From Opitutus terrae PB90-1 (GTDB taxonomy: Bacteria; Verrucomicrobiota; Verrucomicrobiia; Opitutales; Opitutaceae), in assembly GCF_000019965.1 (NCBI RefSeq), contig NC_010571.1, positions 4,659,001-4,723,000 of the forward strand: 64,000 nucleotides of DNA. Reading direction: 5' to 3'. A program made the translations under genes and the position numbers. The number at the start of each line of letters is the position of its first letter. The first letter of the stretch is position 1. The notes beneath the pieces were generated by a model. It was not told where the DNA came from and did not search any database. It saw only the letters and a program-made list of their open reading frames with translations. Below are positions 1 through 64,000 of this stretch, in pieces.

Positions 1-533
1 GTTTCGCCGTCGTCGCCGAAGAAGTCCGCCGCATGGCCATGCGCGCCGCCGCCGAATCCGCCTCGATCGCGCAGCTGATCGAAGGCGCGCACGGGCTCAC
101 CGAAGAAGGCGTGACCCTCAGCCAGCAGGTCAACGCGATCTTCCAGCAGGTCGAAACCAAGGCGCACGAAGCCAGCGGCCGGATGAGCGAGATCCAGCGT
201 TCCACCCAGGAGCTGGTCACCGGCATCAACGAGATCAATACCGCGATGCGCGAACTCGACCGCCACACGCAGCAGAACGCGGCGATCGCGCAGGAAAATG
301 CCTCCACGGCCGAACTGATCGGCCAGCAAACCACGGAGCTCAACCGGAGCATCGCGCTGCTGGAAAGTTTGATTGCCCGCGATGTCAGCGCCGCCCCCGC
401 GTCGACCGCGGAGCCGCCCCGCTCCTCCCCACCGCCGGGCACCACGACGGCCGAGCGCGCTCCCGCGCCCGCCCCGCCGGCGGATGACGTCCAACCGCGC
501 TCCACGCCCACCCCGGTCCCCGCCGCCCGATGA
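1..533 (+). CDS. Methyl-accepting chemotaxis protein, C-terminal fragment (5' end outside window)
   Basis: This is the C-terminal half of a chemoreceptor cytoplasmic signalling domain, which relays ligand signals to CheA/CheW. The reading frame is open from base 3 and starts with [10 protein letters not shown], the descending-arm sequence just after the hairpin tip of the MCP domain. It continues as a long heptad-rich helix to about residue 120. A Pro/Ala/Thr-rich tail of about 50 residues follows, with no CheR/CheB-tethering pentapeptide visible. Sensor and membrane segments lie upstream of the window. The TGA stop overlaps the ATG of the next chemoreceptor (ATGA), so the two are probably translationally coupled. 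The family call is firm; the signal sensed is unknown. Confidence 0.9.
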
Positions 534-2362
534 ACCTTTCCCTCGCGCGCAAACTGCAGCTGCTCGTCGCGATTCCGCTCGCGGGCGCCTTGATCTTTTC
601 CGGCATCGAATGGGTTCGGGCGCTCGCCGCCGTGCGGCAGCTCAAGCGAGTCGCCGCGTCCGTCGAGCTCACCGCCGATCTCGCCGCCGTGCGCGCCGGT
701 TTGCTCGCAGAGCAACGCGAGTCCTGGGACCTTTACACCGACGCGAACCGGCTCATCACCTATCGCCGCAACGCCGAGCTAACGGCGGATGCCGTGCGCC
801 GGGTGGCCGCGCGGCTCAATCAGGGAAGTGCGCTCGACCAGGACGTGCGCGACGCCGTCCGGGCGCTGCTCACTGCATGCGACGGATTGCGGGAAGCACG
901 AGACTATTTCAGCACGCGGGGGCCGGAGGCCCGCCGGATCGATCCGCAGGCCTTGGCGCTGCGCGCACGCTACGGCGAGGTGATCGAACAGCTGCTCTTC
1001 CTCGTCTTCCGGCTCAACCAGGAAACCGACGCGGCGTCGCTGCGCGGGCGCCTCGACGGGCTCGTGTGGTTTGGCCGGCTCGCGCTGGCTGCCGAATCCG
1101 AGCGCACGTGGTATCAGCGTGGTTTCGCCGAGGAGCAGCTGACCGTCGCGAGCCTGATCCGCGTTCAGAACGTCACCGCGCAACGGCGCTATTTCGCCTC
1201 CAACGCGGTGCTCATGGCGCCGGCGGAACTGCTGGAATATTGGAACGGGCTGCTCGCCCATCCGGTGTACGCCGGCACCGACGCGCTGGCCACCGACGCC
1301 TTCAACTATTCCGCCCCCGAGCCGGTCCCCTTCAAGCGCGCGCTCGGCGCGGAGTGGACGCGCCTCACCCAGGAACGCACTCAGTTGCTCGATACGGTCG
1401 AGCCTCACCTTTTCATCGAACTGCACGGCTTCCTCGGCACGGCGCAACAGGCGGCGCTGCGCCATCTCGCGCAGCTGTCCGGCGCGATCGCGCTGCTGGT
1501 CGCCGTCGCCGTGGCGATCGCCGCTTGGTTTATCCGCCGGATCAAACGCGAGCTGCGCACAGCCGTCACCGGCCTCGACACCAGCACCGCGACGATCGCC
1601 CATGCGGTGAACGCCTCGTCCGAAGCCGCCCAGCGGCTCGCCGCCGGCGCGCTGAAGGAAGCCGCTGGCGTGGAGGAGACCGGCTCCGCCCTCGTCACGC
1701 TCACCTCAACCAACCAGCAGAACGTCACGCTGGCCGACCAGACGGTGGAGCACATGAACGAAACCGGCGCGCTCGTCCGCAACTCGCAGAGCACGATGCA
1801 AACGCTGTCGACGGCCATGCAGAAGATCTCCGACTCGAGCAAAGCCACGACCCGGATCGTCAAAACGATCAACGAAATCGCCTTTCAGACGAACATCCTT
1901 GCGCTCAATGCCTCGATCGAGGCCGCCAGCGCCGGCGAAGCGGGCACGGGCTTCGCCGTCGTGGCCGAAGAAGTGCGCAACCTCGCCAAGCGCTCCTCCG
2001 AGGCCACCGCAGAGACCGCGCGGCTCGTGGACGAGGTCCACGCGGCCATCGCCAGCGGTAACCGGCTCACCGCCGAGGTGGAAGCGGCGCTGCGCGACGT
2101 CGAGGCCAATTCGGCCCAGGCCGGCGAACTGATGCAGAGCATCCGTGCGGCCTCGCAGCAGATGCTGCAAAACATGCAGCACATCAACACAGGCAATCGT
2201 TCCCGGGAGGCGATCAGCCAGCAATCGGCGCAGGTGGCGGACCACAATGCCGCGACGGCCGCGGCGATCACCCGCGAGACCGAACAACTGCAGGCCACCA
2301 TCGCCCGTCTCGAGCACATGCTGCTCGGTCTGCACGACGCGGCGGCGGCGGCGGCAATCTAG
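530..2362 (+). CDS. Methyl-accepting chemotaxis protein with NIT-like periplasmic sensor
   Basis: This is a full-length transmembrane chemoreceptor of 610 residues. A first membrane helix (about residues 9-27) and a second (about 316-335) flank a roughly 285-residue helical periplasmic domain. That domain's LLAEQRESW and [11 protein letters not shown] segments resemble nitrate/nitrite-sensing (NIT) domains; this assignment is tentative. The cytoplasmic part has the MCP signature around residues 449-480 ([18 protein letters not shown], then [18 protein letters not shown]), which is the CheA/CheW-contacting tip. The protein ends in a short Ala-rich stretch with no methylation-enzyme docking pentapeptide. 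It overlaps the preceding MCP by 4 bases. Its TAG stop lies in the terminal CTAG of a dispersed palindromic repeat. Confidence 0.92.
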
Positions 2363-2503
2363 CCCTGAAATTTCATGAACAGGAGTGAAGCTCAGCCCGA
2401 ACTTTCCGTCCGCCTGCGGCGGAGCGACCTGGTCGCGGCTAGCCCCGACAGAGTCGGCCCGGAGGGCGGACATTTCATGAATCTCATGAAATATCCGGGC
2501 TAG
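2359..2503. repeat. Dispersed CTAG-bounded palindromic element, copy A
   Basis: This is an intergenic element of about 145 bp whose ends are imperfect inverted repeats. The left end reads CTAGCCCTGAAATTTCATGA; the right end reads TCATGAAATATCCGGGCTAG. The interior shares long identical blocks (GGAGTGAAGCTCAG, TAGCCCCGACAGAGTCGGCC) with a second copy at 19755-19889. It encodes no protein. The TAG stop of the upstream chemoreceptor lies inside its left terminus. Size, termini and absence of an ORF are consistent with a MITE or REP-type non-autonomous element, but no transposase for it is in the window. The remaining sequence to 2639 shows nothing I recognise. Confidence 0.8.
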
Positions 2504-2639
2504 AGGCTGCCCGAAATCCTCATTTCTAGAAGAGGCTCGGCGGCTAGTTTCGCGCGCCAGCGGCCAGGCTGCCCGAGTGCTGCGGAGCTGAACCTTCCCA
2601 CAGAGGAGGCCGCGTCCTGCTTGCCCGAGGCGCCGCGCC

Positions 2640-3101
2640 TTACGCTTTCAGCTCGACCACGACCTGCACTTCGGCGGTCGAACCTTTCGGCAGTCCATTG
2701 ACGGCGACCGCGGCGCGCGCGTGCTTCCCCGCCTCACCGAAAACCTTCAGGAACAAATCGCTCGCGCCGTTGATCACCGCCGGACTGTCGCCGAATCCGT
2801 CGACGGCATTGACGAAGCCATTCACCATCACCACCCGCGCCACGCGATCGAGCGAACCGACCGCCGCGCGAATGTTTGCCAGTGTATTCAACGCGCAAAT
2901 CTCCGCCGCTTTCTTGCCACTCTCCACGCTCTGCTCCTTCCCCACCTGGCCAACGTGCGTCATCTTGCCGTCGATCATGCAAATCGTGCCGGCGCAGAAC
3001 AGCAGGTTGCCGGTACGGACCGTCGGCACGTAGCTGCCAGCGGCGGCCGGCGGATTCGGGAGCGTGAGTTCGAGCGCAGCCAGATTCGCTTCGGGATTCA
3101 T
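2640..3101 (-). CDS. RidA family (YjgF/YER057c/UK114) protein
   Basis: A 153-residue protein of the RidA superfamily. Family members deaminate reactive enamine/imine intermediates produced by PLP enzymes or act in related nitrogen metabolism. The sequence matches the longer-N-terminus subgroup: LPNPPAAAGSYVP, then LLFCAGT near residue 35, and a C-terminal stretch ending AEVQVVVELKA. The start is set at MNPEAN because the frame upstream only translates a dispersed palindromic repeat (GGTPVP peptide). It is divergent from an amidase, which suggests a shared nitrogen-catabolic role. Which Rid subgroup reaction it performs cannot be decided by eye. Confidence 0.85.
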   Translation of the reverse strand: MNPEANLAALELTLPNPPAAAGSYVPTVRTGNLLFCAGTICMIDGKMTHVGQVGKEQSVESGKKAAEICALNTLANIRAAVGSLDRVARVVMVNGFVNAVDGFGDSPAVINGASDLFLKVFGEAGKHARAAVAVNGLPKGSTAEVQVVVELKA

Positions 3102-3193
3102 CAGGTGCGAACGTTCGGCAAACCCGGGCCGAACGCAAAGCGGATTTCTGCTGTGCCGCGGCTTTCGGGTCATCGCTGTCGCGTGGCACTCCT

Positions 3194-3257
3194 GTGGCAC
3201 GGGCGTCCCGCCCGTGATGCTCACTGCCAGCATTCACGGGCAAGATGCCCGTGCCAC
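3194..3257. repeat. GTGGCAC-type dispersed palindrome
   Basis: An inverted-repeat element with ends GTGGCACGGGCG and its near reverse complement GATGCCCGTGCCAC. It lies between the divergent RidA-like and amidase genes. Related copies are at 23453-23520, 28988-29034, 46791-46815 (half) and 58856-58948. Translation of such copies gives spurious peptides of the GTGVPPV or HGRDARAT kind, which falsely extend neighbouring genes. Confidence 0.85.
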
Positions 3258-3282
3258 GCGCCGCTGGGTTTGCTGAGCGAAC

Positions 3283-4596
3283 ATGAGCCCGACGGTGTCG
3301 CGCTTCCGCGTTCTTGCTTCGTCCGCGATGGCTCACGAGACTCGGATTGCTGTGACCTTCAACGACTGGCAACAACTCGCCCCCGTCGCCGCCGCGCGCG
3401 AACTCCATCGCCGCGTCCGCAAATCGCTCCCGCGCGCCCAGCAGCGCGCCGCGATCGCTTCGCTGCGCCCGGAGGTGCAGCTGGCCGAGGTGTTCAGCCG
3501 CGCAGATCGCGCGGCGCCGTTGGGCGGCGTGCCGTTTTTCCTCAAAGATCTGTTCGACGTCGTCGGCCAGCCGACCGCCGCCGGTTCCAGTTTCCTGCCC
3601 GAGGTGCGGCCGATGCCCGCTCACGATAGCGCGATCGTCGAGAAGATGCGGCAAAACGGCGCCGTGCTCGCCGGCAAGACTCAGCTGCACGAGTTCGCCT
3701 ACGGGATCACGGGGGAGAATCCACATCGTGGTGACTGCGAGCATCCGCATTTCCCCGGCCGAACGTCCGGCGGCTCGAGCAGCGGTTCGGCCGCGCTGGT
3801 CGCCGCGGAAATCACGCCCCTGGCCATCGGCACCGATACCGGCGGCTCCATTCGCGTACCCGCCGCGTTCTGCGGGCTGTACGGATTCCGACAGACCCCG
3901 CGCGATCCGCTGATCGCCGACGCTGTTCCACTCGCACCCAGCTTCGACACCGCGGGATGGTTCACCAAGCACAGCTCGGACATGGCTGCCACCTTGTCGG
4001 CGCTCGTCGGCAGTACGCCGGTCACAACCACACCGCGCGGCTGCTATCTGGAGTTCGGCCAACTCGACGCCGAGGTCGCCGCGGCCTGTGTGGCCGCGAG
4101 TGCACGTTTCGCGCCGGTAGCCGACCCTTCCACCGCGGCCGCGTTGCGGCAGGCGTTCGCGCCCGCGCTGGAGGCCTACCACCGGATCGTCGCCGCCGAG
4201 GCGTGGAGCTTTCACGCCGGATGGTTCGACCCATATCGCTCCCGGTACGATCCCGCCGTCGTGCAACGGCTGGAGCGCGGACGCACGTTGCCCGCCGCCG
4301 AGCTTGTGCAAGCGCGCGCCGACGTCGCGTCCGTGCAGGCCGCATGGGCGGAGTATTTTCAGCGTTTCGACTTCCTCGTGCTGCCGGCCACGCCGTGCGC
4401 AGCGCTCACCAAAGCGGACTGCACCGCGGCGAACCGCGCGCGACTGCTGACGCTGACCACGCCGGCGAGCGTGGGCGGGCTTCCGGTGTTAACGATTCCT
4501 GTTCCACTGCCCTCCGGCCTCACCACCGGGCTGCAGGTCATCGCTCCCGATCCGAAGAGCCCCGTCTTCTCCTGGGCGCTCGGCCAAGCCGCCTGA
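3283..4596 (+). CDS. Amidase signature family hydrolase
   Basis: A 437-residue amidase-signature enzyme that hydrolyses a C-N amide bond. It shows the Ser-cisSer-Lys triad: Lys88 in FFLKDLFDV, cis-Ser165 in the GGSSSGSAA glycine/serine-rich motif, and nucleophile Ser189 in GTDTGGSIRVPAA, spaced as in the family (24 residues between the serines). The length fits non-GatA amidases. An alternative start at 3328 (MAHETR) would remove 15 residues; neither start has a strong ribosome-binding site. It is divergent from the RidA-like gene. No signal peptide is evident, so it is probably cytoplasmic. The substrate is unknown; GatA is less likely because no gatB/gatC lies nearby. Confidence 0.9.
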   Translation: MSPTVSRFRVLASSAMAHETRIAVTFNDWQQLAPVAAARELHRRVRKSLPRAQQRAAIASLRPEVQLAEVFSRADRAAPLGGVPFFLKDLFDVVGQPTAAGSSFLPEVRPMPAHDSAIVEKMRQNGAVLAGKTQLHEFAYGITGENPHRGDCEHPHFPGRTSGGSSSGSAALVAAEITPLAIGTDTGGSIRVPAAFCGLYGFRQTPRDPLIADAVPLAPSFDTAGWFTKHSSDMAATLSALVGSTPVTTTPRGCYLEFGQLDAEVAAACVAASARFAPVADPSTAAALRQAFAPALEAYHRIVAAEAWSFHAGWFDPYRSRYDPAVVQRLERGRTLPAAELVQARADVASVQAAWAEYFQRFDFLVLPATPCAALTKADCTAANRARLLTLTTPASVGGLPVLTIPVPLPSGLTTGLQVIAPDPKSPVFSWALGQAA

Positions 4597-4670
4597 CTCA
4601 CTTCGCGCTTCGCCTCCGCCTCCGTCGGCGCGGGCTGGTTTCACGTAATACGTGAAACTAGCCGGTATCG

Positions 4671-5543
4671 TCATAACCCCAGCAGTCGGGTCACGTTGCC
4701 GCCCATCACGGTATCCGGCACACCCGCCGACTTGGCTTCGTCGAGCAGCCGCACCATCCCCGGCACGCGTTCGAGCTTCGGATACACGTTCAGCGGAAAA
4801 TCCGAACCGAACAGCACACGCTCCGCCGGCACGACGGCAAGGAAGCGCCGCCAGATCGAGTCGTCGTACATCAGCGGCGAGGCGGCGGAATCATAGTAAA
4901 CATTGCTCAATCGCGCCGCGGACGCGTCGCGCAGCGGCAGCAATCCGCCCCAATGCGCCAGGATGAAATTCACCGACGAACGCGCCTGCGCGAGGGCGGC
5001 GAAGTCTTCCAGCGGCGTTTCCACGCGCCCGGGATAATCGCGGCTGTTCGGATCCGTGACGTGCAACGTCACCGGTAGCCGGCGCTCGGCGGCGAACTCC
5101 AACACTGCACCGAATCCGTCGTCCGCCATCGTGTGCGCCTGCGCGTGCGGCGACAACTCGCCGATGCCCACCAAACCTTCCTCGGTCGCACGACGTAGCT
5201 CCGTGAGCACCGCTGCGCGACCCGCGCCGGGCTGCACCGTCGCGAACGCCGACAACCGGTCCGGATGCGCCCGCCCGCACTCTGCATAAAAGCGATTCTG
5301 CCAGGCGCAGGTCTCCGGTTTTGCCCAATACCAGCCGAGCAACACGGCGCGCGCCACCCCCGCGCGATCCATTTCGCGCAGCAGTTCGTCGGTGGAGGGA
5401 AAGCTCTGGACGGCACCGCCGTTCTTACGGCGACGCGTGCAGAGTCCGGCCCAGTCCGGTTCGCCCTGCGCCCGCGCCCATCCGGCAGGATCCCGGTTCG
5501 CCTCGGCGGGATAGAGATGCACGTGCGCGTCGATGATTCGCAT
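4671..5543 (-). CDS. Amidohydrolase (amidohydrolase_2 / TIM-barrel metal-dependent hydrolase)
   Basis: A 290-residue metal-dependent hydrolase. It begins MRIIDAHVHLYP, where His7 and His9 form the HxH metal site of strand 1 of the TIM barrel. Further typical ligands are TLHVTD in the middle, FILAHWGG, and the C-terminal FGSDFPLN with the catalytic/metal Asp. This pattern is that of the amidohydrolase_2 group, which includes decarboxylases and lactonases. The start is at the HxH-proximal Met because upstream sequence in frame is antisense to the permease gene. It is convergent with the amidase. The exact substrate is not deducible. Confidence 0.85.
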   Translation of the reverse strand: MRIIDAHVHLYPAEANRDPAGWARAQGEPDWAGLCTRRRKNGGAVQSFPSTDELLREMDRAGVARAVLLGWYWAKPETCAWQNRFYAECGRAHPDRLSAFATVQPGAGRAAVLTELRRATEEGLVGIGELSPHAQAHTMADDGFGAVLEFAAERRLPVTLHVTDPNSRDYPGRVETPLEDFAALAQARSSVNFILAHWGGLLPLRDASAARLSNVYYDSAASPLMYDDSIWRRFLAVVPAERVLFGSDFPLNVYPKLERVPGMVRLLDEAKSAGVPDTVMGGNVTRLLGL

Positions 5544-5651
5544 TTTGAAGTCGTTCTCTTTCGCCGAATCGTTCTCGTTGCTCTCGTTCTTCCAAAGAGA
5601 ACAAGAACGCCCCCAAGAACGAGAACGATTTTTCCGGCTCGAACCGCCACC

Positions 5652-6989
5652 ATGCTGAACCGCTTCTTTCAACTCGACGCGAACCGCACCACGCTCGGCC
5701 GCGAACTTCAGGCCGGACTCACGACGTTCGCGGCGATGGCCTACATCCTGGCGGTGAACCCGGCGATCCTCTCTGCCACGGGCATGGACAAGCCCGCGCT
5801 CGTCACCGTCACCGCGATCACCGCCGCGCTCGCGACGACGATCATGGCGCTGCTCACCAACTACCCGATCGCGCTCGCGCCGGGCATGGGGATCAACGCG
5901 TTTTTCACCTACACGATCTGCCTCGCGAAGGGCGTGCCGTGGCCGGAGGCGCTCGGCATGGTGTTCGTCAACGGCGTGATCTTCCTCGTGCTGTCGGTCA
6001 CCGGCGTCCGCGAGAAGATCATCGCGGCGATTCCGCACGCGCTGAAGATCGCGGTCACGTGCGGCATCGGACTCTTCATCGCTTTCATCGGACTCAAGAA
6101 CGGAGGCGTGATCGTCGCGAATCCCGCCACGTTCGTCTCGCATGGCGACTTCGCCGCGCCACCCGTCGCGCTCTGCCTTGGCGGCATCGTGCTCACTGCG
6201 ATTCTCGTGTCGCGCCGCGTACCCGGCGCGATCGTGCTCAGCATCGCGATCATCACCTTGGCCGGATTACTCGTCCCCGACGGTCAGGGCGGTGCGGTCA
6301 CGCGATGGCCGGCGGATCTCGTCACCGCGCCGGCCTCGCCCGCGCCGGTGTTGCTCAAGCTGTCCTTCAACTTTCTCGCGAGCACCGATGCGCTCCTCGT
6401 GGCGCTCCCGCTGATCCTCACGCTGCTGCTGGTGGATATGTTCGACAACATCGGCACGTTGATTGGCGTCACGAAGCGCGCGGGTTTTCTCCGCCCTGAC
6501 GGCACGCTGCCCAAAGCCGGCCGCGCCCTGATCGCCGATTCGGTCGCCACGCTCCTCAGCGCGCTCGCTGGAACCTCAACGGTCGTCAGCTACATCGAGT
6601 CAGCCTCTGGAGTCGAGGCGGGCGGTCGCACCGGACTCACCACGCTGACGACCGCCGCGCTCATGCTGCTCGCGCTGTTCTTCACGCCCCTGATTCTGAT
6701 GGTGCCCGCCGTCGCTACGGCGCCCGCGCTCGTGATCGTCGGCGTGTTCATGATGCAGTCGGTGACCGAAATCGAAATGCGCGACTTTGCGATCGCCGCT
6801 CCCGCCGTGCTGACGATTCTGGCGATTCCCTTTACGTTCAGCATCGCCGAAGGCATCGGCCTGGGCCTGATCGTTGCCGCCGTCCTCGCGCTGACCACCG
6901 GTCAGCCCAAGAACATGACGCCCGTCGGCTACGCCGTAGCCGCGGTGTTCTTCCTCCAATTTTTCCGCATCTGGCCGTTCGGAGGGTAA
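5652..6989 (+). CDS. NCS2/AzgA-type purine permease
   Basis: A 445-residue inner-membrane transporter with about 12-14 hydrophobic segments. The N-terminal pattern (REL..GLTTFAAMAYILAVNP, ALAPGMGINAFF) and the internal LLLVDMFDNIGTLIGV are diagnostic of the AzgA-like adenine/guanine/hypoxanthine permeases. Cargo is moved by proton symport. The ATG at MLNRFF is chosen because it begins the conserved N-terminus. It is convergent with adenine deaminase, 98 bases away. This supports adenine or hypoxanthine as cargo, though by inference only. Confidence 0.9.
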   Translation: MLNRFFQLDANRTTLGRELQAGLTTFAAMAYILAVNPAILSATGMDKPALVTVTAITAALATTIMALLTNYPIALAPGMGINAFFTYTICLAKGVPWPEALGMVFVNGVIFLVLSVTGVREKIIAAIPHALKIAVTCGIGLFIAFIGLKNGGVIVANPATFVSHGDFAAPPVALCLGGIVLTAILVSRRVPGAIVLSIAIITLAGLLVPDGQGGAVTRWPADLVTAPASPAPVLLKLSFNFLASTDALLVALPLILTLLLVDMFDNIGTLIGVTKRAGFLRPDGTLPKAGRALIADSVATLLSALAGTSTVVSYIESASGVEAGGRTGLTTLTTAALMLLALFFTPLILMVPAVATAPALVIVGVFMMQSVTEIEMRDFAIAAPAVLTILAIPFTFSIAEGIGLGLIVAAVLALTTGQPKNMTPVGYAVAAVFFLQFFRIWPFGG

Positions 6990-7087
6990 GCGACATCTCA
7001 TGCACTTGCGCGCATGAGCGCGCGGACGGGGATCGTCCTGGCCATCCGTTCCGTAACCGGCGCGGCTACGTTCGTCCGCCACGCGAC

Positions 7088-8893
7088 CTACTCGAACAGC
7101 TTCACCAACTTCATCGCCTTCACGTCGACGAGGCCTTTGTCGGTTAGCCGGAAGTCCGGAATCACGGACAGCGGGAGCAGGTTGAAGCCCATGTAGGGCA
7201 CCGTGCAGCCGAGCTTGGCCCACGCGCGCTTCAACTGCGTGGTGGCTTTCGCCACGACGGGGGCACGCTGGTCTGACAACAATCCCGCGACCGGCAGCGC
7301 AACGCTCGCCAGCACCTTGCCGCGCCGCACCGCGCACACGCCACCGCGCAACTTTTTCACCGTAGCCAATGCGATCTGCATGTCGGCTTCGCTCGTGCCG
7401 GCGAGCACGATGTTGTGGGCGTCGTGTCCGACGCTGCTCGCCACCGCGCCGTCCTGCAGTCCGAAATCCTTGAGCAACCCGTGCGCCACTCCGCCGTTCC
7501 GGCCATGTCGCTCGACCACCGTCAGGAAACACAGCCCTTGCGCCCGGAAATGCCCCGTCCAGTCCGCCCGCTGGGCGAGGCACACCTGCTCGCGCGCCGT
7601 CACGATTCCGGGCGGCACCACGCGGATCACGTTCGCAGTCACCTCGCGCGCCGGGAGCACCGGCGTCAGCTTCACCCGCTTCGGCACTTTCACCGTCCGA
7701 TACGCCGCCGTGGGATAACGATACCGGCGGCTCAGCGCACGCTCGAGTACCGGGGTGATCTTTCGGCCCTCGACCACGAGTTCACCACCGTACCAGGTGT
7801 TCTGCACTTCGAGCTCGTCATTGACCAGCACGAGATCCGCGCGCCGCGCCGGCGCGAGTCCGCCAAATTCGCCGTCCTTCGCGTAGCGCGTCGCCGGGTG
7901 CAGTGAACCGAGGCTCCAGGCCGTCGGTCGCTTCAACCCAGCCGCGGCCGCCTGCCGGACCACCCAGTCCATGCCGAACAGAAACAGATCATCCGCATCG
8001 CGATCGTCAGTGCACACGCAGACCCGCTTCGGATTCGCACCCAGTTCAGTAATCGCCTTGATCGCCTGCGGCAGCGAATGCCACGGCGTCCGCGGATTGC
8101 CGCCCCGCAAGAAAACCCACACGCCGGCGTCGAGCAAATCGTCGCTGATCTCGCGGTCGATCGCCTCGTGCGTGTCCGTCACCCCGCTCGCGGCGTAAGC
8201 GGTGACGAACTCCCGGCCATAGACGTGCCCGCTGACCGGCCGCCCGCGTTGCAGCGCCTCGGCCAGAATCGCGTGGCTGCGCGCGTCGCCCAGCGCGACC
8301 GACACATAATCCATCTTTTCGCCGAGCGCCGCCGCCTCCGGCCAGCGATCGAAGATCCGGCCGATCTTGGCCGGGGTGAGATCGCCTCCTGCCGTCTCGA
8401 GCTGCGCGTTCGTCGCGGGCACCGTGCTCGGCACCGTCAGGAAAATCGACAGCGGCGCGCGGCGCGCGTCCTCCAGCATCCATTCCACGCCCGCCACGTC
8501 GCATACGTTCCCAATCTCGTGGCTGTCGCAGAACACCGTCGTCGTGCCGTTGAGCAACGCGGCTTCGGCGAACGCACACGCTGTCATCATGCTGCTCTCG
8601 ATATGCACGTGCGGATCGACGAGCCCCGGCGCGAGGATCCCGCCGCGCACGTCGTAGATCGTGGTCCGCGTTTTCCCGGCGCCGGCGGCTGCCTTGAAGG
8701 TTCCGGCCGGTTTCACCGCCGCGATGCGGCCGCCTTTGATCCAAATCTCCCGGTCCGCGAGCATTCGCTCGGTGTAGGTCGACAGTACCCGACCGCCGGT
8801 GATCACCAGCTCGGGCGCCTCGCGTCCCCTCCCCACGGCGGCGAGCGAACGGGTCATGGTGTGCAGCGGGGCGACCGAAAATCGCGTCAGCAT
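7088..8893 (-). CDS. ade: Adenine deaminase
   Basis: A 601-residue enzyme that deaminates adenine to hypoxanthine. It has the two-part layout of the family: an amidohydrolase barrel with HVHIESSMM metal-site motif, [25 protein letters not shown] and [13 protein letters not shown], then a C-terminal domain containing [12 protein letters not shown] and ending [24 protein letters not shown] (quoted in parts across family alignments). The start at 8893 (MLTRFS) gives an N-terminus of usual length; 8932 is an in-frame alternative. It faces the NCS2 permease, consistent with a purine uptake and salvage module. Hypoxanthine phosphoribosyltransferase is encoded elsewhere in the window at 42542-43129. 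Confidence 0.93.
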
Positions 8894-8977
8894 GGAACCG
8901 ATTGAATCCAGCCTCCGTAAAAGCGAAAGCAAAAGCGCATCGCCGCGCCTGCTCCCCTCCGGCGCAGCCTTGCCCGG

Positions 8978-9430
8978 TTACGGTTTGGCGAACGGCGCCG
9001 CCGAACCCGTGCCCGCGCGCACCACCAGGATCGGCACCGTGGTGTTGTGCCGCACGCGCTCGATCGTGCTGCCCAGAAAGATGTCGCCGATCAGCTTGTG
9101 CCCGTGCGAGGTCATCGCGATCAGATCGCATTGCTGCGCCAGCGCCGTCTTCAGGATTTCCGTCGGCGGATTGCCCAGTGCGAGCTGGGTCGTCACCCGC
9201 AGTCCACCGCCGCGCAGCCGTTCCGCCACGCCTTCGAGATACGCCCGATCCGCGCGCATTTCATCGGACTCCGCCAGATGCAGCTGTTCGTAGTTGCGCG
9301 CGGCAAACCCATCCGCCACGTGCACCAGCAACAACTCCGAGCCGAGCTGTTGCGCCAGCTGTGCGATGTGCGGCACCAGCGTGTCGTCGGCGCGGCTGTT
9401 CTCGAGCGCTACGAGGATCTTTCGATACAT
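8978..9430 (-). CDS. Universal stress protein (UspA family)
   Basis: A 150-residue single-domain Usp. It starts MYRKILVALENS (beta-strand 1 with the usual Asp replaced by Glu) and includes ELLLVHVADG. Near the C-terminus is the nucleotide-loop region MTSHGHKLIGDIFLGS, followed by VPILVVRAG. The G-2x-G-9x-G-S pattern is only partly kept, since the second Gly is missing, so ATP binding is uncertain. It lies 45 bases downstream of the Nramp transporter on the same strand, suggesting co-transcription and a link to metal or oxidative stress. Confidence 0.9.
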   Translation of the reverse strand: MYRKILVALENSRADDTLVPHIAQLAQQLGSELLLVHVADGFAARNYEQLHLAESDEMRADRAYLEGVAERLRGGGLRVTTQLALGNPPTEILKTALAQQCDLIAMTSHGHKLIGDIFLGSTIERVRHNTTVPILVVRAGTGSAAPFAKP

Positions 9431-9475
9431 GGGTGGCGGGGGCTGCAGGGAAAAACGCGCGCCGGTCGGGTGCCA

Positions 9476-10867
9476 TCAGGCGGCACCGCCGGTGAGCCCG
9501 ATGAAATCCAACAGCAGCTTCAGGTTCAAGACCACGATCACCGCGGCCGTCACCCACGCGAGTCCTTTCATCCAGCCGGGATTCGTGAAGTCGCCCATCT
9601 TCTTCCGATCACTGGTGAACATCACCAGCGGGATCACCGCGAACGGCAGCTGCAGGCTCAGCACGACCTGGCTGAACACCAGCAATCGCGCCGTGCCGCT
9701 CTCGCCATATAGCCCCGCCACGATCGCGGCCGGCACGATCGCGATCGCCCGCGTGATCAACCGTCGCAGCCACGGCCGCAGCCGCACGTTGAGGAAACCT
9801 TCCATCACGATCTGACCTGCAAGGGTGCCGGTGAGCGTCGAATTCTGCCCCGACGCCAGCAGCGCCACCGCGAACAGCACGCTGGCCGCGCCGACGCCGA
9901 GCATCGGCGAGAGCAGTTGATAAGCCTCGTGAATCTCCGCCACCTCGTGCCGGCCCTGGACGTGGAACGTCGCCGCGGCCACCACGAGGATCGAGGCGTT
10001 GATGAACAACGCGAACATCAGCGCCACGGTGGAATCGATCGTGGCGAACTTGATCGCCTCCCGCCGGCCGCCGGCCGTCTGCACGTAGCGCCGCGTCTGC
10101 ACCACCGACGAGTGCAGATACAGGTTATGCGGCATCACCGTGGCGCCGAGGATTCCAATCGCGATGTAGAGCATCTCGGGGTTGCGCACGATCTCCAGAG
10201 TCGGCACGAAGCCGCCGAGGATGTCGCGCACCGCCGGTTTCGAAAACAGGATCTCGAGCCCGAAGCAGACGCCGATCAGCAGCACCAGCGAGATGACGAG
10301 CGCTTCGAGCCATCGGAAACCGCGGTGTGCCAGCCAAAGCACCATCAGCACGTCGAGCGCGGTGAGGCACACGCCCCACACCAGCGGAAGTCCGAACAGC
10401 AGGTTCAACGCGATCGCGGTGCCGATCACCTCCGCCAGGTCACACGCGCAGATCGCGATCTCGCAGAGCACCCACAGCGCCGCCGACACGGGCCGCGAAT
10501 AATGATCCCGACACGCCTGCGCCAGGTCCCGGCCCGTCACAATCCCCAGCTTGGCACATAGCGACTGCAGCAGGATCGCCATCAGGTTCGAGAGCAGGAT
10601 CACGCTCAGCAGCGTGTAGCCGAACCGCGAGCCGCCGGCCAAGTCGGTCGCCCAATTGCCCGGGTCCATGTAGCCGACCGCGACGAGATAGCCCGGCCCG
10701 GAGAAGGCGAGCAGCTTGCGCCAGAAGCCCGCACCTTCCGGCACCGGGATCGTGCCGTGCGCCTCCGGCAGGCTTCGTCCGCTCTTGCGCCGCCAGCCGC
10801 TGTCCGCGCTCACCGGCGGCGTGACGGGTGGAACCACAGGGGGCGAAGGCGGCACGATGCGATCCAT
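9476..10867 (-). CDS. mntH: Nramp family divalent metal (Mn2+) transporter
   Basis: A 463-residue membrane transporter with 11 or so helices that imports Mn2+ or Fe2+ by proton symport. Metal-site motifs are intact: DPGN at residues 68-71 in the first helix and MPHN at 245-248 in the sixth. The first 45 residues form an unusual Pro-rich cytoplasmic extension before the core begins at [12 protein letters not shown]. The gene is divergent from a DtxR/MntR-type regulator, with a perfect inverted repeat 21 bases upstream of its start. This supports Mn-dependent repression. It is probably co-transcribed with the UspA gene. Confidence 0.93.
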
Positions 10868-10887
10868 GCGCCGGGCACTTCACGGGC

Positions 10888-10909
10888 TTATTTTGATTAG
10901 TCAAAATAA
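10888..10909. promoter_or_regulatory. Inverted repeat, likely MntR/DtxR-family operator
   Basis: A perfect palindrome with 9-bp arms TTATTTTGA and TCAAAATAA around a 4-base centre (TTAG). It lies in the 86-base gap between the divergent mntH and DtxR-type regulator genes. AT-rich composition stands out from the surrounding GC-rich DNA. Position and size fit a metalloregulator operator overlapping both promoters; binding is inferred. Confidence 0.8.
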
Positions 10910-10953
10910 ATCTTTTGATTGCGCGGCCAGCTGGCCGGCAGTATGTCGAAACC

Positions 10954-11622
10954 ATGGCGTCGGTCGCGGTCGAAAATTACCTCAAGCACATCCTGCTCCT
11001 CGCGGAGGCGGAGGATCCGGCCGAGCTCGTCCCCATGGGCGCGCTCGCGTCCTCGCTGGCCGTCGTGCCGGGCACGGTCACGACCATGGTCAAGGCCCTC
11101 GCCGCCGAGGGGCTGGTCGAACATGAACCGCGTTCCGGCGTGCGCTTGACCGACTCGGGCCGGCGGCTCGCGCTCGACGTCATCCGCCGGCACCGGATCA
11201 TCGAGACCTTCCTCGTCAACGTGCTGAAGATGGATTGGTCGAGCGTACATTCCGAGGCGGAGCAGTTGGAACACGTGATCTCCGAAGACGTGCTCGACCG
11301 GCTCGACGCGCTGCTCGGCCATCCGACCACGGATCCCCACGGCGACCCGATTCCCAGCGCCCAGGGCAAGCTCCGCTCGCAGATCTACGCCACGCTGGCC
11401 ACCTGCGTCGTGCCGCGCTCCATGCGCATCGTGCGCATCGCGGATCAGTCCACCGAGTTCCTCCAGTTCGCCGAGCAGAACGCCTTGCTGCCGGGCAACA
11501 CCGTGCGCGTGGTCGACCGCAACCTCGCCGCCGGGCTCGTTTCGTTGAAGCACGGCTCCGGCGAGCCCGTCCCGCTCAGCCTCACGGCCGCCGGCAAGAT
11601 CCTGGTCGAGCCGGTGAAGTGA
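10954..11622 (+). CDS. mntR: DtxR/MntR family metal-dependent transcriptional regulator
   Basis: A 222-residue DtxR-family repressor. The N-terminal winged helix (about 5-65) contains VENYLKHILLL, SSLAVVPGTVTTMVKAL as recognition helix region, and LVEHEPRSGVRLT as the wing. A dimerisation/metal domain follows, with RRHRIIETFLVNVL and SEAEQLEHVISEDVLDRL, carrying His/Glu ligands typical of the family. A C-terminal FeoA/SH3-like domain runs from about residue 150. The ATG at 10954 (MASVAV) is preferred over an upstream TTG at 10915. It probably represses the divergent mntH through the palindrome between them. Mn versus Fe specificity is inferred from the Nramp partner. Confidence 0.9.
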   Translation: MASVAVENYLKHILLLAEAEDPAELVPMGALASSLAVVPGTVTTMVKALAAEGLVEHEPRSGVRLTDSGRRLALDVIRRHRIIETFLVNVLKMDWSSVHSEAEQLEHVISEDVLDRLDALLGHPTTDPHGDPIPSAQGKLRSQIYATLATCVVPRSMRIVRIADQSTEFLQFAEQNALLPGNTVRVVDRNLAAGLVSLKHGSGEPVPLSLTAAGKILVEPVK

Positions 11623-11634
11623 CCCTGCTCGCGC

Positions 11635-12414
11635 CTACCAGCCCCAGTTCACGCGGAACACGTGCGTCCAGTCCGACGCGCGCGAATTGAGCCCGCGCAG
11701 CAGCTGGTAGTCGAACTGCAGCTGCTCGCTCCACTGCCAGAGCGCGCCGCCGCCAATCTGCCCCGCCCAGTCCGAGAATTTCGCCGAGTTCGCCTCGAGC
11801 AACGCCTCGCCGTAAAGCGTGATGCCGAACGGCAGCGGCCGTCCAATGTAGGCGCTCGTGAGCCAGTGCGAATCGTAGCCGTTGTCGGCGTCGTTGCGCA
11901 CGAGATCCCACGAAGCCATCGCTCCGGCCGTGACGCCGGCGCCCAGATCCATCGCCCACGGCACAATGATCCCGCCTTCCACCGCATCCGTGCCCAGTCC
12001 GTCGCGGCTCGTCGGCAATTTCACATAGGGAATGATCGCGGCGGCGGCGCCCCATTCGGCATTCCGCCAGAAGGTCCATTTGGTGCGAAACGACAGGTCT
12101 CCCAACCCGGACGTCGAATCGCTGCCACCCTGGTATTTCAACTTGTACCGGTAAAAAAGATCAAACCCGACCTGGATATCCACGCTCGAGGTCAGCCCGG
12201 TGGACACGAGCGTCGAGGCAATCGCCGTCGCCGTGTAGGTGTTGCGGGCCTCCTCCGCCCGCCCCATCGCCAGTGTCAGCCCGTCCATTTCCACCAGGAA
12301 CCGGCCCGGCGCGACCGTCTCCGGCGATTCCGTCACCTGCGCGGCGAGCGGCTGCGCGAATGCCCCGAGGAGCAATCCGGTAATCACCCAGCGGAGACGC
12401 ACCAGCAGATTCAT
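11635..12414 (-). CDS. Putative outer-membrane beta-barrel protein (phenol_MetA_deg-like)
   Basis: A 259-residue secreted protein with a signal peptide (about residues 1-25, cleavage near AQPLAAQ). The body is built from alternating short beta strands rich in Tyr, Trp and Gly, and it ends in an aromatic residue (VNWGW), typical of outer-membrane barrels. The stretch GLGDLSFRTKWTFW and YVKLPTSRDGLG resembles the PF13557 'putative MetA-pathway / transporter' family. It is convergent with the MntR gene, 12 bases apart. No specific substrate can be named. Confidence 0.75.
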   Translation of the reverse strand: MNLLVRLRWVITGLLLGAFAQPLAAQVTESPETVAPGRFLVEMDGLTLAMGRAEEARNTYTATAIASTLVSTGLTSSVDIQVGFDLFYRYKLKYQGGSDSTSGLGDLSFRTKWTFWRNAEWGAAAAIIPYVKLPTSRDGLGTDAVEGGIIVPWAMDLGAGVTAGAMASWDLVRNDADNGYDSHWLTSAYIGRPLPFGITLYGEALLEANSAKFSDWAGQIGGGALWQWSEQLQFDYQLLRGLNSRASDWTHVFRVNWGW

Positions 12415-12597
12415 ACGGCGGGCAAGTGAAGGCGTAATCTCCGACCAGTTGCCAGAACAAATCGGGTAATGGTGCGCGCACGTTGTTCGTGCCGCGACCG
12501 GCCACCGTCCGTCACCCGGCCGCCCTGCTTCGGCCGCCAGCGTTGCCGCCGCTTTCCCCCTTGCCGTCGCGCGGCGGAGCCGCGGACACTCGCCGCG

Positions 12598-14292
12598 ATG
12601 TCGCTGTCGTTCTCCCGTTGCGTGGCCGGGATCGCCGCCGTTTTCTTCGGCGTCTTCCTCGTCTGGCCCATCCTGCAGATCATCAGCGGCGGGTTTGTGA
12701 ACGCGGATGGCCGGTTCACGCTGGCCTATCTCAGCGCGCTGCTGGCCGATCCCATTTACCTGCGCGGGCTCGGCCACTCCGTCCTGCTCGGCGCCGCCAC
12801 CACCGCCGCCGCCGTCCTGCTCGGACTGCCCCTCGCGTGGATCGGCGACCGCTTCCTCTACCCGGGCCAGCGTCTGCTCGGCGCGCTGGTGCTCGTGCCG
12901 ATGATCCTGCCGCCGTTCGTCGGCGCGATCGGACTGAAACAGGTTTTCGGCCAATACGGCTCGTTCAATGCCCTGTTGATTGCGCTCGGGCTGCGCCCCG
13001 CCGGTTGGACGTTCGACTGGTTCGCGGTGAGCCCCTTCTGGGGCATCGTCGTGGCGCAGGCACTGTCGCTCTTCCCCATCATCTACCTGAACGCCGCCGC
13101 CGCGCTCGCGAACGTCGATCCCACGCTGGACGAGGCGGCGCAGAATCTGGGCTGCGCCGGCTGGCGCCGTTTCTTCCGCATCACGCTGCCGCTGATCCGA
13201 CCGGGGCTGTTCGCAGGCGGCACGATCGTCTTCATCTGGGCGTTCACCGAGCTCGGCACGCCGCTGGTCTTCGATTACGCGCAGGTAACCAGCGTGCAGA
13301 TCTACGACGGGCTGAAGGATCTCGGCGCGAATCCGTTTCCCTACGCCCTGGTCGCGGTGATGCTCGCCGCTTCGCTGGCGCTCTATGCGCTCGGCAAGGG
13401 GTTGTTCGGTCGCGGCGCTTACGCGGGCCTGGCGCGCGCGGGTGCCCCCCGCACCCCGCGCCGGCTGCCGCCGCGTCAAGCGGCCGCGTGCACCGCCGTG
13501 TTTGCCGGCGTCGTCTTCGTCGCGCTGCTGCCCCACTTTGGCGTGATCGCCGTGGCGTTTGCCCGCGACTGGTATGCGACGGTGCTGCCCCACGCGCTCA
13601 CGCTCGACAACTTCGCACTCGCCCTGAGCCACGACCTCACCGTCAGCGCCATCGGCAACAGCTTGAAGTTCGCGGCCGCCGCGACGGTGATCGATCTCGG
13701 TCTTGGCGTCGCACTGGCCTACGTGATCGTTCGCTCGCGTTTCGCCGGCCGGCAACTGCTCGACGCGCTTGCGATGCTGCCCCTCGCGGTGCCGGGCATG
13801 GTGCTCGCCTTTGGTTATCTCGCCATGGCGCAGGAAGGCCGCTGGCTCTCCTTCCTCAATCCGGTGCGCGATCCCACGCTGTTGCTGATCGTGGCGTATT
13901 CCGTGCGACGACTGCCCTTCGTGGTACGCGCCGCCGCCGCGGGATTCCAGCAAACCAGCGTCACGCTCGAGGAGGCGGCGCGCAATCTCGGCGCGCCGCC
14001 GGCCCGCGCGGTCGTGCGCATCACCCTACCGCTGATCTCGGCCAATCTCATCGCCGGCGGCATGCTCGCGTTCGCGTTCGCCATGCTCGAGGTCAGCGAC
14101 TCGCTCGTGCTCGCGCAGAAACAGGCGTTCTATCCGATCACGAAGGCGATTCTGGAACTCTTCCAGTTGCTCGGCGATGGCAAGTTCCTCGCCAGCGCGC
14201 TCGGAGTCTGGGCGATGATGTTCCTCGGGGTCACGCTCGCGGCGGTCAGCGTCTTCCTTGGCAAGCGGCTCGGCACGTTATTCCGCGTGTAG
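12598..14292 (+). CDS. Fused two-domain ABC transporter permease (iron(III)/FbpB type)
   Basis: A 564-residue integral membrane protein carrying two permease modules in tandem, as in FbpB/SfuB iron(III) and related binding-protein-dependent importers. Each half has an EAA loop that contacts the ATPase: LDEAAQNLGCAGWRRFF near residue 180 and LEEAARNLGAPPARAVV near residue 460. About 12 hydrophobic segments are visible. Neither a substrate-binding protein nor an ATPase flanks it. The window holds such a pair, without a permease, at 39445-42424. The gene is divergent from the outer-membrane protein. Substrate (iron, other metal or phosphonate) is unresolved. Confidence 0.88.
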   Translation: MSLSFSRCVAGIAAVFFGVFLVWPILQIISGGFVNADGRFTLAYLSALLADPIYLRGLGHSVLLGAATTAAAVLLGLPLAWIGDRFLYPGQRLLGALVLVPMILPPFVGAIGLKQVFGQYGSFNALLIALGLRPAGWTFDWFAVSPFWGIVVAQALSLFPIIYLNAAAALANVDPTLDEAAQNLGCAGWRRFFRITLPLIRPGLFAGGTIVFIWAFTELGTPLVFDYAQVTSVQIYDGLKDLGANPFPYALVAVMLAASLALYALGKGLFGRGAYAGLARAGAPRTPRRLPPRQAAACTAVFAGVVFVALLPHFGVIAVAFARDWYATVLPHALTLDNFALALSHDLTVSAIGNSLKFAAAATVIDLGLGVALAYVIVRSRFAGRQLLDALAMLPLAVPGMVLAFGYLAMAQEGRWLSFLNPVRDPTLLLIVAYSVRRLPFVVRAAAAGFQQTSVTLEEAARNLGAPPARAVVRITLPLISANLIAGGMLAFAFAMLEVSDSLVLAQKQAFYPITKAILELFQLLGDGKFLASALGVWAMMFLGVTLAAVSVFLGKRLGTLFRV

Positions 14293-14368
14293 CACCGTCG
14301 CCAATTCGCGCCCGGCTCGTTGAGGCCTGGTGCGTGATCGGGCTGGGCCATCCGTGTCCGCAACCCGG

Positions 14369-15565
14369 CTACCTGCTATCGTCCCCACGCTCCCGCGTGA
14401 GCGGACGCGTGCGTCGCAATCCGACGCCAATCACGAACACGCCGACACCCAGCGCCGCCGTAAACACGAAATAGTGACCGCCCGCGTGCAGCCCGAGCGC
14501 CGTGATGAGCACCGGTGCAAAGCCCGCGAGGATCCGGCCGAGATTGTAGGCGGCGCCGGAAAGCATCGTCCGGTAGTGCGCAAATACCTCGTTGAAAAAC
14601 GCGCCCATGAGCCCGAACGGAATGCCGTTCAACAGCGGCAGCACGAGGGCGAACGCGAGTTTCCGCTCGGGCCACGCACTCACCCACGCAAAAAGGGAGA
14701 GCGCCACGAGTGCGATGGCATAAATGACCAGCGCCGGCCGGACCCCCGCGCGCCGCACGACCCACGCGCCTAGCAGCATCCCCGGCGCAACGTTGAGCCA
14801 AAACAGCGCCGTATACCAGGCGGACTGCGGCAGCTCTTTCGCAAAGAAAACATTCACGGTGCCACTGGCGATCGTGAGGCTGGCGAGCCCCAAGCACTGC
14901 GCGAACGCCAGCGCCTCCCGCGCACCGAGCCGTCCGCCGGTATCGCCCGCCACGCGCAACGCGGCTCCGTTGGCCTCGCCGGCGCGCGTCGCCACGACGG
15001 CGTCAGCCGCCACCAGCCAACGCCAGCGCATCGCCGAGAGGAGCGTCACCGGCACGATCGACGCAGCGAACAACCACCGCCAGCCGACGACCGGCAGGGC
15101 ATACCGCGCCGCCATCGCTGCGAGCAGCCCGCCGAGAATCGCAAACTGCAGCAGCGCGGCGTAGCGGTAACGGCGCTCCCGGCTCACCCGCTCGCTCATG
15201 AACGCGTGACTGATGCCCCACTCCGCCCCGAGCGCCAGCGATGCGGCCAGCCGGAATCCCAGCAGGCTCGCTTCGCTCCACGCCAGACTGATTCCGGAGA
15301 TGCCGAGCACATACAGAACGAACACGGCCAGCATCATCCGCGCGCGACCCAATCGATCCGCGAGATAACCGAACAGCAGCGAGCCCGCCCCCACGCCCGC
15401 CAGTCCGGTAAACTGCAGCGCATCGCTCTGTGCCGCACTCAGCGCGAAGTGCGTCGCGAACGTCTTCTCGAGATAGATGAACAGATACAGGTCGTAGTAG
15501 TCGAAAAACAACCCGATGAACGCGGTCCAGTAGACGCGTTGCGGGGAAATGTCCTTCGCTTCCAT
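14369..15565 (-). CDS. Major facilitator superfamily transporter
   Basis: A 398-residue inner-membrane protein with about 12 predicted helices. The N-terminus has FFDYYDLYLFIYLEK, then a motif-A-like loop LFGYLADRLGRARMM between helices 2 and 3. Later come LGAEWGISHAFMSE and a second-half loop. This arrangement resembles the MHS/sugar-porter side of the MFS, whose members take up organic acids or sugars with protons. The ATG at 15565 (MEAKDIS) is chosen; 15589 is an alternative start. Substrate unknown. Confidence 0.85.
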   Translation of the reverse strand: MEAKDISPQRVYWTAFIGLFFDYYDLYLFIYLEKTFATHFALSAAQSDALQFTGLAGVGAGSLLFGYLADRLGRARMMLAVFVLYVLGISGISLAWSEASLLGFRLAASLALGAEWGISHAFMSERVSRERRYRYAALLQFAILGGLLAAMAARYALPVVGWRWLFAASIVPVTLLSAMRWRWLVAADAVVATRAGEANGAALRVAGDTGGRLGAREALAFAQCLGLASLTIASGTVNVFFAKELPQSAWYTALFWLNVAPGMLLGAWVVRRAGVRPALVIYAIALVALSLFAWVSAWPERKLAFALVLPLLNGIPFGLMGAFFNEVFAHYRTMLSGAAYNLGRILAGFAPVLITALGLHAGGHYFVFTAALGVGVFVIGVGLRRTRPLTRERGDDSR

Positions 15566-15654
15566 GCCCGTCGTCGATGACAGGATCACCGCGCTCGCGC
15601 CAGCAACTATCGCGGCAGTCTTGCCGATGCGAAAGCGGCTGCCATCGTCGCGTC

Positions 15655-16860
15655 ATGCATTGCCGCCCCTCTCGTTCAGTGCGGTCCCGCACGAGTCTCG
15701 CCTGCCGGGTCTTCGCGCTCCTGCTCGGGCTCGCCCTCGCCGCCGGCACGTGCGCTCGTTCGGCGCCCGCGGAGCAAGCTTTTCGGCTCATCGCGTACGC
15801 CAGCGGCCACACCGACTTCGCCCGGATCCCCGCCGCCAAGCTCACGCACGTGAACTACGCGTTCGCGCTGGTGAACGAACAGGCGGAGGTGTATTTCCGT
15901 TCGCCCGACTCGGCCGCCAGTCATCTCGCCGCGCTCACCGCGCTGAAGAAGGTGAATCCTCGCTTGAAGGTGCTCGTCTCGATCGGCGGCTGGGGCGCCG
16001 ACCATTTTTCCGACGCGGCGCTCACCGCGGACACCCGCGCCCGGTTCGCGCGCACCGCCGTGGATCTCATGCGGCAGCACCACCTCGACGGGATCGACCT
16101 CGACTGGGAGTACCCGGGACATCCCGGTCCAGGCGGGCTCAAATTCCGCGCGGAGGACAAACAGAACTTCACGCTGCTGCTCCGCGCCTGCCGCACCGCG
16201 CTCGATGCGGCGAGCGCCGCCGACCAGCGCGCCGCCGGTGATCACTACCTGCTCACGATCGCGAGCTCGGACGGCGACTACTTCGATCGGACCGAGATGT
16301 CCTCGCTGCATGCCGAGCTGGATTGGATCAACGTGATGACCTACGACCGCACGGGCGAGTGGTCGAAGACGACCGGACACCACGCGAGCCTGTTCGCGAG
16401 CAAGGACGCACCGACGGCGCCAAGCACCGATTCCGCCGTCCAACAGCACCTCGGCGCCGGCATTCCGCCCGCGAAAATCGTGGTGGGCGCCGCGTTTTAC
16501 GGGCGCGGCTGGACCGGTGTTGGGCAGCAGGCGCACGGGTTGTTGCAACCGGCGGAGCAGCCGATCGACGGCAACCTGTCGTACGCGCGGCTCGCGCGCG
16601 AATTCATCGGCCGCGATGGCTACGAGCGCCACTGGGATTCCGATGCGCAGGCGGCGTTTCTGTGGAATCCGACGACGGGCACCTTCATCACCTACGAAGA
16701 TCCAGCGGCGCTGCGCGCGAAAGCCAACTACGTGAAGCAGCATCGGCTCGGCGGCGTGATGTTTTGGGAGCAGGCGCACGATCCCGACGGCGTGCTCGTT
16801 GAGGCGCTACACGCAACGTTGCTGGCCGCCGCGCCGTCCGGCGCAGTCGCCGCGCCCTAA
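15655..16860 (+). CDS. Secreted GH18 chitinase
   Basis: A 401-residue glycoside hydrolase family 18 enzyme that cleaves beta-1,4 N-acetylglucosamine chains with substrate-assisted catalysis. The catalytic signature DGIDLDWEYPG is intact, with proton donor Glu152. LKVLVSIGGWG is the second conserved strand, and INVMTYD and GVMFWEQAHD complete the barrel. A basic N-terminus followed by a hydrophobic segment (about residues 18-32) ending near ARSAPA indicates Sec export. No carbohydrate-binding module is present. It suggests use of chitin or related polymers. Confidence 0.92.
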   Translation: MHCRPSRSVRSRTSLACRVFALLLGLALAAGTCARSAPAEQAFRLIAYASGHTDFARIPAAKLTHVNYAFALVNEQAEVYFRSPDSAASHLAALTALKKVNPRLKVLVSIGGWGADHFSDAALTADTRARFARTAVDLMRQHHLDGIDLDWEYPGHPGPGGLKFRAEDKQNFTLLLRACRTALDAASAADQRAAGDHYLLTIASSDGDYFDRTEMSSLHAELDWINVMTYDRTGEWSKTTGHHASLFASKDAPTAPSTDSAVQQHLGAGIPPAKIVVGAAFYGRGWTGVGQQAHGLLQPAEQPIDGNLSYARLAREFIGRDGYERHWDSDAQAAFLWNPTTGTFITYEDPAALRAKANYVKQHRLGGVMFWEQAHDPDGVLVEALHATLLAAAPSGAVAAP

Positions 16861-17179
16861 GCCCGGAAAGCGATCCGCTCCGCTTGCGGCGAGCCGCACG
16901 CCACTGCGTTCGGCCGCTGCTCGGTTTCCGTGCGTCACGAACTATCGTGACGCGCCTCTCGCGTCCGACCTGCCGCGCGGCGGTCTCGCCTGCCCGAGCG
17001 CGCAGAGGTCGGTCCGCGTCTTTTCGCCAGCGCGCGACGCGGCAGGAAGCCCGCCTTACGAGCTTTTTACCAACAAAACGTAAAACCCGATCGGTGAAGC
17101 GGTTCTCCCTCGCCGCCGCCGGAGAACGCACCGCTGATACGAGCAGGTTCGCACCGTCCAGCGTCAACCCGGCACTTCG
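16861..17179. other. Intergenic region without a recognisable gene
   Basis: About 320 bases lie between the chitinase and the ParA-like gene. I find no coding region, RNA gene or clear terminator in it. The short ORFs here have no conserved-looking features. It probably contains the promoter of the ParA operon. Confidence 0.6.
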
Positions 17180-18076
17180 ATGCCTCGAAAGATCAGCTTC
17201 CTCAACTACAAGGGCGGAGTCGGCAAGACTTCGCTGATCGTCAACACCGCCGCCTGCCTCGCGCGTCTCGGCAAGCGGGTGTTGCTTTTGGATTTCGACA
17301 CGCAGTCCAACGCCAGCATTTGGCTGATGCGACTCGAGCGCTGGAACAAGCTCAATGCCGACGGCACCGGCGCCATCTATTCAATCTTCGAGCCCGGCCG
17401 CGTGCAGGTGAAGGACCTCGTGATCCGCGACGTGCTCGAGAACAAGGACGGCGAGAAGCTCCTGCCCGGACTCGATCTCGTGCCGACCACGTTCAATCTC
17501 GTCGACCTCGAGGGCGAATACCGCTCCGACGCGAAGCGGCCCGCCTACGTCCTCTTCCAGGAACAGCTGGCGGCGATCGAGCACGGGTACGATTTCATCC
17601 TCTTCGATTGCCCGCCGAACATCCTGCGCGCGTCGCAGTGCGGCGTGTTCTGCTCGAACGAAATCTACGTGCCCGCGAATCCGGACGCGCTCAGCCTCAT
17701 CGGCTTCACGCTGCTGATCGACAAGCTGCACAAGTTTCACGCGCTGTCGGCCAGCTTCCGCCGTTCCACCATGGGGCCCGCCGCCCAGGTGCAGGGCGTG
17801 ATCATGAACGCCATCAAGGCGGGCAGCGACATCGAGGTGCCCAAAATGCGGATGCAGCTCCGCCTGAACCAATTCAAGTCCGCCCGCCGCGTCGCCGCCA
17901 CGGCGCGAATTTTCGATGCCCAGATTCGCGACGCGATGATCGTGCGGCGCGCTGTGACCTTGGGCCTGCCCGTCAACCTCGTGGCGCACGATGCCGGCGC
18001 CAACGACAACGACACCGTCGTCGGCGACTACCGCAAGCTGGCCACCGAACTCATTCATCATGCCGATACGTTCTGA
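17180..18076 (+). CDS. ParA/Soj-like ATPase
   Basis: A 298-residue deviant-Walker ATPase of the ParA/MinD superfamily. The Walker A motif NYKGGVGKTS has the signature Lys11 and catalytic Lys16; switch I is DFDTQSNAS and Walker B is FILFDCPPN. Such proteins form ATP-dependent dimers on DNA or membrane and position chromosomes, plasmids or large complexes. No ParB gene or parS-like site follows. Instead two unrelated proteins are encoded immediately downstream, the first overlapping by 17 bases. This argues for an orphan ParA dedicated to another cargo rather than chromosome segregation. Confidence 0.9.
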   Translation: MPRKISFLNYKGGVGKTSLIVNTAACLARLGKRVLLLDFDTQSNASIWLMRLERWNKLNADGTGAIYSIFEPGRVQVKDLVIRDVLENKDGEKLLPGLDLVPTTFNLVDLEGEYRSDAKRPAYVLFQEQLAAIEHGYDFILFDCPPNILRASQCGVFCSNEIYVPANPDALSLIGFTLLIDKLHKFHALSASFRRSTMGPAAQVQGVIMNAIKAGSDIEVPKMRMQLRLNQFKSARRVAATARIFDAQIRDAMIVRRAVTLGLPVNLVAHDAGANDNDTVVGDYRKLATELIHHADTF

Positions 18077-19001
18077 CCTGCAGTGGCTGATCGACTCGTC
18101 GCAGCCCTCCGCTCCCGCCGCACCGGCGGCCGCCTCCTCTCCTGTCTGTGCCATGAACACCACGCCCTCCACCCCCAGTACCGTCGCCAAGGAATGGGAC
18201 CAGCTTCGCACTGCGTTTGCCTCCTCCTTGCTCGTCAACACTCCGCTCCACAGCCTGGCGCAAAACCTCGACGGCCTCGAGTGGCCGATCCGGGGTGCCA
18301 ACGAAACGCCCGCGGCCTACATCGATCTCGGCTACGACGAGCTCGTCTCGACGCTGACCAATCGCGGGCAGCCCGCCGCCGCCAGCCTGCTCGTGCAGAT
18401 CCTGCGCGAGACGCTCGCCTTCGATCAGCCGTTCGGGGAGATGGTGCAGCAGACCGAAGCGTCCGCCGCCCGGGACAATCCGCTGCTGCGCAATCTCGCG
18501 CGGCTCGGCATCCCGGAGAATTTCCCGCTCGAGCTTACGAGCCTTGACGACTCGGCCCGGCAGCTGTGCCGGCTCGAAAGCGTCGGCACGATCGGCGAGT
18601 TCGCCGTCTTCGCGCAACGCCTGGCGCAGGGCGTGATCATTGGCGGCGATCTCCGGCGCATGCTCAACGCGCTCGCGCATTTCGATGAAGCCACGCTCGC
18701 CACCATCGTGCCGTTCCGCGTCGGCTCGACCGGCGTGCACCTGGCCGAGGCCCTCGCCCAAGCGGCCCGCAGCCCCACGCCGGAGGAGCAGGTCGCACGC
18801 ACGTTGGCTTGGTTCTCCGCCGAGTTCGCCTCGTGGCGCGAACAGGCGGCGGCGGATCGCAAGTTCCTTCCGCGCCAATTCTCGTTCCTCAGCGATCTCC
18901 GACTCGAGGAACACCTCTCCCAGCTGCTCGCGCCGCACCTGCGGTCGGCTCGCCCCGACTCGACGTTCGGCGCGAAGCTCCGCCGTTGGTTGCACCTGTA
19001 A
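18060..19001 (+). CDS. Unrecognised protein in the ParA operon
   Basis: A 313-residue protein with no motif I recognise. An Ala/Pro/Ser-rich N-terminus of about 30 residues precedes a mostly helical body (DQLRTAFASSLLVNTPLHSL, AFDQPFGEMVQQTEA, LRRMLNALAHFDE). It is soluble, with no signal peptide or membrane segment. The ATG at 18060 overlaps the end of the ParA-like gene by 17 bases, implying translational coupling; a later ATG at 18153 (MNTTPS) is possible. It is a candidate partner or cargo adaptor of the ATPase, by context only. Confidence 0.75.
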   Translation: MPIRSDLQWLIDSSQPSAPAAPAAASSPVCAMNTTPSTPSTVAKEWDQLRTAFASSLLVNTPLHSLAQNLDGLEWPIRGANETPAAYIDLGYDELVSTLTNRGQPAAASLLVQILRETLAFDQPFGEMVQQTEASAARDNPLLRNLARLGIPENFPLELTSLDDSARQLCRLESVGTIGEFAVFAQRLAQGVIIGGDLRRMLNALAHFDEATLATIVPFRVGSTGVHLAEALAQAARSPTPEEQVARTLAWFSAEFASWREQAAADRKFLPRQFSFLSDLRLEEHLSQLLAPHLRSARPDSTFGAKLRRWLHL

Positions 19002-19037
19002 CCTCCCGCCCGACGACGCGCCCGCCGCCCCCACCGC

Positions 19038-19673
19038 ATGAAACCGCTCACCGAGACGCTGACCGTGCCGCCGTTCCCCACGCGCTATCCGATCCGGCCG
19101 CCGCTCGCGCTGCCGCGCCGCAATCGCAGTGAGGTGATGCCCGAATGGCCGGCCGGCGTGGATGCGGTGCCGGGACTCTCAGCGGACGCGGAGCGCGCGC
19201 TCCGGCGACTCGAAAACTCCCTCGCCGACCGCGAGCGCGCCGTCGCGGAAGCCGAAGCCCGGCTCGCCGAGCGCAACCGGGACCTCGCGGAAATGGAAGC
19301 CTTGCTCCATGCGCGCGAATCGTTGCTCGCTTCGTCATTGCTGCGCCACCCCGACAAACGCGGGATCGTCACGATTCGCGAAGCCGAGGCGCTCAACGGC
19401 CTGAAGGCCGAGCTGGATCAACAGGAGGCCAACCTGCGCGAAGCGCGCCAGACGATGCGCGATCGGGAGAAATTCATGGAGGAGAGCGAAACCCGCCTGT
19501 TCCAGAAGGTGCAGGAGCAGCAGGAAAAGGAAATGGCGCTCGAACAGCGCGAGGAGGATCTCGCGGCCCGCGAGGCGCGGCTGCAAGAGGCCGCCAGCAT
19601 GCTCGGCGCCAGCGGCCCCTCGACTCAGCCGGCGCCCGCGCCGAAGCGCGCCTACGACGAGTGGCGTGAATAG
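19038..19673 (+). CDS. Coiled-coil protein in the ParA operon
   Basis: A 211-residue soluble protein. A Pro-rich N-terminal 45 residues precede about 140 residues of near-continuous charged coiled coil (repeated blocks such as LADRERAVAEAEARLAERN, LKAELDQQEANLREA and KEMALEQREEDLAAREARL). A short Pro/Ala tail ends AYDEWRE. It starts 36 bases after the preceding gene. Coiled-coil partners are common in ParA-driven positioning systems, which makes a scaffold role plausible, but nothing in the sequence fixes it. Confidence 0.8.
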   Translation: MKPLTETLTVPPFPTRYPIRPPLALPRRNRSEVMPEWPAGVDAVPGLSADAERALRRLENSLADRERAVAEAEARLAERNRDLAEMEALLHARESLLASSLLRHPDKRGIVTIREAEALNGLKAELDQQEANLREARQTMRDREKFMEESETRLFQKVQEQQEKEMALEQREEDLAAREARLQEAASMLGASGPSTQPAPAPKRAYDEWRE

Positions 19674-19754
19674 TCCGGCCGCGATGACGGCCGCTCGCCC
19701 CGGACCGATGTTCGCAATGCGAACCTTTCTCCCCCGCACGTCCGTGAGGCTTCG

Positions 19755-19889
19755 CTAGCCCGGAAATTTCATGAACGGGAGTGAAGCTCAGTTCGAAATT
19801 TCCGTCCGCGGGCGGCGCAGCGACCTTGTCGCCGCTAGCCCCGACAGAGTCGGCCCGGAGGGTGATATTTTATGAAATATCCGGGCTAG
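19755..19889. repeat. Dispersed CTAG-bounded palindromic element, copy B
   Basis: A second copy (about 135 bp) of the element at 2359-2503, with termini CTAGCCCGGAAATTTCATGA and TGAAATATCCGGGCTAG. It shares the blocks GGAGTGAAGCTCAG and CTAGCCCCGACAGAGTCGGC. Its right terminal CTAG contains the stop codon (TAG read on the minus strand, 19886-19888) of the adjacent TPR-like gene, mirroring the situation at copy A. Confidence 0.82.
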
Positions 19890-20530
19890 GCTACCGGTTC
19901 GCCGGTCGCGGGCGCTCTCAACTGCGCGCGAAACGACCCCGCCGGGTCCCAGTGTCCGCGGGCCATCGTCAGCGCCACCGACGCGGCACGCACCAGTTCC
20001 TGCGCGCCCGGATCGAGCAGCCGTTGCGCGAGCACGTCGTTGGCGAGCGCGAGCGCGCGCTCCGGCTGGCCATGCGCCAACAGCGCGCGACCCAATGCCA
20101 GCGCGTGGCCGAGATTTCCCGGTGCGATCTCACGCACGGCCTCCAGCGCGAACACCACCGTTCCCGGCCAGGTCAGCGCCTCCGCCGCGCCGGCAAGCTG
20201 CAACCAGCCGCCCACGTGATTCGGGTGCCAGCGCAAAACCCGCTCTGCGCCGCGCGATCGCCGATGCGGATCGCGCGACACCGGACTGAGGTAAATGAGC
20301 CACGCGACGAGCACGCGCGCCCCTCGCGCCAGCCGCGACCGCTGGCGCCATTGCCCGAGTTGCGCCTGGCGCAGCAACCGTCGCACCGCGAGACAGCCGG
20401 GCGCGTCGCGCAACACCTGCGTGCACGCTTCGACCGCGTAAGCGTAGCTTCTCCGCTCCAGCGCCACCCGCGCGTTCTCGACGAGCGTGCGCTGTCGGCC
20501 GTCCAACGCTGATGCGGCGATCTCCGGCAT
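19886..20530 (-). CDS. TPR-like protein
   Basis: A 214-residue protein with helix-turn-helix repeats resembling tetratricopeptides: ARVALERRSYAYAVEACTQVL near the N-terminus and later ALGRALLAHGQPERALALANDVL. Between them RRSRLARGARVLVAWLIYLSP may be a basic, weakly hydrophobic linker. It is probably a protein-interaction scaffold of unknown role. The start at MPEIAAS (20530) is preferred over 20605 because the extra 25 residues look random. The last codon before the stop sits at the edge of a dispersed repeat, so the C-terminus may have been trimmed or altered by it. Confidence 0.65.
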   Translation of the reverse strand: MPEIAASALDGRQRTLVENARVALERRSYAYAVEACTQVLRDAPGCLAVRRLLRQAQLGQWRQRSRLARGARVLVAWLIYLSPVSRDPHRRSRGAERVLRWHPNHVGGWLQLAGAAEALTWPGTVVFALEAVREIAPGNLGHALALGRALLAHGQPERALALANDVLAQRLLDPGAQELVRAASVALTMARGHWDPAGSFRAQLRAPATGEPVA

Positions 20531-20680
20531 GGGCCGAAGCAACGCGTTCGCCGCGCGCCGCGTCAACCTTGATCCTGCGCCGTGACATCGGAGGCGCGGC
20601 GGCATCGCTTCACGCTCGCTGGAGGCGCTTGGCGCTTCCGTCCTGCTCGCGTGCGACCCTCCGCGTGTTCGCCGCGCCCG

Positions 20681-22084
20681 TTACAGCACGTCGAGCTCGG
20701 TGCGCACCGCGGCTTCGATTCGACCCAGGCCCGCCCGCACCACGTCTTCCGTCGGTCCTTCGACGAGCAGCCGGATTCTGGGCTCCGTGCCGGAGTAACG
20801 CACCAGCACGCGACCGCTGGCGCCGAGTTCCGCCTCGAGCGCCTGTACGGCACTCGTCACTCCAGGCAACGTTTCGAGCGGCTTCTTCTCGCGCACTTTC
20901 AGCGCGGCTGAGAGCTGCGGGAACTTCCGCAACATCCGGCGCAGCGCGGACAGCGGCTGGCTGCTGGTGAGCATCACTTCGATCGCTTTCAACGCCGCGA
21001 CGAGCCCGTCGCCGGTCGGCGACAACTCCGCGCAAATGATATGTCCGCTCGACTCGCCGCCAAGCGTGGCACCTTCCGCCAGCATCCGCTCGATCACATA
21101 GCGATCGCCGACCGCGGTCCGGCACACGCGTCCGCCCAGCGCCGTAACCGCCGCATCGACGCCGAGATTGCTCTGCACCGTAACCACGAGCGTTTTCTTC
21201 ACCAGCGTGCCGCGGCGCAGCGCCTGCACCGCCAGGATCGTCAAAAGCTCATCGCCGTCGAGCACCTCGCCGTGCTCATCACACAGCACACAACGATCGC
21301 CGTCGCCGTCGTGCGCAATGCCGAGCCGGGCGCCGGCGGCCCGCACCTCCGCGACGAGTCGCTGCGGATGTTCGCTGCCCACCGCCGCGTTGATGTTGGC
21401 CCCATCCGGCGCCGCGCCGATGCCGATCACCTCGGCGCCGAGTGCGCGCAGCACCGCCGGCGTCGTTTCGCAGGTCGCACCGTTCGCCGTATCCACAACG
21501 ATGCGCCAGCCGCGGAGCGCGTTCTCCGGCAGCAGCGCTTGGCACGACTTAATGTAGTCCGCCGCCGATGAAACGCTCACCGCGTCGGCCGCCTTCGTGG
21601 CTGCGCCCGCCTCTTTTGCAGCCGCGTCCGTTAGGATGCGGTTTGAGCCCTCGCTCGCCGCCGCAACCGGTGCCCCGACCACCGCGGAGTCCGGCAGCAG
21701 CGCCTCGATCGCGGCCTCGTCCGCATCCGTCAGCTTGAGTCCGCCGGATCCGAAAAACTTGATGCCGTTGTCGCGTGCCGGATTGTGCGAGGCGGTGATG
21801 ACGACGCCGAGCGCCGCCTGCGCGCGCACCACGCTGCGCGCCACCGCCGGCGTCGGCACCACGCCGAGCGACACCGGTTCGAGCCCGCCCGCGCGCAACC
21901 CGCGCGCCACCGCGGCTTCCAGGGCCGGGCCGGACGCCCGCGTGTCCCGGCCGATCAGCGCGGTTCCGCGCCGCCGTGACCAGCAGGCGACGGCAAAGCC
22001 CAACCGTTCGGCAAAGGCTTCATTGATCAGCGGCCCACCGTAGGGCCCGCGCACGCCGTCGGTGCCAAAATAAATCCGGCTCAC
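20681..22084 (-). CDS. glmM: Phosphoglucosamine mutase
   Basis: A 467-residue enzyme converting glucosamine-6-phosphate to glucosamine-1-phosphate for peptidoglycan and LPS precursors. All phosphohexomutase landmarks are present: YFGTDGVRG at the N-terminus, phosphoserine loop TASHNP with Ser99, Mg loop DGDGDR at 259-264, sugar loop GGESSGH near 343, and phosphate-binding RYSGTEPRIRL near the C-terminus. Length is about 20 residues above the usual 445. Same strand as trpD upstream but separated from it by 249 bases, so independent expression is likely. Confidence 0.95.
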   Translation of the reverse strand: MSRIYFGTDGVRGPYGGPLINEAFAERLGFAVACWSRRRGTALIGRDTRASGPALEAAVARGLRAGGLEPVSLGVVPTPAVARSVVRAQAALGVVITASHNPARDNGIKFFGSGGLKLTDADEAAIEALLPDSAVVGAPVAAASEGSNRILTDAAAKEAGAATKAADAVSVSSAADYIKSCQALLPENALRGWRIVVDTANGATCETTPAVLRALGAEVIGIGAAPDGANINAAVGSEHPQRLVAEVRAAGARLGIAHDGDGDRCVLCDEHGEVLDGDELLTILAVQALRRGTLVKKTLVVTVQSNLGVDAAVTALGGRVCRTAVGDRYVIERMLAEGATLGGESSGHIICAELSPTGDGLVAALKAIEVMLTSSQPLSALRRMLRKFPQLSAALKVREKKPLETLPGVTSAVQALEAELGASGRVLVRYSGTEPRIRLLVEGPTEDVVRAGLGRIEAAVRTELDVL

Positions 22085-22249
22085 GGCTGCGAATGCCCTC
22101 CCGCTGACCAGGCCCGCAAGGGGCGGGAAATCCGAAGCACAAAATCCGTACCGAGGCCGCCGGCCGACAGCCTGACAATTCGAAAGAAACTCGAATATCT
22201 GGGTTCAAAGATCCCGGAGCATGCCAGGGGCCTCGCCGCCGCGTTGTCG

Positions 22250-22332
22250 ATTTCAGTCATTAGGCGATTCGGATTTCCTTCGGACTTCGACATTCGGATT
22301 TCGAGATTCGGGTTTCGGATTTCGGATTTCCG
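22250..22332. repeat. Degenerate TTCGGATTT short tandem repeats
   Basis: Seven or so imperfect copies of TTCGGATTT / TTCGACATTCGG lie between glmM and trpD, immediately downstream of trpD. Antisense translation gives the repetitive KSEIRNP-type peptide that appears as spurious ORF ends in many genomes. Spacing is irregular and units are 7-10 bases, so this is not a CRISPR array. Confidence 0.7.
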
Positions 22333-22333
22333 C

Positions 22334-23380
22334 TCACGACGCATAAAACTCCCGCGTCGCGCTGATCTTCTCCGCCACGGCGCCGCCAAGCAGCAGGTCA
22401 CGCGCAATCGGCACGCCCTCCTTCACGCTGCCGGTTTTGCCCACGATCCAGAGACAAACGGCGGCGTTGAACGCGATGGTGTCGACTAGTCCGGTCGGAC
22501 CGCGTCCAGCCAGCACGGCCTGGGTGATCGCGAGATTCGTCGCCAGGTCGCCGCCCTGCAGCTCCGCAAACGGCGAGGCCCGCAACCCAAAGTCGGCGGG
22601 GTTCCATTCCGCGTTCACGTCACGCAGCCGGCCGGCGCCGCGCACTAGATTCGGCGTGGCCGTGGTCAGTTCGTCGATGCCACGCTGCGGATCAATGACG
22701 CCGTGCACGGCGAGTCCCGCCCGCGTGCCCAAGGCGTCGAGCGCGGCCGCGAGCTTCGGCACCCACGCCTGCGAAAACACTCCAATCAACGAATGCGCCG
22801 GCCGGCCGGGGTTGATCAACGGCCCAAGGATGTTGAACACGGAGCGTTTGCCCTGCGCCGCGAGCGCTTTCCGCGCGGGAGCGATGTGCCGGAACGCCGG
22901 ATGATACGCCGGCGCGAAAAAGAACACGAAGCCGAGCTCGTCCAGCGCGTGCCGGATCTTCGTCAACGGCGCGTCAAGCGTGACGCCGAGTCCCGCCAGC
23001 AGATCCGCGCTGCCGCATTTCGAGGTGATGCCGCGGTTGCCATGCTTCATCACCTTCACGCCTGCGCTCGCCAGTACCAGCACGACGAGACTCGAGATGT
23101 TGAATCCGCCCGCGTGATCGCCGCCAGTGCCCACGATGTCGATCGCCTGCGGCGCCCACTTTTCCACGCCGGGATTCACCGCTCGCGCCAGAAACGCCCG
23201 CGCGAACCCCGCCACTTCGTCGGCGGTTTCGCCCTTCGCCGCCAACGCGGCCAGGAATGCAGTCTTGGCCTCGTCCGTCTCCTCAGTCTCCATCAACGCA
23301 AGCGCCGCGCTCTCGACTTCGGCCGGCCCGAGGTTCTGGCCCGCGACGAGGGAAGTGGTGAGTTCAGCGAGTTGCGGCAT
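22334..23380 (-). CDS. trpD: Anthranilate phosphoribosyltransferase
   Basis: A 348-residue enzyme transferring phosphoribose from PRPP to anthranilate in tryptophan synthesis. Diagnostic motifs are GTGGD at residues 84-88 followed by NIS at 94-96 (PRPP site), KHGNRGITSKCGSAD at 112-126, and FNILGPLINP. The start at MPQLAEL is chosen because the in-frame extension upstream is only the translation of a dispersed palindrome. No other trp genes flank it. It is divergent from uppP. Confidence 0.95.
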   Translation of the reverse strand: MPQLAELTTSLVAGQNLGPAEVESAALALMETEETDEAKTAFLAALAAKGETADEVAGFARAFLARAVNPGVEKWAPQAIDIVGTGGDHAGGFNISSLVVLVLASAGVKVMKHGNRGITSKCGSADLLAGLGVTLDAPLTKIRHALDELGFVFFFAPAYHPAFRHIAPARKALAAQGKRSVFNILGPLINPGRPAHSLIGVFSQAWVPKLAAALDALGTRAGLAVHGVIDPQRGIDELTTATPNLVRGAGRLRDVNAEWNPADFGLRASPFAELQGGDLATNLAITQAVLAGRGPTGLVDTIAFNAAVCLWIVGKTGSVKEGVPIARDLLLGGAVAEKISATREFYAS

Positions 23381-23452
23381 GGATCGAAGCAAATGGTCGC
23401 TGACCAAACCCGGACACCCAAGCGATGGACTCAATACGAAAATTTTTCGGGG

Positions 23453-23520
23453 GTGGCACGGGCGTCCCGCCCGTGACGGCGTGGGGCGCCGCCAAATCAC
23501 GGGCAGGATGCCCGTGCCAC
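23453..23520. repeat. GTGGCAC-type dispersed palindrome
   Basis: A full copy with both arms (GTGGCACGGGCGTCC and GGATGCCCGTGCCAC) between the divergent trpD and uppP genes. It is preceded by a T-rich run (AATTTTTCGG), as is the copy at 58856-58948. It overlaps the likely promoter region of both genes. Confidence 0.85.
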
Positions 23521-23619
23521 TGCGACCAGCCGCCGCACGTGCGCTGCGGGCGGACGCGCGCTCGCGGCGAGCAGCCAAATTCGTTTGCCCCTTCCTCTGA
23601 AACTTGAAACCAACGCGAC

Positions 23620-24639
23620 GTGCGTATCCGTCTGCTCCTCCTCGCCACCGTCCTCGTTGCCTCCGCGGCGGCGCAGCCTGTTCTCGAAAAAGCCGCACCC
23701 CCGCCGGCCGGGCCGCTGGCTGAACTCTCGCTCGCCGATGCCGCCGTGCTCGGCGCGGTGGAGGGCATCACCGAATACCTGCCGGTCTCTTCGACCGGGC
23801 ACCTGATCATCGCCGCGCGCGCGTTGCGCGTGGATTCGAACCTGCCGCTGCGCCGCGCCAACGGCGAAGTGCACTGGTTCGTGCCACCCACGGCAAAACA
23901 CCCCGACGGCGTTCCGCTCACGCTGAAGCTCGCCGCCGACACCTACGTTGTGGTGATTCAGTTCGGTGCGATCGCTGCCGTCGGGATGCTCTACTGGCGA
24001 CAACTCGTCGCGATGCTGCTCGGACTGCTCGGTCGTGATCCCGCCGGCCTGCGGCTGTTGCGCAATGTCCTGCTCGCTTTCCTGCCGGCGGCGATCGTGG
24101 GCTTTCTGGTGCACGACTGGATCGACACCCATCTTTTTTCGCTCGAGGCGGTGATCGCCGCTCAGGTGGCCGGCGCGGGACTGATTCTCTGGGCCGAACG
24201 CTACCGCCGTCGTCGCGTTGCCACCACGGCCCGCCATCCTGAGTTCCCGACCGATCTCTCGATGGGCGCCGCGTTCCGGATCGGGCTGCTCCAATGCGTC
24301 TCGCTCTGGCCGGGCACGAGTCGCTCGATGATGACGATCATCGGCGGCTATCTCGCCGGATTGGATCCCCGCCGGTCGGCCGAGTTCAGCTTCCTGCTCG
24401 GGTTTGTCACGCTCAGCGCCGCGACCGTCTATAAAAGCCTGAAAACCGGCGAGGCGATGATCATGATCTTTGGCTGGCCGCACGTCTTGTTCGGCTGCGT
24501 CGTGGCGGCGATCACCGCCGCGCTCGCCGTCAAGTTTCTGGTCGGCTGGCTCTCCCGCCACGGGATGGCGATCTTCGCCTACTACCGCCTCGCGCTGGCC
24601 GCCGGGCTCGGAATCCTCGCCGCCGTCGGCTGGTTGTAG
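23620..24639 (+). CDS. uppP: Undecaprenyl-diphosphatase (UppP/BacA family)
   Basis: A 339-residue polytopic membrane phosphatase that recycles undecaprenyl diphosphate, the lipid carrier for cell-wall and envelope glycans. The two catalytic motifs are present: EGITEYLPVSSTGHLI (about 48-63) and PGTSRSMMTIIGG around residue 230. It starts with GTG at 23620. The N-terminus carries a signal-like segment (RLLLLATVLVASAAA) and the first 40 residues are an extension relative to the ~270-residue family norm. A 60-residue insertion between the first motif and the next helix (HWFVPPTAKHP region) also adds length. Confidence 0.92.
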   Translation: MRIRLLLLATVLVASAAAQPVLEKAAPPPAGPLAELSLADAAVLGAVEGITEYLPVSSTGHLIIAARALRVDSNLPLRRANGEVHWFVPPTAKHPDGVPLTLKLAADTYVVVIQFGAIAAVGMLYWRQLVAMLLGLLGRDPAGLRLLRNVLLAFLPAAIVGFLVHDWIDTHLFSLEAVIAAQVAGAGLILWAERYRRRRVATTARHPEFPTDLSMGAAFRIGLLQCVSLWPGTSRSMMTIIGGYLAGLDPRRSAEFSFLLGFVTLSAATVYKSLKTGEAMIMIFGWPHVLFGCVVAAITAALAVKFLVGWLSRHGMAIFAYYRLALAAGLGILAAVGWL

Positions 24640-24867
24640 CCGGCGGATGCCGTCTCCGGCGGGTTTTTGGAAGGCCGGGTCCCCCCCCTCCGGCCCCAGC
24701 CCGGCGGAGACGCCGGGCTCCACCTTTGCAGACGGCGCCCCGGCCCGCCGGGGATGCGGCAAGGATGGCGCTTGACGCGCAAAACCGCGGCTCTTTACTC
24801 CGACCCCTTCACCTGACGCAAAGCGGCTCCCGCCGCCGCGCGGCGTGTATCTTTTCACTTTACTCAC
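24640..24867. other. GC-rich intergenic region with hairpin
   Basis: Between uppP and rpmF. It contains a perfect 9-bp stem (AGCCCGGCG / CGCCGGGCT, 24698-24719, GAGA loop) in a sequence resembling other local intergenic repeats. The AT-rich stretch just before rpmF (TCTTTTCACTTTACTCAC) is likely its leader. No gene is seen. Confidence 0.55.
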
Positions 24868-25047
24868 ATGGCCAATCCGAAACGCAAGCAGTCCAAACGC
24901 CGCAGCGCCAACCGCCGCGCCGCTAACGCTTTCATCGCTCCCGAGTTCGCCAAAGATCCGACCGATGGCAGTGCCTTCCGTCCGCACCGCGTGAATCCGA
25001 AGAATGGCATGTATCGCGGTCGCCAAGTGCTGAACGTCGAGGTCTGA
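24868..25047 (+). CDS. rpmF: 50S ribosomal protein L32
   Basis: A 59-residue ribosomal protein bL32 of the large subunit. The start MANPKRKQSKRRSANRRAA is the diagnostic basic N-terminus of the family. The C-terminal half lacks the usual CxxC...C zinc site (it reads PHRVNPKNGMYRGRQVL), so this is a zinc-free variant. It lies 35 bases upstream of plsX in the widely conserved order rpmF-plsX-fabH. Confidence 0.92.
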   Translation: MANPKRKQSKRRSANRRAANAFIAPEFAKDPTDGSAFRPHRVNPKNGMYRGRQVLNVEV

Positions 25048-25082
25048 GCCTCGCCCAGTTCCTCCGGACCGCTGTCCACGAA

Positions 25083-26135
25083 ATGGGCACCACATCCGGC
25101 CAAACCGGGCGTATCGCGGTCGATGCCATGGGCGGCGATCTCGGTCCGGCTGAGGTCGTTGAGGCTGTTCGCCTGGCTTTGCGCCAGTACCCGGGTTTAA
25201 ACCCGATCACGCTCGTCGGCGATCGCGCCGTGCTCGAGCCGCTGCTCGCGCGCGTGCGCCGCCGGCCCGAGCAGCTGACCATCCATCACGCGTCCGAGGT
25301 CGTCACGATGGACGACAAGCCGCTGATGGCGCTGAAGCGCAAAAAGGATTCGTCCATGGTCCGGGCCATCGAGCTCGTGAAGGACGGTCAGGCGAGCGTC
25401 GTCGTCAGCTGCGGCAACACCGGCGCGCTGATGGCCGCCGGCACTTTGCGGCTCCGCACCATGGAGGGCGTCGCCCGCCCCGCCCTCGCCGCCGTCGTTC
25501 CGCGGCAGAATGGCCATTTTGTCCTGATCGATGCCGGCGCCAATCCGGACGCCAAGCCCGAGCACCTGGTCCACAACGCCATTCTCGGCAGTCACTATTG
25601 TCGCGTGATGCTGGGCATCGCCCGACCGCGCGTCGGGCTGATGACCATCGGCACCGAGGAGGGCAAGGGCAACGCGCTCATCACCGAGACCAACGAGCTG
25701 CTGCGCCGCACCACCGATTTGATCAACTACGCCGGCCCGATCGAGGGCTTCCACGTTTTTGCCGAACACGTCGACGTGGTCGTGTGCGACGGCTTCGTCG
25801 GCAACATCATGATCAAGAGCTGGGAGTCGCTCGTGAAGTTCTTCTCCGGCATGTTGCGCGAGGAGCTGCAGGCGAACCCGGTGCGCGCGGTCGGCGCGCT
25901 GATGTCCAAGGGCGCGTTCAATGCGCTGCGCGAGCGGATCAATCCCGAGCGCTACGGCGGAGCGCCGTTGCTTGGGCTCCGCGGCAACATTCTCAAAGCC
26001 CACGGCTCGTCGAATCGCCGCGCGATCAAGAGCGCGATTCACGCCGCCAGCCAAATCATTCGCGCTGACATGAACCAGCGCATCGAGGCCGACATCGCTC
26101 GCGCCAACGATCTTCTCGCCGTGCCGGTGGCCTGA
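25083..26135 (+). CDS. plsX: Phosphate acyltransferase
   Basis: A 350-residue soluble enzyme that makes acyl-phosphate from acyl-ACP, the first donor for phospholipid synthesis. Family marks are RIAVDAMGGDLGP at the N-terminus, VVSCGNTGALMAAG, FVLIDAGANPDAKPEHLV, and VVCDGFVGNIMIK. Length matches the usual 330-350. It sits between rpmF and fabH in one transcription unit, 35 bases from each. Confidence 0.95.
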   Translation: MGTTSGQTGRIAVDAMGGDLGPAEVVEAVRLALRQYPGLNPITLVGDRAVLEPLLARVRRRPEQLTIHHASEVVTMDDKPLMALKRKKDSSMVRAIELVKDGQASVVVSCGNTGALMAAGTLRLRTMEGVARPALAAVVPRQNGHFVLIDAGANPDAKPEHLVHNAILGSHYCRVMLGIARPRVGLMTIGTEEGKGNALITETNELLRRTTDLINYAGPIEGFHVFAEHVDVVVCDGFVGNIMIKSWESLVKFFSGMLREELQANPVRAVGALMSKGAFNALRERINPERYGGAPLLGLRGNILKAHGSSNRRAIKSAIHAASQIIRADMNQRIEADIARANDLLAVPVA

Positions 26136-26170
26136 CCGCCCCCGCAGCCGCCGCGGCTCCAGCCTCTATC

Positions 26171-27163
26171 ATGGCTAACGCCTCCACCGTGATTCTGGGC
26201 ACGGGCGCCTATGCGCCGGCCCGGGTCCTCACCAACGATGAGCTTTCGCGGACGGTCGACACCTCCGACGAATGGATCCGCACGCGGACCGGGATTCGCG
26301 AACGCCGGATCGCGGCGCCGGGCGAGGCCTGTTCCGACATGGCCGTGCAAGCCGCGCAGGCGGCGCTCGCCGACGCGAAGGTGGCGCCGGCCGATATCGA
26401 TCTCCTGATTGTCGCGACGGTCACGCCCGACCTGCCGATGCCGTCGGCCGCGTGCGTCGTCCAGCACAAGCTCGGGCTGCGCACCGACGTCGCTTGCTTC
26501 GACCTCAACGCGGCGTGCTCCGGCTTCCTCTACTCGCTCGACGTCGGTTGTGCGATGCTGGCGAGCGGTCGCTATCGCCACGCGCTCGTGATCGGCGTGG
26601 AGCGGCTCTCGTCCGTGCTCGACTGGTCCGACCGCACCACCTGCGTGCTGTTCGGCGACGGCGCCGGCGCCGCGGTGCTCGGACGCAGCGACCAGGCGGG
26701 CCTCGGCCTGCTCGGCACCAAGCTCGGTTCGCTCGGGGAGAACACCGAGTTGCTTTACATGACCCACGGCAGCCACGGGAAAGGCGATGCGCCGGAAGAC
26801 GTCGAGACCAACGGCCACTTCATCCGGATGAAGGGCAAGGAGGTCTTCAAACTCGCGGTGCGCGTGATGGACGAAGCCGCGCGGGATATTCTGGAACAAC
26901 AGCATGTCACGGCGGATCAGATTGCCCTCGTGATCCCGCATCAGGCGAACATGCGTATCATCGAGGCCATTTCCCAATATCTGGAGCTCCCGATGGAGCG
27001 GTTCTTCGTCAACGTGGACCGTTATGGCAACACCTCCGCGGCCTCCATTCCGATCGCCCTCGACGAGGCTCGTCGCAGCGGCCGGATCAAGCCGGGTGAC
27101 CTCACTTTGCTCGTCGCGTTTGGGGCGGGCTTGACCTACGCAAGCGCGCTGATTCGCTGGTAA
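26171..27163 (+). CDS. fabH: Beta-ketoacyl-ACP synthase III
   Basis: A 330-residue condensing enzyme starting fatty-acid synthesis from acetyl-CoA and malonyl-ACP. The catalytic triad is complete: Cys116 in NAACSGFLY, His257 in IPHQANMRI and Asn287 in YGNTSAAS. The N-terminal DEWIRTRTGI is also typical. It follows plsX by 35 bases and precedes the bamD-like gene by 10, so membrane-lipid and outer-membrane assembly genes share an operon. Confidence 0.96.
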   Translation: MANASTVILGTGAYAPARVLTNDELSRTVDTSDEWIRTRTGIRERRIAAPGEACSDMAVQAAQAALADAKVAPADIDLLIVATVTPDLPMPSAACVVQHKLGLRTDVACFDLNAACSGFLYSLDVGCAMLASGRYRHALVIGVERLSSVLDWSDRTTCVLFGDGAGAAVLGRSDQAGLGLLGTKLGSLGENTELLYMTHGSHGKGDAPEDVETNGHFIRMKGKEVFKLAVRVMDEAARDILEQQHVTADQIALVIPHQANMRIIEAISQYLELPMERFFVNVDRYGNTSAASIPIALDEARRSGRIKPGDLTLLVAFGAGLTYASALIRW

Positions 27164-27173
27164 TTCCTTCTGC

Positions 27174-28211
27174 ATGCCCACCACCTTCGCTCGCGCATTC
27201 GGCGCTCTTTGCCTGCTCTTTTCGTTGTCTTGCCTGCTCGCGACTGCAGCGCGGGCCGATCTCGTGTGGAACCCCAACACGGGCTGGCGGATCGAGGGCG
27301 GCGTGCTGTCCGAGATCACCGGCAGCGACGCCCACAACGCGCTGAACCTGATGAATCGCGCGCGCGAGCTCGAGGAGGACGGCAGCCGTGGCGCCGCCAT
27401 CCGGCGCTATAAGAAAGTGGCGAAGCGATACCCGGCGTCGATCTACGCCTCCGAAGCGCTCTACCGCTCGGGCAAGCTCTACCTGGCCCGCAGACAGTAT
27501 TTCAGATCGTTCGAGGCCTTCATGGAGGTGACCACGCGTTACCCAAATACGAAGCACTTCAACGACGTCATCGGCGAGGAATACCGGATCGCCAGCGCGC
27601 TGCTCGACGGCGCTCGCAACCGCTGGTGGGGCTGGTTTCCCGGCTTCACCAACCGCAGCCGCGCGATCGATTACTTTGAGATCATTGTCCAGACGGCGCC
27701 CTACAGCGATTACGCGCCGCTCGCGCTGATGAACAAGGCCCGCGGTCACCTGCGCGCCCGCGAAACCGAGGAGGCGATCGACGCGCTGGACCGGATGATC
27801 AACCAGTATCCGCAAAGCCTGCTCGCACCCGACGCCTACCTGAAGCTCGCGCAGACCCACGCGCTGCTCGTCGAGGGACCCAACTACGACCAGGGCTCGA
27901 CCAAGGAAGCGATCACCTATTACGAGGATTTCCTGATTCTCTTCCCCAACGATCCCAACGTGCCGACAGCAGCCAAGGGTCTCGACGAAATGAAGCAGGT
28001 GCTGGCCGAGAGCAAAATCCGGATCGGCGATTTCTATTTCTACAAGCGCGACAATTACACCGCCGCGCGCGTGTTCTACAACGAGGCGATCACGTCGTAT
28101 CCCGACTCGCCGGTGGCGCAGCGCGCCCGGACAAAGCTCGCGGAAGTCGAGGCCAAGGCGTCGGTGAAGCCGGGCGAAGCGCCGCGCAAGAAGCGGTTTT
28201 TCTTCTTCTGA
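27174..28211 (+). CDS. bamD: Outer-membrane assembly TPR protein (BamD-like)
   Basis: A 345-residue exported protein with a signal peptide (about 1-28, ATAARAD). It then carries at least five TPR-type helical pairs, including AAIRRYKKVAKRYPASIYASEALYRSG, and AIDALDRMINQYPQSLLAPDAYLKLA (each quoted by its recognisable core). This layout is that of BamD/YfiO, part of the complex that inserts outer-membrane barrels. The Cys of a lipobox is not where expected after the hydrophobic segment (only Cys20 precedes), so lipidation is uncertain. It starts 10 bases after fabH. The symbol is by family resemblance. Confidence 0.8.
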   Translation: MPTTFARAFGALCLLFSLSCLLATAARADLVWNPNTGWRIEGGVLSEITGSDAHNALNLMNRARELEEDGSRGAAIRRYKKVAKRYPASIYASEALYRSGKLYLARRQYFRSFEAFMEVTTRYPNTKHFNDVIGEEYRIASALLDGARNRWWGWFPGFTNRSRAIDYFEIIVQTAPYSDYAPLALMNKARGHLRARETEEAIDALDRMINQYPQSLLAPDAYLKLAQTHALLVEGPNYDQGSTKEAITYYEDFLILFPNDPNVPTAAKGLDEMKQVLAESKIRIGDFYFYKRDNYTAARVFYNEAITSYPDSPVAQRARTKLAEVEAKASVKPGEAPRKKRFFFF

Positions 28212-28356
28212 GCCGCCGTCAGTCTTCGTCTGAGTAACGGCAGGCCTCCGTGCCCGCCGTTTCGTTTTTGTCGGCTTATTCCTGGGAGCGCGGCCGCCCT
28301 CGGCTCCGCGAACTCTTTCTTGCCCCGCCCGCCGCCCTGCCCTCCACTCTTTCTGC

Positions 28357-28878
28357 ATGTCGCTGCGGCTTCCCGTCCTCGGTCTCCTGGCCGCCCTGCT
28401 CTGCTGCTGCGGGTGGGCCGGCTGCTCCCACTACCAGCTCGGCACGCGTGGTCAGCTCACGTTCGCCACGCTCTACGTCGAGCCCGCCGAAAACACCACG
28501 CTGCTCCCGCAGGCGCGTGCGTTGCTCAGCACCCAGGTCCGAGAGGCACTCGCGCGCGACGGTCGCGTCACGCTGGTCAACTCCGCGGAGGCCGCCGATG
28601 CGACGCTGCGTCTCGTGATTCGCGACTACCATCGCGACATGGCATCGGTGCAGGAGCGCGACACCGGACTGGCGCGGAAATTCATGCTCACGCTCGGCGT
28701 CGACTGCACGCTCCGTGACAACCGCTCGGGCAAGGATCTTTTCACCAACCGTCGCGTGACCACGCAGCGCGACGCGTTCACCGATGGCGGCCAGCTGCAA
28801 TCCGAGTATCAGGCGCTCCCGCTGCTCGCCGAATCGCTCGGGCAGAAGATCGCCCACGCTGTGCTCGATGTCTGGTAA
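28357..28878 (+). CDS. lptE: LptE-like LPS-assembly lipoprotein
   Basis: A 173-residue lipoprotein. The signal peptide ends in a lipobox WAGC with Cys23 as the lipidated residue, immediately followed by HYQLGTRGQ. The rest shows the LptE/DUF pattern: FATLYVEPAENTTLLPQARALLSTQVREAL, then ADATLRLVIRDYHRDM, and a helical end (AESLGQKIAHAVLDVW). LptE partners LptD in inserting LPS into the outer membrane. The adjacent bamD-like gene supports the call, and the presence of LptE implies an LPS-bearing outer membrane. Confidence 0.78.
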   Translation: MSLRLPVLGLLAALLCCCGWAGCSHYQLGTRGQLTFATLYVEPAENTTLLPQARALLSTQVREALARDGRVTLVNSAEAADATLRLVIRDYHRDMASVQERDTGLARKFMLTLGVDCTLRDNRSGKDLFTNRRVTTQRDAFTDGGQLQSEYQALPLLAESLGQKIAHAVLDVW

Positions 28879-28987
28879 GCGGCAACTTTCTGCTGGTTCG
28901 CGAGCGCGCCTGCGTGGGAGCGCGGCCGTCCCCGGCCGCACGGTCCCTGGCAGGGGCGGCTTGCCCGCCGTAGCCTCCGGCGGAGGC

Positions 28988-29034
28988 CGGGTCCCGCCCG
29001 TGAACCTCAATCACGGGCGAGACGCCCGTGCCAC
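28988..29034. repeat. GTGGCAC-type dispersed palindrome (short copy)
   Basis: An inverted repeat with arms GGGTCCCGCCCGTGA and CGGGCGAGACGCCCG. It lies between lptE and a small ORF, next to another short GC-rich repeat (GGGAGCGCGGCCGTCC, 28918-28940) that recurs at 28283, 29883 and, inverted, near 46890. Confidence 0.8.
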
Positions 29035-29095
29035 GACAACGCCTCCCGCCGACCTTCGCCCCCGGCTCAACCGCGCATGGCATCTCGCACACCGG

Positions 29096-29218
29096 ATGCC
29101 GCCGCGCGCCACCCTCGAGCAACGCCTCGCCTGGCACGCCGCGCACCTGCGCCATTGCGCGTGCCGCGAGCCTTCGCCGTCCCTGCTCGAGCTCATGCGT
29201 GAGCACGGCTATCTCTGA
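29096..29218 (+). CDS. Small conserved-looking protein
   Basis: A 40-residue ORF ending 5 bases before rpe. Its sequence MPPRATLEQRLAWHAAHLRHCACREPSP is strongly patterned (TLEQRLAWH then HCACR), which resembles small unnamed bacterial proteins I have some memory of, with a Cys-x-Cys after a helix. The true start may lie a little upstream, but a dispersed repeat occupies that region. No function can be given. It could be a chance ORF, although the tight spacing to rpe favours translation. Confidence 0.45.
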   Translation: MPPRATLEQRLAWHAAHLRHCACREPSPSLLELMREHGYL

Positions 29219-29223
29219 CCACC

Positions 29224-29880
29224 ATGCACCCGCCGATCCTCGCCCCCTCCCTGCTTGCCGGCGATCACGCGCAGCTCGCCACCAGCGCGCGGATCGTCGA
29301 GGAACTCGGACTGCCTTGGCTGCACCTCGACATCATGGACGGCCATTTCGTGCCGAATCTGTCGTTCGGTCCGGCCACCCTCACGGCGCTTCGCCGGCAC
29401 GGGATCAAGGCGTATTTCGACACGCACCTGATGCTCTCGCAGCCGGCGCGCTACATCGAGCCATTCGCCAAAGCCGGCGCGAACCAGATCAGCATTCACA
29501 TCGAACCCACTTACGACCACGCCGACACGTTGGACCGCATCCATGCGCTCGGCTGCCAGGCGGGCATCGTGCTCAATCCTGACACTCCCGCCAGCGCGGT
29601 CGAGCCACTGCTCGCGCGCGTGGACCTGGTGCTGGTAATGACCGTGCAGCCCGGGTTCGGCGGGCAGTCGTTTCGCGCCGCGATGCTGCCGAAGATCCGG
29701 CAACTCGACCAGTGGCGGAGCGAGCGTGCGCTCACGTTTCGGCTCGAAGTCGACGGTGGCATCGATCTCGAAACGGCCCGGCAGTGTCGCGCCGCCGGCG
29801 CCGACACGTTTGTCGCCGGCACCTCCTTCTTCGGCGCACCCGACAAGCCCGCCTTCGCCGCCGCGTTCGCGCAGCTGTAG
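29224..29880 (+). CDS. rpe: Ribulose-phosphate 3-epimerase
   Basis: A 218-residue TIM-barrel epimerase interconverting ribulose-5-phosphate and xylulose-5-phosphate in the pentose phosphate pathway. Family motifs are ILAPSLLAGD at the start, HLDIMDGHFVPNLSFGP with metal-binding His and catalytic Asp, VMTVQPGFGGQSF, and the C-terminal EVDGGID with the second catalytic Asp. Length is standard. Confidence 0.96.
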   Translation: MHPPILAPSLLAGDHAQLATSARIVEELGLPWLHLDIMDGHFVPNLSFGPATLTALRRHGIKAYFDTHLMLSQPARYIEPFAKAGANQISIHIEPTYDHADTLDRIHALGCQAGIVLNPDTPASAVEPLLARVDLVLVMTVQPGFGGQSFRAAMLPKIRQLDQWRSERALTFRLEVDGGIDLETARQCRAAGADTFVAGTSFFGAPDKPAFAAAFAQL

Positions 29881-30209
29881 TCCTGGGAGCGCGACGGCCC
29901 TCGGCCGCTTCGGTCCGACGAACCGCGATTCGCCTTACCTTTCCGCCGGACCGCTCCGGCGCGCGCGAAGCGCATAGTTTTCCAGGGTGCGTGCTCTTCG
30001 TAGTGGCGCCGCTTGCGGCGCCCACGCACTGACCAATGTGCGCTGCTCCAATCAGGAAAACGGTGGGACCAAGTGCTGCAATTTGGCAATTGCGGCCGAT
30101 GTACTTACGCGGCGTAATACCCACACCGACCGAACCCCGGGTTGGTTTGGGTCAAGTCTGACTGCCACGGCCGACATCGGCTCACCCCCTCCCTGTGCCG
30201 CAATTCTCT
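29881..30209. other. Intergenic region with repeats, edge of accessory region
   Basis: About 330 bases without a gene. It starts with the GGGAGCGCG-type repeat (29883-29912). Further on is a small palindrome, TGGCGCCGCTTGCGGCGCCCA (30003 region, described by its GGCGCCG/CGGCGCC arms). Downstream sequence is noticeably less GC-rich than the flanking core genes and marks the start of the 30-35.8 kb accessory stretch. Confidence 0.6.
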
Positions 30210-30689
30210 ATGAAAAGGTTCCTCCTCGCGTTGCTCTTGCTGTTCTCATTGACTGCCAGCTCCGCATTCGCTGGACCGTATTCCGATGCGCTGGGAAAGA
30301 AGCTCGTTTCGTCGACGACTTCCGAGGAAAAGGCACTTTTCGTTCGATGGATGTTCGTTGCCATGGCGCTTCACCCAGACCTGAAGGACATGTCCTCGAT
30401 CACGCCTGCGCAGAGAGAAGAGGTGAACCGGGCGGTCGCGAAGTTGATCATGCGTATGCTGACGGAAACGTGCGCCGTAGAAGCCAAAGAGGCCGTCAAA
30501 TATGAAGGCGCGAGTGCGATCGAAAGCGCGTTCAACCTTTTCGGTCAGATTGCTGCGCGGGAGCTTTTCACGAACCCCGAGGTCGGCGCCGGCATGGCTG
30601 AGCTCCAGAAATATTTCGACAGCAAAGCCGTCGAGGAGGCGCTATCGGAAGTTCGACCGAGCAGCCCGAAAAAGAGTGATGAGCGATAG
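30210..30689 (+). CDS. Secreted hypothetical protein
   Basis: A 159-residue protein with a clear Sec signal peptide (MKRFLLALLLLFSLTASSAFA, cleavage after AFA). The mature part is helical and contains FVRWMFVAMALHPDL, and it has a single Cys in TCAVEAKEAV. The C-terminus is charged (KKSDER). I do not recognise the family with certainty. It is probably periplasmic. The ATG at 30210 begins the signal peptide; an in-frame start 15 bases upstream is less likely. Confidence 0.75.
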   Translation: MKRFLLALLLLFSLTASSAFAGPYSDALGKKLVSSTTSEEKALFVRWMFVAMALHPDLKDMSSITPAQREEVNRAVAKLIMRMLTETCAVEAKEAVKYEGASAIESAFNLFGQIAARELFTNPEVGAGMAELQKYFDSKAVEEALSEVRPSSPKKSDER

Positions 30690-30791
30690 GGCCGAGCCCC
30701 ACGAAGCCGGCGCGGCAGGCCGGCTATCTTCGCAGTTGGCTGCTCTGATCAGCCAACCCTTCCCGGTTGCGTCATCGCCATTAGTCGAGAA

Positions 30792-31220
30792 ATGAACGAG
30801 CCACTCTTCAACGGTCCGCTCGCGCAAATGCTTCGGCGGGCGTTTAGGGACACGCCTAATCCGTGGCCCGATGAGATCGAGAAAGCAGTCCGGGCTCCGG
30901 AGGCGGTGCCACTTTGCCTGAACTGCCTGGCGCCGCAGACGCGTGACGGCTGGTTCTGTCCCCACTGCGCTTTCCCGACGGGGGACTACGTCGCGGTGAA
31001 CCCGTTTTCCCAGATCTTTGTTCTCGGTGAGCTGTTCCGACGGGGAGTGACGGGGGCGCCAGAAAAGCGTGTGGGCGTCCATCTTTTCCTGTTGGTCTGT
31101 TCGGTCACGCAGTATGCGGCGTTCGCGCCCGTCTATTGGTTTTGGCTCTGGCGGCGGCAGCTGGGGCGACCGATCTGCGAGCCACGGCGCGAACCATTCG
31201 TAGTCGACCTGAATGCGTGA
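30792..31220 (+). CDS. Zinc-ribbon membrane protein, unknown function
   Basis: A 142-residue protein. A four-cysteine zinc ribbon (Cys42, Cys45, Cys56, Cys59 in CLNC...CPHC) occupies the middle. A hydrophobic, aromatic segment (about 93-120, LLVCSVTQYAAFAPVYWFWLW) probably spans the membrane. The N-terminus is amphipathic with QMLRRAFRDTPNPWPDE. It sits in a run of small unrelated genes. Function unknown. Confidence 0.7.
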   Translation: MNEPLFNGPLAQMLRRAFRDTPNPWPDEIEKAVRAPEAVPLCLNCLAPQTRDGWFCPHCAFPTGDYVAVNPFSQIFVLGELFRRGVTGAPEKRVGVHLFLLVCSVTQYAAFAPVYWFWLWRRQLGRPICEPRREPFVVDLNA

Positions 31221-31369
31221 AAATATACCCGCGCCACTTTGCTATCGAATGTCCTCGCTGGCGCACGAGGTCGCGTCTTGGCGACCGCGGTTTCAGTCCG
31301 GACTCCCCGCCCTATGGGGCGAACGAACGCCTTCAATCATCCAGTGATAAACCCCAAAATCGTCTACCC

Positions 31370-31747
31370 ATGAAATCCCGTCTACTCCTGCTTCTCGTCG
31401 TCATCGGCCTGTGCTCCAGCCTCGCGGCTGCAGAACAAGCGGCTTACCCGAGAATATCACTGGTCGGTCCCGGCGCGGGTAAAACCCCAGTCAATCGGGA
31501 CCAGTTCATCATCCTCGTCGTCGAAGGACCCTACATTTCTCACGAGGCAAATCCGCTTCCGGAGAAGGGCGCAGTCGAATACATCAACGACCTTTTGAAG
31601 GCCAAGAAAGTCTCGTATCTTGCCGTCTACACGCGAGAGGGCGTCAAATACGGAGATGTCGTCAAAGCCATCGACCTCCTGCGGAAGACTGATGCGACCG
31701 AGATCGGGGTAAGCATGATTGAGGCGCCGGCCGGCCGGGAGCTGTAG
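31370..31747 (+). CDS. Exported ExbD/TolR-like periplasmic domain protein
   Basis: A 125-residue protein with a signal peptide (MKSRLLLLLVVIGLCSSLAAA). The mature part resembles the C-terminal periplasmic domain of ExbD/TolR: FIILVVEGPYI, then AVEYINDLL, then VSYLAVYTREGVKYGDVVKAIDLLRK with the typical YGDVVKAID segment, and IGVSMIEA. It lacks the N-terminal membrane helix with the essential Asp of true ExbD, so it cannot be a proton-driven motor subunit by itself. It may bind a partner or the cell wall. No exbB or tonB is adjacent. Confidence 0.7.
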   Translation: MKSRLLLLLVVIGLCSSLAAAEQAAYPRISLVGPGAGKTPVNRDQFIILVVEGPYISHEANPLPEKGAVEYINDLLKAKKVSYLAVYTREGVKYGDVVKAIDLLRKTDATEIGVSMIEAPAGREL

Positions 31748-31804
31748 AGCCGCCGTTTCCAAACCGGATCGATCCGGCAACGGGGCCTGTCTTCATCTCA
31801 GTCG

Positions 31805-32155
31805 ATGATCAGCAATCGGCGTCGTCGTTTTCTCGAGGACTCCGCGCTCCGGGAGGCGCAGAAAGCCTTTCGGGCGCGCGGACGAAACGGCACGCGGCCG
31901 GCAGATTTCTTCGCCCTGCGGATGCAGACGGTGGAGCCGTGGAAGCGGGTTGGCGCGATGCTAGTCGGCGCGTTCTTCGCAGGGATGGCTTGGTGGGCGC
32001 TGGAAGAGGAATTCAGCTTCTGGGCGATCGGCGCGTTCGCGGGGATTGGAGTGATCTGTGTTTTTGTCGGCGCAATCGGATGGAAACGGCCCGTCGAAGC
32101 CGTGCTGGATGCCACCGCGGATGTCCTCTTCCGTCGATTGCTGGATTGTTTGTAG
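31805..32155 (+). CDS. Small membrane protein, unknown function
   Basis: A 116-residue protein with a basic N-terminal 45 residues (MISNRRRRFLEDSALREAQ) and two hydrophobic helices (about 48-66, GAMLVGAFFAGMAWWAL; and 70-91, FWAIGAFAGIGVICVFVGAI). No conserved motif is recognised. It lies in the accessory run of small genes. Confidence 0.65.
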   Translation: MISNRRRRFLEDSALREAQKAFRARGRNGTRPADFFALRMQTVEPWKRVGAMLVGAFFAGMAWWALEEEFSFWAIGAFAGIGVICVFVGAIGWKRPVEAVLDATADVLFRRLLDCL

Positions 32156-32280
32156 TGCAAAGGAGGCCTGAACCAGCCCCCATCGCCACCATGGCGAGAC
32201 ATCCGTTTCCGCGTGTTTGATTTCGGTCCGGATTCGCGCAGTGATTAGGGTTCGTGTAGCTGCCACCAATCGCCCGGCAC

Positions 32281-32308
32281 AATTTTATGGTGCGAATTTT
32301 ATGGTGCG
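32281..32308. repeat. 14-bp tandem duplication at a start codon
   Basis: Two exact copies of AATTTTATGGTGCG in tandem (32281-32294, 32295-32308). The second copy supplies the ATG of the 74-residue ORF. The first ATG is 14 bases upstream and thus out of frame with it. Confidence 0.85.
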
Positions 32309-32525
32309 AAATCTCTACCTCCTTCTCGTCGTCACATCGCGCGCGCTCGGGCTGTTTTTGATCGCGCGCGCCGTGATCGGCTCACTCCTTGTCGCACTGC
32401 TACAGCAGAATTTGGGAGCGTCTCTCGTCACGCTTATCCCTGCCGTGCCGGCGCTGGTTGGCGGAATTGTCCTCTGGTTGGGGGCGAAATGGATCGCGGC
32501 TCTGGTCACACGGGACCTCGAGTAG
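32301..32525 (+). CDS. Small membrane protein, unknown function
   Basis: A 74-residue, largely hydrophobic protein with two predicted helices (about 4-28, LLLVVTSRALGLFLIARAVIG; and 36-60, LVTLIPAVPALVGGIVLWLGA). It starts at the ATG in the second unit of a 14-bp tandem duplication; an upstream start at 32217 would add 28 residues that look non-native. No family recognised. Confidence 0.6.
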   Translation: MVRNLYLLLVVTSRALGLFLIARAVIGSLLVALLQQNLGASLVTLIPAVPALVGGIVLWLGAKWIAALVTRDLE

Positions 32526-32678
32526 CGCCCGGGCATCCGGAAACGCTCACCCAAACCCTGGCGCAAAGAATAGCTGCGCCCCTCCCCGGTCTACTCGGCT
32601 GAGCTCAATGCCCGCGGTCGAATGGCCTTCGAATCCAGGGCAAATTCGGCAGGAACGGCCCGACCAAATACCACAACG

Positions 32679-34118
32679 ATGAAAACGCGCGTGTCTGCCA
32701 TCGTTGCCATCGCGTTGCTTACCGTCAGCGCGACTTCGTGTTCGAGCTCGGGCAGCCGCAGAGGAGTGATGCGGGATGGTGACGCCGCCGTGGTGACGAT
32801 CGCCCGCGCCGGGGGCACGCCGATCTCTCCCTTCGCCTTCGGCAATAACTATTTCAACTGGGTCGACTGGAACAAGGACGGCATGGTGGGGCTGCGGGGG
32901 ACCGAAGACCCGGTCAAGGCGCTCCGGCTGAACGTGGTGGTCGGCGACAACAACCAGAACGACGCCAACGCCCCGCAGCTCTTCGATCACGCGCAGATCG
33001 ACAGCTACATCCAATACTGCCGCGCAGTCGGGGCCGAGCCGATCATGATCGCACCGGTGTACGGCAACAACGTCGATGGCGGGCCGACTTCGGCGCAAGG
33101 CGCGGCGGACATCGTCACCTACGTCAACGGCACCAAAAACTACGGCGTCAAGTACTGGACCATCGGCATGGAGGTGGACATCTACGATCAGTTTTTCAAG
33201 CGGACGACAGGTCTGCCCGTTTCGACTGCGGAGGAGTACGCGGCCGTCTTCAATTCCTACGCCAAGGCGATGAAGGCCGCCAACGCGGCGGCACATAGCG
33301 GCGTCGAGCTCGTGTTCGTCGGGCCCGAGCTCGGTTGGAGATACTCGGAGGGCAACGACTGGCTCAGCCCGATGCTCGACCACTGCAGGGACACGATCGG
33401 CATCGCGAGCATCCATGCCTACGGGTTCGCGGCCAAGGACCTCACCGTCGAGCGCATCCTCACCGATGTCGATCGGTTCCGGCCATTCGTGCAGGACCTG
33501 AAAGTCCGCGTCGCCCGGCACGCCCGCCCCGGCACTCCCCTGGCGATCACGGAAGCGAACATTTGCTACGAATGGGATCCCAAGGCCTATACGGCGGAGA
33601 CGAGAAAGCTGGGTCCCGGGACCTTCTATGCTGCGCTCTGGGACGCGGACCGGATGGGCGCAGCGCTCGAGGCCGACCTCTGGGCGTTCGCGTTCTGGGA
33701 CCTGGCCGAATCCGATCAGTTGCTCGCGTCGGACAGCACCGTCTTTGGGTTCATTCGGACGGATCCATCGAAGAACCCACCGACCTGGACACTGACGCCC
33801 GAATACCACGCCCAGCAGATGGTCACCACCAACTTCAGCGGGAACACCGTTGTGCCTACCGGAGTTCCTAAGCGCATGTCGGTTTACGCAAGCTACGACG
33901 GCAGGAAAGCCGCCACCGCCGTGCTCGTCGTCAACAAGGACACGGCGGAGAGAGTTGTGACGCTCGCGATCGACGATCTTCCTCCCAGGACAATCACGTA
34001 CTCCCCGATGTCCATCAATCTCGTCACCATCCCGGACGCTCCCGCCGCTGATCACCACGTTTTGGAGTACACTATGGAGATGGCAGATGCCGGCCTGCCA
34101 CCCAAGGCCACTCGCTGA
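32679..34118 (+). CDS. Lipoprotein glycoside hydrolase, clan GH-A type
   Basis: A 479-residue probable surface or periplasmic glycosidase. The signal peptide ends in a lipobox-like SATSC with Cys21. The body fits a clan GH-A barrel: GVKYWTIGMEVDIYD with candidate acid/base Glu165 at the end of strand 4, and PLAITEANICYEW with candidate nucleophile Glu292. A C-terminal beta-sandwich (about 390-479, including AVLVVNKDTAERVVTL) follows. The pattern resembles GH44, GH39 and GH51 enzymes, but the 127-residue gap between the glutamates does not settle the family; the usual NE pair before strand 4 is replaced by ME. Probably acts on plant polysaccharide. Confidence 0.7.
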   Translation: MKTRVSAIVAIALLTVSATSCSSSGSRRGVMRDGDAAVVTIARAGGTPISPFAFGNNYFNWVDWNKDGMVGLRGTEDPVKALRLNVVVGDNNQNDANAPQLFDHAQIDSYIQYCRAVGAEPIMIAPVYGNNVDGGPTSAQGAADIVTYVNGTKNYGVKYWTIGMEVDIYDQFFKRTTGLPVSTAEEYAAVFNSYAKAMKAANAAAHSGVELVFVGPELGWRYSEGNDWLSPMLDHCRDTIGIASIHAYGFAAKDLTVERILTDVDRFRPFVQDLKVRVARHARPGTPLAITEANICYEWDPKAYTAETRKLGPGTFYAALWDADRMGAALEADLWAFAFWDLAESDQLLASDSTVFGFIRTDPSKNPPTWTLTPEYHAQQMVTTNFSGNTVVPTGVPKRMSVYASYDGRKAATAVLVVNKDTAERVVTLAIDDLPPRTITYSPMSINLVTIPDAPAADHHVLEYTMEMADAGLPPKATR

Positions 34119-34251
34119 ACAGTCCATCGTTTGCCGGAAATGGCCGGCCTCGGCGAGGCCAGCTACATCCTTGCGGTTCGGGGTTGGCGAGCTTCGCGCA
34201 CCGTGCTCCGCGCACACGTCCGAATGCGGCTCCCCTCAACTCTCAACCGGG

Positions 34252-34467
34252 TCAGACTCCCCACGGATCGTCGCCAGCCACGCGAAGGGGGAGCGTGATC
34301 GCTTCGTCACTCGGCTGGACGATACGTTCGTCGCTGATGGCGGTGCGCTGCACGTAGCAGGCAAGGTAGCGCAGGACGCTCGTGCCGGAGCCGGCCGGCT
34401 GGATATGCACCCACCAGTCGTCGCGCCAGAGCGAATCGGGGCGCAGGTTGATACTTGAATCGCCCCG
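34252..34467 (-). pseudogene. IS91/IS801-type transposase remnant
   Basis: This stretch read on the minus strand is open for 71 codons between two stops and translates with WWVHIQPAG, VLRYLACYVQRTAISDERI. That is the conserved C-terminal block of the Y2-type rolling-circle transposases of the IS91/IS801 group, where YLARYxxRxAIS precedes the end of the domain. The N-terminal zinc finger and the YxxxY catalytic motif are absent, so it is a decayed fragment. It lies between the glycosidase lipoprotein and a conserved hypothetical. Confidence 0.72.
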
Positions 34468-34492
34468 TCACCGCTAGAGGCTTGCCGCACCC

Positions 34493-35125
34493 ATGCGTCG
34501 GCTCCGCGCCAGCAGCACCGCCGAGATGATCGCCACCTTCCTCCAGCAAGAGGTGGCCTCGACGCGGTTCGGGCCCGCGGTGCGCGCCTTGCTGGCCAAG
34601 GCGCGGCTGCCGGAGGATCTCGTGACCCGGCCCGACCTGCACGACCGGCGGGCAAATACGCAGCGGCGGGGTCTCCTCGGCGCGCACCGGGGATATGGTT
34701 CCGTGACGAACACCTACCTCGCGAGTTTTCCCACCGCCGGAGTCCGCTGGGCGTGGTGGACCCTGCTCCCGGCGGAGTTGCTGGCCGTTCGCTACATCAA
34801 CTGGGACTACTGGCTTGAACTCTCAGGTGGCACACGCCGGCCACTCGACGCGGCAGCCCACGTGCGAGCGGGCGTGGAACCGTATGGGGTGAACAACGCG
34901 GGAGTGTGGGCGGTGGCGGCCACCGTCCGCGCGGGAGGAGCAATTCCGCCGCTGATTCTGGTGACGTCCAATCGCTACGTGCCTGGCCGCGGGCTTGGTG
35001 ACCTCGTGGTTCTGGAAGGGCACATGCGACTGACCGGCTATGCACTCGCGAGCGACGCCTTGCCGCCCGCATTGGACGTGCTCATCGGGGCGTCGCCAGC
35101 GATCGCACGCTGGACATGCTACTGA
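34493..35125 (+). CDS. Conserved hypothetical protein
   Basis: A 210-residue soluble protein. Order of features: helical N-terminus (AEMIATFLQQEVASTRFGP, VRALLAKARLPEDLVTRPDL), YINWDYWLELSGGTRRPLDAA near the centre, and LILVTSNRYVPG plus DLVVLEGHMRLTGYAL near the end, finishing with VLIGASPAIARW. This set of motifs resembles an unnamed bacterial family (substrate-independent 'conserved hypothetical'); the VLEGHxRLT segment recalls ParB/Srx-like folds, which is only an impression. It begins 25 bases after the transposase remnant, on the opposite strand. Confidence 0.65.
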   Translation: MRRLRASSTAEMIATFLQQEVASTRFGPAVRALLAKARLPEDLVTRPDLHDRRANTQRRGLLGAHRGYGSVTNTYLASFPTAGVRWAWWTLLPAELLAVRYINWDYWLELSGGTRRPLDAAAHVRAGVEPYGVNNAGVWAVAATVRAGGAIPPLILVTSNRYVPGRGLGDLVVLEGHMRLTGYALASDALPPALDVLIGASPAIARWTCY

Positions 35126-35149
35126 CGCCGCGGCTACCGTCGCCCAACG

Positions 35150-35710
35150 GTGGCAAGCCCTGACCATCGCGCCCTCGTAACCGCTCCACGGATACCGCGC
35201 CGTTCATCGAAATCCGCCCCTCCGCTCGAAGCAGCCGTGAGCACGCGAAACGTCCCGGCTGCCCCGGCAAACCGAGCCAGCACCGGTCCCTGGTTCGCCC
35301 GCAAGGAAGCCGGGGCCGCCAGAGCGCGACCAACACCGGCGCCAGCACACCCGGAAAGATTCTTGGCCACACTGCCGCCGGGGCAGCGGAAGATCGCCCA
35401 AGCCTTGCGTAGGCTGGTGCGTGAGACCGTGCCAAGCGCCACTGAGACCGTATTGTGGAGGAGCTTGTCGTATCACCGGCCCGAGCTCCGCGGCCGGATC
35501 AAGGGCGCCGTGTGCCTGATCACCCCGAAGCACACCTGCGTGAATCTCGAGTTCATTCATGGCGCCAGGCTGCCGGACCCGCGTCGATTGCTGCGCGGAA
35601 GCGGCCGGGAGAAGCGGTTTGTCCAGCTTTACGAGGAGCAAACCGTCGATTGGGTGAGCCTGCGGGAGTTCGTCGTGAAGGCCGCGCGCTACGAACCCGG
35701 GCGCGTGTGA
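35150..35710 (+). CDS. DUF1801 domain protein
   Basis: A protein of up to 186 residues. The C-terminal 115 residues match the DUF1801/YdhG-like fold: LRRLVRETVPSATETVLW, then YHRPELRGRIKGAVCLITP, VNLEFIHGARLPDP, and the closing VDWVSLREFVVKAAR. The first 55-60 residues are low-complexity Ala/Pro/Arg and may be untranslated. The GTG at 35237 (VSTRNV) is an alternative start giving 157 residues. The biochemical function of the family is unknown. Confidence 0.75.
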   Translation: MASPDHRALVTAPRIPRRSSKSAPPLEAAVSTRNVPAAPANRASTGPWFARKEAGAARARPTPAPAHPERFLATLPPGQRKIAQALRRLVRETVPSATETVLWRSLSYHRPELRGRIKGAVCLITPKHTCVNLEFIHGARLPDPRRLLRGSGREKRFVQLYEEQTVDWVSLREFVVKAARYEPGRV

Positions 35711-35824
35711 GGGCAGTGCCCCCGCGCCGCCACAGGCCCGTGCCGACCAGATCGGATCAGCGCGCGCTGGCAGCATTCGCGCGCTGACCTTGCCGCTAGC
35801 CTACAGGGCGAGACGTTGACGCCC

Positions 35825-39444
<3,620 letters not shown>

Positions 39445-41163
39445 TCATTCGCCGCGCGCGATCCGCTCCGCCTCGGTGTAGCTGTGGCGGAAAAACTCCC
39501 CCAGCTCCCGCGCGACCCGAAGTTCCTCGATGCGATTGCTCGAGCGGAGCGCGCGGCGAATCTCCCCCTGCGCCCGCTCGTAACTCACCGGGGACAGCTC
39601 CTGCAGCTGCGCGAGCGCACGGCTCCGACGTAGTTCGGGCGCGTGCTGGATCGCCCGCCACGCGCGCACCAACTCCGGATGCGCATCCTGCATCATCACG
39701 CGCGCAATAAAGGCCAGCTCGCGAATCAACGGCGCCGTCCGCTCCCGCCGGTAGATCAGCTGCTCCTCCGTGGCATACGGATTCGCGTCCGGATCGCTCC
39801 GCAGCGGCTTCCATTCCTCGTGCGCGTAAAAGTCCCGCCGCACCGGCAGCCGCCTCAGCGCGAAATGCGTGGGGCCGCCGGGTGTGCCCGGCCGCAGGTT
39901 CCACAGCTTCTGCCCGTCCATCGTCAACGTGAACTCGATGAACGCCTCCGCGACGTCCCGATGCGGCGCACCACGCAGCAAACCGATCGGATCCACTGCG
40001 TGCACGGCGCCACCGCGCGGTGACACGAACCCGAGTCGCGGCTCGCCAGCTCCGCGCTGCCCCGTCGCCTCCATTTGCGCCCAGCCGTAGAAATCGATGC
40101 AGATGCCCGCAGCGCAATCGCCCTGCCCGACATCGATCGGCGGCTTCTGCGAGGAGTCGGTGAAATACCGCGCGTTCGCCCCGATTTGCTGCAATAATCG
40201 GAGGCCCGCCAGCCAGCCCTCGCTCACCGCCTCCTGTTCGATCGCGGCCGCTGGCTGGCGTGGTTGGGGACCCGACGACCCCGTCGCGTCTTCCTCAGCT
40301 GCCCGCACCGAACTCCGCGACGAGGGCGTCGCGGCTCCATTTGCCTCGCGGTATTGCGAGCGATCTCCCTCACCTCCCAGCTCTATCTCCCGCCGCTGCA
40401 TCTGCTGCTGCACGATATACTCGAACGCCTTGGCGATCGAACTGCTCTTCGTTGGATCCGCGAGCGCCACTTCCCCCGCGAAACGCGGATCGGCCAGATC
40501 CGCCCATTCCTCCGGCGGTCGCTCGATGCCGAGCCGCCGCAGCGAGTCGCGGTTGTAGAGAATGCCATAACTGCTCAGCACGGTGCCGATCCAGCGGCCT
40601 TCCAAATCGCGATAGGGCTCGCCCGCATGCTCCTGCGGCAACACCGCATCGGTAAACCACTCCGGATGTTCCTGCGTCACGCGCGCCGCCACGAGCCGGC
40701 CCGCGTTCGCCTGCCGCGCAAAATCGTAGCTTGCACCGCCCCAGAAAACATCGAGTCCGCAACCCACGTCCGAGTCCACGAACGCCGCGCGGACCGCCCG
40801 CCCGCTCTCCGCCGCCGCAACGCTTGGGTCCACCAGCGCGCGTTGCACCTCGGCACTCCACGGTCGCTGCAGCACGTCGGTCCAATGCCGCCGGAACGCC
40901 GCCACGTAGCCCGCCTCGAGAAACCGCGTGATCTCGCTCGTCCCGCCGATGACGCGCCAGTCCACCGTAACCGTTCGACCGGTGCGCGACTGATACCAGC
41001 GCGCAAACCCGCGGCCGAACTCCTGTCGGATCGCCTCGTTGTGTGACGTGATCACGACGACCACGTCGTCCGCGTTCTCCGACGGCCGTTGTTTCGGCCG
41101 CAGCAGAAACGGCAGTGCCACGAGCCCTGCCAGGGTGAACAGAATCAGCAGCCGTCGGATCAC
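39445..41163 (-). CDS. ABC transporter substrate-binding protein (FbpA-like, extended)
   Basis: A 572-residue exported solute-binding protein of the iron(III)-type class II group. It starts with GTG at 41163 and an N-terminal membrane or signal segment (RRLLILFTLAGLVALPFLL). Core features: VVVVITSHNEAIRQEFGRGFA, TVLSSYGILYN, and PPEEWADLADPRFAGEVALADP, typical of the family. It is far longer than the usual 330-400. Residues about 262-310 are a low-complexity in-frame insertion derived from a dispersed repeat, and the last 140 residues are an extra helical tail. It is downstream of the ATPase gene on the same strand, 190 bases apart. No permease is adjacent. Confidence 0.82.
   Translation of the reverse strand: MIRRLLILFTLAGLVALPFLLRPKQRPSENADDVVVVITSHNEAIRQEFGRGFARWYQSRTGRTVTVDWRVIGGTSEITRFLEAGYVAAFRRHWTDVLQRPWSAEVQRALVDPSVAAAESGRAVRAAFVDSDVGCGLDVFWGGASYDFARQANAGRLVAARVTQEHPEWFTDAVLPQEHAGEPYRDLEGRWIGTVLSSYGILYNRDSLRRLGIERPPEEWADLADPRFAGEVALADPTKSSSIAKAFEYIVQQQMQRREIELGGEGDRSQYREANGAATPSSRSSVRAAEEDATGSSGPQPRQPAAAIEQEAVSEGWLAGLRLLQQIGANARYFTDSSQKPPIDVGQGDCAAGICIDFYGWAQMEATGQRGAGEPRLGFVSPRGGAVHAVDPIGLLRGAPHRDVAEAFIEFTLTMDGQKLWNLRPGTPGGPTHFALRRLPVRRDFYAHEEWKPLRSDPDANPYATEEQLIYRRERTAPLIRELAFIARVMMQDAHPELVRAWRAIQHAPELRRSRALAQLQELSPVSYERAQGEIRRALRSSNRIEELRVARELGEFFRHSYTEAERIARGE
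40265..40332. repeat. GCGACGAGGGCGTCGC-type repeat inside a gene
   Basis: Two inverted arms lie within the substrate-binding gene: GGGGACCCGACGACCCCGTC on the left and GCGACGAGGGCGTCGC (40317-40332) on the right. Related arms occur at 57180-57242 (both) and 60253-60277 (one). Here the element is read in frame and adds about 49 residues without a stop. Confidence 0.75.
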
Positions 41164-41353
41164 AGCATCACAAGGATTCTTCCGAAGAAGGGACCCGGTG
41201 GTAGGGCGGCGAGTCCCCTCGCCGCCGCGACCGCCAGTAGTGCTCCCGACGCGGAGCGTTCTGCTGGCCAGCAGAACGCGCCCACCCCGTCCAGGTTGAT
41301 TCTTCCCGTGATCATCCGGGGGCTGCTGTCTTCTGGGAGTGGGCCGCGCCCGC

Positions 41354-42424
41354 TCACGGCGCGAGCACCACGACGTCTTCCGGCGCCGCACTGGCCCACA
41401 ACTCGCCACTCGCCGTGCCGCCAACGAAGCGCGGGTTCAGTTCATAAATCGTCAGGCTCACGTCGCCCGCGCGAAAATCGTATTGCGCCACTTCGCCGAG
41501 GTAAACCGCCTCGCCGATCGCGCCGCGGACGCCGTTGCGCGCCGGCACCTCGCGGCTGAGCGTCCAGCACTCCGGCCGCACCGACAGCGTCACCGCATCG
41601 CCAGGCTTCACCGCCACCTGCGGATTGCCCGGCACGCCTTCGAACCGGCCGACGGGGGTCGCGACGAAAACTTTTCCCGATTCCGTGGCCACGACGTGGC
41701 CATCGATGAAATCCGTGTCGCCGATGAAGTGCGCCACCGTGCGATTCAGCGGTCGCCGATAAACGTCCCGCGGCGTGCCGACCTGCAGCACCTCGCCGGC
41801 GTTGAGCACCGCCATCCGGTCCGCCATCGAGAGCGCCTCCTTCTGGTCGTGGGTCACGTAGACGGCGGTCAGCTTCGAATCGTGACACACGCGCCGGATC
41901 TCCGCGCGCAGCTCCAGCCGCAGCTTCGCGTCGAGATTCGACAGCGGTTCATCGAGCAGCAGACAGCGCGGCCGGATGACCAGCGCGCGGGCCAGCGCCA
42001 CGCGTTGCTGTTGTCCGCCCGACAGTTCGTTCGGGCGGCGCTCCGCGTGCGCGCCCATGTGCACCGACTCCAGCGCCTCGGCGACGCGGCGCTTGACTTC
42101 CGTTTTCTTGATCTTCCGTTCCTCCAAGCCGAACGCGACGTTCTCCGCCACGCTCATGTGCGGCCAGAGCGCGTAGCTCTGAAACATCATCCCCGTGTTC
42201 CGCTTGTGCGGCGCCAACCGGGTGACGTCCTCGTTGTCGAACCAGACCCGCCCCGCATCGGGCACGTGAAATCCCGCCAGGCAGCGCAACAGCGTGGTTT
42301 TCCCGCAGCCGCTCGGTCCGAGCAGGAAAAACAACTCCCCCGGCTCGATGGCCAGACTCACCTCGTGCAGGGCTGGGACGGTCCCGAAACGTTTCGTGAG
42401 TTGCTCGATGCGAATGGAAATCAT
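41354..42424 (-). CDS. ABC transporter ATP-binding protein (FbpC/PotA type)
   Basis: A 356-residue importer ATPase. Walker A is GPSGCGKTT at about 36-44, the Q-loop lies in MMFQSYALWPHMSV, the signature LSGGQQQRVALARAL near 133, Walker B CLLLDEPLSNLD near 155, and H-loop in YVTHDQKEAL. A C-terminal TOBE-type regulatory domain spans about 240-356, which is typical of iron(III), spermidine or sugar importers. It is the first gene of a pair with the substrate-binding protein. The missing permease may be the fused one at 12598-14292. Confidence 0.92.
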   Translation of the reverse strand: MISIRIEQLTKRFGTVPALHEVSLAIEPGELFFLLGPSGCGKTTLLRCLAGFHVPDAGRVWFDNEDVTRLAPHKRNTGMMFQSYALWPHMSVAENVAFGLEERKIKKTEVKRRVAEALESVHMGAHAERRPNELSGGQQQRVALARALVIRPRCLLLDEPLSNLDAKLRLELRAEIRRVCHDSKLTAVYVTHDQKEALSMADRMAVLNAGEVLQVGTPRDVYRRPLNRTVAHFIGDTDFIDGHVVATESGKVFVATPVGRFEGVPGNPQVAVKPGDAVTLSVRPECWTLSREVPARNGVRGAIGEAVYLGEVAQYDFRAGDVSLTIYELNPRFVGGTASGELWASAAPEDVVVLAP

Positions 42425-42541
42425 GACCGGCCGGACTTCGGCCGAGGCAAGATTTCGTCGCGACCAAGTCAAAGGAATAAACCCCCGCCGGCGCCGGGGA
42501 AGATTTGCCACGCGCGGCGCCGCCTGTCTCGCTGGGTCGCC

Positions 42542-43129
42542 ATGGCCGACACGAAACACCGGGCCCTCCATCACGCCGCCTCGCATCCCGACCTCGAAGA
42601 GGTGCTGTTCACCGAGGACGAGATCAAGCAGCGGGTCCACGCGCTCGCGGGCGAGATCAAGCAGGTCTACGGCCCGGGTGAGTTCACGCTCGTGTCGCTC
42701 ATCAACGGCGCCGTGATGTTTACCGCCGATCTGATGCGCGAGATCGACAACCCGGTGCGGCTCGATTGCATCCGCGTCAAAAGCTACGGCACCGGCACGC
42801 GCTCGGAAGGCACGCCGCAAGTCGTGGCGTCGCTCACGCTCGATGTCGCCAATCGCGACGTGCTCATCATCGACGATATTCTCGACACCGGCAAAACGCT
42901 CGCGCTCGTCTGCGATCTGGCCTGCAAGCTGAAGCCGGCCAGCCTGCGCACCTGCGTGCTGCTCGACAAGAAGGCGCGGCGCGAAGTGCGATTCGAGGCG
43001 GACTTCGTCGGATTCGAGATTCCCAACAAATTTGTGGTCGGCTACGGACTGGATTTCGCTGAGCGCTACCGAAACCTCCCCTGCATCGGCGTGCTGAAGA
43101 AGGAACTGCAGACGGCGCCGGCGCCGTAG
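42542..43129 (+). CDS. hpt: Hypoxanthine phosphoribosyltransferase
   Basis: A 195-residue type I phosphoribosyltransferase that converts hypoxanthine (and often guanine) plus PRPP to nucleotide. The PRPP loop VLIIDDILDTGKTL is at residues 107-120. Other family marks are VSLINGAVMFTADL, IRVKSYGTGTRS (flexible loop) and FVVGYGLDFAERYRNLP. Length is slightly above the usual 175-185 owing to a short N-terminal extension. Divergent from the ABC ATPase gene. It completes the purine salvage route begun by the permease and adenine deaminase at 5.6-8.9 kb. Confidence 0.94.
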   Translation: MADTKHRALHHAASHPDLEEVLFTEDEIKQRVHALAGEIKQVYGPGEFTLVSLINGAVMFTADLMREIDNPVRLDCIRVKSYGTGTRSEGTPQVVASLTLDVANRDVLIIDDILDTGKTLALVCDLACKLKPASLRTCVLLDKKARREVRFEADFVGFEIPNKFVVGYGLDFAERYRNLPCIGVLKKELQTAPAP

Positions 43130-43190
43130 ACGTCCGCACGATAGGACGCGTTATCGCTGACGCGCCGCGCCCGATGAAAGGCCCTGCGCC

Positions 43191-43212
43191 GGCGGGTTAA
43201 GGATAACCCGCC
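43191..43212. repeat. Intergenic hairpin GGCGGGTTA/TAACCCGCC
   Basis: A perfect 9-bp stem with AGGA loop between the convergent hpt and uvrB genes. No U-tract follows on either strand, so it is better seen as a short dispersed hairpin than as a canonical terminator, though it could slow transcription from both sides. Confidence 0.6.
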
Positions 43213-43272
43213 CTACCCGTCGCGCGTGTTCGTAGGGTCGCCATGGGGGCGCGAACGGGGTTCGCTCAGCGG

Positions 43273-45306
<2,034 letters not shown>

Positions 45307-45510
45307 GCGAACCCACAAGCCAGCGCAAGAACCCGCGGTTTTCAACCCGGCTCTCGTGCCGCGGGCGTCCCGCCCACCTGGACGCCACTTCACGGCGGCG
45401 GGCTACAACCCGCGGAGGTCAACCGCTCGCCGATTGCTAAACCCGCGGGATTAACCCAACCTCCCCGCAAACGGATCCGTCAACCCCGACCCTCCAACCT
45501 CCTCTTCTGC

Positions 45511-46785
45511 ATGTCCAAGGTCATCATCTCGACGCTGTACGACTCAGACGTTTTCAAGATGGCTTGCCGCCAGTTCGACAAGGCTGCCGACGCCATCAAC
45601 CTCCCCGAAAATCTCCGCGATCGGACGAAATACCCCAAGCGGTGCCTCGCGGTCGCGCTGCCGATTCGTCGCGATGACGGCAGCATCAGCGTGTTCGAGG
45701 GCTACCGGGTGCAGCACAATCTCTCGACCGGCCCATCGAAGGGCGGCATCCGTTACCACCAGAACGTCACGATCGGCGAGGTCGCCGCGCTCGCGATGTG
45801 GATGAGTTGGAAATGTTCGCTGGTCGGCCTGCCCTACGGCGGCGCCAAGGGCGGCGTCGTGGTCGACCCACGCGAGCTTTCCGACGGGGAACTCGAGCGG
45901 CTGTCGCGCCGCTACATGCAGGAGATGGTGAATTTTCTCGGGCCCCACGTCGACGTACCCGCGCCGGACGTCGGCACCAACGAGCGCGTGATGGCGTGGA
46001 TGATGGACACCTATTCGAACCACGTCGGCCACATCGAGCCGTCGATCGTGACGGGCAAGCCCATTTCCGTCGGCGGGTCCCAAGGCCGGCGCGAAGCCAC
46101 TGGCGCCGGCGTCGCCTATCTTGCGACGCGTTATCTCGAAGATCTCGGCCTTTCGCCCGCTTCCTCCACCGTGGCCGTGCAAGGCTTCGGCAACGTCGGC
46201 AGCGAAGCGGCCCTCGCCTTCGAAAATTACGGGGTGAAGGTCATCGCACTCTCCGACTACACCGGCGGCGTCTACAATCCGAACGGCATCAACGTCCGCA
46301 AGGCCGTCGCCTATGTTCGCTCGCAAAAGGTGCTGCGCGATCTGCCTGACGCCGAACCGATCACCAACGAACAATTGCTCGAGTTGCCGTGCACCGTTCT
46401 CGCGCCGTGCGCGCTCGAACGCGTCATCACCGAGGCCAATGCGTCCAAGCTCCGCTGCCGCGTGCTCGCCGAAGGCGCCAACGGACCGACCACCAACTCC
46501 GCCGATCGGATCATCGACGAACGCGGCGACATCGAGCTAATCCCCGACGTGCTCTGCAATTCGGGCGGCGTGGTCGTTTCCTACTTCGAGTGGATTCAGA
46601 ATCTGCAGAACTATTATTGGGATCGCGACGAGGTGATGAAGAAGCTGTATGCGATCCTCGACAAGGCGCGCGAGTCGGTGGAATACCAGAAACGAAAGCT
46701 CAAGTTCAGCCGACGGCTCGCGGCGTTGACGCTCGGCATCCAGCGCGTCGCCGACGCGAAAGCTGCGCGCGGTCTGTTCCCGTAA
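45511..46785 (+). CDS. gdhA: Glutamate dehydrogenase (Glu/Leu/Phe/Val family)
   Basis: A 424-residue oxidoreductase interconverting glutamate and 2-oxoglutarate plus ammonia. The substrate site GPSKGGIRYH (residues 74-83) and the catalytic-lysine motif PYGGAKGGV with Lys113 are intact, and the NAD(P)-binding fold starts at VAVQGFGNVGS. Length matches the ~420-residue hexameric enzymes. The ATG at 45511 follows a CT-rich leader. The intergenic gap to uvrB (45307-45510) contains a half copy of the CGGGCGTCCCGCCC palindrome. NAD versus NADP preference is not decided. Confidence 0.94.
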   Translation: MSKVIISTLYDSDVFKMACRQFDKAADAINLPENLRDRTKYPKRCLAVALPIRRDDGSISVFEGYRVQHNLSTGPSKGGIRYHQNVTIGEVAALAMWMSWKCSLVGLPYGGAKGGVVVDPRELSDGELERLSRRYMQEMVNFLGPHVDVPAPDVGTNERVMAWMMDTYSNHVGHIEPSIVTGKPISVGGSQGRREATGAGVAYLATRYLEDLGLSPASSTVAVQGFGNVGSEAALAFENYGVKVIALSDYTGGVYNPNGINVRKAVAYVRSQKVLRDLPDAEPITNEQLLELPCTVLAPCALERVITEANASKLRCRVLAEGANGPTTNSADRIIDERGDIELIPDVLCNSGGVVVSYFEWIQNLQNYYWDRDEVMKKLYAILDKARESVEYQKRKLKFSRRLAALTLGIQRVADAKAARGLFP

Positions 46786-46790
46786 GCGGG

Positions 46791-46815
46791 GTGGCACGGG
46801 CGTCCCGCCCGTGAT
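46791..46815. repeat. GTGGCAC-type palindrome, half copy
   Basis: Only the left arm (GTGGCACGGGCGTCCCGCCC) of the element is present, directly after the glutamate dehydrogenase stop codon. Its internal GGGCG/CGCCC pairing can still form a short hairpin and might act in 3' end formation. Confidence 0.75.
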
Positions 46816-47008
46816 TGCAGGTGGGGCCGCCGGAACGGCGGGCTGTCCGTTTTGTCGGGGGGCCGGCTTTCGGCGCCCAAACCCTGCGGCCGAGGACGGC
46901 CGCGCTCCCACGCACGCGTGCTCGTGTCGTCGTCAGCGATCCCGTAGCGGGACGCGTCAGCATTCGCCACGCGATCCGCGCACTGGCGGTCAAGGACGCT
47001 CCGGCCGA

Positions 47009-47046
47009 AGCCACGAACGTGGTCCGATCGGACCACGTTCGTGGCT
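47009..47046. repeat. Perfect 38-bp palindrome
   Basis: Arms AGCCACGAACGTGGTCCGA and TCGGACCACGTTCGTGGCT abut without a spacer. No U-tract follows. Each arm also contains a small internal palindrome (CCACGAACGTGG). It could be a cruciform, a protein-binding site or one end-to-end copy of a repeat. It is unique within the window. Confidence 0.8.
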
Positions 47047-47344
47047 CCCTCCGGTTTTTGCGGATCCGAATTTCCGGGCCTGACGCACGCCAATTTCCGA
47101 CCAAACGCACTTTCATTTTGCCCGATCGCCTGTCGCGCGGCCGGCATTTTGCACGCGTGTTCGCCACCGAAATTTCCCGCCGGAAAATCTCGCCGCTGAT
47201 CGCCTGCAACTTACGCCGCGCAAAATCGTGGCACGTTCGTCGCTAGGGCAATTGACGCGAACGTTATCCATCGACGCCGGTCGATCGACCTTCACCGCAT
47301 CAGCGGCCGCCGCGGCTGCGACGTGCTCATTTCCCACACCGCCT

Positions 47345-48676
47345 ATGTCGTCTCCTCACTCCTCACCCATTCCTTTCACTGCGCTGCCCCCTCTCCTGCG
47401 TCGTACCGAATCCATTCTTGCCCATCACTCGAGGAGTAGTGATCGCAGTCGTGACCGCCAAAGCCCCTGGGCCGGCCCGTCCCCCGCCACCGTTCCGCCC
47501 ATCATCGCGCTGTGTCACCTCAGCTGGGACTGGGTCTGGCAACGGCCGCAACAATTCCTCTCCCGGCTGGCGAAGACGCACCGCGTGCTCTTCGTCGAGA
47601 CCTACTGTTCCGACGTGGCGAGCACGACCGTGCAACTGCGCGTCGCCGACGGGCATCCGAACGTCACCGTCTGCCAGATGTTTCTCCCCGCGAGCCGCTG
47701 GGCCGACGGCAAATTCATCGATCGCGAGCGCCGCCGCGCGCTCCAGCGCACCCTCGCCACCGACCTCGCCGGTCAATTCGACGACGCGATCCTGTGGTTT
47801 AACGACCCGATGGCCGTGACCGCCTTCGCCGGCCGGCTCGACGAGTCGCTCATCGTCTACGATTGCATGGACGAGCTCTCGCAATTCAAGGGTGCGCCGC
47901 CGGCGCTGCTCGAACGCGAACGGGAATTGCTCGAACTCGCCGACGTCGTTTTCTGCGGCGGCCGCAAGATGCGCGAGAAGCGGCTCCGCTATAACGCCAA
48001 TTGCCACTTCTACGGCACGGGCGTCGACATCCAGCACTTCGGTGCCGCACGCTCGGACACTCTTGCCGTTGCGCCGGAGATCGCCGAACTCGGCGGACCC
48101 GTGCTCGGCTACTTTGGCGTGATTGACGAGCGGATCGACTACGAGCTGCTCGCCAAGCTCGCCGATGCGAACCCGAAATGGCACGTCGTCATGGTGGGTC
48201 CGACGACGAAGGTCGATCCGGCCACATTCCCGCAGCGGCGGAACTTGCACTGGCTCGGCGGCCGGCCCTACGCCCAGCTGCCGGCCCTCACCAAAGGTTT
48301 TTCGGTATGCTTGATGCCGTTCGCACTCAACGAGGCGACGGAATACATCAATCCCACCAAAGCGCTGGAATACATGGCCGCCGGCCGGCCCGTGGTATCG
48401 ACCGCGCTCGACGAGGTGAAGTCGAACTTCAGCTCCGTTGCGCGGATCGGCCGCTCCCACGCGGAGTTCATCGAGTTCTGCCGCCGCGAGTCCGCGGTCC
48501 CGTCCGAAACGCGCGTCGCCCGCGGTCTGCGGCTCGCCGCCGACAACACTTGGGAAGCCATCGTCGCGAAGCTCGAGGGCCACGTCGCCGACGCCCTGGC
48601 CGCGCGCCGCGAGGAGTCCGCCATCGAAGTTTCCACCGTCGTGCCGCTCGTCGGCAACCAAACCGCCTATGTTTGA
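47345..48676 (+). CDS. Glycosyltransferase (GT-B fold, GT4-like)
   Basis: A 443-residue soluble glycosyltransferase. The first 50 residues are low complexity; the catalytic fold starts at IIALCHLSWDWVWQRPQQFLSRL. The C-terminal Rossmann half holds GPVLGYFGVIDERIDYELL, WHVVMVGPTTKVDP, and the nucleotide-sugar segment INPTKALEYMAAGRPVVST, where the conserved Glu contacts the donor. Its 3' end overlaps the UDP-galactopyranose mutase gene by 8 bases (ATGTTTGA), implying coupled translation. A galactofuranosyltransferase role is a reasonable inference from that neighbour. No membrane segment is seen. Confidence 0.85.
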   Translation: MSSPHSSPIPFTALPPLLRRTESILAHHSRSSDRSRDRQSPWAGPSPATVPPIIALCHLSWDWVWQRPQQFLSRLAKTHRVLFVETYCSDVASTTVQLRVADGHPNVTVCQMFLPASRWADGKFIDRERRRALQRTLATDLAGQFDDAILWFNDPMAVTAFAGRLDESLIVYDCMDELSQFKGAPPALLERERELLELADVVFCGGRKMREKRLRYNANCHFYGTGVDIQHFGAARSDTLAVAPEIAELGGPVLGYFGVIDERIDYELLAKLADANPKWHVVMVGPTTKVDPATFPQRRNLHWLGGRPYAQLPALTKGFSVCLMPFALNEATEYINPTKALEYMAAGRPVVSTALDEVKSNFSSVARIGRSHAEFIEFCRRESAVPSETRVARGLRLAADNTWEAIVAKLEGHVADALAARREESAIEVSTVVPLVGNQTAYV

Positions 48677-49787
48677 TTATCTCATCGTCGGCGCCGGATT
48701 CGCCGGCAGCGTCCTGGCCGAACGGCTCGCCAGCGTGCAAAACAAAAAGGTGCTGCTGATCGACCGCCGCGCCCACATCGGCGGCAACGCCTACGATTGC
48801 CACAACGAGCACGGGATCCTGATTCATCGCTACGGCCCCCACATCTTCCACACGAATTCGGCGGAGATCTTTAACTATCTCTCGCGGTTCACCGAGTGGC
48901 GGCAGTATCAGCACCGCGTCCGCGCGATGGTCGACGGCCGGCTGCTGCCCATCCCGATCAATCTCGACACGGTGAACGAGCTCTACGGGCTGCACCTCAC
49001 CCCGGACGGGATGAAGGAGTATCTCGCGTCGATCGCCGAGAAATGCGAACACGTGCGCACCTCCGAGGACGTCGTCGTCGGCAGCGTCGGTCGCGATCTC
49101 TACGAAAAATTCTTCCGCGGCTACACACGCAAGCAGTGGGGCCTCGATCCCTCCGAGTTGGATGCGCAGGTCACCGCGCGCGTGCCGGTGCGGTTCAACC
49201 GCGACGACCGCTACTTCACCGACACTTACCAGGCGATGCCGGCGCGCGGTTTCACCCACATGTTCGAGAACATGCTCGATCATCCCAACATCAAGATCCT
49301 GCTCAATGCCGACTACCGCGAGGTGCGCGACGAGGTGTCATTCGACCAGCTGATCTTTACCGGGCCGATCGACGAGTACTTCGACTACACGTTCGGCCGG
49401 CTGCCCTACCGCTGCCTCGAGTTCAAGCACGAGACGCATCACCGCCCGGTGTTTCAGCCCGCGCCCGTCGTGAACTACCCAAACGAGTATGCCTACACGC
49501 GCGTGACGGAGTTCAAATATCTCACGGGTCAGGATCACCCGCTCACGAGCGTCGTCTACGAGTTTCCCAAATCCGAAGGCGATCCCTACTACCCGATCCC
49601 GCGCGCCGACAACGCCGCGCTCTACAAGCGCTACCAGGCGCTCGCCGCGAACACGCCGGGCGTGCATTTCGTCGGGCGGCTCGGCACCTACCGCTACTAC
49701 AACATGGATCAGGTCGTCGGCCAGGCACTCACGGTCTTCAGCCGGCTGGCGCAGACCACGCGCGCCGAAGCCTTGGCCTCCGCGTGA
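48669..49787 (+). CDS. glf: UDP-galactopyranose mutase
   Basis: A 372-residue FAD enzyme that isomerises UDP-galactopyranose to UDP-galactofuranose, the donor for galactofuranose-containing glycans. The FAD-binding motif VGAGFAGSVLAERLA, followed by LIDRRAHIGGNAYD, opens the protein. Further marks are YGPHIFHTN, FFRGYTRKQWG (substrate loop Trp/Arg), and the C-terminal FVGRLGTYRYYNMDQVVGQAL. Length and motifs are canonical for bacterial Glf. It is coupled to the glycosyltransferase and precedes three glycoside hydrolases. Confidence 0.96.
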   Translation: MFDYLIVGAGFAGSVLAERLASVQNKKVLLIDRRAHIGGNAYDCHNEHGILIHRYGPHIFHTNSAEIFNYLSRFTEWRQYQHRVRAMVDGRLLPIPINLDTVNELYGLHLTPDGMKEYLASIAEKCEHVRTSEDVVVGSVGRDLYEKFFRGYTRKQWGLDPSELDAQVTARVPVRFNRDDRYFTDTYQAMPARGFTHMFENMLDHPNIKILLNADYREVRDEVSFDQLIFTGPIDEYFDYTFGRLPYRCLEFKHETHHRPVFQPAPVVNYPNEYAYTRVTEFKYLTGQDHPLTSVVYEFPKSEGDPYYPIPRADNAALYKRYQALAANTPGVHFVGRLGTYRYYNMDQVVGQALTVFSRLAQTTRAEALASA

Positions 49788-49827
49788 ACCGATCCGGCTG
49801 CGGGTAGTCTACGAGCTTCTGTCATTC

Positions 49828-49899
49828 TGCGGCGCAGCCAAGGAATCCAGCGGACCTCCGGGTGGGTGGAGGCTCCGCTGGATTCCTTGCTGCGCCGCA
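49828..49899. repeat. Long intergenic stem-loop
   Basis: A near-perfect inverted repeat of about 26 bp per arm: left TGCGGCGCAGCCAAGGAATC and its continuation, right ending GATTCCTTGCTGCGCCGCA, with one extra C on the left and a 19-base loop. It lies between glf and the GH2 gene. It might be a terminator-like or RNA-stability element, or a dispersed repeat. No U-tract follows. Confidence 0.75.
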
Positions 49900-49952
49900 A
49901 TGGCTCAATGCGCGTGCACCGTTAGCTCGCAGGAACCTCGTCCTTTTTGCTC

Positions 49953-52790
49953 ATGTTTCCTAGCTCCGCCATCCCCCGCCCCGAATATCCCCGGCCTGAC
50001 CGACAGCGCGGTTTGATCGAAGGCGTCGACTGGCTCAACCTGAATGGCCCGTGGCAGTTTCGCTTCGATCCGCAGCGCCGCGGCCATGACGAGCAGTGGT
50101 TCGGGCGCAGCGGCCCCGAATGGCGCGAACAGATCATCGTCCCCTTCTGCTGGGAATCGCTCGCCGCGTGGGGGGAAGCCGACGCCGCCGGCAACGACCA
50201 CTTCTACTCGACCCGCGTCTTCCTGAAACCGCTGGAGGTCACGCGCGAAAATCACCGCATCGCCGCGCGCCACGAGGTCGGCTGGTATCGGCGGCGGATC
50301 GAGATTCCGGACAACGCTCACTGGCGGAATCATCGCATCATCCTGACGATCGGCGCGGCGGATTTCGCCACCGACTGCTGGTGCAACGGCGTGCACTGCG
50401 GTCATCGCGAGGGCGGCTACGTGCCGCACGAGTTCGATCTCACCGACGCGCTCACCGCCGGCGATGCCGATTCGCCGGCGCGCGAGGCGTTGCTGGTGCT
50501 GCGGGTCGAGGACCCGATGGACAACCGCGAGCAGCCCGTGGGCAAGCAGTGGGGCTGGTACACTCCCACCAGCGGGATCTGGCAAACGGTGTTCCTCGAG
50601 CCGCGGGCCGCGACCTACATCGACAATTTCCGCATCGTTTCCGACATCGACCAGGGTCGCGTCTCGTTCGAGGTGGCCTGCGCCGGCCTGCAGCCGAATA
50701 CCACGGCGCTGGTCGCGATCATCCCCCCGGACGCTCCGCCCCATCAGCTCGCGCTCACGATCAGCGGCTCGGTCGCGACGGGCGACACGGAGGTTTATCC
50801 GGTGTCGCTCTGGGACACCGCCGATCCGAAACTGTATCGCGTGGTGTTCCGGCTGCTCGAGGACGAGCGCGAGGTCGACGTCGTCCGCAGTTACTTCGGC
50901 ATGCGGAAAATCGGCACCGTGCCCGCGACCGACGTGAACGCGCCGGCGATGCTTTCGCTCAACAACAAGCCGATTTACCTGCGCGGCGCACTCTACCAGT
51001 CCTACCATCCCGACGGCGTCTACACGGCCACCGATGCGCGCACGCTGTGCCGCGACATCAGCTTCGCGCGCGAGGCCGGCTTCGATTTTCTCCGCATCCA
51101 CATCAAGCTCGATGATCCGCTGCTGCTCTACCACGCCGACACTCAGGGGATGCTGCTGATGCAGGATTTTCCGAACTTCGGCGAAGGCGGCGACACGCCG
51201 CTCGGTCGCCAGCGCTTCGAGGAAATGCTACGGCTCGGTTTGGCGCGCGACTTCAACCATCCGTCGATCATCGCCTGGTGCATTTTCAACGAAACCTGGG
51301 GGTTCGGCGGTCAGACCGAGCTGATGAAAGTCATCCTGCCGACCTCCCGCGCGACAAAGGAAGAGGTCAAGGAAGCCGCGCAGAAGTTGATCAACACCTC
51401 GTCGTTCAAATGGGTCCACGAGATGTGGCAGCTCGCGAAGTCGCTCGATCCCACGCGGCTGATCGAGGACATGAGCGTCGTCGCCTGGGAACATCTCGCC
51501 GCTTACGGCCACGTCGACACCGACATCAACTCCTGGCATTTCTACCTCGACGATTACGCGAAGGCGAAGGCGCACATCGAGAACGTGATTGCGAAGACGC
51601 ACACGGGCTCGAGCTTCAACTACATCGAGGGCTATCAGCAGCGCGGCGTGCCGCTGATCAACAGCGAATACGGCGGGGTCGGCGCGCTCGACGGCGATCG
51701 CGACGTCAGCTGGTCGTTCAAGTTTCTCACCAACGAGCTCCGCGTGCACGGTCAGCTCTCCGCCTACATCTACACCGAGCTGCACGACGTCGAATGGGAA
51801 TACAACGGGCTGCTCAACTACGACCGGACGCCGAAGGAATTCGGCTATCCCCCGAGCATGATCAACCAGGGCGACGTGCTGCCGATCAACGCGCCGCCGA
51901 TCGCGCAACACGCGCCCGGATCCACCGTCGAGGTCGAGGTGTTCTCGTCGCATTTTTCCCGGCGCCGGCGCGAAGGCGTCACGCTGCAGTGGCTGGTGTC
52001 GGGCATGGACACGCTCGGCACGCATCACCCGCAACTCACCCGCGGCCGCGCGCGCATCCCGTTCACGCATCATCGCGTCGAGCTCGCGCAGCGCATTCAG
52101 GTGCGCCTGCCCGAGCAGCCGATGCTGTGCGCGCTCTCGGTCGCCGCGGTCACGGCCGACGGCCAGCCCGTCGCGAGCAACTACGTGCAACACTTCGTCT
52201 GCGGCGCGCCGCCCCCCGAGCGCGAGGAGACGGCAAACTCGCTCATCCTCCGCCGGCGCGTCACCGACTGGACGGACGCCGAATGGAGCGAGTCGCACGC
52301 GACGCGCGAGGACGCCATCAAAGCGGGTTGCTGCTACGGTTACGGCGCGGGCTATTTCGAATGGGAGTTCACCGACGAACTCATTCCGCTGATCGGCCAG
52401 GCGCGCCGCGTCCGCGTGCTCTGCGAGGTGTCCTCCCGGCGGATCGATACGCCGCAGACCGACGCGCATCGCCACCCGACGTCGTTCGAACTGCTGATCA
52501 ACGACCTGCCGGTTCATCGCACCTTGCTCCCCGATCATCCGCACGACAGCCGTGGCGCGCTCAGTTATCTCCGCGGCGGCCGCGGCGGATTCGGTTACCT
52601 GATGCGCGGGGCGATCGAGGGCGAACTGTTGCAGCAAGTCGCCGCCGCGGGCGCGCGCCACGGCACGATGCGGCTGCGCTGCGCCGTGCCGGCTGACACC
52701 TTTCCCCAAGGTGGCCTGTCCGTTTACGACTACGACTGCGGCCGCTATCCGATCGGCCCGACGATTCTGATCGAGTGGGAGCAAGGGTGA
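49953..52790 (+). CDS. GH2 family glycoside hydrolase, no signal peptide
   Basis: A 945-residue enzyme with GH2 architecture: N-terminal sugar-binding jelly roll (LNLNGPWQFRFDP, IIVPFCWES, WYRRRIEIP), an immunoglobulin-like domain, and a TIM barrel with acid/base Glu447 in AWCIFNETWGF and nucleophile Glu572 in LINSEYGGVG. A roughly 270-residue C-terminal part, with two beta-rich domains, has no family I recognise. There is no secretion signal, so it acts in the cytoplasm. The ATG at 49953 is favoured over a TTG 6 bases upstream. Specificity could be galactoside, glucuronide or galactofuranoside; context with glf makes the last worth testing. Confidence 0.88.
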   Translation: MFPSSAIPRPEYPRPDRQRGLIEGVDWLNLNGPWQFRFDPQRRGHDEQWFGRSGPEWREQIIVPFCWESLAAWGEADAAGNDHFYSTRVFLKPLEVTRENHRIAARHEVGWYRRRIEIPDNAHWRNHRIILTIGAADFATDCWCNGVHCGHREGGYVPHEFDLTDALTAGDADSPAREALLVLRVEDPMDNREQPVGKQWGWYTPTSGIWQTVFLEPRAATYIDNFRIVSDIDQGRVSFEVACAGLQPNTTALVAIIPPDAPPHQLALTISGSVATGDTEVYPVSLWDTADPKLYRVVFRLLEDEREVDVVRSYFGMRKIGTVPATDVNAPAMLSLNNKPIYLRGALYQSYHPDGVYTATDARTLCRDISFAREAGFDFLRIHIKLDDPLLLYHADTQGMLLMQDFPNFGEGGDTPLGRQRFEEMLRLGLARDFNHPSIIAWCIFNETWGFGGQTELMKVILPTSRATKEEVKEAAQKLINTSSFKWVHEMWQLAKSLDPTRLIEDMSVVAWEHLAAYGHVDTDINSWHFYLDDYAKAKAHIENVIAKTHTGSSFNYIEGYQQRGVPLINSEYGGVGALDGDRDVSWSFKFLTNELRVHGQLSAYIYTELHDVEWEYNGLLNYDRTPKEFGYPPSMINQGDVLPINAPPIAQHAPGSTVEVEVFSSHFSRRRREGVTLQWLVSGMDTLGTHHPQLTRGRARIPFTHHRVELAQRIQVRLPEQPMLCALSVAAVTADGQPVASNYVQHFVCGAPPPEREETANSLILRRRVTDWTDAEWSESHATREDAIKAGCCYGYGAGYFEWEFTDELIPLIGQARRVRVLCEVSSRRIDTPQTDAHRHPTSFELLINDLPVHRTLLPDHPHDSRGALSYLRGGRGGFGYLMRGAIEGELLQQVAAAGARHGTMRLRCAVPADTFPQGGLSVYDYDCGRYPIGPTILIEWEQG

Positions 52791-53001
52791 CGTATCGCGA
52801 TGGCAGGGTCGTCCCGCCCGTGGGCGGCCTGCAGCGCAAAAACGCTCGCGGGGGAGCGCACCTGCCCCCGTCCGCTTTCCCACCCGCTGCGGGCGCTCCG
52901 GGATATCTTCGACCTGCGTCTCCGGAAAGCGCCCCACGGGTGAGCTGCGCCTCTTTCTTGCGGGACTGCAACCCGGCGCCGCCGTCGCGGTCTGCCGCCC
53001 C

Positions 53002-54297
53002 ATGGTCGACCTGCGTCAGTCCCATTTCGGCAAGCTCGTCGCCAGCGGAGGATTTCTTTGGTGCACCGGGATCGAGGACACGTTCATCACGGCGCCGTCG
53101 CCCAAGACCGGCCGCACTCTCGACGAATACGAGCTCACCGGGCACTACGAGCACTGGCGTGAGGACATCGATTTGATGGCGGAACTCGGCGTGCCGGCCG
53201 CGCGCTACGGCATTCCCTGGCATCGGATCTGCCCACAACCCGGCGTCTGGGACTGGCAATGGGCCGACCGTCCGCTCGAACGCATGCTCGACCGCGGCAT
53301 CGCGCCCATCGTCGATCTCGTCCACTACGGACTGCCGGCATGGATCGAACCGGCGTATCTCCACCCCGACTATCCCAACCACGTCGCCGAATTCGCCGCG
53401 CGCGTCGCCGCGCGCTTCAAGGGCCGGATCTTCGCCTACACGCCGCTGAACGAGCCGCGGATCACCGCATGGTATTGCGGCCGGCTCGGCTGGTGGCCGC
53501 CGTTTCGCCGCAGCTGGCGCGGGTTCGTCGCCGTCATGCTCGGTGTTTGCCGCGGCATCATCGCCACGCTCGCGGCGCTGCGCTCCGTCGACCCCGAAAT
53601 CCTGCCGGTTCACGTCGACGCCACCGATCATTACCACGCCGAGGATCCCTCGCTCGTACTCGAGGCGGAGCACCGGCAGGCGATCGTGTTTCTCGCGCTG
53701 GACCTCATTAGCGGCCGGATCACCGACGACCATCCGCTCTTCGGCTGGCTGCTGAGCCACGGCACGACCGAGGGCGAGCTCGCGTGGTTTCGCGACCACG
53801 CCGTGCCGCTGCCCTGGCTCGGGCTGAACCTTTATCCGATGTTCACGCGAAAGGTCCTGCAGCGCACCGCGAGCGGCCACACACGAATCAGCATGATCTA
53901 CTCCACCGAGCAGCTCGTGGAGGACGTCACCCGACTTTACTGGGAACGCTACCACGCCCCGCTGCTGATTTCGGAAACCGCCTCGTCCGGCTCGATCCGG
54001 AAGCGCCGGCTCTGGCTCGATGGTTCGGCCCGCGCGGTGCAACGGCTGCGCGCCGAAGGCGTGCCCCTGCTCGGCTATACCTGGTGGCCCTTGTTTGCGC
54101 TGGTCACGTGGGGCTACCGACAGGGCGATCTTCCGCCGCAATCCTACTTTCGCCAAATGGGGTTGTGGGATCTCGATCCACACCAGCAGCGCGCACGCAC
54201 CTCGCTGGTGGACCGCTACCAAGAACTCGTCCGCGGCGGAACCGGTTCCGCCGGTCCGCTGTCCGCCGCCGCCTCACGTGCGCCTGTTCGATCATGA
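53002..54297 (+). CDS. GH1-like beta-glycosidase
   Basis: A 431-residue clan GH-A enzyme similar to family 1 beta-glycosidases. Acid/base Glu151 lies in TPLNEPRITAWYCG (the GH1 TxNEP motif). Candidate nucleophile Glu325 lies in LLISETASSGS, replacing the usual ITENG. Other GH1 features are ELTGHYEHWREDIDLMAELG and YGIPWHRICPQPGVWDW near the start. The NEP and nucleophile motifs are more divergent than in characterised GH1 enzymes, so activity on a non-standard substrate is possible. No signal peptide. It is preceded by 211 bases containing a degraded repeat. Confidence 0.82.
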   Translation: MVDLRQSHFGKLVASGGFLWCTGIEDTFITAPSPKTGRTLDEYELTGHYEHWREDIDLMAELGVPAARYGIPWHRICPQPGVWDWQWADRPLERMLDRGIAPIVDLVHYGLPAWIEPAYLHPDYPNHVAEFAARVAARFKGRIFAYTPLNEPRITAWYCGRLGWWPPFRRSWRGFVAVMLGVCRGIIATLAALRSVDPEILPVHVDATDHYHAEDPSLVLEAEHRQAIVFLALDLISGRITDDHPLFGWLLSHGTTEGELAWFRDHAVPLPWLGLNLYPMFTRKVLQRTASGHTRISMIYSTEQLVEDVTRLYWERYHAPLLISETASSGSIRKRRLWLDGSARAVQRLRAEGVPLLGYTWWPLFALVTWGYRQGDLPPQSYFRQMGLWDLDPHQQRARTSLVDRYQELVRGGTGSAGPLSAAASRAPVRS

Positions 54298-54452
54298 ATT
54301 TCCACCCACGTTTTACCGGGCACGCCCACCCCAGCGTAGCCTCACCGAGGCCGGCTACCGCACCGGCGAGCTGTTCACCAGCGCTCGAGCACGCGGCTCA
54401 GATCTTGGTTCAGCGCTCCGCTCTGGACTCCCAGCGCTAGACTCATTCGCCC

Positions 54453-55604
54453 ATGTTCCGCAGTTTCTTCATCGCCGGATTCGAAGGCGCCACCGGCTAC
54501 AACGCCCAAGGCGAGTGGATCGACCAAGTCGCCGCCACGCACCACGATCGGCACGCGGACGCCGACTACGACCGACTGCAGGGAGTCGGCATCCAGGCCG
54601 CGCGGGAGGCGATTCGCTGGCCGTTGGTCGACCGTGGTGGTCGCTACGATTTCAGCTCGGTGCGTCCGTTCGTCGACGCCAGCCGCAAATACCAGATCGA
54701 TGTGATCTGGGATCTGTTTCACTACGGCTACCCGTCCGACCTCGATCTCTTCTCGGACGAGTTTGTCCGCCGGTTTGCGGACTACTGCCATGCCGCCGCC
54801 CGCTTCGTCTGCGCGCACCAGGAAGGCACCTGCTATTTCACGCCGGTGAATGAACCTTCCTACTTCGCCTGGGCGGCCGGCGAGGTCGGCCGTTTCGCCC
54901 CCCACGCGCGGGGTCGCGGCCCCGAGTTGAAGCTCGCGCTCGCGCGCGCCGCGATCGCCGGCATCAACGCCATCCGCGCCGCCGTGCCCGGCGCACGGAT
55001 CGTCAACGTCGATCCGATCTGTCACGTGGTGCCGCCGCAGGGGCGCTTTGATCTGCTCGGCGACGCCCATGCCTTCAATCATCAGGCGGTGTTCGAGAGC
55101 TGGGACATGCTCGCCGGCCGGCTGCATCCGGAACTCGGCGGCAGCCGCGAGCACCTGGATATCGTCGGCGTGAACTACTACTGGACCAACCAGTGGGAGC
55201 TCGGCCAGGACGAATCGCCGCTGGCCGACGACGACTATCGCCGCGTCCCGCTCTCGCGGCTGATCCGGCGCGTCTGGAAAAGATACGATGGCGAACTGCT
55301 GGTCACCGAGACCGCGCACGTGCACGAAATGCGACCGCGCTGGCTCCGCTACGTCGCCGACGAATGCGAAGCGCTGCTCGACGAAGGCGTGCCGCTCCGT
55401 GGCGTCTGCCTGTATCCGATTCTCGGCATGCCCGAATGGCACTCGCCGCAGGAATGGGTGCGAATGGGGTTGTGGGACATCGCGCACGACCAACCGTCAC
55501 TTCGTCGGCAGATCTGTGCGCCGATGTGGGACGCGCTCCGGCAGGCGCAACGGTTGGAGTTTCGCCACGGTGAACACCCGCTCTCGGGTCCCTCCGCTGC
55601 GTGA
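54453..55604 (+). CDS. GH1-like beta-glycosidase, divergent
   Basis: A 383-residue clan GH-A enzyme related to the preceding one but distinct. FFIAGFEGATGYNAQGEWIDQ opens the fold; acid/base Glu134 is in TPVNEPSYFAWAAGEVG and nucleophile candidate Glu286 is in LLVTETAHVHE. It is shorter than typical GH1 (about 450). No signal peptide. The 155-base gap before it contains a GTAGCC...GGCCGGCTAC-type repeat fragment. Together with its two upstream glycosidases it implies a multi-step cytoplasmic degradation route for a specific oligosaccharide. Confidence 0.8.
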   Translation: MFRSFFIAGFEGATGYNAQGEWIDQVAATHHDRHADADYDRLQGVGIQAAREAIRWPLVDRGGRYDFSSVRPFVDASRKYQIDVIWDLFHYGYPSDLDLFSDEFVRRFADYCHAAARFVCAHQEGTCYFTPVNEPSYFAWAAGEVGRFAPHARGRGPELKLALARAAIAGINAIRAAVPGARIVNVDPICHVVPPQGRFDLLGDAHAFNHQAVFESWDMLAGRLHPELGGSREHLDIVGVNYYWTNQWELGQDESPLADDDYRRVPLSRLIRRVWKRYDGELLVTETAHVHEMRPRWLRYVADECEALLDEGVPLRGVCLYPILGMPEWHSPQEWVRMGLWDIAHDQPSLRRQICAPMWDALRQAQRLEFRHGEHPLSGPSAA

Positions 55605-55674
55605 GGCCGAGCTGCCCAATGTAACCTCCTGGGTTACATCGGGCGCGAGCCACCGTGCGGGCAGCCTGGGCTGC

Positions 55675-55881
55675 CTACTCGACGTGGAACCCGATCTTCA
55701 CGGTCACCTGCCAGTGTTTCACCTGGCCGTTGTCGATTTCCCCGCGGGTTTCGGTGACTTCAAACCAGCGCAGATGCTTGAGGGTTTTGCTTGCGCGCTG
55801 GATCGCGCCGTTGACCGCATCCTCGATCGAGGTGGTGGAAGTGCCGGTGAGTTCGACGATTTTATAGACCGGATCGTTCAT
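55675..55881 (-). CDS. Dodecin
   Basis: A 68-residue flavin-binding protein that stores or sequesters riboflavin-type compounds as a dodecamer. The sequence starts [20 protein letters not shown], and Trp39 in [11 protein letters not shown] stacks on the flavin; [13 protein letters not shown] closes the sheet. Matches the family in length and every conserved position. On the minus strand, downstream of the M50-CBS protease gene with 53 bases between. Confidence 0.94.
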
Positions 55882-55934
55882 GGGAATCGAATGTCGATGG
55901 TTGTGGTTTTCTGGAAGCTTGCGCCCTGATCGAG

Positions 55935-57041
55935 TCAACCGTGCGCCAGGGCCTGGCCGCGTTGCTCGAGCGCCGCGTTCACCATGATCATCTCGCTCAC
56001 ATTCTCCAGGGTGAGCAGCCCGACGATTTGCCCGGCCTGCACTACGGGGATCGTGCCGCATTGCCGCTCGTGCATCGATTCGACCACGCGCTTGAGTGAA
56101 CTGCCGGCCTCGGCGGTCGCGCACTCACGGCACATGACTTCGCTCACGGGGGTGTCGCGCCGATTCTGACCCAGCGCCTTCACGAGGTCGTTGCGTCGCA
56201 GGATGCCGACTGGCGCGCCCTCGGCGATCACCGGGAAATCTTGCTGCGAGCCCGCGAGGAGTTCGTCGGTCGCCTTGGCCAGCGTGTCGTCGGCCCCGAG
56301 CGTGCGAAACCGCGTCATCATCGCATCGCGCACCCGCAGCCCCTCGAGCGCCGACTGCATCTCCACCATGCCCGCCTCGGCCTGGGCCCCGAGATAGACG
56401 AAGATCGCGATGAACACCAGGAACGGGTTCGACATGAACCCGACAATGCCAAACACGATCGCCATGGCCTGGCCGACATTCGCCGCAATCGCCGTCGCGC
56501 GCCGCCGGCCGAGCTTCGTCGCGAGCAACGCCCGCAGCACGCGCCCCCCGTCCATCGGGAACGCTGGCAGCAGATTGAACAGCACGAGAAACACATTCAC
56601 GACCATCAGCCGCTGCAGCATCGCGCGGAGATCGAACGGCACGTCGAGATTCGTCGCCTCGAGAAATCCGCCCGTGAACGCGAGTCCGGCATACAGCACC
56701 AGCGCGATCACCACGTTCACCGCCGGCCCGGCAAGCGCCACCCAGAGTTCCTGCAGCGGATGCTCCGGCATTCGTTCCAACCGCGCGAGCCCGCCGATCG
56801 GCAGCAGCGTGATGTCGCGCGTCTCGATGCCGTAGCGGCGCGCCATCAGCGCGTGGCCGAATTCGTGCAGCAGCACGCAGCCGAACAGACCCAGGATGAA
56901 CGCCACCCCCGCCAGCGCGGCATAAACGTCGTGCGTGCGCTGCCACGTCACGAAGCCGAGAAACGCCAGCAGGAGCAGGAAGGTGAAGTGAACGTAGACG
57001 TCGATGCCGAACAGCCGGCCGATGCGAGTGGACCATTTCAT
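55935..57041 (-). CDS. Site-2 type (M50) protease with CBS domain pair
   Basis: A 368-residue intramembrane metalloprotease of the SpoIVFB-like group. Six or so membrane helices cover residues 15-225. The zinc site is HEFGH with His59, Glu60 and His63, and the third ligand Asp is in AFPMDGGR. Two tandem CBS domains (about 235-290 and 300-360) bind adenosyl ligands and may gate activity. Members cleave membrane-tethered regulators, although a substrate cannot be named. Close to the dodecin gene on the same strand. Confidence 0.92.
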
Positions 57042-57123
57042 GGCAAAGCCTTTCTAAACCCAAACCGCCGCCGCCGCAACGTGGGCGCCTCGCGCGCGAT
57101 CGGCGATCGCACGCTTCTTCGTT

Positions 57124-57170
57124 GTAGCCGGGCTCGGTGAGCCCGGACCGGCCTCACCGAGGCCGGCTAC
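57124..57170. repeat. GTAGCCGGGCTCGGTGAG-type inverted repeat
   Basis: Two inverted arms (GTAGCCGGGCTCGGTGAG and CTCACCGAGGCCGGCTAC) between the protease and antiporter genes. Degenerate copies occur near 34140 (in the accessory stretch) and 54342. This is a third small dispersed family. Confidence 0.75.
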
Positions 57171-57179
57171 AGCGCAATG

Positions 57180-57242
57180 GCGACGCCCTCGTCGCCGGTC
57201 AGAGACCGTCGCCCTCCCACCCGGCTGCGACGAGGGCGTCGC
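57180..57242. repeat. GCGACGCCCTCGTCGC-type inverted repeat
   Basis: Arms GCGACGCCCTCGTCGC (left) and GCGACGAGGGCGTCGC (right) separated by about 31 bases. It ends 27 bases before the antiporter's stop codon. The same arms occur inside the substrate-binding gene (40265-40332). Confidence 0.8.
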
Positions 57243-57269
57243 AGCTCCAGCAGCTCCTCCGGGAAGCAG

Positions 57270-58799
57270 CTACAGCAGCAGGAACGCCAGCGCCATGATC
57301 ACCGTCGGCGCGAGCGCACCCAACAGCAGGCCAAGCGGCGAAACGCCGTCCGGGAAATACCGTTGCAGGATCGTCTGGCCGGCAGGATTCGGCGCATTGG
57401 CGATCACCGTGAGCCCGCCGCCAGTCACCGCGCCGGCGACGACGGCGTATTTCAACGGTTCGGTAAATCCCGGCACGAGGGTCGCGAGATACGTGATGGC
57501 CGCATTGTCGTTCACCGCGGTGAGCGCCGTCGCCCCGAGGAACAGCGGCAGCTCGGTCAGGCTGCTCAATACGGGCTGGATCCACCACGCCTGCAGTCCG
57601 CCGTGGATCACGAGACCCGCGAGGAAAAATCCGACCAGCAGCGGCGCCCGCAGATCCAGCCGGCTTTGGTGATGCGCCGTGGCCTGTGCGAACGCCAGGA
57701 AGAAGAGAAACCCGCCGATGAACAGCGCCGGGTAATGCGCGACAAATACCGTCAGCGCGAGAAACCCGAGTTGCACCACGGTGATCCAGGCCGGAATCGG
57801 CGGCCGGGCGTTCGCGGCGTTCTCCCCGCCCTCGGCCAGCCGGCTGCGCACCAGCTCGAGCGTTTTGAATTCATGGCGGAACGCGGCGTAATACGCCAGC
57901 GTCGCCACAAGGATGCCCACGAGCGCCTTCCAGCCAAAATGTAGCATCATGAAGGGCGTGTCCCAGCCCCACGGCGCCGCCACCATCAGCACCGGTGGCG
58001 CGGCGAAATGCGTCAGGGTCCCACCCACCGAGACATTCACGAACAACAGCCCGATCGTGGCATAGCGCAGCCGCAGCGAGGGCTCGAGTTGGTAGAACTG
58101 CCGCGCGAGCAGCAGCGCGGCGATCGTCATCGCCGCCGGCTCCGTGATAAACGAACCCAGCACGGGCGCGATGATCAGGATGGCCAGCCACCACGCCGCC
58201 GCGGAACCGCGGCCGATCGACGCCACGGCGCGCAGGCATTGCTCCGCGACCGTCAGCACCGGGCGGGTCGAAGCGAGCGCCATGATCACGACGACGAACA
58301 TCGGTTCGGTGAACGTCACCCGCTGCCCAACGTAATCCACCACCGTCGGCCAGCCTTTGAACCACACGATCGCACCGATCAGCACCACGACCCACGTGCC
58401 GAACACGGCCTCCACCTCGCCGAGAAAATGCAGGATCTGGCCTTTGAAGCTCACTTCGTCCGGCACGTCATCCTCGTCAGTATCGGTTGCGGGTGCGGCG
58501 CGCTCCTTCAACCGCGCGCAGTGCGCGGCTTCGACTTCGTGCGCCCAGTGCCGGAACTTCGCCGTCAGAAAGGTGTGGATGATCGCGAGCAGGAAGATGC
58601 CCGTCGCAACCAGATTGAAAGGCTCGATACGCGCGCGCTCGCGCAGCGTGGCCCAGACGCCGTCGGCGGCGCCGGGATAAGCGTCGAGCGGCAGCGGAAA
58701 ATCTCCTGCCGGCGCCCCCGCGGCATGGGCCAGCGGCACCGTCATCACCGTTCCGAGCACGAGCAGCCACGCGGGGATATGCGCTGGAGTGGGAGCCAT
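57270..58799 (-). CDS. Putative Na+/H+ antiporter
   Basis: A 509-residue membrane protein with a signal-like first segment (LLVLGTVMTVPLAHAAG), then about 12 helices. Regions such as LIIAPVLGSFITEPAAM, THFAAPPVLMVAAPWGWDTPF and GATALTAVNDNAAITYLATL resemble the IT superfamily (NhaD / Na_H_antiport_3). The NDNAAIT segment supplies the charged residue expected in a transport core helix. The start at MAPTPAH is used because further upstream codons come from a dispersed repeat. Ion specificity is inferred from family only. Confidence 0.8.
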   Translation of the reverse strand: MAPTPAHIPAWLLVLGTVMTVPLAHAAGAPAGDFPLPLDAYPGAADGVWATLRERARIEPFNLVATGIFLLAIIHTFLTAKFRHWAHEVEAAHCARLKERAAPATDTDEDDVPDEVSFKGQILHFLGEVEAVFGTWVVVLIGAIVWFKGWPTVVDYVGQRVTFTEPMFVVVIMALASTRPVLTVAEQCLRAVASIGRGSAAAWWLAILIIAPVLGSFITEPAAMTIAALLLARQFYQLEPSLRLRYATIGLLFVNVSVGGTLTHFAAPPVLMVAAPWGWDTPFMMLHFGWKALVGILVATLAYYAAFRHEFKTLELVRSRLAEGGENAANARPPIPAWITVVQLGFLALTVFVAHYPALFIGGFLFFLAFAQATAHHQSRLDLRAPLLVGFFLAGLVIHGGLQAWWIQPVLSSLTELPLFLGATALTAVNDNAAITYLATLVPGFTEPLKYAVVAGAVTGGGLTVIANAPNPAGQTILQRYFPDGVSPLGLLLGALAPTVIMALAFLLL

Positions 58800-58855
58800 A
58801 GCGCGGAGGCAACCCGCCGTCGCGCGCTTGGCAAGCAGCCGCTTACGATTTTTCG

Positions 58856-58948
58856 GTGGCACGGGCGTCCCGCCCGTGGACGAAGCATGCGGGGCACACG
58901 TCAGCCGGATGCCCACCCGCAGCCACACGGGCGAGACGCCCGTGCCAC
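58856..58948. repeat. GTGGCAC-type dispersed palindrome, long copy
   Basis: A full copy with arms GTGGCACGGGCGTCCCGCCC and GGGCGAGACGCCCGTGCCAC, separated by about 50 bases. It lies between the antiporter and DUF1015 genes and directly precedes the DUF1015 stop. A T-rich run (GATTTTTCG) precedes it, as at 23453. Confidence 0.85.
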
Positions 58949-58952
58949 TGGC

Positions 58953-60167
58953 CTAGAACGTGTGCACGAACAACCCTGACCGCAGCTTCGGTTCGAACCA
59001 CGTGCTCTTCGGCGGCATGATTTGGCCGGCGTCGGCGATGTCCATCAGCTGTTCGACCGTCACCGGATAAAGCGAAAACGCCACCCCGCCCTCGGCGTCG
59101 ACGCGTTTCTCCAACTCGCCCGTGCCGCGAATACCACCGACGAAATCAATCCGCTTGCTCGTCCGCGGATCGTCGATCCCGAGGATCGGGGCCAGCAGCC
59201 GGTCCTGCAGGATGCTCACGTCGAGCCGCGCCACGGGATCAGCCTTCGAATCCGCCGTCAGGCGCAGGCCACGCCATTTTCCCCCAAAGTACAGGCTCGC
59301 CTCGCCCACCCGCGCCGGCGACGGCGACGCGTTCTCCGTGAGGCCGAACCGCGTTTCCACCTCGTCCAAAAACGCCTCCGGCATGCGGCCGTTCAGGTCG
59401 TGGACGATCCGGTTATACGGCAGGATTTTCAGCTCGCTCGCGGGAAACATCACGCAGAGGAACCAGTTGTAGTCCTCCGTGCCGTTGTGCTGCGGATTCC
59501 GCTCGCGCCGCAGCCGCGCCACCCGCGCCGCGCTCGCAGCCCGATGATGTCCGTCCGCGATGTAGGTGTGAGGCACCGCACCGAACGCCTTGATCCAATC
59601 CGCGCCGCCGGCGATCCGCCAGACGGTGTGCTGCACGCCATCGGGCGCGACGAAATCGTGCAGCGGTTTTTCGCGCACCTTCGCCTCGACGAGCGCGGTC
59701 ACCGCCGGCTGGTCGCGATAGGTCAGGAACACCGGGCCGGTGTTCGCGCTGATCGTATCGATCAGCCGCGTGCGATCGTCCTCCTTGTCGCGCCGCGTCT
59801 TCTCGTGCTTCTTGATCAGCTCGGCGTCGTAGTCCTCGACGTGGCAGACCGCGACCAGCCCGCGTTGGCGGTGCGCGCCCATCCGCTGCTGGTAGACGTA
59901 CAGACACGGCTCGGTCTCGCGCGTCAGCACCTGCGCGCGCTGCAGCGCCAGGAAATTCTCGCGCGCCTTGGCGTAGACCTCGTCGGCATGCGGATCGGTG
60001 CCCGGCGGCAGATCGATCTCCGCGCGGTCGACATGCAGCAGGCTATGCGGACGGCCCGCGGCCAGCGCCGCGGCTTCCGCCGTGTTCACCACGTCGTAGG
60101 GCACGCACGCCACTTCGGGCGCGAGCGCGGGAGGGGGCACCAGACCTTGGAAAGCGCGGATTCGCAT
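58953..60167 (-). CDS. DUF1015 family protein
   Basis: A 404-residue soluble protein with the DUF1015 pattern: VPYDVVNTAEAAALA near the N-terminus, KKHEKTRRDKEDDRTRL at 119-135, TYIADGHHRAASAAR at 201-215, and MFPASELKILPYNRIV. The DGHHR segment resembles the ParB/Srx catalytic motif, suggesting an ATP-dependent kinase or similar activity, but this is not established. In other bacteria such genes sit near serine-biosynthesis genes; none are here. The start at MRIRAFQ is preferred. Confidence 0.88.
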   Translation of the reverse strand: MRIRAFQGLVPPPALAPEVACVPYDVVNTAEAAALAAGRPHSLLHVDRAEIDLPPGTDPHADEVYAKARENFLALQRAQVLTRETEPCLYVYQQRMGAHRQRGLVAVCHVEDYDAELIKKHEKTRRDKEDDRTRLIDTISANTGPVFLTYRDQPAVTALVEAKVREKPLHDFVAPDGVQHTVWRIAGGADWIKAFGAVPHTYIADGHHRAASAARVARLRRERNPQHNGTEDYNWFLCVMFPASELKILPYNRIVHDLNGRMPEAFLDEVETRFGLTENASPSPARVGEASLYFGGKWRGLRLTADSKADPVARLDVSILQDRLLAPILGIDDPRTSKRIDFVGGIRGTGELEKRVDAEGGVAFSLYPVTVEQLMDIADAGQIMPPKSTWFEPKLRSGLFVHTF

Positions 60168-60252
60168 GGGAAGAAAGGAACACGAAATACACGAACTGCG
60201 CGAAATCACGGGCAATCTTATCTTTTCGCGGAGCGTACCTCGATTTTGAACC

Positions 60253-60277
60253 TGGGGACGCGACGCCCTCGTCGCGT
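60253..60277. repeat. Single arm of the GCGACGCCCTCGTCGC repeat
   Basis: GGGGACGCGACGCCCTCGTC and following bases match the left arm of the repeat inside the substrate-binding gene (40265-40289) at all but about 4 positions. The opposite arm is not evident. It lies in the gap upstream of the DUF1015 gene (minus strand). Confidence 0.65.
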
Positions 60278-60330
60278 CGCGCTGTCATGGCCCCGCGGCG
60301 AGGGGGAGCTGAACTGGATCTCCCGCGGGC

Positions 60331-60365
60331 AACAAAAAGCCCTCCGTCACCGGAGGGCTAGAAAA
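60331..60365 (-). terminator. Rho-independent terminator of the L36-L31 operon
   Basis: Read on the minus strand, a 9-bp stem (AGCCCTCCG / CGGAGGGCT, 4-base loop) is followed by a U-rich run (TTTTTGTT). It lies 25 bases beyond the rpmE stop. It is the clearest terminator in the window. Confidence 0.88.
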
Positions 60366-60389
60366 ACCGTTGCTGGCGGGCGCAGACGC

Positions 60390-60641
60390 TTACTTCTTGG
60401 CGCCGCGCTTGAACTTCGAGGTGAACTTCTCGACGCGACCGGCGGTGTCGACGAGACGCTTCTCACCGGTGTAGGCCGGATGCGAGTCCATCGTCACGTC
60501 GCGGGCGATCACGAAGTATTCGGTCCCGTCGATGTTTTCCTTACGGGCGGACTTCATCGTGGAACGGGTGAAGAAACGCTTGCCGGTTCCGATATCGAGG
60601 AAGCAAACGTTGTTGAGAGTGGGATGGCCTTCGGCTTTCAC
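60390..60641 (-). CDS. rpmE2: 50S ribosomal protein L31 type B (zinc-free)
   Basis: An 83-residue bL31 of the zinc-independent (C-minus) type. It has MKAEGHPTLNNVCFLDIGTGK, which lacks the CxxC zinc pair of type A (only one Cys), and the type B segment HPAYTGEKRLVDTAGRVEKF. A Lys/Arg-rich tail follows. It lies 21 bases downstream of the L36 gene and is followed by a terminator. In other bacteria such paralogues are induced by zinc starvation through Zur; no obvious Zur site is seen upstream. Confidence 0.93.
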   Translation of the reverse strand: MKAEGHPTLNNVCFLDIGTGKRFFTRSTMKSARKENIDGTEYFVIARDVTMDSHPAYTGEKRLVDTAGRVEKFTSKFKRGAKK

Positions 60642-60662
60642 GGCGGGAAAAAAGGGTGTAGA

Positions 60663-60788
60663 TCAGCCTTGGCGCGCCTTATAACGCGGCTCGACTTTGT
60701 TGATGACGTAGATCTTGCCGCGACGACGCACCACCTGGCACGCCGGGTGACGCTTCTTGGCAGATTTGATGGAGGAGACAACTTTCAT
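60663..60788 (-). CDS. rpmJ: 50S ribosomal protein L36, zinc-free variant
   Basis: A 41-residue bL36 ([18 protein letters not shown]...KARQG). The family normally has a Cys3-His zinc site; here only one Cys is present (ACQVV) and the second half reads INKVEPRYK. This matches the YkgO-like longer zinc-free type. It heads a two-gene operon with the matching zinc-free L31. The true start is the ATG at 60788; the longer frame upstream is not coding. Confidence 0.92.
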
Positions 60789-61031
60789 AAAAGACGGGAA
60801 AACAGAGTGCGGCTTCCCCCCTGTCAACCGAAATGTCCCACGAGCGGAGCCGAGAGCTGAGAGTCCATTGTCCAGAGCCTGAAAACCAGTGCCCCGGAAC
60901 CGCTTGGCACATCGCCACCGCCAAACCGTACCATCACCCATCGTAGCGCCGTTCCCCGACCGGCGTGCGCCAGTCGAAGGCTGGCGCCGCCTCTCCCCTC
61001 AACTCTCCTCCCGCTCTAGACTCTTCCGCCC
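60789..61031. other. Intergenic region, no gene
   Basis: About 240 bases upstream of the L36 gene, presumably holding its promoter (minus strand) and the 3' side of the YqgE gene. I see no inverted repeat resembling a Zur box and no RNA gene. Confidence 0.5.
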
Positions 61032-61586
61032 TCAGTTCGCACTCAGGTCATCCGGCTCCTGCGCGAGCAGCCGCCATTCCTCGCCGAGCGAACTCACCAC
61101 GGAACGCCACATCGCGGCGTCTTGCGGACCCTCCAGCAGCCCGGCTGGCATGTCCGCCACCAGCCAGGTCTTCTGCTTCAGCTCCGCTTCCAGCTGTCCC
61201 CCGCCCCAGCCTGAGTAGCCCAGGAACGCCCGGAGCTGCGTGCCCTCCTCCGCCGCGAGTTGCATCGCGCGCTCCGGCTCCACCCCAAAGTGCAGCCGGA
61301 ACCCGTCTTCCTGCGGCTGCCACGCCACCAGCACGAGTTGCTCGGTCTGCACCGGTCCGCCGTGAAACAGCGGCACGCTCGCCAGCGAGCCGAGGGCGAA
61401 TTCGCCGTTCAGCTCGCCGAGTCGCTTGCCCATCGGCCGATTGAGCACCACTCCCATCGCGCCCTCGGCGTTGTGCACCGACATCAGCACGATCGCGCGC
61501 CGAAAGTTCGGATCGCGCAATGCCGGATGCGCCAGCAGCAGCGAGCCAGCGAGGCTGGGCCTGGAAATCTTGCGGCTTTCGCGCAT
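61032..61586 (-). CDS. YqgE/AlgH family protein
   Basis: A 184-residue protein of the DUF179 family, unknown biochemical role. Conserved marks: LAGSLLLAHPALRDPNFRRAIVLM, GAMGVVLNRPMGKRLGEL, FHGGPVQTEQLVLV, and FLGYSGWGGGQLEAEL. Length and motifs are standard. The start at MRESRK is chosen; the 331-residue frame upstream overlaps the next gene in the wrong frame. It is 35 bases downstream of the dCMP deaminase gene. Confidence 0.92.
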   Translation of the reverse strand: MRESRKISRPSLAGSLLLAHPALRDPNFRRAIVLMSVHNAEGAMGVVLNRPMGKRLGELNGEFALGSLASVPLFHGGPVQTEQLVLVAWQPQEDGFRLHFGVEPERAMQLAAEEGTQLRAFLGYSGWGGGQLEAELKQKTWLVADMPAGLLEGPQDAAMWRSVVSSLGEEWRLLAQEPDDLSAN

Positions 61587-61621
61587 GGGCCTTCGGTTGA
61601 CCGCAACCCGTGCGGCGCGTT

Positions 61622-62161
61622 TCACAATTGCACGATTTTGATTCCCGCGTCCGCCACGAGGTCCGCCACCAGAGGGTCGTTGTTGTAGTCCCGCCGATAG
61701 CGCACTTCGGCGATCCCCGCCGCCGCGAGGATCTTGATGCAGTTGATGCAGGGATAATGGGTGACGTACGCCACGCAGCCCTCGACCGAGCTGCCGCGCC
61801 GCGCCGCATCCGCGATCGCATTCTGCTCCGCGTGCACGGTCGCCTGCTCGCGTCCGTCGCGCAGGCGCGACGTGTGCGCCGCGCCCGGCAGGAAACCGTT
61901 GTAGCCGGCCGCGACGATCCGGTTCTTCCGGTCGCCGCCCGTGACGACCACGCAGCCCACGTGCAGCCGCTCGCAGTTCGAACGCGTCGACAGCAGCACC
62001 GCCGTCGCCATGAAATACTCGTCCCACGAGGGACGTCCGGGAAAGTGCTCGGTCGCCGCCGCGATCAGGTCCACCGCCGAGGGCTGAGCGGACGGGACGG
62101 AGATCGGCGGAACCGCGGCGTCATTCGCCAGGGAAGTTGGGATCGAGGGCGGAACGCTCAT
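61622..62161 (-). CDS. dCMP deaminase family protein (ComEB-like)
   Basis: A 179-residue zinc enzyme deaminating dCMP to dUMP for dTTP synthesis. The catalytic HAE motif with His110 and Glu112 and the zinc Cys pair PCINC at Cys138 and Cys141 are intact. GYNGFLPGAAH is also a family mark. The N-terminal 40 residues (Pro/Ser/Ala-rich) are an extension over the usual ~150 residues. It precedes the yqgE-like gene. Confidence 0.92.
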   Translation of the reverse strand: MSVPPSIPTSLANDAAVPPISVPSAQPSAVDLIAAATEHFPGRPSWDEYFMATAVLLSTRSNCERLHVGCVVVTGGDRKNRIVAAGYNGFLPGAAHTSRLRDGREQATVHAEQNAIADAARRGSSVEGCVAYVTHYPCINCIKILAAAGIAEVRYRRDYNNDPLVADLVADAGIKIVQL

Positions 62162-62218
62162 GGAAAACGCCCGCCAGTGTGGACTTCACCGGCCGCTCGG
62201 CAACCTTCCTCTGAAATC

Positions 62219-62860
62219 ATGCTGCGAGCGATCCAGCCCGAGCTTCTCGATGGTCTGCCGCCGGAGCATCCCGACGCGCTGGGCAACCGTCGTGACCTCC
62301 GCCGACTCAACCAGCTCATGGGCAACCACCGCTGGATCGCCCGCACGCTCGATCGCCACCTGCGGCCGCGGGAATACGCCCTCGAACTCGGCGCCGGTCA
62401 GGGCGAACTGACGCAGCAGCTGTTTCGCCGCGGTCTGCGCGCCGACGCGCTCGATCGCTGGCCCCGACCCGCCGGCTGGCCGGCGGCCCTCGCCTGGCAC
62501 CAGGCCGATCTGCAGACGTTCGATGCCTACGACCACTATCCGGTGGTTTTCGGCAACCTGATCTTCCACCAATTCGACGACGCTCAACTCGCCGCGCTCG
62601 GTGCGCAGCTGCGCCGATCCTGCCGGCTTATCGTCGCGTGCGAACCTGCCCGACGGAAGTCCTCGCAAGTCGCATACCGGCTGCTGGCACCGCTGCTCGG
62701 GTTCAACCGCGTCAGCCGTCATGATGGCCACGTCAGCATCGCTGGCGGTTTTGTCGGCACGGAACTGCCGCGCGCGCTCGGATTCACGCCCGCGGACTGG
62801 GCCCTGCGCTGCCGCACCACGTGGCGTGGCGCCTATCACTTCGTCGCGATCCGACGATGA
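62219..62860 (+). CDS. Class I SAM-dependent methyltransferase
   Basis: A 213-residue methyltransferase. Motif I ALELGAGQGELTQQL binds SAM; motif II/IV regions are VVFGNLIFHQFDDAQLAAL and LIVACEPARRKSSQ. The N-terminus reads MLRAIQPELLDGLPPEHPDA. It overlaps the FAD oxidoreductase by 4 bases (ATGA), implying one translation unit. Such a methyltransferase-oxidoreductase pair is often found beside a type III polyketide synthase, but that gene would be outside the window. The O- or C-methyl acceptor is unknown. Confidence 0.86.
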   Translation: MLRAIQPELLDGLPPEHPDALGNRRDLRRLNQLMGNHRWIARTLDRHLRPREYALELGAGQGELTQQLFRRGLRADALDRWPRPAGWPAALAWHQADLQTFDAYDHYPVVFGNLIFHQFDDAQLAALGAQLRRSCRLIVACEPARRKSSQVAYRLLAPLLGFNRVSRHDGHVSIAGGFVGTELPRALGFTPADWALRCRTTWRGAYHFVAIRR

Positions 62861-63879
62861 ACACTTCCCGGCCCATCGAAATCATCGGCGGCGGACTCGC
62901 CGGATTGTCCCTCGGGCTCGCGCTGCGTCGCGCCGGCGTGGACGTCAATATCACCGAGGCCGGCTCCTATCCGCGGCACCGGGTTTGTGGCGAATTCATC
63001 ACCGGATTGCCCGGGTCCACGCGCACGGCGCTCGGGCTCGACGCGTTGCTCGCCGACGCGGTGGTGAACCGCCAGGTGGCTTGGTTCGCGGCGGGCGAGC
63101 CGGCCTGGTTTCAAGCACTCCCCTCGCCCGCGCTGAGTCTCAGTCGTTACGTGCTGGATGCGCGGCTGGCCGAGGCGTTCGTCGCCGCCGGCGGAGAACT
63201 GCGATCGCAGACCCGCAGCGCCGCGCACGCCGACGCGCCTGGTCGCGTGTTTGCGACGGGCCGCCGCCGCGCGCGCTCGCCGTGGATCGGACTCAAGCTT
63301 CACGCCATCGCACTGCCACTCGCCGCCGATCTGGAAGTTCACCTCGGCGCATCGTGCTACGTGGGACTCGCGCGGATCGAATCCGGCCGCGCCAATATCT
63401 GCGGACTTTTCCGCCGCGCCGCGCTCACGGGCCACGCTGGTGAACTCCTGCTGGCCTACCTGCGTCACACCGGACTCAACGCGCTGGCCACGCGACTGGC
63501 GGCTGCGGAATTGGACTCGGCTTCGTTCTCGGCCGTAGCCGCCGTCGAGTTCGATCGCCGGATCGCGCCGACGCCGCAGGCTCGTCTGGGTGACGCCTGT
63601 GCGGTGATCCCGCCGTTCACCGGCCACGGCATGGCCATGGCGTTTCAGAGCGCGGAAATCGCGCTCGCGCCGCTGCTCGCCTACGCCCGGGGCCATGCCG
63701 CCTGGCCCGCCACCCGACGCGTGATTCAGTCGGAGCTGCGGCGTCGGTTTCGGGTGCGGCTCACGTCCGCCGCCGCACTGCACCCGTTCCTGCTCGAACC
63801 GCCACGCCAACGCTGGTTCGCGCGGCTCGGTCGCGCCCGGCTGCTCCCGTTCGGCCCGCTCTATCACCTGCTGCACTGA
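62857..63879 (+). CDS. FAD-dependent oxidoreductase
   Basis: A 340-residue flavoprotein monooxygenase-like enzyme. The Rossmann dinucleotide-binding motif IEIIGGGLAGLSLGLALRRAG starts at residue 7 (Gly-x-Gly-x-x-Gly). RHRVCGEFITG matches the geranylgeranyl-reductase-like group's PxxxxCGE motif, and GDACAVIPPFTGHGMAMAF is the second FAD-binding segment. It is coupled to the methyltransferase upstream. In many bacteria such a pair works on aromatic polyketide or quinone-type products; this is inference. Confidence 0.85.
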   Translation: MNTSRPIEIIGGGLAGLSLGLALRRAGVDVNITEAGSYPRHRVCGEFITGLPGSTRTALGLDALLADAVVNRQVAWFAAGEPAWFQALPSPALSLSRYVLDARLAEAFVAAGGELRSQTRSAAHADAPGRVFATGRRRARSPWIGLKLHAIALPLAADLEVHLGASCYVGLARIESGRANICGLFRRAALTGHAGELLLAYLRHTGLNALATRLAAAELDSASFSAVAAVEFDRRIAPTPQARLGDACAVIPPFTGHGMAMAFQSAEIALAPLLAYARGHAAWPATRRVIQSELRRRFRVRLTSAAALHPFLLEPPRQRWFARLGRARLLPFGPLYHLLH

Positions 63880-64000
63880 AACCGGACGAGCCGTCGAACG
63901 CGGCGTTACGTACCGGCCCGCGGCAGCGTTTTGCCGGAAACCTCATCGTTTCCGCCACCAGCCGGTTGGCCGCCGCGTGCCTGCACCCGGAAACCTTCGG
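63880..64000. other. Window edge, no gene assigned
   Basis: The last 121 bases show no start or reading frame that I can tie to a family. A minus-strand ORF here (to 63958) looks like GC-bias noise. Confidence 0.5.

Follow-up and report, generated by a model that had tools for sequence, protein, structure and literature searches.

A three-gene ParA operon with a new partner family in Opitutus terrae, probably an undescribed positioning machine

The ParA–Mid–CC locus

In the window, by which we mean the whole 64,000-nucleotide stretch of Opitutus terrae PB90-1 that was analysed, three genes follow one another on the forward strand. The first encodes a ParA-type ATPase (17180–18076), the second a middle protein that we call Mid and the third a protein combining a proline-rich part with a coiled coil, here called CC (19038–19673). 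The preliminary description of the locus as a three-gene ParA operon is borne out, and the order ParA–Mid–CC is kept in relatives.

The ATPase gene runs from an ATG at 17180 to a stop at 18076 (+ strand) and encodes 298 residues. The features of the ParA/MinD family are present and intact: the deviant Walker A motif (KGGxGKT/S; here KGGVGKTS at residues 11–18, within NYKGGVGKTS), switch I (DFDTQSN, 38–44) and Walker B (ILFDCPP, 140–146). Together with a match to Pfam PF13614 of 114.9 bits against a cut-off of 27, they confirm the assignment first made from the letters. The protein also scores above the Pfam cut-offs for CbiA (48.3 versus 25.4 bits), CBP_BcsQ (35.3 versus 21.3) and MipZ (31.5 versus 20.7); we take these matches as superfamily overlap and not as identity, because the NCBIfam models for BcsQ, MinD and plasmid RepA fall far below their cut-offs. 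Alignment A3 has 21 other rows, of which 20 hold orthologs 62–82% identical to the window ParA and the last one that is 41% identical. A basic stretch (PKMRMQLRLNQFKSARR..., 17840–17902, + strand) is conserved in the Mid-linked ParAs and is a candidate nucleoid-binding surface.

The start of Mid is best placed by its orthologs. The open frame from the ATG at 18060 encodes 313 residues and overlaps ParA by 17 bases, as originally described. Most orthologs, however, lack the first ~31 residues of this frame, and in a same-genus relative Mid begins where residue 31 lies and overlaps ParA by 4 bases; two of the 21 rows of the Mid alignment (L046 and L050) start further upstream, with unrelated letters there. 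The likely start is therefore the internal ATG at 18153, which gives a protein of 282 residues (18153–19001, + strand) and a 76-base gap after ParA, so that the overlap of 17 bases probably stems from the choice of start codon. Among relatives in which both genes are whole (n = 70), the ParA–Mid gap ranges from −38 to 80 bases with a median of 21.5 and an overlap in five, and the Mid–CC gap has a median of 8 bases (n = 73). The intergenic spacing of the cassette is operon-like. A promoter and terminator scan gave nothing over chance level.

The partner proteins Mid and CC

In the first ortholog alignments, Mid proteins are 20–53% identical to that of the window. Searches of Pfam and NCBIfam gave no convincing family, with Pfam matches at chance level only, and the best match of the Mid profile to PDB sequences (E = 0.045) was not convincing either. 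T2SSF touches eight of 35 members (best E = 0.019, below cut-off) and baeRF_family10 two of 35 (best E = 0.0033); neither was accepted. The earlier statement that the middle protein belongs to no recognised family thus stands, for a protein of likely 282 rather than 313 residues, and the Pfam and NCBIfam searches linked it to no ParB-like family. We treat Mid as a new partner family.

The AlphaFold model of Mid is confident (pLDDT 90.8) and all-helical, with a first helix at residues 8–22, a longest one at 76–107 and no long N-terminal coiled coil. The N-terminal helix bears a conserved Trp-x3-Arg, and every one of the 78 Mid rows with a residue at these positions has Trp15, Arg19, Phe22 and Ser25. 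Paralogs of family f11 read, by eye, WDKxAxR in place of WDxxR; since Arg19 is not at the same place in them, its role there is doubtful. Searches with the whole model found no clear known fold, the best E being 0.66 in Foldseek and the best VIA match having a Z of 4.2 with an rmsd of 5.5 over 82 residues; this does not prove a new one. The isolated central domain (residues 104–193; 18462–18731, + strand) also aligns weakly, with a Foldseek best E of 3.0 and a best VIA Z of 4.1 (rmsd 3.1–3.6 over 57–58 residues). Of 15 rows, all weak, the 12 ranked highest belong to RNA polymerase chains, to Y-family polymerases or to RAD51C. These contain helix-hairpin-helix domains, and the central domain may be one of them, like the RNA polymerase alpha C-terminal domain. 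Its profile also matches designed armadillo-repeat proteins with E values down to 6.9e-7. We do not claim an armadillo fold, conceivable though it is, because that score adds up designed repeats that are nearly identical and bring ~8 bits apiece, each insignificant singly, because natural armadillo proteins score 0.07 or worse and because the structure rows do not suggest it.

Mid ends in a conserved basic aromatic tail (18939–18998, + strand), a candidate membrane anchor that resembles the one of MinD. In a test for basic, hydrophobic and aromatic character, its criteria fixed after the Mid tails had been viewed, 78 of the 79 Mid proteins pass, as do 73 of 587 control open reading frames, none of 71 ParAs and none of 74 CC proteins; the controls were frames matched in at least five loci with <12% Arg, some of them maybe shadow frames. 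The hydrophobic moment of the tail (0.50) does not exceed that of its shuffled versions (0.49), so that the case for a membrane role is built on charge, composition and the likeness to MinD.

CC is a protein of 211 residues, as in the preliminary description, in which a proline-rich basic N terminus (LALPRRN) leads into a coiled coil and the C-terminal end is acidic (YDEWRE); its orthologs are 26–51% identical to it in the first alignments. Proline makes up 18% of the first 45 residues versus 3% of the remainder, and the first 35 residues (19038–19142, + strand) carry a median net charge of +4 versus −11 for the rest (77 sequences). By analogy with PomX, this N-terminal segment is a candidate ATPase-activating peptide. 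The coiled coil was judged by eye, together with weak SMC-type matches below cut-off. With that qualification, CC has the layout given for PomX in PMC7993993, namely a basic N-terminal end, a Pro/Ala-rich part and a coiled coil, a likeness to PomX by description and not by sequence.

Distribution and constancy of the cassette

Of 57 related genomes, 24 contain a close ParA ortholog (63–100% identity, E < 1e-100), and the very same 24 contain Mid (profile A4); neither is found in the other 33 at these thresholds. CC accompanies them at the cassette in 22 of the 24; in one of the others a contig end interrupts the cassette, and the second carries a divergent CC (27% identity, E = 9e-5). The proposal that the three genes co-occur in relatives is upheld by these counts. 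Among 80 loci from named records, ParA lies upstream of Mid in 79 and CC downstream in 77, with all three in order on one strand in 76. In a draw across the phylum, Mid was found in 41 of 387 genomes, every one of them in the window's own taxonomic order, an order of soil and water bacteria. The identities in the alignments and the kept gene order put the cassette genes far beyond chance. Shared descent contributes to the co-occurrence of ParA and Mid, because most cases come from one family and its relatives. Some genomes belong both to the set of relatives (L033–L056) and to the named set (L059–L138), and counts from the two should not be summed. Profile A4 comprises 34 of 35 non-redundant Mid sequences plus that of the window, and A5 comprises 31 of 40 non-redundant CC sequences plus that of the window; the 80-locus profiles were built without two broken or divergent Mid rows and three ParA rows, and nine ParA, one Mid and six CC sequences, being cut, frameshifted or absent, were left out of the 80.

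The basic pair is ParA plus Mid, and CC is not constant. It is missing or unrecognised at L109, L113 and G038 and at seven of nine further loci with ParA beside Mid, and it cannot therefore be the sole activator everywhere. Mid homologs stand without a nearby ParA match at two of 15 further loci (L166 and L169). A single 469-residue frame joining Mid and CC in an Opitutus MAG (L033, the same as L061) has lost the C-terminal part of Mid, and the switch looks like an indel; it was therefore not used as evidence of a fusion.

Four kinds of neighbour recur in relatives: TonB and LytB genes, a gene that matches GreA/GreB weakly, and one for an exported protein to which Pfam has no match. The exported-protein and LytB clusters stand at 47 of 81 loci each, and one merged cluster of upstream minus-strand frames at 66 of 81. 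The 25 largest neighbour clusters contain no gene of the window, whose own neighbours matched one other locus each, and we therefore did not use neighbours as clues to a cargo. A defence system was set aside, PADLOC having returned only short ATPase and coiled-coil matches.

A probable positioning system and its relation to known ones

What is supported directly is the gene order, the joint occurrence, the conserved motifs and the confident predicted structure of Mid. On balance, we favour a positioning system of the ParA/MinD type in which a single ATPase works with two partners dedicated to it. In such a system ParA in its ATP form would dimerise and sit on the nucleoid, probably through the conserved basic stretch. 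Mid would be the constant partner, its basic aromatic tail probably dipping into the inner membrane as that of MinD does, and CC would dimerise through its coiled coil and probably stimulate the ParA ATPase with its basic proline-rich N terminus, like the N-terminal peptides of PomX, ParB and MinE. A cluster of Mid and CC would then follow or make a ParA gradient and so place a cargo, most likely at the membrane. A search of open-access papers found no published account of the cassette, and the three genes are probably an undescribed positioning machine. The earlier proposal of a dedicated cargo system with a new partner accordingly holds for the new family and the conserved order; the positioning role is one that we infer. 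No cargo was found, and three obvious ones are excluded as obligate cargos, as set out below.

What the system might position is a more tentative matter. One speculative possibility is that an independently evolved set of ParA, membrane-anchored Mid and PomX-like CC marks either the division site or a different landmark at midcell, itself membrane-bound, in the Min-less bacteria of this order; Mid would found a family of ParA partners that couple the nucleoid gradient to the membrane, and in sister lineages the ParA–Mid pair would be linked not to CC but to a protein kinase. A second, independently built PomX/Y/Z-like division-site selector, in which CC would act as PomX, Mid as PomY plus a membrane link and their cluster would recruit FtsZ, we consider unlikely. 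Both the three-part make-up with the PomX-like layout of CC and the absence of MinC are consistent with it: MinC was found in none of the 57 genomes by a search that finds it in six of 14 known control genomes. PomZ is moreover described in PMC7993993 as highly conserved, with PomX and PomY diverging, and here column identity averages 71% in the ParA alignment, 51% in that of Mid and 48% in that of CC, the three having different rows. However, 33 of the 57 genomes have neither MinC nor the cassette, which is therefore not a general Min replacement, and the predicted model of Mid lacks the 100-residue N-terminal coiled coil that PMC13170346 describes for PomY.

The favoured positioning role also has to be weighed against one without positioning, in which ParA is an ATP-dependent regulatory switch of the FleN type acting on Mid and CC, perhaps in envelope signalling. 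In families f11 and f22 a related ParA–Mid pair comes after a protein-kinase gene, and in many relatives the gene with the weak GreA/GreB match, divergently transcribed, adjoins the cassette. We nevertheless think it quite unlikely, as the conserved basic stretch and intact ParA motifs would favour nucleoid binding, and CC appears laid out like known ATPase activators.

ParA-type ATPases commonly segregate DNA, and Mid could be imagined as a new centromere-binding protein of a DNA-partition system, given that its isolated central domain aligns best with domains of the helix-hairpin-helix type, many of which bind DNA. That domain is, however, about neutral (median net charge −1), and the DNA around the genes offers no direct-repeat array. 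The 341 bases upstream of ParA contain no direct-repeat family and three GC-rich imperfect inverted pairs (75–81% complementary), and two two-copy direct-repeat families of 10–12 bases lie downstream of CC. Allowing three mismatches, the parS consensus matches twice in the whole window versus 1.24 expected, one match spanning the Mid stop (18988–19003), in agreement with the original report of no parS-like repeat. The companion claim of no parB is true of the locus, where the neighbours of ParA are Mid and CC, but not of the genome, which has a single ParB-domain match at 3,630,547, about 1.05 Mb from the cassette. Because the genome also has another ParA, Soj-like in appearance, that of the cassette is probably not the chromosome-segregation ParA. 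The 57 relatives hold at most one cassette match each (some other genomes have two or three), and there is none among 72,556 plasmid records, so that a plasmid-borne cassette was set aside. We regard a partition role as quite unlikely.

Flagella, chemoreceptor arrays and bacterial microcompartments are cargos of ParA-like ATPases according to PMC9178275 and PMC10241942, and the genome of the window encodes FliG, CheW and BMC shell proteins, but positioning of such a known large cargo is highly improbable. Among the outside families profiled across genomes (FliG_C, CheW, MinC_C, HTH_ParB and BMC), FliG has no match in 10, CheW none in 10 and BMC (PF00936) none in eight of the 24 cassette genomes, some of which are incomplete, and G009 (98% complete) and G028 (84%) match none of the three. 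As obligate cargos the three are therefore unlikely; a lineage-specific use is conceivable.

Systems that pair a ParA-type ATPase with one activator are familiar. With MinD the cassette shares a C-terminal basic aromatic tail; unlike in MinD/MinE/MinC, the tail is on Mid and not on the ATPase, none of the ParAs passing the tail test, and MinC is missing. The orphan ParAs of PpfA/TlpT and ParC/ParP, as covered in PMC9178275, likewise have a dedicated partner and no parB or parS. The cassette differs from them in that all five CheW matches of the genome lie outside the window and in its occurrence in genomes with no CheW match. McdA/McdB of the carboxysome, as outlined in PMC7993993, similarly pair a ParA-type ATPase with a partner bearing a basic N-terminal extension; the cassette differs in having a second, larger partner and in occurring where no BMC shell protein is matched. 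PMC7993993 and PMC13170346 show PomX/PomY/PomZ of Myxococcus xanthus to be like the cassette in having one ParA-type ATPase that is much more conserved than its two partners. Pfam and NCBIfam gave no PomX or PomY name for the cassette proteins, and Mid, found in the draw across the phylum only in the window's own order, has a MinD-like tail and, with no long N-terminal coiled coil in its predicted model, differs from the layout of PomY (N-terminal coiled coil, HEAT repeats and disordered region; PMC13170346). PomX/Y/Z are singled out in PMC13170346 for having two activators, and a two-partner cassette in another phylum, in which one partner belongs to an unnamed family and has a possible membrane tail, offers a way of testing how new cargos come to be coupled to ParA gradients. 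The cassette would bear on how Min-less bacteria place membrane-bound structures, and as its genes are present or absent together across many genomes, the assignment of partners lends itself readily to testing.

The three-gene cassette and its conservation

The window covers positions 4,659,001–4,723,000 of a host genome that is a single contig of 5,957,605 bases. The first gene of the cassette (17180–18076) encodes a ParA-type ATPase of 298 residues in which the nucleotide-binding motifs, read as intact in the preliminary description, are confirmed. The open frame of the middle protein, Mid, runs from 18060 and encodes 313 residues. Since the start in most orthologs lies some 31 residues further in, the ATG at 18153 is the likely start, giving a protein of 282 residues; the 17-base overlap with the ParA gene noted earlier therefore holds for the open frame and disappears with the likely start. 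The third gene (19038–19673) encodes CC, a Pro-plus-coiled-coil protein of 211 residues.

ParA, Mid and CC form a real, conserved unit. Among 57 related genomes, Mid is found in 25 by single-sequence search and in 24 by profile (A4) search; the additional genome, G038, is divergent (ParA 42%, adjoining Mid 22%) and has no CC. The 24 genomes with a Mid profile match are precisely those that carry a close ParA ortholog (63–100% identity), and the other 33 have neither at the thresholds used. Of these 24 cassettes, 22 include CC, the exceptions being G032, where a contig end cuts the cassette, and G056, where the CC copy is divergent. Genomes G022 and G031 have no ParA or Mid match and carry CC fragments close to contig starts; their cassettes may therefore have been lost in assembly gaps.

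When a collection of genomes from 84,980 species was scanned with the Mid alignment, 128 relatives were recovered, and the analysis retained the 80 best. These are labelled Opitutaceae, Opitutae, Opitutia, Verrucomicrobia (or a spelling variant), or one of the genera Opitutus, Rariglobus, Candidatus Didemnitutus and Candidatus Synoicihabitans. Within these best 80 of 128, ParA lies upstream of Mid in 79 loci (the remaining one is cut by the contig), CC lies downstream in 77, and 76 loci have the complete trio in sequence on a single strand. Of 387 genomes sampled evenly across the phylum, 41 contain Mid; every one of them belongs to the same order as the window, and some carry two copies or even three. 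No match was found in 72,556 plasmid records.

Four copies of a 21-base repeat, CTAGCCCGGANNTTTCATGAA, lie within 3 mismatches at 2359–2503 and 19755–19889 of the window, compared with 0.01 expected. They form two inverted pairs, about 114–124 bases apart, with one pair directly after CC, and are of REP or REPIN-like type. Next to the cassette, on its upstream side, many relatives keep a gene that is transcribed divergently (4996–5487 in locus L066), with a weak match there to GreA/GreB (PF01272, 22 bits against a cut-off of 26.9); such a gene is absent from this position in the window.

The two partner proteins

Mid represents a new protein family of well-defined shape. Consistent with the preliminary description, neither Pfam nor NCBIfam gives a family match. 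The AlphaFold model, built from 35 sequences, is confident and all-helical (mean pLDDT 90.8, pTM 0.66), and structure searches with the whole model reveal no known fold that stands out. For the central domain modeled alone (pLDDT 80.5), the 12 best structural rows have low Z-scores (≤4.1) and comprise RNA polymerase chains, Y-family polymerases and RAD51C, proteins that carry helix-hairpin-helix domains. In the first conserved helix, Trp15, Arg19, Phe22 and Ser25 are identical in all 78 rows having a residue there; on reading by eye, Arg19 is displaced in paralogs of the divergent family f11. The Mid tail is basic, with a positive net charge in 82 of 82 proteins, and ends in a GxFxRLFxK-like sequence. 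A composition test, its criteria fixed after the tails had been inspected, is passed by 78 of 79 Mid tails versus 73 of 587 control ORFs. The tail resembles the MinD membrane anchor and may bind membrane; we only infer the latter, because its hydrophobic moment is no different from that of its own shuffles.

CC has a median net charge of +4 over its first 35 residues and −11 over the remainder, and Pro makes up 18% of its first 45 residues versus 3% elsewhere. An L.L..RR-type motif is present in 68 of 77 sequences and a DEFxE-like ending in 56. CC looks like a candidate ParA activator. PMC7993993 describes PomX, from the Myxococcus xanthus division-site positioning system, similarly and argues that ParA/MinD activators arise from basic N-terminal extensions grafted onto diverse domains; as described there, PomX has a layout similar to that of CC with its basic, Pro-rich N-terminal part.

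ParA and Mid as the core

ParA and Mid are the core of the system, and in divergent families the pair is often kept together without a recognizable CC. Fifteen further loci comprise nine with ParA beside Mid (CC being recognized in only two), four chosen for having a related ParA without Mid, and two with a Mid homolog and no ParA match. The Mid-less ParAs lack the RDAxxVRRAVxLGLP signature found in most other ParAs and group as a separate clade, in a tree whose resolution is poor. Such ParAs, related at 44–49% identity and without a recognized adjoining Mid or known partner, are those of loci L159–L162.

A different operon lies upstream of the pair in five of the fifteen loci, namely L163, L164, L165 and L173 (f11) and L168 (f22). 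It starts with a protein kinase, followed by a conserved protein some 240 residues long that has no family, then ParA and Mid, with no recognized CC, and PF00069 is confirmed in both kinase genes tested (L164 and L168). This arrangement suggests a kinase-linked version of the ParA–Mid pair. In an Opitutus sp. MAG (L061, equal to L033; 6998–8404), Mid and CC form one open frame of 469 residues; the C-terminal part of Mid is lost, so an indel is probably the explanation rather than a true fusion.

Cargo and relation to known positioning systems

Flagella, chemoreceptor arrays and bacterial microcompartments (BMC) are not what the cassette serves as an obligate cargo: among the 24 cassette genomes, FliG and CheW each have no match in 10 and BMC none in 8, and all three are without a match in G009 (98% complete) and G028 (84%). 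A separate ParA, Soj-like on reading, sits at 4.605 Mb in the window's genome, so chromosome partition is probably not the task of the cassette ParA. ParB matches occur in 51 of the 57 genomes and in 23 of the 24 with the cassette, in one of these weakly; MinC is found in none of the 57. A further ParA in the window's genome (C1:693310–693882) is flanked, as read by eye, by a cytochrome c gene and a hydrolase gene.

In the likeliest interpretation, the cassette encodes a positioning system made up of ParA and two partners dedicated to it, which together would probably operate between the nucleoid and the membrane. The most far-reaching interpretation compatible with the data is that it would place the division site in these bacteria, which lack Min. 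Tests for the PomY layout of the Pom system and for the BMC link of the carboxysome-positioning Mcd system (McdA/McdB) were negative; we therefore class the cassette with neither system, while likening it to each in the outline of its working.
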